Assembly (NCBI GenBank): GCA_024644655.1
Contig: JAHEHJ010000018.1
Span: 1-33,132, forward strand
Direction of reading: 5' to 3'
DNA from: Flavobacterium sp.
GTDB lineage: Bacteria; Bacteroidota; Bacteroidia; Flavobacteriales; Flavobacteriaceae
Length of the DNA stretch: 33,132 bases
Shown: positions 1 to 33,132 of the stretch, piece after piece
Position numbering within the stretch: position 1 is the first letter of the stretch
Layout: each line of letters starts with the position of its first letter
Position numbers and translations under genes: made by a program
The notes under the pieces: generated by a model
Databases searched by the model: none
Seen by the model: only the letters and a program-made list of their open reading frames with translations
Told to the model about the DNA's origin: nothing

Positions 1-845
1 TTATTCGTACTGCCATCGGTCAACCAAATGGTTCCCCATTGTCCTGGCACATCCGAAAAATCAGGTTCCAAACGATCGCCTTCAAAAATAACTTCATTTT
101 CTAATGCAGTCGTTGATGAAGCTGCCCCATTTATTTTAAGACTTCCACCATTGCCAATAATTAATCCTGAATCTGCATGGAAATGAACACGCGCGCCTGG
201 ATGAATATTTAATGTTTTTCCATTGGGAACTGCTCCATAGCCATAGATGACATAGGGTTTGTCGTTGCCCCATTCATATTCATTGTGATTCAACGGGTCA
301 TTTTCGTCCAGATAAAATCCATATATATTTTGGTCCCCAATTGGTAATGTCTCAGTCGTGCCATCATCAAACTTTTTAGGATATAAAAAGTATGCATCTT
401 GAATAAGGGTCACCAATTCTACTTTTTGATAATCAGTCTCTGTACCAAAACGGATTTGATCGGTATACAAGAAATCAGTTGGATTAGCTTCTGCCATATC
501 AGCAGTCTCTTCTATAAAAATGAACATGCTGTCTTTGGCTAATAATTCAACATCATGAAAAATTCGGTTGTTGTCTCCTGTCATTCCATCAACAGTCATT
601 CTGTATTTGGAAGTAGCTCCTTTGGCTAATTGTATAGTTGGGATTTTGATGTCTTTTGAAGAATTATTGTAAACTTTTAAAGTATACGTACTTGAACCTA
701 CATGAGTAAAGACGGTGTCTAGATATACGGTGTCCTTTGAAAATCTCAAATCGCCAGTAGTACTTGTTTGGAAAACAAAGTCTTGGCGACAAGAACTTAA
801 TGATAATACAAGACCTATAAAAAGTAAAAAGATGTATTTGCGCAT
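1..845 (-). CDS. Lipoprotein with probable beta-helix region (partial)
   Basis: This gene is read on the minus strand from ATG at 845 and stays open to the left edge, so only the first 281 codons are present and the C-terminus is missing. The N-terminus is a lipoprotein signal: MRKY, a hydrophobic run, then a lipobox ending LSSC at about residue 19, so the protein is probably exported and lipid-anchored. Residues 20-190 are a beta-rich region with many Asp/Thr. From about residue 210 there are short beta-strand turns (HPGARVHFHADSG, IIGNGGSLKING) typical of right-handed parallel beta-helix proteins. I do not recognise a specific function. It is divergent from the menaquinone genes, with about 185 bp between the two starts. 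No clear promoter was identified. Confidence 0.8.
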   Translation of the reverse strand, partial: MRKYIFLLFIGLVLSLSSCRQDFVFQTSTTGDLRFSKDTVYLDTVFTHVGSSTYTLKVYNNSSKDIKIPTIQLAKGATSKYRMTVDGMTGDNNRIFHDVELLAKDSMFIFIEETADMAEANPTDFLYTDQIRFGTETDYQKVELVTLIQDAYFLYPKKFDDGTTETLPIGDQNIYGFYLDENDPLNHNEYEWGNDKPYVIYGYGAVPNGKTLNIHPGARVHFHADSGLIIGNGGSLKINGAASSTTALENEVIFEGDRLEPDFSDVPGQWGTIWLTDGSTN

Positions 846-1029
846 GATTGACATGAATTTTGGTAAATGTAGGTATTAATTTGAAAAATCGAAAACTTGA
901 ACTTTTGAAATGATACTTAGAAAGAAACGTAAAAAGGGGTGTTTTAGTATGAATTAACCCAAATACGGTATTTAAAATGTTGTAAGGAATGCCAAATATG
1001 TGGTATTTTTACAAAAAAAAATAAACGCC

Positions 1030-1452
1030 ATGTCATTTGATAAAGATAAAATGCTACAATTGTGTAACGATTGGAGTAAAAATACTTTGATGGAAACCCT
1101 CGAAATAGAATATATTGATGCAGGGGAGGGCTTTTTAACGGCTAAAATGCCTGTAAATCCCAGAGTTCACCAACCAATGGGACTATTGCATGGAGGGGCT
1201 TCTGTAGCGTTAGCTGAAAGTGTAGGTAGTGCTGCATCTATGATGTTTATCAATCCTGAAAAACAAGAAGCACGCGGTATTGAAATTTCAGCCAATCATT
1301 TACGCAGTAAAAGAGAAGGAATCGTTTATTGTACTGCTCGTATAGTCCACCAAGGACGGAGTTTGCATTTGTGGGAAATCAAAATCACTGATGAAAACGA
1401 TAAGATTATATCGCTTTGCAAATTGACTAATATGATTTTACCACGCCGATAA
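1030..1452 (+). CDS. menI: Hotdog thioesterase, probable DHNA-CoA hydrolase
   Basis: A 140-residue PaaI/YdiI-type hotdog thioesterase. The family signature HGGASVALAES is present with His54 and Glu63, the same positions as the catalytic pair in E. coli YdiI (MenI). The probable reaction is hydrolysis of 1,4-dihydroxy-2-naphthoyl-CoA in menaquinone synthesis, supported by the isochorismate synthase gene that follows directly (TAA then ATG with no gap). An in-frame ATG at 1000 would add ten residues (MVFLQKKINA) without homology. A TA-rich -10-like element (TATTTTTA, 1004-1011) also lies there, so ATG 1030 is preferred. General acyl-CoA thioesterase activity cannot be excluded from sequence alone. 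Confidence 0.85.
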   Translation: MSFDKDKMLQLCNDWSKNTLMETLEIEYIDAGEGFLTAKMPVNPRVHQPMGLLHGGASVALAESVGSAASMMFINPEKQEARGIEISANHLRSKREGIVYCTARIVHQGRSLHLWEIKITDENDKIISLCKLTNMILPRR

Positions 1453-2520
1453 ATGACTGATTTATTTGTAAAAGTGGCCACTCAACTAGAGCAAAATCTT
1501 CCCTTTGTTTTGTTCTGTAAACCGAACTCTGACAAATTAGTTGGATTGTTCCAAAAAAATGATCACCTCTATTTTACAGAACATTTTGAGGAGAAAGGAT
1601 TTGTTTTTGCTCCATTTGAAGCCGATACGATTCCCTTTATACCTTTAGAGTTTTCTACAGTAATGGTGGATACAATTTCCCAAAAAACCTATAAGGTGTC
1701 TCCAAATGATTTTGTTATTGAAGATTTAGTAGGAAATGATTTTTTTGAAGAATTGGTTGCAAAGGGGGTAGCTGAAATTAAAGCAGGACACTTTTCTAAA
1801 GTCGTTTTATCCCGAAAAGAATTGGTTTCAATCGAACGGTTTGATTTAGAGAAAGTACTAGAGCGGATGATTTATAATTATCCCTCGGCTTTTAAATATT
1901 GTTTTTATCATCCTAAAATTGGAATGTGGTTGGGTGCAACTCCAGAACAGTTTATACAAACTAAGGGTACAGCATTTAAAACTGTAGCTTTGGCGGGAAC
2001 TCAATTGGTAACCAAACCATTAGACGATATGATTTGGGGTGAAAAAGAACAAGTTGAACAGCAGCTGGTAACCGATTTTATAGTTGATAGTTTAACCGAT
2101 TTGGTAAAAGACATTAAGATAACCCAACCATTTACAATTCAAGCAGGAACTATAGCTCATATAAAATCAGAGGTTTCAGGAAATATAAAAAACCAAAAGG
2201 CACTGAAGAATATTATTCATACCCTTCATCCTACGCCAGCAGTTTGTGGATTGCCAAAACAACAAGCCATGCAGTTTATTCTTAAAAATGAAGGTTATGC
2301 ACGTGAATATTACTCGGGATTTTTAGGGGAGCTACATATTAATTTGGCAACCTTTAGAACTCAAGAAACTGATTTGTTTGTCAATTTGCGATGTATGAAA
2401 ATGAACTCAGAGACTGCCACTCTTTTTGTGGGATGTGGTATTACAAAAGATAGTGACCCCCATTTAGAGTTTAAAGAGACAGTCAATAAATCCATGACTA
2501 TGAAAAAGATTATTGGGTAA
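1453..2520 (+). CDS. menF: Isochorismate synthase (chorismate-binding family)
   Basis: A 355-residue member of the chorismate-utilising enzyme family, which converts chorismate to isochorismate as the first committed step of menaquinone synthesis. Family motifs appear in order: GATPEQF (~residue 158), VALAGTQ (~178), SEVSGNIK (~239), LHPTPAVCGLPKQQA (~258), REYYSGFLGEL (~280) and the C-terminal VGCGITKDSDPHLEFKET. The CGLP and GITKDSDP motifs are more like isochorismate synthases than anthranilate or aminodeoxychorismate synthases. It starts immediately after the menI stop codon, so the two are probably translationally coupled. The N-terminal domain is short, as is usual for Bacteroidota MenF. 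Confidence 0.9.
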   Translation: MTDLFVKVATQLEQNLPFVLFCKPNSDKLVGLFQKNDHLYFTEHFEEKGFVFAPFEADTIPFIPLEFSTVMVDTISQKTYKVSPNDFVIEDLVGNDFFEELVAKGVAEIKAGHFSKVVLSRKELVSIERFDLEKVLERMIYNYPSAFKYCFYHPKIGMWLGATPEQFIQTKGTAFKTVALAGTQLVTKPLDDMIWGEKEQVEQQLVTDFIVDSLTDLVKDIKITQPFTIQAGTIAHIKSEVSGNIKNQKALKNIIHTLHPTPAVCGLPKQQAMQFILKNEGYAREYYSGFLGELHINLATFRTQETDLFVNLRCMKMNSETATLFVGCGITKDSDPHLEFKETVNKSMTMKKIIG

Positions 2521-2556
2521 AATAAAGTACTTTTGAACAATTAGTAATAAAAAGAT

Positions 2557-3273
2557 ATGAAATTAGACATACTTGCCTTTGGTGCACATCCCGATGATGT
2601 GGAACTAGGCTGTAGTGGTACTATTGCAAAAGAAATTTCGTTAGGAAAGAAAGTAGGTATCATTGATTTAACAAGGGGAGAGTTAGGAACGCGTGGTTCT
2701 GTCGAAATTAGAAATAGCGAATCAGCATTAGCGGCTTCTATTTTAGGCATACATGTTCGAGAAAATTTAGACATGCGTGATGGTTTCTTTATTAATGATG
2801 AAGCGCATCAATTAGAAATCATCAAGAAAATACGTAAATACCGACCTGAAATTGTATTGTGTAACGCAATAGAAGATCGGCATATTGATCATGCCAAAGG
2901 CAGTAAATTGGTGTCGGATGCTTGCTTCTTATCTGGTTTGCGAAAAATCGAAACCGAATTAGATGGGGAAGTACAAGTGGCATGGCGCCCAAAAGTGGTA
3001 TATCATTACATACAATGGATAAATCTAGAGCCTGATTTTGTGGTAGATATTACCGATTTTATTGAAGTTAAAAAGCAATCGATTTTAGCATATAGCTCTC
3101 AGTTTTATGCCAAAGATTCCAAAGAACCGATTACTCCAATAGCTACTAAAAACTTTTTAGACAGTGTTTTATTCCGTTCTATGGATTTTGGACGAATCAT
3201 AGGAGTCGAACATGCAGAAGGATATACAGCTGAAAGGTATTTGGCTGTCAATAGCTTAAGTGATTTGATTTAA
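2557..3273 (+). CDS. bshB1: Bacillithiol biosynthesis deacetylase BshB1
   Basis: A 238-residue PIG-L/LmbE-family zinc deacetylase that removes acetate from GlcNAc-malate during bacillithiol synthesis. The metal site motif AHPDD is at residues 10-14 (His11, Asp13, Asp14), and the second histidine lies in RHIDH (residues 108-112). The TRGELGTRGS stretch and the length match BshB1 of Bacteroidota and Bacillota. It lies 36 bp after menF. The gap holds a -7-like TACTTTTG (2528-2535) with no matching -33 element, so it may be cotranscribed with menF or have a weak promoter of its own. Other bsh genes are not in the window. Confidence 0.9.
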   Translation: MKLDILAFGAHPDDVELGCSGTIAKEISLGKKVGIIDLTRGELGTRGSVEIRNSESALAASILGIHVRENLDMRDGFFINDEAHQLEIIKKIRKYRPEIVLCNAIEDRHIDHAKGSKLVSDACFLSGLRKIETELDGEVQVAWRPKVVYHYIQWINLEPDFVVDITDFIEVKKQSILAYSSQFYAKDSKEPITPIATKNFLDSVLFRSMDFGRIIGVEHAEGYTAERYLAVNSLSDLI

Positions 3274-3289
3274 AAAAAAATAAAAAATC

Positions 3290-3320
3290 TTTGCAAAAGA
3301 TAACTTAAGCACTATATTTG
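3290..3320 (+). promoter_or_regulatory. Bacteroidota sigma-A promoter for tRNA-His
   Basis: TTTG (3290-3293), a 19-nt spacer and TATATTTG (3313-3320) match the Bacteroidota housekeeping consensus TTTG-N19-TAnnTTTG exactly. The expected start is near 3327, giving a leader of about 65 nt before the tRNA. Confidence 0.85.
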
Positions 3321-3393
3321 CACTCGCAAAAGAAATGTGATTCGAATGTAGCAATACATGACCAAATATGTTTCTTAGCCAAAAAAACAAATG

Positions 3394-3467
<74 letters not shown>

Positions 3468-3476
3468 CAGAAATCA

Positions 3477-3504
3477 AAAGCCTCCAGTAATGGAGGCTTT
3501 TTTT
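3477..3504. terminator. Bidirectional terminator between tRNA-His and M28 gene
   Basis: A perfect 10-bp stem AAAGCCTCCA / TGGAGGCTTT (3477-3486 with 3491-3500) and a 4-nt loop are followed by Ts on the plus strand. The minus strand also ends in a T run, so it can serve both the tRNA and the convergent peptidase gene. Confidence 0.85.
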
Positions 3505-3521
3505 GTTTCCCTAAGGGATGC

Positions 3522-4541
3522 TCATTCATCCTTTTTATCCACTACCAGTTTTTCAGCTCTATTGGCTATTTCCCATACTATAGCAAAACCATACTGCGTT
3601 CTTTTGGTTAATGCATCAAATTCGATTTTAGAAACTTCATCTGTGGCCTTATGATAATCTTCATGGGTTCCATTAAAAAGGAAAACAGATGGTATTCCAT
3701 TCTTAGCGAAATTGTAATGGTCTGAACGATAATAAAACCGATTGGAGTCTTTTTTGTCGTTGTATTTGTAATCTAAGTTAAGTTGAATATACTGTTGGTT
3801 AACCTGCTCACAAATGGTATACAAATCCGTTGACAAATAGTCAGAACCAATAACATACACATAGTTATTAGAATCAGGATGGAAATTATCTCGCCTTCCA
3901 ATCATGTCTATGTTTACATCAGCAACCGTATTTGTTAATGGAAATAGGGGGTTTTCTGAATAATAACGAGAACCATGTAATCCATGTTCTTCCCCTGTCA
4001 TATGCAATATGAGTACCGATCGCTTTGGACCATTGCCTTCATTTTTGGCTTTTTGAAAGGCAGCCGCAATTTCCATTATAGCAACAGTTCCTGAGCCATC
4101 ATCATCAGCACCATTATATACTTCACCATTCTTTATCCCAACATGATCATAATGTGCCGATACGACAACTACTTCGTCTGGTTTTTCAGTGCCTTCAATG
4201 TAAGCCCAAATGTTTTCGGAATCGTTTAATTTTTCATTGTATTTCGCATTTAAATACGCCGCAGGAATAGGTTGGTAATAATTATTAGCTCCTTTGGGAT
4301 AAGTTATACCATTTCTTTTATAGAAATCAATAATATAGCGTCCTGCTTTTTTTTGACCTTCGCTGCCTGTGTCCCTGCCCTCCATAGAATCGGCTGCTAT
4401 ACTAGTTAGGTTGTTTTGCAAACGTTCCTTTTGTATAGAATTAATATAATTGGTTTCGTCTGCTTTTTGATATACTTGCTTTCCAGCCGTACAATTCAAG
4501 AACAATAAAGGGAGGACAAGTAAATAATATTTTTTAAACAT
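3522..4541 (-). CDS. M28 family metallopeptidase, lipoprotein
   Basis: Read from ATG at 4541, this gives 339 residues beginning MFKKYYLLVLPLLFLNC, a lipoprotein signal with lipobox LFLNC (Cys17). A longer reading to 4616 would lack a signal and overlap the upstream gene. The M28 di-zinc site is visible: SAHYD (His130, Asp132), NGADDDGSG (Asp146), TGEE (Glu184/185), NIDMIG (Asp212) and HEDYH (His297). It probably acts as an aminopeptidase on peptides outside the inner membrane; substrate unknown. Its start follows the DUF3667 stop by one base, so the two are probably coupled in one operon. Confidence 0.9.
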   Translation of the reverse strand: MFKKYYLLVLPLLFLNCTAGKQVYQKADETNYINSIQKERLQNNLTSIAADSMEGRDTGSEGQKKAGRYIIDFYKRNGITYPKGANNYYQPIPAAYLNAKYNEKLNDSENIWAYIEGTEKPDEVVVVSAHYDHVGIKNGEVYNGADDDGSGTVAIMEIAAAFQKAKNEGNGPKRSVLILHMTGEEHGLHGSRYYSENPLFPLTNTVADVNIDMIGRRDNFHPDSNNYVYVIGSDYLSTDLYTICEQVNQQYIQLNLDYKYNDKKDSNRFYYRSDHYNFAKNGIPSVFLFNGTHEDYHKATDEVSKIEFDALTKRTQYGFAIVWEIANRAEKLVVDKKDE

Positions 4542-4542
4542 A

Positions 4543-5508
4543 TTAATGGATATTGATAAGAGTGTATAAGAAAAACAAACCCAGTATGAGTACCATAAAG
4601 AACATATTGATAACAAATAAGAATAGACTTTTGATTAAAGAAACTACTCTTGTTTCTCCATAAAAACGATGATGGGCTGGAAAGAAATAATAAAACATCC
4701 ACATGTAGCCCACAGCTTCTACAATGGAAATTAAACTAGACCCAATAAAGGAACTCCCCAGAAGCGATAGCAACTTGGTTGCAAGAAATACTAGTAAGTA
4801 AATTAATAGTAGAAAGGAAAAATAGTGCAAAGTAAATATGCCATGGTCAAAGTAATACCATCTCTTTTTTCCGTGAAAAAGCCACAAGAAAAAAGCAAAC
4901 AAAGGCATGTATATGAGTAATACTTTGGGGAAATTATGACTAGCAGATTCGGTTAGTTTATGTACAACTTCTGATTTGGTATTGTGATCATTTACATATT
5001 GTATTTTTCGAGTAACCCAATATCCTAATGGGTCTAATTGGTCTTTTGGAGCTCCAAATTTTTGAATAGAGTCAATTTCTCTCACCGAATGGTATCCCAT
5101 ATTAATGAAGTTTTCATGTTCAGCTTCACCCTTTTTTGAGAGACTTGTTACTGCCGATTTGGATTCTTTATGCGGTGTACTGTGCTCTTCCTGTTTGGGA
5201 AATAAAGCAACGATTAAAAAGGTTACAAAGCTGATAAAAATGTACAGACGAACAGGAGCCAAATAGGAAAGTCGCTTCCCAGATAGATATTCTTTAGAAA
5301 GAGAAGATGGCTTGAACAATAAGTTTTTTATTGTTTTCCAAAATGCATTCTCATAATGGGTTAAGTCTTCAAAAAAATGAATGAATAAATGGTGAAAGGT
5401 TTTTCGAGTATCGGTGTTTTCTTGACCACAATTGGGGCAAAACCGCTCAGCAACAACATGCCTGCAGTTGAGGCAAGTCTTATCTTTTCGTAACGAACTT
5501 TTAGACAT
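4543..5508 (-). CDS. DUF3667 zinc-ribbon membrane protein
   Basis: A 321-residue protein with an N-terminal zinc ribbon (CLNCRHVVAERFCPNCGQ, two CxxC pairs) followed by the DUF3667 signature region (TFHHLFIHFFEDLTHYENAF, then LSYLAPVRLYIFISFVTFLI). Four or five hydrophobic segments follow from about residue 90 to the C-terminus. It is probably an inner-membrane protein with a cytoplasmic metal-binding head; its function is unknown. It is the first gene of a two-gene minus-strand unit with the M28 peptidase and is divergent from the DUF1801 gene across 73 bp. Confidence 0.85.
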   Translation of the reverse strand: MSKSSLRKDKTCLNCRHVVAERFCPNCGQENTDTRKTFHHLFIHFFEDLTHYENAFWKTIKNLLFKPSSLSKEYLSGKRLSYLAPVRLYIFISFVTFLIVALFPKQEEHSTPHKESKSAVTSLSKKGEAEHENFINMGYHSVREIDSIQKFGAPKDQLDPLGYWVTRKIQYVNDHNTKSEVVHKLTESASHNFPKVLLIYMPLFAFFLWLFHGKKRWYYFDHGIFTLHYFSFLLLIYLLVFLATKLLSLLGSSFIGSSLISIVEAVGYMWMFYYFFPAHHRFYGETRVVSLIKSLFLFVINMFFMVLILGLFFLYTLINIH

Positions 5509-5553
5509 AGTGGTATTATAAAAATCAACAGGTAAATCTATTAAATTAATTTC

Positions 5554-5561
5554 TATTTTTG
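5554..5561 (+). promoter_or_regulatory. Candidate -7 box for the DUF1801 operon
   Basis: TATTTTTG matches TAnnTTTG 20 bp before the DUF1801 start. No convincing TTTG lies at the expected -33 position, so this is weak. Confidence 0.4.
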
Positions 5562-5581
5562 GTGAACAAAATAGTGATTAC

Positions 5582-6040
5582 ATGCAATCAACAGCTCAAA
5601 CCCCACAAGAATATATAGTGTCCTTACCCTCAGACCGAAAAGAAGTGATTACTAAATTGAGGAAAGTCGTTCAAACCAATTTGCCAAAGGGTTTTCAAGA
5701 AGGAATGGGATATGGTATGTTGTGTTATTCAGTACCTCATGTACTATATCCAAAAGGGTATCATTGCGACCCAAAACAACCGCTTCCTTTTTTGAGTATC
5801 GCCTCACAAAAGAATTTTATTGCAATTTATCATATGGGCATATACGCGAATCCAGCTTTGTTGGATTGGTTTGTCTCAGAATATCCAAAACATTGTAAAA
5901 CAAAATTGGATATGGGTAAAAGTTGTATTCGTTTTAAAAAGATGGATGATATCCCCTATGAATTACTTAGTGAACTACTATCCAAAGTATCGGTTCAAGA
6001 ATGGATTACGACTTACGAAACAGCATTTAATAAAGGATAA
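5582..6040 (+). CDS. DUF1801 (YdhG-like) protein
   Basis: A 152-residue soluble protein of the DUF1801/YdhG family, with the characteristic start (TPQEYIVSLPSDRKEVITKLR), a GMCY-like central motif (GYGMLCYSVP) and the FIAIYHMGIY segment. The fold resembles frataxin-like/YdhG proteins; the biochemical role of the family is not established. The start ATG at 5582 lies 20 bp after a -7-like box. It is followed by a GNAT gene after one base, which implies cotranscription. Confidence 0.85.
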   Translation: MQSTAQTPQEYIVSLPSDRKEVITKLRKVVQTNLPKGFQEGMGYGMLCYSVPHVLYPKGYHCDPKQPLPFLSIASQKNFIAIYHMGIYANPALLDWFVSEYPKHCKTKLDMGKSCIRFKKMDDIPYELLSELLSKVSVQEWITTYETAFNKG

Positions 6041-6041
6041 T

Positions 6042-6557
6042 ATGATTATAATTGAACCATATACTGATTCTGGTTTCCAAGAGATACAATACATAGCTTC
6101 CGAAGTGTGGCCCATAGCTTATGGTGCTATATTAAGTCGGGCCCAATTGGATTATATGATGGATATGATGTATAGTAGCACGGCTTTATACCGTCAAGTA
6201 CACGAACTAAAACATCATTTTATTGTGGCCAAAATCAAAGAAGAAGTAATCGGTTTTGCTTCTTATGAAGTACAGTATGAAGGTGGTTCAGCCACTAAAA
6301 TCCACAAACTTTACATTCTTACTAATCAACAAGGAAATGGAATTGGTAAATTACTAGTTGATTATATCGCTCAAGAATCAGTTAAGATGGGACAATTGTC
6401 TTTAATTTTAAATGTAAACCGAAATAATACAGCACTGGGTTTCTATGAGAAATTAGGATTTCAAATACAATGTACTGTAGATATTGCCATTGGAAATGGC
6501 TATTTGATGGAAGATTATGTAATGACTAAAAAACTATACTATGGCGCTCTTTACTAA
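6042..6557 (+). CDS. GNAT family N-acetyltransferase
   Basis: A 171-residue acetyltransferase. The acetyl-CoA pyrophosphate loop is visible as QGNGIGKLL (residues ~104-112), preceded by the beta-strand LYIL. The C-terminal NRNNTALGFYEKLGF is the conserved alpha4/beta6 region. ATG 6042 is chosen because the in-frame upstream reading to 5820 lies inside the DUF1801 gene in another frame. The acceptor substrate cannot be predicted. Its last 17 bp overlap the next gene. Confidence 0.87.
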   Translation: MIIIEPYTDSGFQEIQYIASEVWPIAYGAILSRAQLDYMMDMMYSSTALYRQVHELKHHFIVAKIKEEVIGFASYEVQYEGGSATKIHKLYILTNQQGNGIGKLLVDYIAQESVKMGQLSLILNVNRNNTALGFYEKLGFQIQCTVDIAIGNGYLMEDYVMTKKLYYGALY

Positions 6558-7497
6558 ATTAAATAGCAAAGCTAAATCGGATGCGGCTTCTGGATTTGGA
6601 ACAAATCCATCCAGTTATGGTGGGCGTTTTATAACCAAAAATGGCAATGCCAACGTTAAGAAATCGGGTATAGGGCTTTTTGAAGGGATTAGTTGGTACC
6701 ATACCATGTTGAATATTCCGCGTTGGAAATTCATGGTTATTATCTTCATATTCTATTTCTTAGTCAATTTTGTTTTTGCAAGCCTCTATTTTGGAATTGG
6801 AGTCAATCATTTAAATGGAGTAACAGCCACAACAGCCTTAGAACAATTCGGACAAGCTTTCTTTTTTAGCATTCAAACGTTTACAACTGTAGGGTATGGA
6901 CATATTAGTCCGAGTGGATTTTTAACCAGCCTAACTGCCGCGATCGAAGCCTTATTTGGATTGTTGAGCTTTGCTATTGCAACTGGGCTTTTTTATGGTC
7001 GCTTTAGCAAACCAAAAGCATTCATCCGTTTTTCATCGCAAGCCGTAATTGCACCTTATAAAGACGGTACAGCTTTGATGTTTCGGTTGACACCTTTTAA
7101 GAACGCTAATCTTACCGATGCTGAAGCTAAAGTCTCACTTGGTATGATACTGGAAGAAGAGGGTAAAAAAGTGAATAAATTTTATACGCTTGACTTAGAA
7201 ATGAATAAGGTCAATTCATTAACCTTAAGTTGGACAGTAGTCCACCCAATAACAGAATACAGTCCGCTATATAATTTTAAAGCTGAGGATTTTGAAGCTA
7301 TTGAAGGTGAACTAATGGTATATGTAAAGGTATTTGATGACATGTTTAGTACTACTGTGGCCAAACGTACTTCCTATTCCTTTGATGAAATAGTCTACGG
7401 AGCTAAGTTTATTACCATGTTTTCTAGAAGTACTGATGAGAATAAAACCGTACTTCATATCGATAAATTAGACCTAATCGAAAAAGTAGCATTATAA
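6541..7497 (+). CDS. KirBac-type inward-rectifier potassium channel
   Basis: A 318-residue prokaryotic inward rectifier. Order: a cytoplasmic N-terminus with an amphipathic slide helix (~46-60), TM1 (~64-88), a pore helix with selectivity filter TVGYG (116-120), TM2 (~128-152), and a cytosolic immunoglobulin-like domain (~160-318). The family's usual length is about 300-330. It probably conducts K+ across the inner membrane. The start codon lies inside the end of the GNAT gene, and a strong terminator follows the stop codon directly, so it closes the DUF1801-GNAT-KirBac unit. Confidence 0.92.
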   Translation: MALFTKLNSKAKSDAASGFGTNPSSYGGRFITKNGNANVKKSGIGLFEGISWYHTMLNIPRWKFMVIIFIFYFLVNFVFASLYFGIGVNHLNGVTATTALEQFGQAFFFSIQTFTTVGYGHISPSGFLTSLTAAIEALFGLLSFAIATGLFYGRFSKPKAFIRFSSQAVIAPYKDGTALMFRLTPFKNANLTDAEAKVSLGMILEEEGKKVNKFYTLDLEMNKVNSLTLSWTVVHPITEYSPLYNFKAEDFEAIEGELMVYVKVFDDMFSTTVAKRTSYSFDEIVYGAKFITMFSRSTDENKTVLHIDKLDLIEKVAL

Positions 7498-7525
7498 AAA
7501 AAGTCCTCAATTGAGGACTTTTTTT
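7496..7525. terminator. Bidirectional terminator, perfect palindrome
   Basis: A 30-bp perfect palindrome centred on AATT at 7510/7511 with core AAGTCCTCAATTGAGGACTT, flanked by A5 and T5 runs. It lies between two convergent genes and can end transcription from both sides. Confidence 0.85.
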
Positions 7526-7541
7526 ATAATAAGAATGGTTG

Positions 7542-9563
7542 TTATTCTTTAATAAACTTCTGAACATGTTCAGCACCATCTTGACTGGTAAGTAATAAGA
7601 TGTATGTGCCAGCTGTTAATTGCTCCACCGACATACTATTGTTTTTTACTATTCCTTTTAAGATAGATTTTCCAGTCAAATCAAATACTTGTGCTTCTTT
7701 AATATCAACTGAAGTTTGTGTTCCTTTAAAGTTTAATGTGTTTTTAACTGGATTTGGATATACTACAAAAGCATTGTTTTGAAATTCTTGAACGCCTAAT
7801 GTAGCACCTTCAACCACACTTAAAGTTTGATTTGGATTTACATTCGTATACGTATCAACTAAACCAGATGGCCATTTAATCACAACTTGATCAATTGTAG
7901 TAGTAGTTCCTAAACCAAAATGAGCATTCAAAGTACTTTGGTGGCTAAATCCATTTCCACTTTTTATTTCACGCGTTTGTTTACCCCATGGTCCGTATAT
8001 TTCAACTTTAGCTCCTATACCATTACGATTACTTTGTATACCTTGTAACGTCACTTTTAACCAATTGTTTTGATTCGGAGTGTTGATGTATACATTAGTA
8101 CCCATTTGTACATCTAAGAACCCATCGTTATTTAAATCGCCTATCGCACCTTCACTAAACGGTAAGTCATAACCTGTAAAGGTTAAATTTCCATTGTTGA
8201 TGTACAATTCGCGATTGTTTTGCCAAATGAAATCCATCCATCCATCATTGTTGAAATCTGCTGCCTGAAGTTCCCAAGACCCTACAGTAGCTTCAATACC
8301 GGAAGCGGCAAAAACATCTGTGAAAGTTCCATTGCCGTTATTACGGTATAATTTGTTCGTATCTGAAATATTAGATAATAAAATATCCATATCACCATCA
8401 TTGTCATAATCCTCTATAGCATCTGACCAAGATTGAGCTCCATCATTAATACCAGCAGCTGCTCCTGATTCAGTGTATGTACCATTTCCGTTGTTTTTGT
8501 AATATAAGTTAATGCGTTGTGGGTCACCTATCGGAGCTCCACCTCGACATTTTGCTAAATACATATCAATATCACCATCACTGTCAATATCTGCCCACTG
8601 GGATTGGTAATTACCTCCTACAGCTAAAGTAGGCATTAAAGAAATGTCAAAGTTCAAATGGCCACTTCCATCATTGCGATACGCATGACTTTGAGCCACA
8701 TCATGACAAGCCCACAAATCCAAATTTCCATCGTTGTTGATGTCAACAAAATTGGATCTTTGAGTAAATATACTTTGAGGGTATTCCAATATAGTATAAC
8801 CTGTTCCTGTATTGTTAGCAGTAGCCAAACTTACACGACTCGAATTTCCTAATGCTAAGTCATTAAAACCATTACGATCATAATCTCCAGCAGAGATACT
8901 CCATCCAGGAGTGTAATTTACAGTTGCAGGATACGTATTGGTATTGAAACCACCCGTTGATTTTTGAGAATATACTACAACTTGATTGGAAGCCACCGTT
9001 ACGATGTCATCCAAATAATCTCCATCCATATCAGCCACACAACAAATAGAAGAATTACCTCCAAATGCTTGTGCAGTAAATACAACTGGTGAAGGTATTG
9101 GTGCTATATAAGGTGCTTCACTCAATTGGAAATCAAAACCTGCAGTGCTCCATCTGCCATCCCATGCAATATAATAGGTAGTTCCAGCAAAGGCATTAAA
9201 TGTGATTGTAGATAAATAGGAATTGGTGTCTACTCCATTGTTACAAGCAATGTTTCCTGCATCATCATCATTCGCATAACAAGCCAAAGTGCCACAAGTA
9301 CCTGTGTAAATCAAGACAAATGTATCTTTACAGATGTTTATGGCTAAATCTGAAGTTACTGTTACACTGTGATTTTGAGTAGGGGTATAGGTATACCATT
9401 TAGCAAAGGCATTGGTCGAACATGGCGTGGTAATATTAGTGCCATCTACAGCAGAAACAGTAGTGATTCCAGCTGTTACAGGAACTGCAGTTGCACATGT
9501 TCCTTGAGCTTGAGAGGTATGCCATCCCAAAAACATAAGAAGTAGTAACGTAATTTTTTTCAT
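7542..9563 (-). CDS. T9SS-secreted FG-GAP/VCBS and ASPIC/UnbV protein
   Basis: A 673-residue secreted protein. Residues 1-19 are a Sec signal (cut near AQG). Residues ~20-150 form a beta-sandwich resembling pre-peptidase/carbohydrate-binding domains (TYYIAWDGR). Residues ~160-490 carry six or more FG-GAP/VCBS-like repeats with calcium-type D-x-D-x-D-G loops (DIDSDGDID, DYDNDGDMD). Residues ~510-585 match ASPIC/UnbV (NRNGIGAKVEIYGPWGKQ). The last ~75 residues are a type A type IX secretion signal (VYPNPVKNTL ... YILLLTSQDG). It probably sits on or leaves the cell surface and binds ligands; no catalytic site is recognised. It is 22 bp downstream of the cytochrome gene. Confidence 0.88.
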   Translation of the reverse strand: MKKITLLLLMFLGWHTSQAQGTCATAVPVTAGITTVSAVDGTNITTPCSTNAFAKWYTYTPTQNHSVTVTSDLAINICKDTFVLIYTGTCGTLACYANDDDAGNIACNNGVDTNSYLSTITFNAFAGTTYYIAWDGRWSTAGFDFQLSEAPYIAPIPSPVVFTAQAFGGNSSICCVADMDGDYLDDIVTVASNQVVVYSQKSTGGFNTNTYPATVNYTPGWSISAGDYDRNGFNDLALGNSSRVSLATANNTGTGYTILEYPQSIFTQRSNFVDINNDGNLDLWACHDVAQSHAYRNDGSGHLNFDISLMPTLAVGGNYQSQWADIDSDGDIDMYLAKCRGGAPIGDPQRINLYYKNNGNGTYTESGAAAGINDGAQSWSDAIEDYDNDGDMDILLSNISDTNKLYRNNGNGTFTDVFAASGIEATVGSWELQAADFNNDGWMDFIWQNNRELYINNGNLTFTGYDLPFSEGAIGDLNNDGFLDVQMGTNVYINTPNQNNWLKVTLQGIQSNRNGIGAKVEIYGPWGKQTREIKSGNGFSHQSTLNAHFGLGTTTTIDQVVIKWPSGLVDTYTNVNPNQTLSVVEGATLGVQEFQNNAFVVYPNPVKNTLNFKGTQTSVDIKEAQVFDLTGKSILKGIVKNNSMSVEQLTAGTYILLLTSQDGAEHVQKFIKE

Positions 9564-9585
9564 AGTGGTTTGATTAGTGTGGTTA

Positions 9586-11022
9586 TTAATTGCAATGTTG
9601 TGTTAACGAATTTATCCAATCTTTAATCAATTGGACGCCTTCCTCATGAACAACCGTTCTTCCAATGATTGGCATCATTTCGGCTTGGTCATTAGTGGAT
9701 ATGCGGTATATTAATTCCGAATGGTCTGCATTCCCCGCATTGATAATATAGGGATGATCAGGGATATTAAATAAAGGGGCTAAGCATACACCAAATGAAT
9801 GTAAATCGGTGTTGCTAAAATTGAACCGTTGTGGGGTATAATCACAATGGCCTCCATCTCTATGGCAATGCGCACAATTCATATCAATATACGAACGGGC
9901 GCGTAAGGATAAAGATTTACTAGTGTCTCGCCAATCAACGGTTGAGTTGATTGCCGATAATGCAGGAACATCACTTCCTAAATACCCTACACTTTGCCAT
10001 TTCTCAATTTGGTTTTGTGCACCGCCATTTATGTAATTAAATACAGTGTTTAAGTTTTGGGGTTTTGGCCCAATAGGAATAGTGAGTTCTCCTCCCGTAA
10101 TATGGTTCGGATTGATTTTATGACAGGTAACACATTCAGTCTCTGAAGGTATTCTAAAGTTAATACTTTTGTTAACACCATTGTCATCTATCCAATTAAC
10201 TGGAACAAATAATCCATTTCCTGTAGTTTCTAATGTTGCGTCAGTTTGTGCATCATTCCAAACATAATCATACAGTTTCCAACCATCTGCTTTGCGAACT
10301 AACAACCGGGTTTCTATATTTTTGCGATTACCACTGGGTTGTACGTTGTCATAATAAAAGGTTTTGATCAATATGGCTCCAACAGGAAAATCAAATATAT
10401 TGTCATCTCCATTATAAGTAGCGTGGGTGTCTTTCGGCATCCATACAAATCTTTTTTTATGTGCATAATCCGAAAATAAGGCACTTGCAGGTTCATAAGG
10501 AATTACATTCAAAGATGGAATCTGATTCTTAATGTCACCCATGAAAAAATGATAATCAGATAATTTGGTAAATGGAACTTGTGACAAATCAGCCGTAACT
10601 ATGGCTTCAGCATTAATTGTAACTATAGCGGCATTTGAAGTGTTATTCTGAGCATCTTTTACGGTATAGGATATAGGGGTTGGATTTCCAGTAAAGGTGT
10701 CCAAAGGCGTAAATGTAATTACTCCAGTAACTGGATTGACACTCCATGTGCCTTGATTGGCTACAACTAGTTCATCTAAAGTACCGTTTGAATCTGTATC
10801 AGTACCTCCTACAATACTAACCGTACTCGCATCAATAAAATCTCCAGTAGTATCATTGGCTAAAACATCGATACTAACAGCTGCTGTTAATGTACTGCTA
10901 ACAGTGTCATCAGATGCAACCGGTAAATCATCGACAGTTAAATAGTCATTGTTGTCTGAACAAGATAGTAAAGTAAAAAATACCGTAACTAATAACAGTT
11001 GAGAGAGATAGTGTTTTTTCAT
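9586..11022 (-). CDS. Diheme c-type cytochrome lipoprotein (SO2930/TIGR03806-like)
   Basis: Read from ATG at 11022: 478 residues with lipobox LLSC (Cys21). Residues ~35-140 are a cadherin/Ig-like domain of the kind found in surface proteins (VLANDTTGD, NPVTGVITFTP, SYTVKDAQNN). Residues ~150-478 match the SO2930-type cytochrome family (LSDYHFF, ALFSDYAHKKRFVWMP, FPVGAILIKTFYY), with heme sites CVTCH (297-301) and CAHCH (383-387). It is probably an envelope electron carrier; its partner is unknown. A longer start at 11061 lacks a signal at its N-terminus. A -7-like TATTTTTG on the minus strand (11048-11041) lies upstream. It is probably cotranscribed with the UnbV protein. Confidence 0.85.
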   Translation of the reverse strand: MKKHYLSQLLLVTVFFTLLSCSDNNDYLTVDDLPVASDDTVSSTLTAAVSIDVLANDTTGDFIDASTVSIVGGTDTDSNGTLDELVVANQGTWSVNPVTGVITFTPLDTFTGNPTPISYTVKDAQNNTSNAAIVTINAEAIVTADLSQVPFTKLSDYHFFMGDIKNQIPSLNVIPYEPASALFSDYAHKKRFVWMPKDTHATYNGDDNIFDFPVGAILIKTFYYDNVQPSGNRKNIETRLLVRKADGWKLYDYVWNDAQTDATLETTGNGLFVPVNWIDDNGVNKSINFRIPSETECVTCHKINPNHITGGELTIPIGPKPQNLNTVFNYINGGAQNQIEKWQSVGYLGSDVPALSAINSTVDWRDTSKSLSLRARSYIDMNCAHCHRDGGHCDYTPQRFNFSNTDLHSFGVCLAPLFNIPDHPYIINAGNADHSELIYRISTNDQAEMMPIIGRTVVHEEGVQLIKDWINSLTQHCN

Positions 11023-11128
11023 AGAGTTTTGTAAAGAGTTCAAAAATAACAAAAAAATCATACTATCCCTAAAATTGTGAAGTAACAGTAATAAATAATT
11101 GTATTTATTGTTGAAACCTTACATTTTT

Positions 11129-11677
11129 CTAAATATCTTTCAATTGTATGCGGTAGGTTTTTAGTTGCTCTATGGCAGTAGGTGATAAATAATCAAACTG
11201 CTCTTCATGGCGGTCTTTGTCTTTTTTGAGTGCTATCATTTTGATGCAATTCCAAAACCGACGTATTTCTTCTTTTGTTGAAATAATGAGCCCAGGAACT
11301 TCTATGTTTTTACCTGCTGTATCTTTAGCAACCATTGTAAAATAACTAGAATTACAATGTTTCACTTTGCCAGTCTGAATATTCTCCGATTCTACGCGAA
11401 TCCCTACAATCATCGAACTGTGTCCCACATAATTGACACTAGCTTTCATAGTCACCAATTCACCAACCTCAATTGGGTTTAGAAAATCAACAGTATCCAC
11501 TGAGGCCGTCACACAATAATGCCCCGAGAATTTAGACGCACAAGCAAATGCAATTTGATCCAATAAGGATAATATATACCCTCCATGTATTTTACCACTG
11601 AAATTGGTGTGCGAAGGCAACATCAATTCTGAAATAGTGATTTTAGAAGAGGAAACGGGTTTGAATGTATTATTCAT
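11129..11677 (-). CDS. Acyl-CoA thioesterase (hotdog, YciA/BFIT type)
   Basis: A 182-residue hotdog thioesterase with the acyl-CoA hydrolase signature: LPSHTNFSGKIHGGYILSLLDQ (~residues 20-41, in which the Asn and HGG-D region form the active site), then DTVDFLNPIEVGELVTMKA and NYVGHSSMIVGIRV. It probably hydrolyses fatty acyl-CoAs in the cytoplasm. Its start overlaps the end of rmuC by 8 bp, which indicates cotranscription. It is distinct from the MenI-like thioesterase near the left end, which belongs to the PaaI branch. Confidence 0.88.
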   Translation of the reverse strand: MNNTFKPVSSSKITISELMLPSHTNFSGKIHGGYILSLLDQIAFACASKFSGHYCVTASVDTVDFLNPIEVGELVTMKASVNYVGHSSMIVGIRVESENIQTGKVKHCNSSYFTMVAKDTAGKNIEVPGLIISTKEEIRRFWNCIKMIALKKDKDRHEEQFDYLSPTAIEQLKTYRIQLKDI

Positions 11678-12992
11678 CTTTTTCAGCTCGAGTTAGTATG
11701 TTTTCAGGTAAAGCTTTTTTGGCTTTAGCTCCCATTTTTTTCAATTTCTCTACACTGGTTACTAAATTGCCTTTTCCTTCAACTAGTTTATTCATAGCTC
11801 CTTGATATTCAATCTTGGCTTCATCCATCTTTTTGCCAATTTTCACCAAATCTGAAACAAATCCTTCAAATTTATCATACAATGCCCCGGCTTGTCTAGC
11901 AATCTCTAAGGCATTTTCTTGTTGCTTTTGATTGGTCCACATACTGTCAATGGTACGTAATGTGGCCAATAATGTTGATGGCGTTACAATAACTATATTC
12001 TTTTCAAAAGCTTTGTTGTATAAACTAGTATCTTCATTCAGAGCTAAAGCAAAAGCCGATTCTATAGGGACAAATAACAAGACAAAATCGGGACTCTCCA
12101 TTTGGTATAAGTCATAGTAATTTTTTTCACTTAATTGATCCACATGACGCTTCAACGCCATCACATGCTCTTTTAAATGTTTGGCTTTCTCAACCTCATC
12201 TTCTTCATTAATATAGCGTTCATAGGCTGTTAAAGTCACTTTAGAATCGACTATCATTTTCTTTCCATCGGGCAAGTTAATCACCACATCTGGAAATACG
12301 CGATTACCTTCTTCGGTAACAAAACTTTGTTGCACTTCATATTCTCGCCCTTTCTCTAAACCCGATTTTTCCAAAACGCGTTCCAATATCAACTCGCCCC
12401 AATTCCCCTGCATCTTACTGTCGCCTTTTAAGGCCTTAGTTAAATTCAAGGTTTCCTTACTCATCTGCTCGTTCATTTCCTTCAAGCCTAAGATTTGTTG
12501 TCGCAAAGCCGCATGGTAATCAATGCTTTCTTTGTGGGTGTCTTCTACTTTCTTTTCGAAAAGCTGTATTTTATCTTGAAGCGGACTTAGAATGTTCTTG
12601 AGGTTTTCTTTGTTTTGCTCCGTAAACTTATTTGTTTTTTCTTCTAATATCTTGTTGGCCAAATTCTCAAACTCTTTGGTGAACTTCTCTTGCAACTTTT
12701 CAACCTCGTCTTTTTGCTCTTTATTACGCTCCCATAAATTCTCAAAATCGGTTTCTTTTTTAGACAATTGAATCGCTAAGGCTTCTTTTTCAGCTCTAAT
12801 ATATTCCCGCTCTTCTACCGTCTGATTCACTTGGTTTTTGAGTTGTTCTATTTGCTGCAACAATCCGTTTATCTTTTCTTGTAAGGAGGCTTTGTCCATA
12901 TTTGAATGGGCTGCCAATAGGGTTTTGCCAATATAAATACCTATGCCTAAGGCAATCAAAAAGGCAAGTATGATAAAGATTGAATTTGACAT
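11670..12992 (-). CDS. rmuC: DNA recombination protein RmuC
   Basis: Read from ATG at 12992: 440 residues. Order: one N-terminal membrane segment (residues ~4-22), a long coiled coil rich in Glu, Lys and Gln (~30-185), the RmuC nuclease-like core starting MQGNWGELILERVLEKSGL and containing PDVVINLPDGKKMIVDSK, then a C-terminal helical region. RmuC limits inversion-type rearrangements in E. coli and is predicted to be a membrane-anchored nuclease. The upstream in-frame extension to 13088 runs through the divergent promoter region and has no homology, so it is not used. It is the first gene of a unit with the thioesterase. Confidence 0.92.
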   Translation of the reverse strand: MSNSIFIILAFLIALGIGIYIGKTLLAAHSNMDKASLQEKINGLLQQIEQLKNQVNQTVEEREYIRAEKEALAIQLSKKETDFENLWERNKEQKDEVEKLQEKFTKEFENLANKILEEKTNKFTEQNKENLKNILSPLQDKIQLFEKKVEDTHKESIDYHAALRQQILGLKEMNEQMSKETLNLTKALKGDSKMQGNWGELILERVLEKSGLEKGREYEVQQSFVTEEGNRVFPDVVINLPDGKKMIVDSKVTLTAYERYINEEDEVEKAKHLKEHVMALKRHVDQLSEKNYYDLYQMESPDFVLLFVPIESAFALALNEDTSLYNKAFEKNIVIVTPSTLLATLRTIDSMWTNQKQQENALEIARQAGALYDKFEGFVSDLVKIGKKMDEAKIEYQGAMNKLVEGKGNLVTSVEKLKKMGAKAKKALPENILTRAEKDE

Positions 12993-13028
12993 AGTACTGT
13001 AGTGTTTTTGGTAAAAATAAGCATTAAA

Positions 13029-13060
13029 TTGAAAAAGGGAAATGGAATACTGTATTTTTG
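13029..13060 (+). promoter_or_regulatory. Candidate promoter for the pseudouridine synthase gene
   Basis: TTG (13029-13031), a 21-nt spacer and TATTTTTG (13053-13060) fit the Bacteroidota promoter with a slightly long spacer. It ends 16 bp before the ATG at 13077. Confidence 0.5.
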
Positions 13061-13076
13061 TTTTCAAATACAAATC

Positions 13077-13640
13077 ATGCACCGCCACTTCCTAATTCAC
13101 AAACCTCACGGCTATTTAAGCCAATTCATCTACGAGAAAAAGCGTCACAAAAAACTCTTGGGAGAACTCTACGATTTTCCAAAAGGTACTATGGCTATAG
13201 GTCGGCTAGATCAAGATTCGGAGGGATTGTTGTTGCTCACTACCGATGGCATGATGAGTGAAATTATGCGCGGTAAAACCGTCGAAAAAGAATACTATGC
13301 CCAAGTGGATGGCATAATTACAGAACAAGCTGTGGACCAATTAAAGAAAGGGGTTGAAATTGGCTTCAAAGGCATACGCTATACCACCAAGGAATGTAAG
13401 GCAAGTATCATCACCCAACTCCCAGAAAGTATAGGAGTAGGGAGGCGTATACGCGATGAACGACATGGGCCTACCAGTTGGGTGTCTATCACACTTACCG
13501 AAGGCAAATTCCGCCAGGTTCGTAAAATGACAGCGGCAGTAGGATTTCCTACCCTCAGATTGATACGAATTCGAGTAGGAACTATACATTTGCAAAACCT
13601 TAAAGCGGGTGAAGTGAAAGAGGTAAACGCTTTTCAATAA
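13077..13640 (+). CDS. RNA pseudouridine synthase, RluE/RsuA family
   Basis: A 187-residue member of the RsuA/RluB/E/F family without an N-terminal S4 domain. The catalytic motif GRLDQDSEGLLLLTTDG (Asp in RLD) is at about residue 41, with the family's KPxGYLSQF start and the C-terminal TEGKFRQVRKMTAAVGFPTLRLIRIRVG. Absence of S4, overall length and the KxYYAQVDG segment are most like RluE, which modifies 23S rRNA, but the target is not certain. ATG 13077 is preferred over 13002 because the promoter candidate lies between them. It is followed by trmL after 20 bp. Confidence 0.87.
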   Translation: MHRHFLIHKPHGYLSQFIYEKKRHKKLLGELYDFPKGTMAIGRLDQDSEGLLLLTTDGMMSEIMRGKTVEKEYYAQVDGIITEQAVDQLKKGVEIGFKGIRYTTKECKASIITQLPESIGVGRRIRDERHGPTSWVSITLTEGKFRQVRKMTAAVGFPTLRLIRIRVGTIHLQNLKAGEVKEVNAFQ

Positions 13641-13660
13641 ATCCCTAAATCTTTATTTAC

Positions 13661-14113
13661 ATGCTTAACATCGTTTTAGTAGAACCCGAAATCCCAAACA
13701 ATACTGGTAATATAGGCCGTCTTTGTGTGGGTACTCAATGCCGATTGCATCTTATTCATCCTTTCGGATTTGAAATTACCGATAAAAACCTAAAACGCTC
13801 GGGCCTCGATTACTGGGTGCATCTTGATTGGCACCAATATGAAAATGTAGCCCAATGGATAGCGCAAATTCCTGATTCTTCCCGGGTCTTTCTAATGAGC
13901 TCCCATGCCACTACCTCTATTTATGAAGCTGAATTTCAAGACAACGATTGGTTGGTTTTTGGTAAAGAAAGCGTAGGATTAAGTCCTGAAGTTTTAGCCC
14001 AATTCGAAAATCATTTAACCATTCCCATGTCACCACTTATTCGCAGTTATAATATTGCCAATTCAGTGGCCTTTGTGGTAGGGGAAGCCAAAAGACAACT
14101 TAATTTGAAATAA
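13661..14113 (+). CDS. trmL: tRNA (cytidine(34)-2'-O)-methyltransferase TrmL
   Basis: A 150-residue SPOUT methyltransferase of the minimal TrmL type, which 2'-O-methylates the wobble base of tRNA-Leu isoacceptors using SAM. The knot motifs are visible: EPEIPNNTGNIGRLC near the N-terminus, VFGKESVGLSPEV (~107) and IPMSPLIRSYNIANSVAFVVGE (~124), with Arg and Asn in the SAM-binding end. Length matches TrmL (~155). Its last 14 bp overlap the 3' end of the convergent ABC ATPase gene, with no terminator between them. Confidence 0.92.
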   Translation: MLNIVLVEPEIPNNTGNIGRLCVGTQCRLHLIHPFGFEITDKNLKRSGLDYWVHLDWHQYENVAQWIAQIPDSSRVFLMSSHATTSIYEAEFQDNDWLVFGKESVGLSPEVLAQFENHLTIPMSPLIRSYNIANSVAFVVGEAKRQLNLK

Positions 14114-14888
14114 CAAACTTCCCTTTTTCATTATCAAAAGTAATGGCGCTATCTTTAAATAGGGTAGCAAATACACCCTGACTTATCAAGTTGCAGGGTT
14201 GGTCTTGAACCACTTGTCCCTCGGTCATGACAATCATTTCATCACTCAGTTGGATTGCCAAGTCTATGTCATGGGTGGAAAATAAGATGCATTTGTTAGT
14301 TTCTTTACTAAGTGTTTTCAAAAGTTTGAATACCGATACTTTATGCAATAAATCCAAATGGGTCGTGGGCTCATCTAAGATGATAAGGGGCGTGTCTTGG
14401 GCTAAAGCTCTTGCGATTAATACAATTTGCAATTGACCATCACTGATTTCAAAATGTTTTTTGTCAACCAAATGCTCAATTTGGGTTAAAGCAATGGCTC
14501 GATCAATAACTTCAATATCTTTTGGAGCTAATTTCCCCATCCAATTTGTATAGGGTTGTCTGCCCAAAGCAATCAATTCATAAACAGTTAAATTACTAGG
14601 AGGTAGTTTTTCAGTCAACACCAAACTCATCTGTTGGGCCCACTCTAGGGAATCCAAATCAAGTATGTTCTTCTGATTCATATAAACCGACCCATGTAAC
14701 GGTTTTTGAATCCCCGTTAGGGTACGCAACAAAGTCGATTTTCCAATACCATTGGCACCAACCAAGGCAACCAATTGTCCCTCTGTTAGCTTTAGGTTTA
14801 AATTCTGAGCAATACAATGCTGTTGCTTTTTAGACGAATAGCCAATGCTCAAGTCTGTTGTCGTGATGAGGTGCTTGGGTGTATTCAT
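14100..14888 (-). CDS. btuD: ABC transporter ATP-binding protein, B12/iron-chelate type
   Basis: A 262-residue FecE/BtuD-family ATPase. It has Walker A GANGIGKS (44-51), Q-loop region (~88-97), signature ISDGQ (148-152, with Asp in place of the usual Gly of LSGGQ), Walker B LIILDEP (168-174) and H-loop His206. ATG 14888 shares one base with the permease stop (TAATG), showing coupling, so the upstream start at 14921 is not used. It powers import by the adjacent permease. The B12 assignment rests on the divergent riboswitch-controlled receptor; ferric siderophore would be the alternative. Confidence 0.85.
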   Translation of the reverse strand: MNTPKHLITTTDLSIGYSSKKQQHCIAQNLNLKLTEGQLVALVGANGIGKSTLLRTLTGIQKPLHGSVYMNQKNILDLDSLEWAQQMSLVLTEKLPPSNLTVYELIALGRQPYTNWMGKLAPKDIEVIDRAIALTQIEHLVDKKHFEISDGQLQIVLIARALAQDTPLIILDEPTTHLDLLHKVSVFKLLKTLSKETNKCILFSTHDIDLAIQLSDEMIVMTEGQVVQDQPCNLISQGVFATLFKDSAITFDNEKGKFVISN

Positions 14889-15916
14889 TATCGGATGCTT
14901 TTCTTTTTTACAAGTAACCAAATAACAACAGGCGCTCCTACTATGGAGGTTATGGCGTTTATAGGCAATGTGAAATCCATACCGGGCATTTGAGATACAG
15001 TGTCACATGCCAACATGATAATAGCTCCTATAAGCAGTGTGGCCCAAAAAAGGGTTTTATGAGCACTGGTCTGAAAAAGGAGTTTGGCCAAATGGGGCAC
15101 GGCTAATCCAACAAAAGCTATAGGGCCCGCAAAGGCAGTTATGCTCCCAGCCAATATACTAGTAGCTATTATGATGATATAGCGTGTTTTTTTAAGATTT
15201 AACCCCATGCTTTTGGCATAGTTCTCACCCAGCAATAAGGCATCCAATGGTTTTATAGAAATCAAACTTAGTAGCAATCCTATAAGTATACATCCACCTA
15301 ATACAGTGGTGTTTTGCCACGATAAATTGCCAATACTTCCCATAGACCAAAAGGTGTATTTTTGAAGTTGCTCTGCCGAACTAAAATAGGTAAGTACATT
15401 CACTATTGCACCCGCAAAACTACTAAACATAAGCCCTACTATCAAGATGGATAGGGTGTCTCGCAATCGATGGGATACCAATATGATGAGAAGTAAGACC
15501 AACAAGCTTCCCAAACAAGAAGCCATGATAATACCATAAGAGGATAATAAAAATTGGGACACAAATACCGGTGCCACTCCAGCGCCCATGACAACAAAGG
15601 CAACACCCAAACTAGATCCCGAACTCAATCCCAATACGTATGGTCCAGCTAAAGGATTTCGAAACAAGGTTTGCATCAATAACCCACTAATAGAAAGTCC
15701 CATGCCAACCCATAAGGCCGTAATGGCTTTAGGTAATCGGTAATTGAGTATAATATAATCCCAAGTGGTTTTCGTTGTGGGATTCCCTGTGAGGCTTTTA
15801 AAAACCTCCTTCATGGGAATAGCCACTTGCCCCAAGGATATATTGGTAAGCAAGGCCAAAACTAAGGCCAAACCTAAAACACCAAATAGAACAGTATGTC
15901 TTGTGGATGTATTCAC
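14888..15916 (-). CDS. btuC: FecCD/BtuC-type ABC transporter permease
   Basis: A 342-residue permease with about ten membrane segments. The family hallmark SGLLMQTLFRNPLAGP followed by YVLGLSSGSSLG appears at about residues 77-105, and a GPIAFVGLAVPHLAKLL motif near residue 265 forms the ATPase-coupling loop. The start is GTG at 15916, two bases after the btuF stop (TAGC-GTG); the next in-frame ATG (~residue 36) would delete TM1. The downstream ATPase starts within its stop codon. It is the probable inner-membrane channel for vitamin B12. Confidence 0.87.
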   Translation of the reverse strand: MNTSTRHTVLFGVLGLALVLALLTNISLGQVAIPMKEVFKSLTGNPTTKTTWDYIILNYRLPKAITALWVGMGLSISGLLMQTLFRNPLAGPYVLGLSSGSSLGVAFVVMGAGVAPVFVSQFLLSSYGIIMASCLGSLLVLLLIILVSHRLRDTLSILIVGLMFSSFAGAIVNVLTYFSSAEQLQKYTFWSMGSIGNLSWQNTTVLGGCILIGLLLSLISIKPLDALLLGENYAKSMGLNLKKTRYIIIIATSILAGSITAFAGPIAFVGLAVPHLAKLLFQTSAHKTLFWATLLIGAIIMLACDTVSQMPGMDFTLPINAITSIVGAPVVIWLLVKKKSIR

Positions 15917-15917
15917 G

Positions 15918-17054
15918 CTACTTTAATTGTTCAAAAAAGAAAGGTTGGTATGAGGGCAACAATTCAGGATGTACGAGTTTAACCAAATCTTTTAAAACTA
16001 AATCGGGTCGGTTGGGGGCCAATTCATAATACAATATTCCGCCTGTCTTGCCTTTCTTTTTACAAAACGAATATACACGTTTATTCTGAAATGCATCAAA
16101 TTCTTTGTAATGAGGATTGGAGTTGGTCATGGCTAGTAAGGAATCAAATTGCCCCGATGTAAACCAAACCTCGGCTGATTTTGCCTTTTCAAATACAGTT
16201 TCAAAGGATAGGGATAAACTTCCAGTACCTGGAGTAGCAGCCCACAAATAATTGGCATGGGCTTCTCGCAACAATTGACTTCCCCAACTATCGCCTTTGG
16301 GTAAATACCAACGGTCTTCATAGATGTCTCCTACTACTACGGAAGGCTGGGTTTTAGCCGTTTTAGCCAAGGCACATAGTTCCAAATAATCGTGTGCAAT
16401 ACTCGAAAATAATTGATTGGCCTCTTTTTGTTTGCCATACAAAGCACCAAAAAACTTAATCCACTCCGCTTTTCCTAAAGGGGTTTCTTCATTCCAATCA
16501 CCATTCAATAAGATTTTTAAACCACTGCGTTCTAAATTATCCAAGGTAGGATTTGTATTGTCTATGCCATACCCAATAATGACATCGGGTTGCAGGTCAA
16601 GTAAAACTTCAGTATTTAAATCTTGATTGGTTCCCAATTCTTTGACGTGCCCAGCCTCAATGCGTGCCCGAACCGGTATAGACGATATGTAGTCACAATG
16701 GGGAAAACCAACAAGGGAATTGACTTCACCCAACATCTCCAATGAAGGGATATGGGTAGTTGAAGTAACCACTATGGTTTTTATAGGTATTGATATCACT
16801 GGGTTTTGTGTTAAACTATCAGGAACGATTCCACCTTTTTCTTTGAGTATATAGGTATAGGTCTTTGTAGCCTTTGGCCAAGGATTTTTGACGGTAACAA
16901 TACTATACCCTTTGTAATTCGTAATGGTAAACCCCTTTGCATACTGAACTGTAGAAGTTGTCTTTGGAACGACTTCATGACTTATTTCGTTTTTGCATTG
17001 TAGGCAACTTAGGCAAACGAACAGGACAATTGCTTTTATATAAAGGGATTTCAT
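15918..17054 (-). CDS. btuF: Periplasmic-binding lipoprotein, BtuF/TroA-like
   Basis: A 378-residue substrate-binding protein. ATG 17054 gives a lipoprotein signal (MKSLYIKAIVLFVCLSCLQC); the longer reading to 17099 hides it and crosses the promoter region. The type III binding fold is indicated by the two-lobe pattern: VVTSTTHIPSLEMLGEVNSLVGFP (~102), DLQPDVIIGYG (~157) and a helical linker to a second lobe with YEDRWYLPKGDSWGSQLL (~255). It would deliver corrinoid to BtuC. It is divergent from the riboswitch and btuB. A -7-like TACTTTTG on the minus strand (17076-17069) is 15 bp before its start; no riboswitch exists in this direction. Confidence 0.83.
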   Translation of the reverse strand: MKSLYIKAIVLFVCLSCLQCKNEISHEVVPKTTSTVQYAKGFTITNYKGYSIVTVKNPWPKATKTYTYILKEKGGIVPDSLTQNPVISIPIKTIVVTSTTHIPSLEMLGEVNSLVGFPHCDYISSIPVRARIEAGHVKELGTNQDLNTEVLLDLQPDVIIGYGIDNTNPTLDNLERSGLKILLNGDWNEETPLGKAEWIKFFGALYGKQKEANQLFSSIAHDYLELCALAKTAKTQPSVVVGDIYEDRWYLPKGDSWGSQLLREAHANYLWAATPGTGSLSLSFETVFEKAKSAEVWFTSGQFDSLLAMTNSNPHYKEFDAFQNKRVYSFCKKKGKTGGILYYELAPNRPDLVLKDLVKLVHPELLPSYQPFFFEQLK

Positions 17055-17078
17055 GACTTTATTTTTGCAAAAGTAACC

Positions 17079-17108
17079 TTTTGTTTCTAATAATTTCATT
17101 TACATTTG
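17079..17108 (+). promoter_or_regulatory. Candidate promoter for the btuB riboswitch transcript
   Basis: TACATTTG (17101-17108) matches TAnnTTTG and lies just before the riboswitch P1 stem. TTTTG (17079-17083) is upstream with a 17-nt spacer, a little shorter than the usual 19. The expected transcription start is close to 17115. Confidence 0.6.
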
Positions 17109-17113
17109 TACCC

Positions 17114-17292
17114 GAATTGAGGTTGCGATTTTAAAAACATAAAATTGCATTAAAAGGGAATTTGGTTCAAAACCAAAGCTGTTCCCGCAACTGTAAGCTA
17201 TCAAGCTTGTTGTTATCTACAATACCATTGTCACAATTGAACGTGATGAGAAGGTGAACAACAAGACGCAAGCCAGGAGACCTGCCTTATTC
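17114..17292 (+). ncRNA. Cobalamin (vitamin B12) riboswitch
   Basis: The conserved adenosylcobalamin aptamer pieces appear in order. AAAGGGAA is followed by GGTTCAAAACC, then GCTGTTCCCGCAACTGTAAG (17178-17197), and the B12 box AAGCCAGGAGACCTGCC (17270-17286). The outer P1 helix can form between GAATTGAGG (17114-17122, one bulged T) and CCTTATTC (17285-17292). It lies on the plus strand and controls only the btuB-type receptor. The expression platform is in 17293-17385: there is a CAAAC...GTTTG hairpin (about 17302-17324) but no T-run, so translational control is more likely than termination, although this is not certain. This 331-bp gap contains nothing else besides the two divergent promoters. 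Confidence 0.95.
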
Positions 17293-17385
17293 ATCGAGTA
17301 ACAAACTTTCGGGACAAAAGGTTTGGGTATGGGTAAATTCTATGCTTTTCTCCCAAGATTATTGAATTATTGTGGAATTTAAAAA

Positions 17386-19338
17386 ATGAAAAAATCAGTA
17401 GGTTTAGCAAGTATCGTTTTCTTGCTAACAACCAATGCGTACACGCAAATCAAAGACTCTCTTCGAGCAACTGCCTTAGATGAAGTGGTGGTGTCGGATA
17501 CCAAATTTGCTCAAAAACCAGAACGGTCGGGTAAAGTAATCGCTGTAATCACCGCTAAAGAATTAGCCCAAAAAGAAGGGCAAAGTTTGGCCAATGTGCT
17601 TTCTCAAATTGCCGGTGTTGAGGTCAACGGAAATCAATCGGCCAATGGTAAAAATTTAGGGTATTACATCAGAGGGGGAAAGAACCGTCAAGTACTGATA
17701 CTCATTGATGGCATCCCAGTAACAGACGCCTCAGGAATTAGTTTGGAATATGACTTGCGCCTTCTCCCTGTAGAACAAATTGAAAAAATCGAAGTCATGA
17801 AAGGGGCCTCGAGTACCTTGTGGGGTACAGGTGCAGCCACAGGAATCATCAACATCACCCTTAAAAAGGCTTCTAAAAAATGTGCTCAAGGAAATGTATA
17901 TATAAATAGTGGTTCTAATGCCACCGCATCCCAACATGCCTATAAAGGACAAGATTTTAATCAAGGGGTTTCGCTTACAGGGACCTGTGATAAAATCACC
18001 TATTTCGCCGGACTAAATAGTACGGAAACCAATGGAATGTCCCAAATTGCGGCTCCAACTTCCAACCAAACCTATGAAACAGATCGCTTTTCTAGACAAA
18101 ACATGGTAACGAAATTGGGCTATAAAATGGCATCGCATTGCACTATCGATGTGTTTGGTAATTACGACCGTGTCAAAAATCAATATGATTTTCCGTTTGA
18201 TAATACAGGTAACTACGATACACCAATTAATAATTCAACTTCAGAACAATTTCGCTTAGGGATTACACCTAAGTTCAACTACCATAAAGGGGAATTAGTG
18301 GTGCAAACAGGATTTACCAAAATCACTCGAGAGTATAAGGAATTCAATACCTATAGTCAGGTAGTGGATATCTCCAATTATGCTTCCCGAAACGTGGTTT
18401 TAGAAGCCTATAATAAATATGCTTTTACCGATGCTTTCTCTATGATTATAGGAGTAGACTATCAGTTCAACGACATGAGTAGTGCTACGCCTTATGAGCA
18501 AACGAATCGTGACCAACTCAAGCAAAATGTACTCGATACGTATGTGAATTACAGTTACAATCTAGAGTGGGGTTTTAATTTGAATACCGGTATCCGATTG
18601 AATAATCACAGCAGTTATGGAAATAATTATGTGGCCAATTTTAACCCATCCTATGTGTTTAAAACTACCTTTCCTTTAAAGGTACTTGCATCGTATAGCA
18701 CGGCTTATATTACGCCGAGTTTGTACCAGCTTTATGGTCAGTATGGAAATGTAAATTTGACTCCCGAACAAAATGCTACTCTAGAAATGGGTTTCGAAAC
18801 GGGCTTACCTTCCAAAAAAGTAAAATGGAATACGGTTGCTTTTTACCGCGATGAAACCAATTCAATTGGCTTTTATTTTGATTCTATTACCTATGCTTCC
18901 TATTATGTTAATACCGTTGGAACTCATAAAGCCAAAGGAATTGAAACTGATTTGAGTGTGGCCCTGTCAGACCAATTGCAAGTGTCGGCCAATTATACCT
19001 TTACCCAAGTGGATGAAGCATTAAATCGATTGATTCCCAAGCATAAGACCAATGCCAATATCAATTACACTCCTACAAAACGTAGCTACTTTAACGTGAG
19101 TTATCAGTATTTTGATGCCCGAAATGATGCGTTCTTTGACGGGAATACCTATGCCACTACTGTGGTGAAATTAGGCTCATACCAATTGCTGAATGCGACA
19201 GCCAAATACGAACTAATCCCAAAACGATTGACTGTTTTTGGAGCAGTTACCAATATCTTTAATGTAGATTTTGTCGAAAATGTGGGATATGCCACACGAG
19301 GGCGCAATTTTAGATTGGGATTGAACATTCAATTATAA
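17386..19338 (+). CDS. btuB: TonB-dependent vitamin B12 receptor, BtuB type
   Basis: A 650-residue outer-membrane receptor. Residues 1-20 are a signal peptide (cut near AYTQ); a TonB-box-like LDEVVVSD is at ~30. The plug domain spans ~40-160 (LANVLSQIAGVEV, IRGGKNRQVLILIDGIPV, QIEKIEVMKGASSTLWGTGA), followed by a 22-strand barrel. Its short length lacks the CarboxypepD-like N-terminal extension of SusC proteins and fits BtuB. Control by a cobalamin riboswitch and proximity to btuFCD support corrinoid uptake. The protein ends NIQL rather than in an aromatic residue. Confidence 0.9.
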   Translation: MKKSVGLASIVFLLTTNAYTQIKDSLRATALDEVVVSDTKFAQKPERSGKVIAVITAKELAQKEGQSLANVLSQIAGVEVNGNQSANGKNLGYYIRGGKNRQVLILIDGIPVTDASGISLEYDLRLLPVEQIEKIEVMKGASSTLWGTGAATGIINITLKKASKKCAQGNVYINSGSNATASQHAYKGQDFNQGVSLTGTCDKITYFAGLNSTETNGMSQIAAPTSNQTYETDRFSRQNMVTKLGYKMASHCTIDVFGNYDRVKNQYDFPFDNTGNYDTPINNSTSEQFRLGITPKFNYHKGELVVQTGFTKITREYKEFNTYSQVVDISNYASRNVVLEAYNKYAFTDAFSMIIGVDYQFNDMSSATPYEQTNRDQLKQNVLDTYVNYSYNLEWGFNLNTGIRLNNHSSYGNNYVANFNPSYVFKTTFPLKVLASYSTAYITPSLYQLYGQYGNVNLTPEQNATLEMGFETGLPSKKVKWNTVAFYRDETNSIGFYFDSITYASYYVNTVGTHKAKGIETDLSVALSDQLQVSANYTFTQVDEALNRLIPKHKTNANINYTPTKRSYFNVSYQYFDARNDAFFDGNTYATTVVKLGSYQLLNATAKYELIPKRLTVFGAVTNIFNVDFVENVGYATRGRNFRLGLNIQL

Positions 19339-19371
19339 AAAAGAAGCCCACTCTAAGTGGGCTTCTTTTTT
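19337..19371. terminator. Terminator after btuB
   Basis: A perfect 16-bp stem, 19337-19352 (AAAAAAGAAGCCCACT) with 19356-19371, and a 3-nt loop CTA, overlapping the btuB stop codon. The right arm ends in T6 and the left in A6, so it can act in both directions. Confidence 0.88.
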
Positions 19372-19379
19372 AAGTGTAA

Positions 19380-19498
19380 AGTGCTAAAAAAGTACTCATA
19401 ATTGCCTCATAATTGCCTGTTAAGTGCTGAAAACAGCCTCTAGAGTGCTGAGAAAGTGCTGAGAAAGTGCTGAAACAGTCCTCAATTATCCCTAGTTA
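19380..19498. repeat. Degenerate 10/11-bp tandem repeat array
   Basis: Eleven successive units of 11 or 10 bp fill the gap between two convergent genes. Units start at 19380, 19391, 19402, 19413, 19423, 19434, 19444, 19455, 19466, 19477 and 19488. The consensus is AGTGCTGAAAA. Units 7 and 8 are identical (AGTGCTGAGAA) and unit 9 differs at two bases; others keep the CT at positions 5-6. A partial unit AGTGTAA precedes it. The mean period is 10.8 bp, close to one DNA helical turn. No ORF or strong hairpin explains it. Confidence 0.8.
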
Positions 19499-19525
19499 CG
19501 TTACGAGTACCTTAGGCAAAAATGC

Positions 19526-20929
19526 CTATTTGGGGTCTACATACATTTCAGTTCGCAATGGATTAATCGCTTTCGAATCGGTAATATCTCTTTGATAGTT
19601 AGCCGGTATTTGAGGTGCATTTTTACCATTTGCCACAATTTCATTAATTGCCTCCTGTAGTAAGGGTTCGCTACCATCTCCTAAGGTGCCTAAATTACCA
19701 TGGTTCTCTACCATGGCTGTAGTGGGAGCTAATCCTGAAGTATAGTCTCCAAACCCGTTTTTATCAACTATTTTTAAAACTATAGGCTGCATGGCATATT
19801 TGTGATTCGGATTCACATTGGATTTCCCAAAAGTAGGGGAGTCATACAAAGTAACAGAACCTACATTCTTCCCAGTGGTCACATCACCAATTTGAACCAC
19901 AGTGATGTAGGGTTTCAAACAGTTGATAACCAACTCAGAAGCTGACGCCGTTGCCTTAGAGGTAATAATATAAACTTTGTTGAGGTTTAACCCATTAAGT
20001 CCAGTAACAAATCGGTTTTCTAACTGACTCGCATTATTGGATTCATAATAGGATTGCGCTTTGGCATTCCACTGTTGCTTAGCAAAAAGTTGCCCAGGGA
20101 ACTGCCCCGTAATCATACTGGCTAATTTGGTGGCAGAGGCAATTGATCCACCCGAATTGTAGCGTAAATCCAATACCAAATCGGTTACATTTTGGGAAGC
20201 AAGCAATCCGAACGCATCATTCAATTGGCTGTCATAATTGGGGTAAAATCCATTGTACATCAAATATCCTATACGATGCGAACCCTCTAAAAACAAATTG
20301 TTAATGAGTATGGGGTTTTCTGAAAGATTGGTTTTAGTCAAAGTAATGGTTTGGCCATTAGGGGTAATGGCGCCATTGTCATAATCGGCCAAATTAATAG
20401 TATAGGTGTCAGAAGCAAAAAGGGATTTGTAATTGTCCGCTGTTAATGGAACACCATCAATACCATAAAAAATTTGCCCACGTTCCACATTTTTAGATGC
20501 CGCATCCGAATTAGGGAGTACATAGCGTACCCATCCATAAATATCAGTAGTACTTCCTGTTTTATAGCGCAAGCCATAATCCATTCCGTTATTGAGAGTC
20601 GTGCCCGATAATACGCCTTCTAAAACAGTATAGTCACTGTAAATAACACTAAAACGATCAATCGTATTGTCTATGCGTAGCGCATTAAAAAGCGATACAG
20701 GAGAATCATAATTGGTCAAAAATGCATTCAATTCCGATTGGTTGGCAAACCGATTGTCGGCCAAATCAGGAACATCATTCTGCCATAGGTAATAGGTGTT
20801 CATCCCTTTCCACACAAAATCATTAATTTGAAGACTGTCGGGAACTGGATAGTCGTTCATGTCGGTACAACTAAATCCAATTAATACAAGTAATAAGCCA
20901 GCAATCCTAAGTTTCAAACTGTTTTTCAT
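19526..20929 (-). CDS. S41 family (C-terminal processing) peptidase lipoprotein
   Basis: A 467-residue protein with lipobox GFSC (Cys21). Residues ~25-105 are a helical N-terminal domain (INDFVWKGMNTYYLWQND), ~110-195 a PDZ-like region (DRFSVIYSDY, GQIFYGIDGVPL), and ~220-400 the S41 core. The catalytic region is ITSKATASASELVINCLKP, in which the second Ser of SASE is the nucleophile, with GDVTTGKNVGS supplying the Lys; DLRYNSGGS is the S41 oxyanion/structural motif. It is probably an envelope serine protease; its substrate is unknown. It is divergent from the ECF sigma operon. A TAGGCA/TGCCTA hairpin overlaps its stop codon, but no T-run follows. Confidence 0.9.
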   Translation of the reverse strand: MKNSLKLRIAGLLLVLIGFSCTDMNDYPVPDSLQINDFVWKGMNTYYLWQNDVPDLADNRFANQSELNAFLTNYDSPVSLFNALRIDNTIDRFSVIYSDYTVLEGVLSGTTLNNGMDYGLRYKTGSTTDIYGWVRYVLPNSDAASKNVERGQIFYGIDGVPLTADNYKSLFASDTYTINLADYDNGAITPNGQTITLTKTNLSENPILINNLFLEGSHRIGYLMYNGFYPNYDSQLNDAFGLLASQNVTDLVLDLRYNSGGSIASATKLASMITGQFPGQLFAKQQWNAKAQSYYESNNASQLENRFVTGLNGLNLNKVYIITSKATASASELVINCLKPYITVVQIGDVTTGKNVGSVTLYDSPTFGKSNVNPNHKYAMQPIVLKIVDKNGFGDYTSGLAPTTAMVENHGNLGTLGDGSEPLLQEAINEIVANGKNAPQIPANYQRDITDSKAINPLRTEMYVDPK

Positions 20930-20991
20930 AGCAGCGTAGTTAATGTTATAGGCGTAAATTTAGTAAGTTTACCCTAATAATTGCAATTTGT

Positions 20992-21018
20992 TGTAACAAA
21001 AGAAATCTACTGTCGTCT
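20992..21018 (+). promoter_or_regulatory. Candidate ECF-type promoter of the sigma operon
   Basis: TGTAAC (20992-20997), a 16-nt spacer and CGTCT (21014-21018) have the AAC / CGTC layout of ECF sigma promoters rather than the TAnnTTTG housekeeping form. It is 33 bp before the sigma factor start, which suggests autoregulation. Confidence 0.6.
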
Positions 21019-21050
21019 GGATAGTATAACAGCAAGTCAAAAGTGTTAGA

Positions 21051-21560
21051 ATGAACCAAAAAGAGTTTATGCAGCTGATTCATCCTTTTAAGGATAAAGT
21101 CTTTCGAGTAGCGAAACGATTGCTCGTGAGTACCGAAGAAGCAGAAGATGCTACACAAGAAGTATTGGTGAAATTATGGCATAAAAATGAGGCATTACAA
21201 GCCTATACAAGTGTAGAAGCTTTAGCCATGACAATGACTAAGAATTATTGTTTGGACCAACTGAAATCAAAGCGCGCCAATACACTCAGTTTGGTACACT
21301 CCAACTTCACCGATAGGGCAGCTGGAGTCCAACAACAAGTCGAAGATCAAGATACGTGGAATTGGGTAGAACGGATCATGAATGAACTACCCGAACAACA
21401 AAGGCTCATCGTGCAATTGCGTGATATAGAAGAAATGGAATCTGACAAGATAGCTGAGATTTTAAATATGAATGAACAAGCCATTCGCACCGCTTTATCA
21501 AGAGCCCGAAAAACAATACGGGAGCGAATGCAAAAAACCCATCAGTATGGAACACATTAA
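21051..21560 (+). CDS. ECF RNA polymerase sigma factor
   Basis: A 169-residue sigma-70 family protein with only regions 2 and 4. Region 2 spans ~10-75 (FRVAKRLLVSTEEAEDATQEVLVKLW, with the DATQEV core-binding motif). Region 4 spans ~105-160 (LPEQQRLIVQLRDIEEMESDKIAEILNMNEQAIRTALSRARK helix-turn-helix, quoted here as its landmarks LPEQQR and TALSRARK). It would direct RNA polymerase to the AAC/CGTC-type promoter seen upstream. The next gene starts 14 bp inside its end, which is the usual layout for a sigma and its membrane regulator. The inducing signal is not evident. Confidence 0.92.
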   Translation: MNQKEFMQLIHPFKDKVFRVAKRLLVSTEEAEDATQEVLVKLWHKNEALQAYTSVEALAMTMTKNYCLDQLKSKRANTLSLVHSNFTDRAAGVQQQVEDQDTWNWVERIMNELPEQQRLIVQLRDIEEMESDKIAEILNMNEQAIRTALSRARKTIRERMQKTHQYGTH

Positions 21561-21996
21561 TATAGAACAGTTACTAGAACGCTATTTTGAAGGCGAGACC
21601 AGTTTGGCAGAAGAACAAACATTGAAGTCTTACTTTTCAAGCAAAGCAGTACCGGCTCATTTGCAACAGTACATCCCATTATTTGGGTATCAAGCAAATG
21701 CTCAAAAGGAACACTATACTGGAAACCCTTTGCTAGTAGCAAAAAGATCCAATCCTAAGTTGTGGTTGTCTATTGCAGCTTCCGTTGTGGTGATGTTGGG
21801 TGTTAGTATATATACTTTTCAAGCCTATAATCAACCTGTAAATCAGGACTTAGGTACAATTAACGACCCTGAAGTAGCCTTCAGAGAAACCCAAAAAGCA
21901 TTGAATATGATATCGGAGCATATCAATACCGGTATCCATACCGTGCATTATTTAGAAGAATACGAACAATCAAAAAACAAAATATTTAAAAATTAA
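21547..21996 (+). CDS. Membrane anti-sigma-like protein
   Basis: A 149-residue protein that overlaps the sigma gene by 14 bp; ATG 21547 is chosen because the upstream reading to 21472 lies within sigma region 4. Residues 1-70 form a cytoplasmic helical domain (INIEQLLERYFEGETSLAEE, a pattern common in Bacteroidota anti-sigma-like proteins). One membrane helix lies at ~76-96 (LWLSIAASVVVMLGVSIYTF), and a short extracytoplasmic tail follows. No zinc-finger HxxxCxxC is visible. Its role as anti-sigma factor is inferred from position and topology. Confidence 0.8.
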   Translation: MEHINIEQLLERYFEGETSLAEEQTLKSYFSSKAVPAHLQQYIPLFGYQANAQKEHYTGNPLLVAKRSNPKLWLSIAASVVVMLGVSIYTFQAYNQPVNQDLGTINDPEVAFRETQKALNMISEHINTGIHTVHYLEEYEQSKNKIFKN

Positions 21997-22009
21997 ATCA
22001 CAAGAAATC

Positions 22010-22534
22010 ATGAAAAAAGTATTGGTAACCCTAGTTGTAGTTTTAATGTCGAGCAGTGCTTCTTTTGCGCAATCGGTATTTGATAAATTTGATGGTCAAG
22101 ATGATATCACGGCCGTAATTGTCAATAAGAAGATGTTTAATTTGTTGAGCAACATGGATGCAAAAGACAAAGAAACCAAGCAGTATGTCAATTTAATTAA
22201 GAAATTAGAGTACTTAAAAGTATTTGTTACCGAAAATGACAAAAAAGCAAGCGATATGAAAGCTGTAGCCGATAAATATATTAAAACAGCTGCTTTGGAA
22301 GAGTTGATGCGCATCAATGAGAAAGGTAAAAGTGTAAAAATATATGTGCGCTCGGGAGCAACAGATTCTCAAATCAAAGAGTTGTTAATGTTTGTAGAAG
22401 GCAGTGGCAAAGAAGAGACTGTGTTGATGTCTTTAACTGGAAATTTTGATATCGATGAGCTTTCCCTATTGACAGATAAAATGAATCTCCCAGGTGGTGA
22501 AGATTTGAAGAAAGCCGCTAAAGGTAAAAAATAA
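22010..22534 (+). CDS. DUF4252 protein, exported
   Basis: A 174-residue protein with a Sec signal (MKKVLVTLVVVLMSSSASFAQ) followed by a DUF4252 domain: VFDKFDGQDDITAVIVNKKMF near the start, an alpha/beta middle, and LMSLTGNFDIDELSLLTDKM near the end. It is probably periplasmic. The function of the family is unknown, but it is commonly linked to ECF sigma operons in Flavobacteriaceae, as here: it follows the anti-sigma-like gene by 13 bp. The C-terminus is lysine-rich (DLKKAAKGKK). Confidence 0.87.
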   Translation: MKKVLVTLVVVLMSSSASFAQSVFDKFDGQDDITAVIVNKKMFNLLSNMDAKDKETKQYVNLIKKLEYLKVFVTENDKKASDMKAVADKYIKTAALEELMRINEKGKSVKIYVRSGATDSQIKELLMFVEGSGKEETVLMSLTGNFDIDELSLLTDKMNLPGGEDLKKAAKGKK

Positions 22535-22540
22535 GTCAGG

Positions 22541-23074
22541 ATGCGATTTGCTTTATACTTAGCACTATTGGTTTCCCTAGTATTGATGGGATGTTCCAAT
22601 AAACCGAGTCTTCAACACTATTTTGTAGACCATGCGGAAAAGAAAGATTTTATTGCTTTTGATTTGTCATCTAGTATTTTAAATACAGATAAAGCGACTT
22701 TGACAGCTGAGCAAAAGGAAGCTTTGAAATCATTTGATAAAATGAATGTATTGGCTTTTAAAATGGATAAAAATAACGAGGCCACCTATAAAGCTGAAAG
22801 TCAAAAAGTAGCATCCATTTTAAAAGGAGAACCTTATCAAGAATTAATGAAGATTGGTTCGGGTTCGGATGGAGCTTCCCTTCAAATTGTAGGGGATGGC
22901 AAACAAATAGATGAATTTGTTTTTTTTGCCAAACGCAAAACGAATGGATTTGCTGTAGTGCGCATATTAGGACATGATATGAATCCAACCAAAATTGTCA
23001 ATTTGATTAGTGTATTGCAGAATTCTGATTTGAATATGGATCAATTGAAACCCTTACAGAGTTTATTGCATTAA
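22541..23074 (+). CDS. DUF4252 lipoprotein
   Basis: A 177-residue protein with lipobox LMGC (Cys18) and a divergent DUF4252-like domain: a disulphide-free alpha/beta region with DFIAFDLSSSIL, then the late motif VVRILGHDMNPTKIVNLISVL, which parallels the LTGNFDIDEL segment of the preceding gene. It lies 6 bp after that gene. It probably arose by duplication within the operon, with one copy soluble and one lipid-anchored. Function unknown. A strong terminator follows. Confidence 0.82.
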   Translation: MRFALYLALLVSLVLMGCSNKPSLQHYFVDHAEKKDFIAFDLSSSILNTDKATLTAEQKEALKSFDKMNVLAFKMDKNNEATYKAESQKVASILKGEPYQELMKIGSGSDGASLQIVGDGKQIDEFVFFAKRKTNGFAVVRILGHDMNPTKIVNLISVLQNSDLNMDQLKPLQSLLH

Positions 23075-23100
23075 TTGTAAAAGGGTAGTATGGTTAGTAT

Positions 23101-23134
23101 AAAAAAACCCAAACTTTATGTTTGGGTTTTTTTT
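23101..23134. terminator. Bidirectional terminator after the sigma operon
   Basis: A perfect 14-bp stem AAAAAAACCCAAAC / GTTTGGGTTTTTTT (23101-23114 with 23120-23133) and a 5-nt loop TTTAT, between convergent genes, with A and T runs on both sides. Confidence 0.88.
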
Positions 23135-23163
23135 ATGGCATTCATTTTGGCTAATGGATTCGC

Positions 23164-24060
23164 TTATATATGGGAAGTTAGTGTGTCTAAACGATTGAAT
23201 ATACGGAACTTTTTATTTAAATTTTCATCCTTGATGTGTTGTACCATACGGCCAATCATCCAAAATTCAGATTCATCGGTTAGAATTTCTTTTTCCGCCA
23301 ATTTGATATACTCATGTAGTTTTGAAGCTATTGGCGATACGGTCATATAGCATATAAACGTAATATTGTTAAAGTGTTTTTTGATTTCTTTTAAGTTGGA
23401 AAGCGGTAGCGATGTTCCTAAAAAGAGTGTTTGATATCCTTCATTCTGTATATGGTAATTTAAATACAGTAATCCCAATTCATGGATTTCATTATCAGGA
23501 AGAAAAAGCACAAATAGTTTGTTAGAATGTAAGGGATCTCTTTTTTGTACTGTTTCAGAATTTACTAATATTTTTTGTTTGATAAGATTACTGATGAAAT
23601 GTTCATGAGCAATGGTAATGGTGTTCGTTTGCCATAAATAGCCAATCTCTTCTATTAAGGGAATGAAGATTGAGAAAAAGATTTCCTGAAATGTTTTTTC
23701 CGCTAATAGGGTGTCGTAGGTAGTTAGAAACAAGGCTTGGTCAAAATTCATCATAGCCATTTTGAACGAACTAATAGCATGGCTATTCACACTTTTATCA
23801 GATATGATCGTGTTTACTAATTCTGGGATTTCAGCTTCTGGAAGTTGGGCAATATGGGATATTTTATAGCCATGTTTGTTCAAAAGGGTAATATTCAAAA
23901 TCTTCTGTATACACTTGATATCATAATACCGGATGTTGGTATCGGTACGAAGAGGTTCTAGAATATTATATCGTTTTTCCCAAATTCTAATGGTATGTGC
24001 TTTAATACCCGTTAAATTCTCGATGTCTTTTATGCTGAAAATTGTTTTTACATTGTTCAT
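23164..24060 (-). CDS. carH: MerR-type B12-dependent photoreceptor regulator (CarH/LitR-like)
   Basis: A 298-residue regulator. Residues ~7-75 are a MerR winged helix (FSIKDIENLTGIKAHTIRIWEKRY, with RYYD in the wing). Residues ~95-175 are the helical cap of a cobalamin-binding domain, and ~180-298 the Rossmann-like B12 domain. The residues that define adenosylcobalamin photoreceptors are present: Trp143, Glu153 and His154 with the same W-to-E spacing (10) as Thermus CarH, and the lower axial ligand His193 in EIHELG. In characterised CarH, dark tetramers with AdoCbl repress carotenoid genes and light breaks them apart. It lies 86 bp downstream of crtZ, read in the same direction. Confidence 0.87.
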   Translation of the reverse strand: MNNVKTIFSIKDIENLTGIKAHTIRIWEKRYNILEPLRTDTNIRYYDIKCIQKILNITLLNKHGYKISHIAQLPEAEIPELVNTIISDKSVNSHAISSFKMAMMNFDQALFLTTYDTLLAEKTFQEIFFSIFIPLIEEIGYLWQTNTITIAHEHFISNLIKQKILVNSETVQKRDPLHSNKLFVLFLPDNEIHELGLLYLNYHIQNEGYQTLFLGTSLPLSNLKEIKKHFNNITFICYMTVSPIASKLHEYIKLAEKEILTDESEFWMIGRMVQHIKDENLNKKFRIFNRLDTLTSHI

Positions 24061-24085
24061 AGAAGGAACGTATTATTGTAGCAAA

Positions 24086-24101
24086 AATACAAAAATGTAT
24101 T
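24086..24101. promoter_or_regulatory. Inverted repeat upstream of carH
   Basis: AATACA-AAAA-TGTATT is a perfect 6-bp inverted repeat 26-41 bp before the carH start. It overlaps a minus-strand -7-like TATTTTTG (24089-24082). It is a possible autoregulatory operator, but short AT-rich repeats occur by chance. Confidence 0.4.
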
Positions 24102-24146
24102 GGTAAGCTATTTATAGTTGAAATCGATTACAATCGTTAGATTGAT

Positions 24147-24596
24147 TTAGATATTGAAATATTTTTTAGGAACGTTGAGCATCCCAAAACATTCTCCATC
24201 TTCTTTACCCAAATGTTTGTGATGTATTTTGTGAGCTTTACGTAGCCCCACAAAGTATTTGATTTTAGTTTTTGAAAACCATTTAATGCGTTGGTGTATG
24301 ATGATTTCATGAATGAAGAAATACGCCATTCCATATAACAAAATACCCAAGCCAATAAAGAATTTATAATTTAAAGCGGGGTTCACACCATAGTAAAACA
24401 AGAGGATACTGGGTATAGCAAAAATCACAAAGAACCAATCGTTTTTCTCGAATATTGAAGTATATCTAGGTTGGTGATGGTCTTCATGCAAATACCAAAG
24501 GAAACCATGCATCACATATTTGTGAGTTAACCAAGTAACCATTTCCATACACAAAAAGGTAACCGCTGTACTGATAATATAGATAAGATACGTCAT
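24147..24596 (-). CDS. crtZ: Beta-carotene hydroxylase CrtZ
   Basis: A 149-residue membrane di-iron hydroxylase of the fatty acid hydroxylase superfamily. The four histidine clusters are intact: HKYVMH (25-30), HEDHH (37-41), HEIIIH (96-101) and HKIHH (122-126). Three or four membrane helices separate them. It adds 3-hydroxyl groups to beta-carotene rings to make cryptoxanthin and zeaxanthin. Its ATG shares one base with the crtB stop (TAATG). The length is at the short end of the CrtZ range but complete. Confidence 0.92.
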   Translation of the reverse strand: MTYLIYIISTAVTFLCMEMVTWLTHKYVMHGFLWYLHEDHHQPRYTSIFEKNDWFFVIFAIPSILLFYYGVNPALNYKFFIGLGILLYGMAYFFIHEIIIHQRIKWFSKTKIKYFVGLRKAHKIHHKHLGKEDGECFGMLNVPKKYFNI

Positions 24597-25432
24597 TATA
24601 TAGCGTCTAATTGAAATTTAACATAAGATTTGCCAATGATGAATAGCTTATTGAAATCGGCTACTCGTATGCGTTTGTTCATGATTTCTTCGCTTCGTGT
24701 TTTCTTGATTTTGTGCAATAAGCTAAGGTAATATTTATAGGCTATAAAGACACCTAAACGGGATTCTTTAGGAAGATTTTTAATTCCGATTAAGGCACTT
24801 CTAAAATCAGCTTCTATTTCTGCTACTATATCCTTTTTGTCTTCATTGTTAAGCGTACTCAGATTCACATTAGGAAAATAGATTCTCCCCAAGGTTTCAA
24901 AGTCATGTTTCATGTCTCTTAAGAAATTGACTTTTTGAAAAGCAGAGCCCAGTTTCATGGCGTTGTGCTTTAATTCGTCATATCGCTTACGGTCACCATT
25001 CACAAATACAAGTAGACACATTAACCCAACTACATCAGCAGAACCAAAAATATATTCTTCATATTCCGCTTGTGTGAGGTATTCTTTTTTGACCAAATCC
25101 ATGCGCATACTTTTGAAAAAAGGGTTAACTAAATCCATCATATCATAGCGTATAACCACATCTTGAAAGGCATTTAAGATAGGGTTAAGGCTTATTTTTC
25201 GCGTTATTGCTTTATGTAAATCGGCTTCAAATTCGTCTAGTAATTCTACTTGATTGTATTCATGAAACGTATCTACTATTTCATCGGCATAGCGAACAAA
25301 TCCATAAATGGCATATATGTCATTTTGAATTTTTGGAGCCAATAATTTAATTGCTAAGGAAAAGGAGGTACTGTATCTTTTGGTTACTCTTTTACTGCAT
25401 TCTAAAGAGGAGATGTCAAATAGTTCTTTCAT
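24596..25432 (-). CDS. crtB: Phytoene synthase CrtB
   Basis: A 278-residue trans-isoprenyl diphosphate synthase that joins two geranylgeranyl diphosphates into phytoene. Both Asp-rich Mg2+ motifs are present: DEIVD (50-54) within YAIYGFVRYADEIVD, and DMKHD (173-177) within NFLRDMKHD. Tandem position with crtI and crtZ favours phytoene over squalene synthase. It overlaps crtI by four bases (ATGA) and crtZ by one, so the three are coupled. Confidence 0.93.
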   Translation of the reverse strand: MKELFDISSLECSKRVTKRYSTSFSLAIKLLAPKIQNDIYAIYGFVRYADEIVDTFHEYNQVELLDEFEADLHKAITRKISLNPILNAFQDVVIRYDMMDLVNPFFKSMRMDLVKKEYLTQAEYEEYIFGSADVVGLMCLLVFVNGDRKRYDELKHNAMKLGSAFQKVNFLRDMKHDFETLGRIYFPNVNLSTLNNEDKKDIVAEIEADFRSALIGIKNLPKESRLGVFIAYKYYLSLLHKIKKTRSEEIMNKRIRVADFNKLFIIGKSYVKFQLDAI

Positions 25433-26889
25433 AGTTTACATTCTTTACTGATTTTATCACTAGCTATTTTTCCTGAAATTAAAGCTGGAGGGACACCAGG
25501 CCCTGGCACTGTAAGTTGGCCAGTAAAATAGAGGTTGGACACTTTTTTGCTTTTTATTTTGGGTCTAAGAAATGCGGTTTGCGTTAGTATATTGGCTAAG
25601 CCATACGCATTTCCTTTATAGGAGTTGTAGTCATTTTTAAAGTCATTGACACAAAAGGATTCTTTACATACAATATGGTCACGCACCGATTGGTTAGTGA
25701 GCTTTTCAAATCGATCCATAATGGCATTGAAGTAGCGCTCTCGTATCTCGGGTGTATCTTCTAAGTCAATCGCTAATGGAATTAAAAAGGTAGCCGCTTC
25801 TCCATGTTGTGGTGCAAAGGAATCATCTGTTTTTGATGGAAAGCTGGCATAGAATAATGGGCTTTTAGGCCATTGTTTAGTATCGTATATCTCTTTGGCA
25901 TGTTCCACAAAATCGGTGTCAAAAAACAACGTATGGTGGTTTACATGCTCTATTTTTTTATTAAAGCCTACATAAAACAATAGGGATGAGGGCGCAAATG
26001 TTTTGGAATTCCAATAGCTCTCTGAATATTGTCTTTGGTGTGGAGCCAATAAAGTTTCTGTAAAATGGTAATCAGCACCACTTAGCACAATATCAGCAGG
26101 AATGGACATGCCATTTACCCGAAGACCTACGGCTTTTCCTTTACGAACATTAATTTTTTCCACAGTAGCATCCACGTGAAATCGAACACCCAATTCTATG
26201 GCTAATGCTTCCATGGCTTCAACGACTTGATACATGCCTCCTTTTGGGTGCCATGTGCCTAATCCAAAATCGGCATAATTCATAAAATTGTAAAAACCAG
26301 GGGTGTTTGAAGGTTTAGCTCCTAAGAACAATACGGGAAATTCTAATATTTGTTGGAGTCTGTAGTTTTTGAATCTTGATTTTACCGAACGACTTATCGT
26401 TGTAAAGAATTGAGAAACTTTTAAGGCTGTTTGGAGCGTGATTAATTCAAGTATAGAATCGCCAGGACGGTATACCAAGTTTTTGATGGCAATATTGTAA
26501 TTGGATTCGGCTTCTTTGATGAATTTCAGCAATTTAGAACCACTGTTTTTTTCAATGGACTCAAAAGTTTGTGCTATTTCACTTAGGTTATCGGCAATTT
26601 CAACCGAGTCATTTTCAGCAAAATACACTTTATAGGCAGGAGATAGCTTGTCTAATTGGTAATAATCAGATGATTTCTTGCCAAAATCAGCGAAGAATTG
26701 GTCAAAAACATCGGGCATCCAATACCATGTTGGGCCAATATCAAATTTAAACCCTTTGGTTTCTAATACTCGGGCTCTACCACCAATACTGCTGTTTTTT
26801 TCAAATACGTCTACCTCATAGCCCGCTTTTGCTAGATAGCAGGAGGCGGCTAAAGAGGAAAATCCAGAACCAATAATAGCTACTTTCAT
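25429..26889 (-). CDS. crtI: Phytoene desaturase CrtI
   Basis: Read from ATG at 26889: 486 residues, the usual CrtI length. The N-terminal FAD-binding motif GSGFSSLAAS (7-16) is followed by the GGRARV segment, and the C-terminus carries the CrtI signature TVPGPGVPPALISGKIASD. It desaturates phytoene to lycopene at the membrane. The upstream reading to 27012 runs through the promoter and has no homology, so it is rejected. The start is only about 18 bp downstream of the -7 box, so the transcript leader is very short. It is the first gene of crtI-crtB-crtZ. Confidence 0.93.
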   Translation of the reverse strand: MKVAIIGSGFSSLAASCYLAKAGYEVDVFEKNSSIGGRARVLETKGFKFDIGPTWYWMPDVFDQFFADFGKKSSDYYQLDKLSPAYKVYFAENDSVEIADNLSEIAQTFESIEKNSGSKLLKFIKEAESNYNIAIKNLVYRPGDSILELITLQTALKVSQFFTTISRSVKSRFKNYRLQQILEFPVLFLGAKPSNTPGFYNFMNYADFGLGTWHPKGGMYQVVEAMEALAIELGVRFHVDATVEKINVRKGKAVGLRVNGMSIPADIVLSGADYHFTETLLAPHQRQYSESYWNSKTFAPSSLLFYVGFNKKIEHVNHHTLFFDTDFVEHAKEIYDTKQWPKSPLFYASFPSKTDDSFAPQHGEAATFLIPLAIDLEDTPEIRERYFNAIMDRFEKLTNQSVRDHIVCKESFCVNDFKNDYNSYKGNAYGLANILTQTAFLRPKIKSKKVSNLYFTGQLTVPGPGVPPALISGKIASDKISKECKL

Positions 26890-26895
26890 TTGTTT

Positions 26896-26934
26896 GTTTT
26901 GTTTAACAAATATAGTGTTAAACTTAAACAAAAC
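26896..26934. promoter_or_regulatory. Nested inverted repeats over the crtI promoter (operator candidate)
   Basis: Two perfect inverted repeats share almost the same centre. The outer one is GTTTTGTTTAA (26896-26906) with TTAAACAAAAC (26924-26934). The inner one is GTTTAACA (26901-26908) with TGTTAAAC (26916-26923). Together they span from the -33 element to the probable start site, a position suited to repression by the nearby MerR/CarH-type protein. Confidence 0.6.
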
Positions 26935-26938
26935 AAAA
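26907..26938 (-). promoter_or_regulatory. crtI promoter
   Basis: On the minus strand TTTTG (26938-26934), exactly 19 nt and TATATTTG (26914-26907) match the Bacteroidota consensus perfectly. Transcription should begin near 26900, 10-12 nt before the crtI ATG. Confidence 0.82.
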
Positions 26939-27025
26939 TAAATATGTACTCTTATGCTTTTTAAGTGAGAGTAAAGATTTTCTTGTAAAGACAAAGCATA
27001 GAGCTCAAACATTAAATTGGTATAA

Positions 27026-27075
27026 AGAAAAACTCCATTATGCTTCTTACTCTAGTGATGAAGCATAATGGAGTT
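27026..27075 (-). terminator. Terminator of the five-gene operon
   Basis: A perfect 16-bp stem AACTCCATTATGCTTC / GAAGCATAATGGAGTT (27031-27046 with 27060-27075) has a 13-nt loop. On the minus strand the stem is followed by TTTTTCTTTAT, giving an intrinsic terminator 22 bp after the last stop codon and separating the operon from crtI. On the plus strand no T-run follows. Confidence 0.82.
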
Positions 27076-27096
27076 AGTCTTAAACTATGGGTATTA

Positions 27097-27714
27097 TTAT
27101 TTGATATGGGATAATCCTTCTTTCGCTGAGGTGTCTAATGGCTTGTTGAGCAATACCCTGTTAAACAATTCTTTAGCTTCATTAAATTTGCCAAGGAAAT
27201 AATAATTCCAAGCACTCATAAGCATGGCATCATAATCAAATGGATACAGATTTAATGAAGTAGAAAAATATTTATCAGCTTTAGCATAGTCTTTTCGGTT
27301 GTAATAAATTTGGCCTAATCTAAAATTCACCAAACTGTTTTGGGTGTCATTTTTCAAAATGGATAAGTAGGTTTGTTCTACATCATTCCATTTGTTTTGA
27401 GCAGCAAGCGGATTTACCAGTCCGTTTAAAGCTTCTACTGAAGCCGGCATTAATGCAGCAGCTTTTTTATAAGCAAGTACTGATTCGTCGTATCTTTTTC
27501 CTTGATAATACAACCATCCGAGTCTTAACTGAACAGGGTAATTGTCGTTTGCATTCAAATTCTTTAAAGATTCTATGGCCTCATTGTATTTTAATCCTGT
27601 TTCTAATACATAACTTTTGCTAAAAGCATCTTGTAGTGCTTTTTGGTCTTGTGCTGTAACAAATTGTATCCCTAGTAAAAGGGCAACAACTACTGATTTT
27701 TTTAAAATTTCCAT
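27097..27714 (-). CDS. Periplasmic TPR protein
   Basis: A 205-residue protein with a Sec signal (MEILKKSVVVALLLGIQFVTAQ) followed by about five tetratricopeptide repeats (LRLGWLYYQGKRYDESVLAYKK, VNFRLGQIYYNRKDYAKADKYF and AWNYYFLGKFNEAKELF are typical, cited as landmarks). It is probably a periplasmic scaffold. Its start lies 13 bp inside the end of the barrel gene, and it is the last gene of the operon. No enzymatic motif is seen. Confidence 0.87.
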   Translation of the reverse strand: MEILKKSVVVALLLGIQFVTAQDQKALQDAFSKSYVLETGLKYNEAIESLKNLNANDNYPVQLRLGWLYYQGKRYDESVLAYKKAAALMPASVEALNGLVNPLAAQNKWNDVEQTYLSILKNDTQNSLVNFRLGQIYYNRKDYAKADKYFSTSLNLYPFDYDAMLMSAWNYYFLGKFNEAKELFNRVLLNKPLDTSAKEGLSHIK

Positions 27715-29015
27715 GTGATTTTCGTTTTGATTAAATTATAAGTATAAGTAAATTGGTTTGTTTGTACCGTAGTTGGATTCAAAGTATTGGAATAGGTACC
27801 TTCCCTTTGTTGTAGTATATAGCCCAAACTGAAGTCTACTTTTTTAAAATAGAAATTCAAATTTGAACCGGCATACCAATTGATTTTATTGGGCGTGTTG
27901 AAGGACAAGATTCCCCCTTCTGCTAGATAATTTTGATGATTACCAGTAGCGCCATAGCCTTCTAACCATATTTTTTCCGATAACTTAACGCCTATTAATT
28001 GGGAGTAAATGGTATTATTTTCGAATTCATTTGAGACTAATGCTATTTTCGTATTTCCATAAAATGCTAGATTACCAAATGGGAAATAGGTTAAACCAGC
28101 TTCTGAAATATAATTTTTAGTTTCAGACAAATTGGAATAACTAAAGGCTATAGTAGGTTCCATATAATGAAAATGTCTTCCTATAGCGATACTTCCAGAA
28201 TAATTGCTATTGGTTGTTTTTTGAGTGATAATTGTATTGGGTATTGGGAACGGTGGTGCTATGGTATAGGTAATATAACTAGAATAATAACCTCCTGTCC
28301 CAATAGCGATATTCCACTTATTATAGGTATACTGCAAAACGGAGTTCCATTGGTAATAACTACTCGAATCAGAAATATCTAGTTTTGAATTATTAGGAAG
28401 CGTGGTTTGAATTAATTCGTGGTAGGAGTTAGTGGCGAAAGATACATAATTGGTCCATCTCAATTTTGGGTTGAGTTGGGATATAAATGTAAGATTTGCA
28501 AACTGTACATCATTATAAAAGGTTCCTTGGCTATTAGTATAAGGAGCCGAAATGTTTTTATATTTAAAAGCACTGTAATTGTTCGTATTTAACATTCCAG
28601 CTTCCAAAGAAATGGATTCAAAAATTGAAGTCTTATAGCCCATTTTATCTTGTAATTCTTGAGGTAATTTTTGGGCTAAAACAAGAGCACTTGCTTTTTG
28701 ATTGCTAAATAGGTATGCGTAATACAGATACTCTGCAAGAGCCATGTCTGAAGCATCAGTAGCATATGCCTTTTCAAAATGAGTCGCTGCCATTTCGTAG
28801 TTGTGGGAGTTGTAATAGGCAATTCCTAGTCGATAGCGCAACAGATAAAAATCGATATTGTCGTGAAGCGCTTTCGTTCCAATTTCTTTAATTGTTTTGA
28901 AATCACTTTTTAGATACGCATCATAGGTCAATGCATCTACTTGGTCAGCCGTTACATTTTGAGCATTGCTTTTACAAACAAAAAAGAAAACTATAGTTAA
29001 GAATAAGGTTCGCAT
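27702..29015 (-). CDS. Outer-membrane beta-barrel with N-terminal TPRs
   Basis: A 437-residue protein. Residues 1-18 are a signal peptide (cut near SNAQ). Residues ~22-125 hold two or three TPR-like helical hairpins (RLGIAYYNSHNYEMAATHFEKAY). Residues ~135-437 form alternating amphipathic strands rich in Tyr, Asn and Ser, ending KTKITWKF with the terminal Phe of outer-membrane proteins. It is probably a 14-16-strand pore or anchor, with the TPRs in the periplasm able to meet the TPR protein encoded next. It overlaps its upstream neighbour by 19 bp and its downstream neighbour by 13 bp. No specific family is recognised. Confidence 0.82.
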   Translation of the reverse strand: MRTLFLTIVFFFVCKSNAQNVTADQVDALTYDAYLKSDFKTIKEIGTKALHDNIDFYLLRYRLGIAYYNSHNYEMAATHFEKAYATDASDMALAEYLYYAYLFSNQKASALVLAQKLPQELQDKMGYKTSIFESISLEAGMLNTNNYSAFKYKNISAPYTNSQGTFYNDVQFANLTFISQLNPKLRWTNYVSFATNSYHELIQTTLPNNSKLDISDSSSYYQWNSVLQYTYNKWNIAIGTGGYYSSYITYTIAPPFPIPNTIITQKTTNSNYSGSIAIGRHFHYMEPTIAFSYSNLSETKNYISEAGLTYFPFGNLAFYGNTKIALVSNEFENNTIYSQLIGVKLSEKIWLEGYGATGNHQNYLAEGGILSFNTPNKINWYAGSNLNFYFKKVDFSLGYILQQREGTYSNTLNPTTVQTNQFTYTYNLIKTKITWKF

Positions 29016-31192
29016 TCTATAAGGTATTGGATTTGAGAAGTCGTATTGTGAATTGTAATGGTTTTTGTTGGATCTATAGTAATAGTATACCGGGTTTCAA
29101 ATAATGATTTCCGCATTATTTCAGTATGGTATTTGCTCTCAATTGTGATTTCATTAGGCTGAATTATATTGTCAATTTTTAGGGACTTTGATACCTGTTT
29201 TACTTTCATGAAATTATAAATTGGAGCTATAATATCATTTAATGTTTTAAGTCCAAATGGAGTAAAGAAATGATTGGGCAAGAGATTTTCCATTTGGATA
29301 GTTGGATAATAGCCCAATAAAACGGAATAACACGATTTATAAAATTCAAATAGACTGGAATTCGTTTTTCCTTCATACTTCTCAAAGGTGAATAAAGTCC
29401 CATCATTTTTATAGTATAATTTGCTATTGGTTTGCTCACAATAAAAATACAACTGATTGTATTCATTCGTTACGATATCAAAATAGTCGACTTTATGGGA
29501 TTTGCTATTGGTGATTTTTAATCGATTGTTAGGCAAAAAGGTAAATGAATTTAACAGTAGGGGTATTACTTCCACATTACTGATTGTGCTTCCTACGACT
29601 GGGATTTCATTGATTTTTAATTCCATTGTACTCGAATGGTGTTCGATGAAATAGGAAAGAGGAAGCGGTACTGTTTTTGCCCCAAAAACAGGATAATGCT
29701 GGTTTTGGAAATGAATATGAGGTTCGGGTGAACGACCAGAATTTCCACAGGTAGCCACTAGAGTTCCTTTCTTAATATAATCACCTATAGCAACGGTAAA
29801 ACTGTCTTTTTTGATGTGACTAATTTGTGTATACAATCCGTTCAAGTGGTTTATGATAATTGAGTTCCCCCAATTTTCATCCACATTTACTGTATTGATT
29901 TCATTGTCTTCTACATGGTTTATGATATCATAAACATAGCCATCTGCTGGGGCTACAACGGGCTTGTTGTAGCAATAAAAATGGTCTAGTTTTTGGCCCC
30001 GATTTCCAAAAGTATTTTCGTTTTCATCTTGAATGACAAAATCTAATGCCTTTCCCCAATCGCCTAAATGGGTAATTTGACCATCATAGCCTTGGCTTAC
30101 ATACCATTCTCCCCAGAAAGGCAATACCATTTCATAATAGGGATTGGCTACTTTGCGTTGGGATTGGTGTAAATACTCATACAACGATTTCTCAGGTGAG
30201 TTATGAAAGATATTGGCTGGAATGATGTATTTGTATTCATGACGATGGTATAAAATATACAAGGTCATGGTTGTTAATAGGGAAAAGGATAACGACATGG
30301 AGTTCATTTGAAAAACAAATAAAACCTTGTTTAGGGTTATCATCAAAAACATCAATATGGGACTTAACAAAAAGACAAATACCATGGAATACTTATTTGG
30401 GATGTAAAAAAAGCACCCCAAGGAAATGGCTAGAAATATAAAATTGGCCCCCGAATAAAAGTAATTTAAGTTATCTAGGTTTCCTCCCATGATGCTGTAA
30501 AAGAAATAGGCTGAATAAAACCCGATAAAGGAATAAACAACCATTATCCTTGAACAGTAAAACATCCCAGCTAAAATTAAGATGCCTGCTAGGACACTTT
30601 TTTGAAAAAACACTGTGGAAAGCGTGATTAAAAAAACATAAAAATGGTTTGGAATACTGATGGTATCTAAGCAATGTACCCATTGGTACCAACTATTTTG
30701 CTGAAGACTAACCAATGTATTCTGATGAAAAACATAATCCATGTTTATTTTAAATACCTCAAAATTACTAACCGCTAAAGCAATGATATTAGCCGTAAAA
30801 AAGAAAGGAATGGTTAAGAAGGGGAGGTGATAGCGATCAAAAAAGTTTTTACACCATACAATAATGATGACCGCTATTAAAACGGAAATAAAAAACAATC
30901 CCATAAAGTACTTATTGATCTCATAGCTGTATGCTATGGATATACCCGTTAGTACTGCATTGAATCCTAATAATCCGGATTTAATCAGTTTTTTGTCATA
31001 CCCTAGTTTGGCTAAAATAAAATGAAAACACAGCACAAAACACAATCCAACTAATCCAATTTTTGGCGTCATGAACGTTATGAAAAGCAACAGCAAAGCC
31101 AATATTTTGTTATTGGAAAACAAAATAATGCTATAACTGTTCAACGTGCTTTCAACCCAAAAATTGGATGCAATTGATTTAAGTATTTTCAT
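28997..31192 (-). CDS. Urea-transporter-like membrane domain fused to M23 peptidase
   Basis: A 731-residue fusion. Residues ~15-315 are about ten membrane helices resembling the urea transporter (SLC14/UT) family, with the half-repeat signature GLLGFNAVLTGIS (73-85) and LPFLTIPFF (123-131). Residues ~355-515 are an M23 metallopeptidase with an intact site: His375 in THLG, Asp384 in ALDF, His459 in ISHI, and His492/His494 in HIHF. This is the variant with eight residues between the first His and Asp. Residues ~515-731 are a beta-rich tail of unknown role. The peptidase probably faces the periplasm and acts on peptidoglycan or a peptide; urea as the transported solute is not certain. The gene sits 10 bp after the decarboxylase gene. 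Confidence 0.87.
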   Translation of the reverse strand: MKILKSIASNFWVESTLNSYSIILFSNNKILALLLLFITFMTPKIGLVGLCFVLCFHFILAKLGYDKKLIKSGLLGFNAVLTGISIAYSYEINKYFMGLFFISVLIAVIIIVWCKNFFDRYHLPFLTIPFFFTANIIALAVSNFEVFKINMDYVFHQNTLVSLQQNSWYQWVHCLDTISIPNHFYVFLITLSTVFFQKSVLAGILILAGMFYCSRIMVVYSFIGFYSAYFFYSIMGGNLDNLNYFYSGANFIFLAISLGCFFYIPNKYSMVFVFLLSPILMFLMITLNKVLFVFQMNSMSLSFSLLTTMTLYILYHRHEYKYIIPANIFHNSPEKSLYEYLHQSQRKVANPYYEMVLPFWGEWYVSQGYDGQITHLGDWGKALDFVIQDENENTFGNRGQKLDHFYCYNKPVVAPADGYVYDIINHVEDNEINTVNVDENWGNSIIINHLNGLYTQISHIKKDSFTVAIGDYIKKGTLVATCGNSGRSPEPHIHFQNQHYPVFGAKTVPLPLSYFIEHHSSTMELKINEIPVVGSTISNVEVIPLLLNSFTFLPNNRLKITNSKSHKVDYFDIVTNEYNQLYFYCEQTNSKLYYKNDGTLFTFEKYEGKTNSSLFEFYKSCYSVLLGYYPTIQMENLLPNHFFTPFGLKTLNDIIAPIYNFMKVKQVSKSLKIDNIIQPNEITIESKYHTEIMRKSLFETRYTITIDPTKTITIHNTTSQIQYLIECEPYS

Positions 31193-31202
31193 TCTAAAAA
31201 GG

Positions 31203-32564
31203 TTAATCTAATTGGAACGAAGATAAGTGTTCTGGTTTTCTTTCTGGTAATTCAATAGTGTCAATTGTTTCATTTTCACGAATAATATGAACTTCTCCTT
31301 TCAAATCAATCAAGACTACCTTTGGTCTCATTTGGATAAACTGCATCCATTGGGTCATATTATAGGCACCTACACGATGAACCACCACGTGATCTCCTGC
31401 ATTTAGTAGCGGCAATGATATGTTGTCATTCACCACGTCTATATTCATACAAAGCGGACCATAACAAACGGTTTCTTCCGTATGGTGGGAGAAATATTGG
31501 GCAGGTGAGATTTTATGGTTGTACCAAAATGCCGTAAATAAGATGTTTACTCCAAAGTCAAATATAGTAGCTCTTCTTCCGTCGCTTAAATTTTTATTGG
31601 CTATAACAGAACCCAGTAAATACCCTGCATCATCAATTAATGCTCTTCCTGTTTCCAGTATAAGTAGGGGTAATTCCTCCCGTTTAAATCCAAAATTCAG
31701 GATTGTATTGGTAATGGCTTCTGCATAATCATCAAACGAAGGTATTACGTCTGCTCCTTGCAAATAAGAGCCTTTTAGCGTATTGGCAGATGCAAAACCA
31801 CCACCAAGATCGATGTATTTAATCAAATGGCCCCATTTGATTTTGGTATGATTCACTAAGTCACATAATTTCCAAGCTGCTATAGCATAGGCATTGGCAG
31901 ATAACATATAGGTACCAATATGACAGTGTAAACCTTCTAATACCATTTCTTCATGCGACATGATTTTGTTGATAGCATTCCAAGCCTGACCGTTTTCATA
32001 ATTGAATCCAAATCTATCCCACATTGGATAAATCCCGGTATCCATATTCATTCGAATGGCCACACGCGCTTTTTTATCTTTACCTTCAAGCAAATCAGCA
32101 AGCATGTATAATTCGTCAAAATGGTCAATATGAATTAAGGAATTGTTTTCCACAGCTGTCAGCAAATCGTCTTTGGATTTCTCTGGACCATTAAAAATGA
32201 TTTTATCACCAGGAACCCCATTTCGCAAGGCTTTATTGTATTCAAAGATGGAAACGACTTCTGCCCATGATCCTTCTTGATGGAATACATTACACACCGC
32301 ATTGATGTAATTGGTTTTGTAACTCCAGGCAAATTGTACTTTTGGATAGCGCGTTTTAAAAGCACGCATCGCATTTTTATAAGTAGAGCGAATGGTTTTT
32401 TCACTAATTACAAATAGAGGAGAGCCATAGTCTTGAATCAATCCCTTTACAGAAACACCATCAATTTGGTCTACAGGTCCGTATTCAGTTCGTGTTCCAA
32501 ATTTGTTCATGCTCCCGGTATTCAACTGTTGGATAAACGGGCGTTCGTATGTTTTTTTTGACAT
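31203..32564 (-). CDS. Fold-type III PLP-dependent amino acid decarboxylase
   Basis: A 453-residue member of the diaminopimelate/ornithine decarboxylase family. Lys83 in SYKTN is the predicted PLP lysine. Further motifs are HCHIGT (213-218), the phosphate loop GGGF (254-257), ETGR (304-307, usually EPGR) and CYGPLC followed by Asp376, in which Cys372 completes the partner active site of the dimer. The C-terminal tail is extended. Its context with an ATP-grasp ligase and not lysine genes argues for a pathway-specific decarboxylase rather than LysA. The substrate is unknown. The ATP-grasp gene ends 11 bp upstream. Confidence 0.87.
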   Translation of the reverse strand: MSKKTYERPFIQQLNTGSMNKFGTRTEYGPVDQIDGVSVKGLIQDYGSPLFVISEKTIRSTYKNAMRAFKTRYPKVQFAWSYKTNYINAVCNVFHQEGSWAEVVSIFEYNKALRNGVPGDKIIFNGPEKSKDDLLTAVENNSLIHIDHFDELYMLADLLEGKDKKARVAIRMNMDTGIYPMWDRFGFNYENGQAWNAINKIMSHEEMVLEGLHCHIGTYMLSANAYAIAAWKLCDLVNHTKIKWGHLIKYIDLGGGFASANTLKGSYLQGADVIPSFDDYAEAITNTILNFGFKREELPLLILETGRALIDDAGYLLGSVIANKNLSDGRRATIFDFGVNILFTAFWYNHKISPAQYFSHHTEETVCYGPLCMNIDVVNDNISLPLLNAGDHVVVHRVGAYNMTQWMQFIQMRPKVVLIDLKGEVHIIRENETIDTIELPERKPEHLSSFQLD

Positions 32565-32575
32565 GTTTTTAGTGT

Positions 32576-33132
32576 TTAAAATTCTCCTAATGTGCTTATT
32601 TTTTCAAAATCCTTCATGGAGACAATTAAGTCTTGTGAATATCGGATGAACAATTTCCCCGATTCGTATTTTTTTTGAATTTCGGTGGGTTGGTCTAAGG
32701 CAATATTCAATAATGATTCGGGATGGTTTTGTCCACATCCTTTTGCCAAATAGACCCATGCTGGAAATCTTGGATTCATTTCGAGCAAGTAGTATATGCC
32801 TTCTTTACTTTTTATGAATTCCAATTCACAGCCCCCTTTCCATTTGGATTTTGAAATAACGGAATGTGCGATTTCTATGAGCGTATCATCTTCTAATGAA
32901 ACTCCTGCCCAAGCTTTTCCTTTATCGGTAATGTATAATTTACGCATCGGAACTGCTCCAATACAGTTTCCCTTGCCATCGCCTATAGCTGTTATATTAA
33001 CTTCGTTTCCTGTAACAAATTGTTGGATGATAATGGGTAATCCCCATTTGGCACTTATTTTATGAAAGTAATTCATGGCCTGCTCAGGAGTGGCCGCAAT
33101 AGAAGCATCATAAAATTTGCCTTTTACTACTA
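32576..33132 (-). CDS. ATP-grasp ligase (partial, cut by right edge)
   Basis: The frame is open to the right edge, so the start and N-terminal part are outside the window; 185 residues are visible. They begin with VVKGKFYDAS, a strand and Lys that bind ATP in ATP-grasp enzymes, and end with the Mg2+/ATP motif CELEFIKS ... YYLLEMNPRFPAW (Glu and Asn ligands). This resembles the carbamoyl-phosphate synthase-like ATP-grasp group that forms amide or peptide bonds between small carboxylates and amines. The Met at 33076 is an internal codon, not the start. Role inferred: ligase for the product of the adjacent decarboxylase pathway. Confidence 0.85.
   Translation of the reverse strand, partial: VVKGKFYDASIAATPEQAMNYFHKISAKWGLPIIIQQFVTGNEVNITAIGDGKGNCIGAVPMRKLYITDKGKAWAGVSLEDDTLIEIAHSVISKSKWKGGCELEFIKSKEGIYYLLEMNPRFPAWVYLAKGCGQNHPESLLNIALDQPTEIQKKYESGKLFIRYSQDLIVSMKDFEKISTLGEF

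What the first reader, a model, noticed from the sequence alone, without database searches (positions are those of the whole stretch)
27097..33132. Five-gene operon joining small-molecule synthesis to an envelope apparatus
ATP-grasp ligase, PLP decarboxylase, urea-transporter/M23 fusion, TPR-barrel outer-membrane protein and periplasmic TPR protein are packed with gaps of 11 and 10 bp and overlaps of 19 and 13 bp, then a strong terminator. Two cytoplasmic enzymes could make an amino-acid-derived amide; the other three span inner membrane, periplasm and outer membrane. I know no characterised pathway with this set. Possible roles are export of a modified amino acid or peptide, cell-wall modification, or import and processing of a nitrogen compound.
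Basis: partly seen in the sequence, partly recalled or inferred. Interest (0 to 1): 0.72.

Follow-up and report, generated by a model that had tools for sequence, protein, structure and literature searches.

The report
Amide-making operon with peptidase-fused urea channel
A block of six bacterial genes, kept together across distantly related members of the phylum Bacteroidota, appears to build a small amide-type molecule and carry it out through the cell envelope, using a urea-channel-like protein fused to what looks like an intact peptidase; we found no description of such a system.

Summary
The five genes are real, with the stated gaps, overlaps and terminator. The window is a whole contig that ends inside the ATP-grasp gene. 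In 61 of 61 relatives with upstream DNA a sixth gene lies there, a PqqD-type (RiPP-recognition) protein. Of 83 loci, 56 carry all six in one order. In 296 sampled Bacteroidota genomes, fusion and decarboxylase occur in the same 27, side by side. Of nine genomes tested that lack the decarboxylase beside the fusion, seven carry an unrelated decarboxylase instead, with an unrelated ATP-grasp beside it where the contig is long enough; two keep the original elsewhere. So the envelope genes travel with decarboxylase + ATP-grasp chemistry. The decarboxylase is nearest FigC/FslC, which acts on an already amide-linked amino acid, suggesting an N-acyl or peptidyl aminoalkyl amide. Product, transport direction and peptidase substrate are not shown. 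Our paper searches found no description.

The parts
32576..33130 (-). ATP-grasp amide-forming ligase, C-terminal 184 residues only (gene cut by the contig end; about 350 aa in relatives)
   Evidence: (PF15632 37.0 bits, cut-off 29.1); 82% identical over residues 169-352 to the 352-aa relative in L023
31203..32564 (-). PLP-dependent decarboxylase, nearest solved relative N-citrylornithine decarboxylase (FigC/FslC)
   Evidence: NF041039 228.2 bits, cut-off 500; 7kh2 E 4e-77; diaminopimelate decarboxylase 1twi 4e-57; BtrK 2j66 9e-37
28997..31192 (-). Fusion: urea-transporter-type channel (residues 1-345), M23 zinc-peptidase domain (about 350-530), beta-rich C-terminal part (about 530-731)
   Evidence: Z 32.5 to 3k3f over 315 residues; Z 14.6 to 5j1l for M23; H375, D384, H459, H492, H494 in 82 of 82
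27702..29015 (-). Outer-membrane protein: signal peptide (by eye), seven helices of TPR-type repeats, barrel of 14 long strands
   Evidence: pLDDT 93.2; FadL/TodX, OmpG and CymA barrels Z 17.6-21; BcsC among Foldseek hits
27097..27714 (-). TPR protein with signal peptide (by eye), expected in the periplasm
   Evidence: TPR_2 65.9 bits, cut-off 27
27031..27075 (-). Intrinsic terminator: 15-bp perfect inverted repeat, 15-nt loop, then TTTCTTT
   Evidence: -25.4 kcal/mol, z -7.86

Best explanation
A conserved six-gene synthesis-and-export unit. The PqqD-type protein presents a peptide or other acyl partner to the ATP-grasp ligase, which uses ATP to join its carboxylate to one amine of a diamino acid (inferred). 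The FigC/FslC-type decarboxylase then removes the amino acid's carboxylate, leaving an N-acyl aminoalkyl amide (inferred). The M23 domain sits on the cytosolic face of the urea-channel-type membrane domain, where it can trim the product (topology predicted; activity and substrate not shown). The channel passes the product to the periplasm, and the TPR protein and TPR-barrel pass it through the outer membrane (inferred). Shown by sequence: the gene set, its co-inheritance, the domain folds (as predictions), the intact M23 residues, and the replacement of the enzyme pair by an unrelated decarboxylase + ATP-grasp pair in some genomes.
For: Co-inheritance: 56 of 83 loci hold all six genes in one order; of the other 27, 15 are cut by a contig end. 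Fusion and decarboxylase are in the same 27 of 296 phylum genomes, within about 0.7 kb of each other by printed coordinates. The PqqD-type gene is in 61 of 61 ATP-grasp loci with upstream DNA, in most within 50 bases of the ATP-grasp gene or overlapping it. Chemistry: the nearest solved decarboxylase is N-citrylornithine decarboxylase. Met follows the catalytic Cys in 31 of 31, as in FigC (C354, M355), where it is predicted by docking to stack on the aliphatic part of the ligand (PMC7857480 passages); the diaminopimelate decarboxylase 1twi has Glu there. Substitution: 7 of 9 tested genomes lack this decarboxylase and all 7 hold an Orn/Lys/Arg-type decarboxylase, while the 2 that keep the original lack the substitute; an ATP-grasp of PRK06524 type stands beside the substitute in 5 of 6 loci next to the fusion, the sixth being cut. 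Relatives of the substitute pair lie in putrescine/GABA-type clusters, which fits acylation of a diamine. Rhizoferrin is made with or without free putrescine, a precedent for both orders of reaction. Topology: UT fold complete; K+R greater on the side of both termini in 82 of 82 and no further membrane segment before M23; conserved cysteines lost singly.
Against: No product, substrate or transport direction is known. No linked precursor peptide is shared widely, so the partner of the PqqD-type protein is unknown. BtUT-B and DvUT have open pores of 2.5 and 2 angstrom at the constriction (PMC10541013 passage), too narrow for a charged acyl-diamine unless this pore is wider; the dvUT Glu187 position is never Glu here, but the effect is unknown. 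M23 enzymes otherwise work outside the cytosol (recalled). L054 has a decarboxylase in two frames and no ATP-grasp beside it, L096 lacks the TPR gene, L104 has its TPR gene upstream of the PqqD-type gene. The substitute ATP-grasp also occurs without the fusion: 3 of 296 genomes, none of them among the 27. The seven genomes without the decarboxylase are draft assemblies of unstated completeness. The own assembly is 93% complete and 8% contaminated.
Confidence: 0.38

Rival explanations
1. RiPP or peptide-carrier pathway with an unlinked precursor: the PqqD-type protein binds a leader encoded elsewhere, the ATP-grasp and decarboxylase build a decarboxylated C-terminal amide on it, and the cytosolic M23 domain is the leader peptidase, as C39 domains are in peptidase-containing ABC exporters (recalled).
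For: PqqD-type protein in 61 of 61 loci, closest to the lasso-peptide RRE TbiB1 (E 8e-13). MccE, a related decarboxylase, acts in microcin C7 maturation, and BtrK on a carrier-bound glutamate (PMC7857480 passages). M23 predicted cytosolic.
Against: No small ORF shared by more than 5 of 61 loci within 1.5 kb upstream or by more than 3 loci downstream or between the enzyme genes; the widest small-protein family upstream, EF-hand-like and secreted, is in 8 of 83 loci. No PqqD-type gene was found in any locus without the ATP-grasp gene, although those with the substitute pair keep the exporter genes.
Confidence: 0.25
2. Metal-binding secreted metabolite (siderophore- or chalkophore-like) made under metal or envelope stress.
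For: Decarboxylase nearest the rhizoferrin enzyme. Recurrent neighbours: ECF sigma factor (13 loci), Spy-like protein with a weak Metal_resist match (12), AraC regulator (10; Cys-Cys near the N-terminus in the two read, L024 and L096), DUF2202 protein (7), EF-hand-like secreted protein (8).
Against: Each of these neighbours is in a minority of the 83 loci clustered. The Metal_resist match is below its cut-off (16.8, cut-off 29.2). No TonB receptor was recognised among the recurrent neighbours, but only ten representatives were scanned.
Confidence: 0.15
3. Cell-wall remodelling: the M23 domain is periplasmic and opens peptidoglycan for a channel spanning the envelope, with the enzymes making a cell-wall substituent.
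For: M23 fold and all five active-site residues intact; outer-membrane and periplasmic partners.
Against: Charge bias in 82 of 82 and the complete UT fold put M23 in the cytosol; conserved Cys are not kept as a pair.
Confidence: 0.12
4. Uptake and processing of a small nitrogen compound (urea, amide or polyamine conjugate) through the barrel and the urea-type channel, with the enzymes detoxifying or storing it.
For: Urea-channel fold; FadL/TodX-type import barrels are the best fold matches to the barrel.
Against: An ATP-consuming ligase plus a FigC-type decarboxylase looks biosynthetic; the urea-site Glu position is never Glu. No urease or arginase was recognised among the recurrent neighbours, of which ten representatives were scanned.
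Confidence: 0.1

Closest known systems
Rhizoferrin biosynthesis in Francisella (FigA/FslA + FigC/FslC)
   Same: Ligation first, then decarboxylation of an N-acylated diamino acid by a relative of this decarboxylase
   Different: The ligase there is an NIS synthetase, not an ATP-grasp; a urea-type channel, M23 domain or PqqD-type protein was not mentioned in the passages seen
Butirosin BtrJ/BtrK and microcin C7 MccE
   Same: An alanine-racemase-fold decarboxylase acting on a carrier- or peptide-bound group (BtrK, MccE); BtrJ as ATP-grasp partner (passage; its role recalled)
   Different: Those use an acyl carrier protein or a precursor peptide; neither was found here
Peptidase-containing ABC exporters (C39-type, recalled)
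   Same: A cytosolic peptidase domain fused to the membrane exporter of a modified product
   Different: Membrane part is a urea-transporter-type channel with no ATPase; peptidase is M23
BcsC-type TPR-barrel exporters
   Same: TPR repeats followed by an outer-membrane barrel (BcsC among Foldseek hits)
   Different: Only seven repeat helices and a barrel of 14 long strands
Urea transporters (dvUT, UT-B)
   Same: Full-length fold, Z 32-33
   Different: Fused to M23; urea-site Glu position not kept; below the TIGR03441 cut-off (92.1, cut-off 274.6)
Puu-type polyamine catabolism (recalled)
   Same: Relatives of the substitute ATP-grasp + decarboxylase pair occur with transaminase, aldehyde dehydrogenase and hydrolase genes
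   Different: The ligase is of PRK06524 type; the three genomes holding those clusters are not among the 27 with the fusion

Membership tests
Urea transporter (UT) family | UT domain and fold | tested here: met
   PF03253 134.3 bits, cut-off 25; Z 32.5 to 3k3f, 315 residues
Urea transporter (UT) family | Urea-site residues of both halves (dvUT Gln24/Glu187, roles recalled) | tested here: not met
   Gln24 position: Q in 51 of 82, Ile in the window; Glu187 position: A, S, G or T in 80 of 82, Y and M once each, never Glu (equivalence from the alignment)
Urea transporter (UT) family | Curated equivalog TIGR03441 | tested here: not met
   92.1 bits, cut-off 274.6
M23 peptidases | Domain and zinc/catalytic residues | tested here: met
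   PF01551 52.6, cut-off 28.7; H375, D384, H459, H492, H494 in 82 of 82; the H-to-D spacing is longer than the usual HxxxD (recalled)
M23 peptidases | Peptide bond cleavage | not testable with these tools
   Needs purified protein
Rhizoferrin-type NIS siderophore pathway | FslC model NF041039 | tested here: not met
   228.2 bits, cut-off 500
Rhizoferrin-type NIS siderophore pathway | NIS (IucA/IucC) synthetase as ligase | tested here: not met
   The window fragment and the full-length relative in L096 match ATP-grasp-type families and no IucA/IucC model at E 0.1
Diaminopimelate decarboxylase LysA | TIGR01048 equivalog | tested here: not met
   210.5 bits, cut-off 297.9; Glu after the catalytic Cys replaced by Met
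RiPP pathways | RiPP recognition element | tested here: met
   PF05402 38.7 bits, cut-off 23.4, for the L104 protein; TbiB1 E 8e-13 for the profile; the window's own copy lies beyond the contig end
RiPP pathways | Linked precursor peptide | tested here: not met
   No small ORF shared by more than 5 of 61 loci upstream or 3 loci downstream/between; an unlinked or very divergent one is not excluded
Graspetides | MvdD-type ATP-grasp | tested here: not met
   TIGR04184 12.5 bits, cut-off 475, for the L096 relative
Ter-associated biosynthetic operons | ATPgrasp_Ter domain | tested here: met
   37.0 and 36.3 bits, cut-off 29.1
Ter-associated biosynthetic operons | Ter proteins next to it | not tested
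   Neighbours were clustered by similarity, not scanned for Ter families
Anti-phage defence | Match to PADLOC models | tested here: not met
   0 matches for four window proteins and two L030 proteins

The most novel reading that the evidence does not exclude
A new kind of exporter: a urea-transporter-type channel whose cytosolic M23 peptidase releases a small amide from an RRE-bound peptide carrier and passes it directly into the pore, with a TPR-barrel partner completing the route out of the cell. It would be a passive, non-ABC counterpart of peptidase-containing exporters.
Probability: 0.2. Interest if true: 0.88.

Novelty: categorically new. Interest (0 to 1): 0.76.

Why it matters
It would add a conserved, widely spread biosynthetic-and-export unit of unknown product to a large phylum, and a use, unknown to us, for a urea-channel fold joined to a peptidase. 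The replacement of the enzymes by an unrelated pair of the same chemistry predicts the product class. The predicted cytosolic place of an M23 domain is a sharp question that one reporter-fusion experiment can settle.

Tried and rejected

Precursor peptide: small-ORF clustering upstream of the PqqD-type gene in 61 loci, and downstream and between the enzyme genes, gave only sets in at most 5 and 3 loci; several look by eye like shifted frames of other genes. The widest small secreted family upstream (EF-hand-like, 8 of 83 loci) is not general.

Riboswitches: Rfam at gathering thresholds found nothing in the 16 loci searched.

Disulfide in the M23 domain: rejected; one of C407/C482 is lost without the other in 15 of 82, both in 2.

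Defence system: no PADLOC match.

Fold search of the outer-membrane protein: FadL/TodX, OmpG and CymA barrels match by shape (Z 17.6-21, identity 7-12%); no family assignment made.

Periplasmic M23: my first assumption too; dropped.

Paper searches: 19, 50, 51, 55 and 101 gave no paper; one gave 8, 86 gave 3, 87 gave 122 (8 listed), 88 gave 3, 96 gave 3. Passages only were read in PMC12710340, PMC8939145, PMC7857480, PMC10541013 and PMC4431377; no whole paper was read, and most subscription papers are not in that library.
Full report
What is there. Beyond the terminator, on the same strand, lies a phytoene desaturase gene, so the unit ends there. The window is a whole contig and cuts the ATP-grasp gene; the rest of that gene was not found elsewhere in the assembly, which is 93% complete and 8% contaminated.

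A sixth gene. A collection scan with the fusion found 172 relatives and kept the best 80. Their titles are of Bacteroidota, save L096 (Chlorobiota) and two metagenome bins with titles of other phyla (L028, L036). Of the 65 with an ATP-grasp gene, 61 have a PqqD-type protein (median 82 residues) upstream, mostly overlapping it or within 50 bases (160 bases in L053, 1089 in L056); the other 4, the window among them, have no upstream DNA. The L104 protein passes the PqqD Pfam cut-off, and the profile is closest to the lasso-peptide recognition protein TbiB1.

Co-inheritance. All six genes in one order: 56 of 83. Five in order with the sixth cut off: 3, the window among them. With the decarboxylase but incomplete: 11, of which 8 are cut by contig ends and 3 are real exceptions: L054 (decarboxylase in two frames, no ATP-grasp beside it), L096 (no TPR gene), L104 (TPR gene upstream). 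Without the decarboxylase nearby: 13, of which L025, L044 and L052 have almost no upstream DNA, L102 is cut downstream and has 2.1 kb upstream without it (not followed up), and nine are treated below. In an even sample of 296 Bacteroidota genomes the fusion occurs in 27 (E 1e-60 or better) and the decarboxylase in the same 27 (E 1e-80 or better), within about 0.7 kb by coordinates. Among 37 genomes of the window's genus, its own included, 3 have a full-length fusion. So the unit is patchy but mostly stays whole. In 54 loci with all six complete, mean pairwise identity is 67% for the decarboxylase, 61% ATP-grasp, 47% PqqD-type, 45% TPR, 40% fusion, 23% barrel protein.

Swap of the enzyme pair. 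Of the nine loci, seven lie in genomes with no such decarboxylase (best matches 1e-10 to 1e-21, one with none), and all seven genomes hold an Orn/Lys/Arg-type decarboxylase; the other two (L057, L068) keep the original elsewhere in the genome and lack the substitute. In six of the seven (L032, L034, L039, L041, L042, L101) the substitute decarboxylase is divergent from the fusion behind a 145-residue protein (no family match itself; an alike protein in L111 matches Glyoxalase), and in five of these an ATP-grasp gene follows (L042 is cut); the L032 copy passes the PRK06524 cut-off and the others cluster with it. In the seventh genome (L033) the set is on another contig. The substitute ATP-grasp also occurs without the fusion in 3 of 296 genomes, in clusters with a GABA-type transaminase, a carbon-nitrogen hydrolase, a C45-type hydrolase and an aldehyde dehydrogenase (families named for L111), which looks like a route through acylated diamines.

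Chemistry. The decarboxylase is nearest N-citrylornithine decarboxylase, then diaminopimelate decarboxylase, then BtrK. The residue after the catalytic Cys is Met in all 31 aligned, as in FigC, where M355 is predicted by docking to stack on the ligand's aliphatic part (PMC7857480, passages); the diaminopimelate decarboxylase 1twi has Glu there. That paper places FigC with SbnH, AcsE, MccE and BtrK, away from polyamine enzymes, and shows rhizoferrin made with putrescine or round it. We infer the same logic here: original pair, ligate then decarboxylate; substitute pair, decarboxylate then ligate; same class of product.

Envelope part. Residues 1-345 of the fusion match urea transporters along their whole length (Z 32-33), residues about 343-530 match M23/LytM domains (Z 12-15), and the rest is beta-rich and untested. 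The five M23 residues are kept in 82 of 82 full-length sequences. Urea transporters have ten membrane helices and two pore helices (PMC10541013, passages), so both ends face one side, the cytosol in UT-B (recalled). Lysine and arginine are commoner on that side in 82 of 82 (means 8.9 and 2.8), acidic residues on the other (2.3 and 6.3), and no further membrane segment precedes M23. The M23 domain is therefore predicted in the cytosol. Conserved cysteines are mostly lost singly, not as a pair. The TPR-barrel protein is modelled with a signal-peptide helix, seven repeat helices and a barrel of 14 long strands.

Regulation hints. Upstream neighbours vary by lineage: LytTR response regulators (24 loci in that cluster), ECF sigma factors (13), Spy-like (12), AraC regulators (10), EF-hand-like proteins and GNAT acetyltransferases (8 each), DUF2202 proteins (7). 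They hint at stress or metal control but none is general. Rfam found no riboswitch in 16 loci.

Verdict. Synthesis plus export of an amide-type product is the best reading; product, direction and peptidase substrate are unproven. For no known system were all listed features tested and met, so I score it categorically new in arrangement, though built from known folds.

Noticed in passing
L032, L034, L039, L041, L042, L101 (upstream of the fusion); L112 for the genome of L033: Set of 145-residue protein, Orn/Lys/Arg-type decarboxylase of about 910 aa and, where not cut off, PRK06524-type ATP-grasp in place of the usual enzyme pair.
   Followed up: yes
L109, L110, L111: Clusters, in genomes without the fusion, that join the Orn/Lys/Arg-type decarboxylase and PRK06524-type ATP-grasp to a GABA-type transaminase, carbon-nitrogen hydrolase, C45-type hydrolase and aldehyde dehydrogenase: a possible unnamed polyamine route.
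   Followed up: partly
L049, L051, L066, L067, L073, L074, L078, L082, L084, L100 and others, upstream of the PqqD-type gene: ECF sigma factor, anti-sigma-like, Spy-like and small EF-hand-like, Gly-rich secreted proteins recur, as do DUF2202 proteins and AraC regulators.
   Followed up: partly
L096:6964-8007; also L034, L041, L056: Membrane acyltransferase (HGSNAT/Acyl_transf_3) between decarboxylase and fusion in L096; proteins alike by eye lie near the operon in three other loci.
   Followed up: no
L031, L035, L040, L056, L073, L076, L086: A second copy of the TPR gene right after the first (541 bases after it in L056).
   Followed up: no
G064:C1:2246024-2248182 and G181:C1: Fusion matched in two pieces, one with a TGA inside (G064); second partial fusion match and second decarboxylase at the contig start (G181).
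   Followed up: no
L041:11246-13954; L095:2895-4732: Extra genes inserted inside the operon: a 902-residue protein between TPR and barrel genes, and three genes between decarboxylase and fusion.
   Followed up: no
window 24596-27012: Carotenoid-type genes just downstream of the terminator: phytoene desaturase (passes its cut-off) and a phytoene/squalene-synthase-like protein (below cut-offs).
   Followed up: no
window 17386-19338: TonB-dependent receptor nearest the vitamin B12 receptor model, below its cut-off.
   Followed up: no
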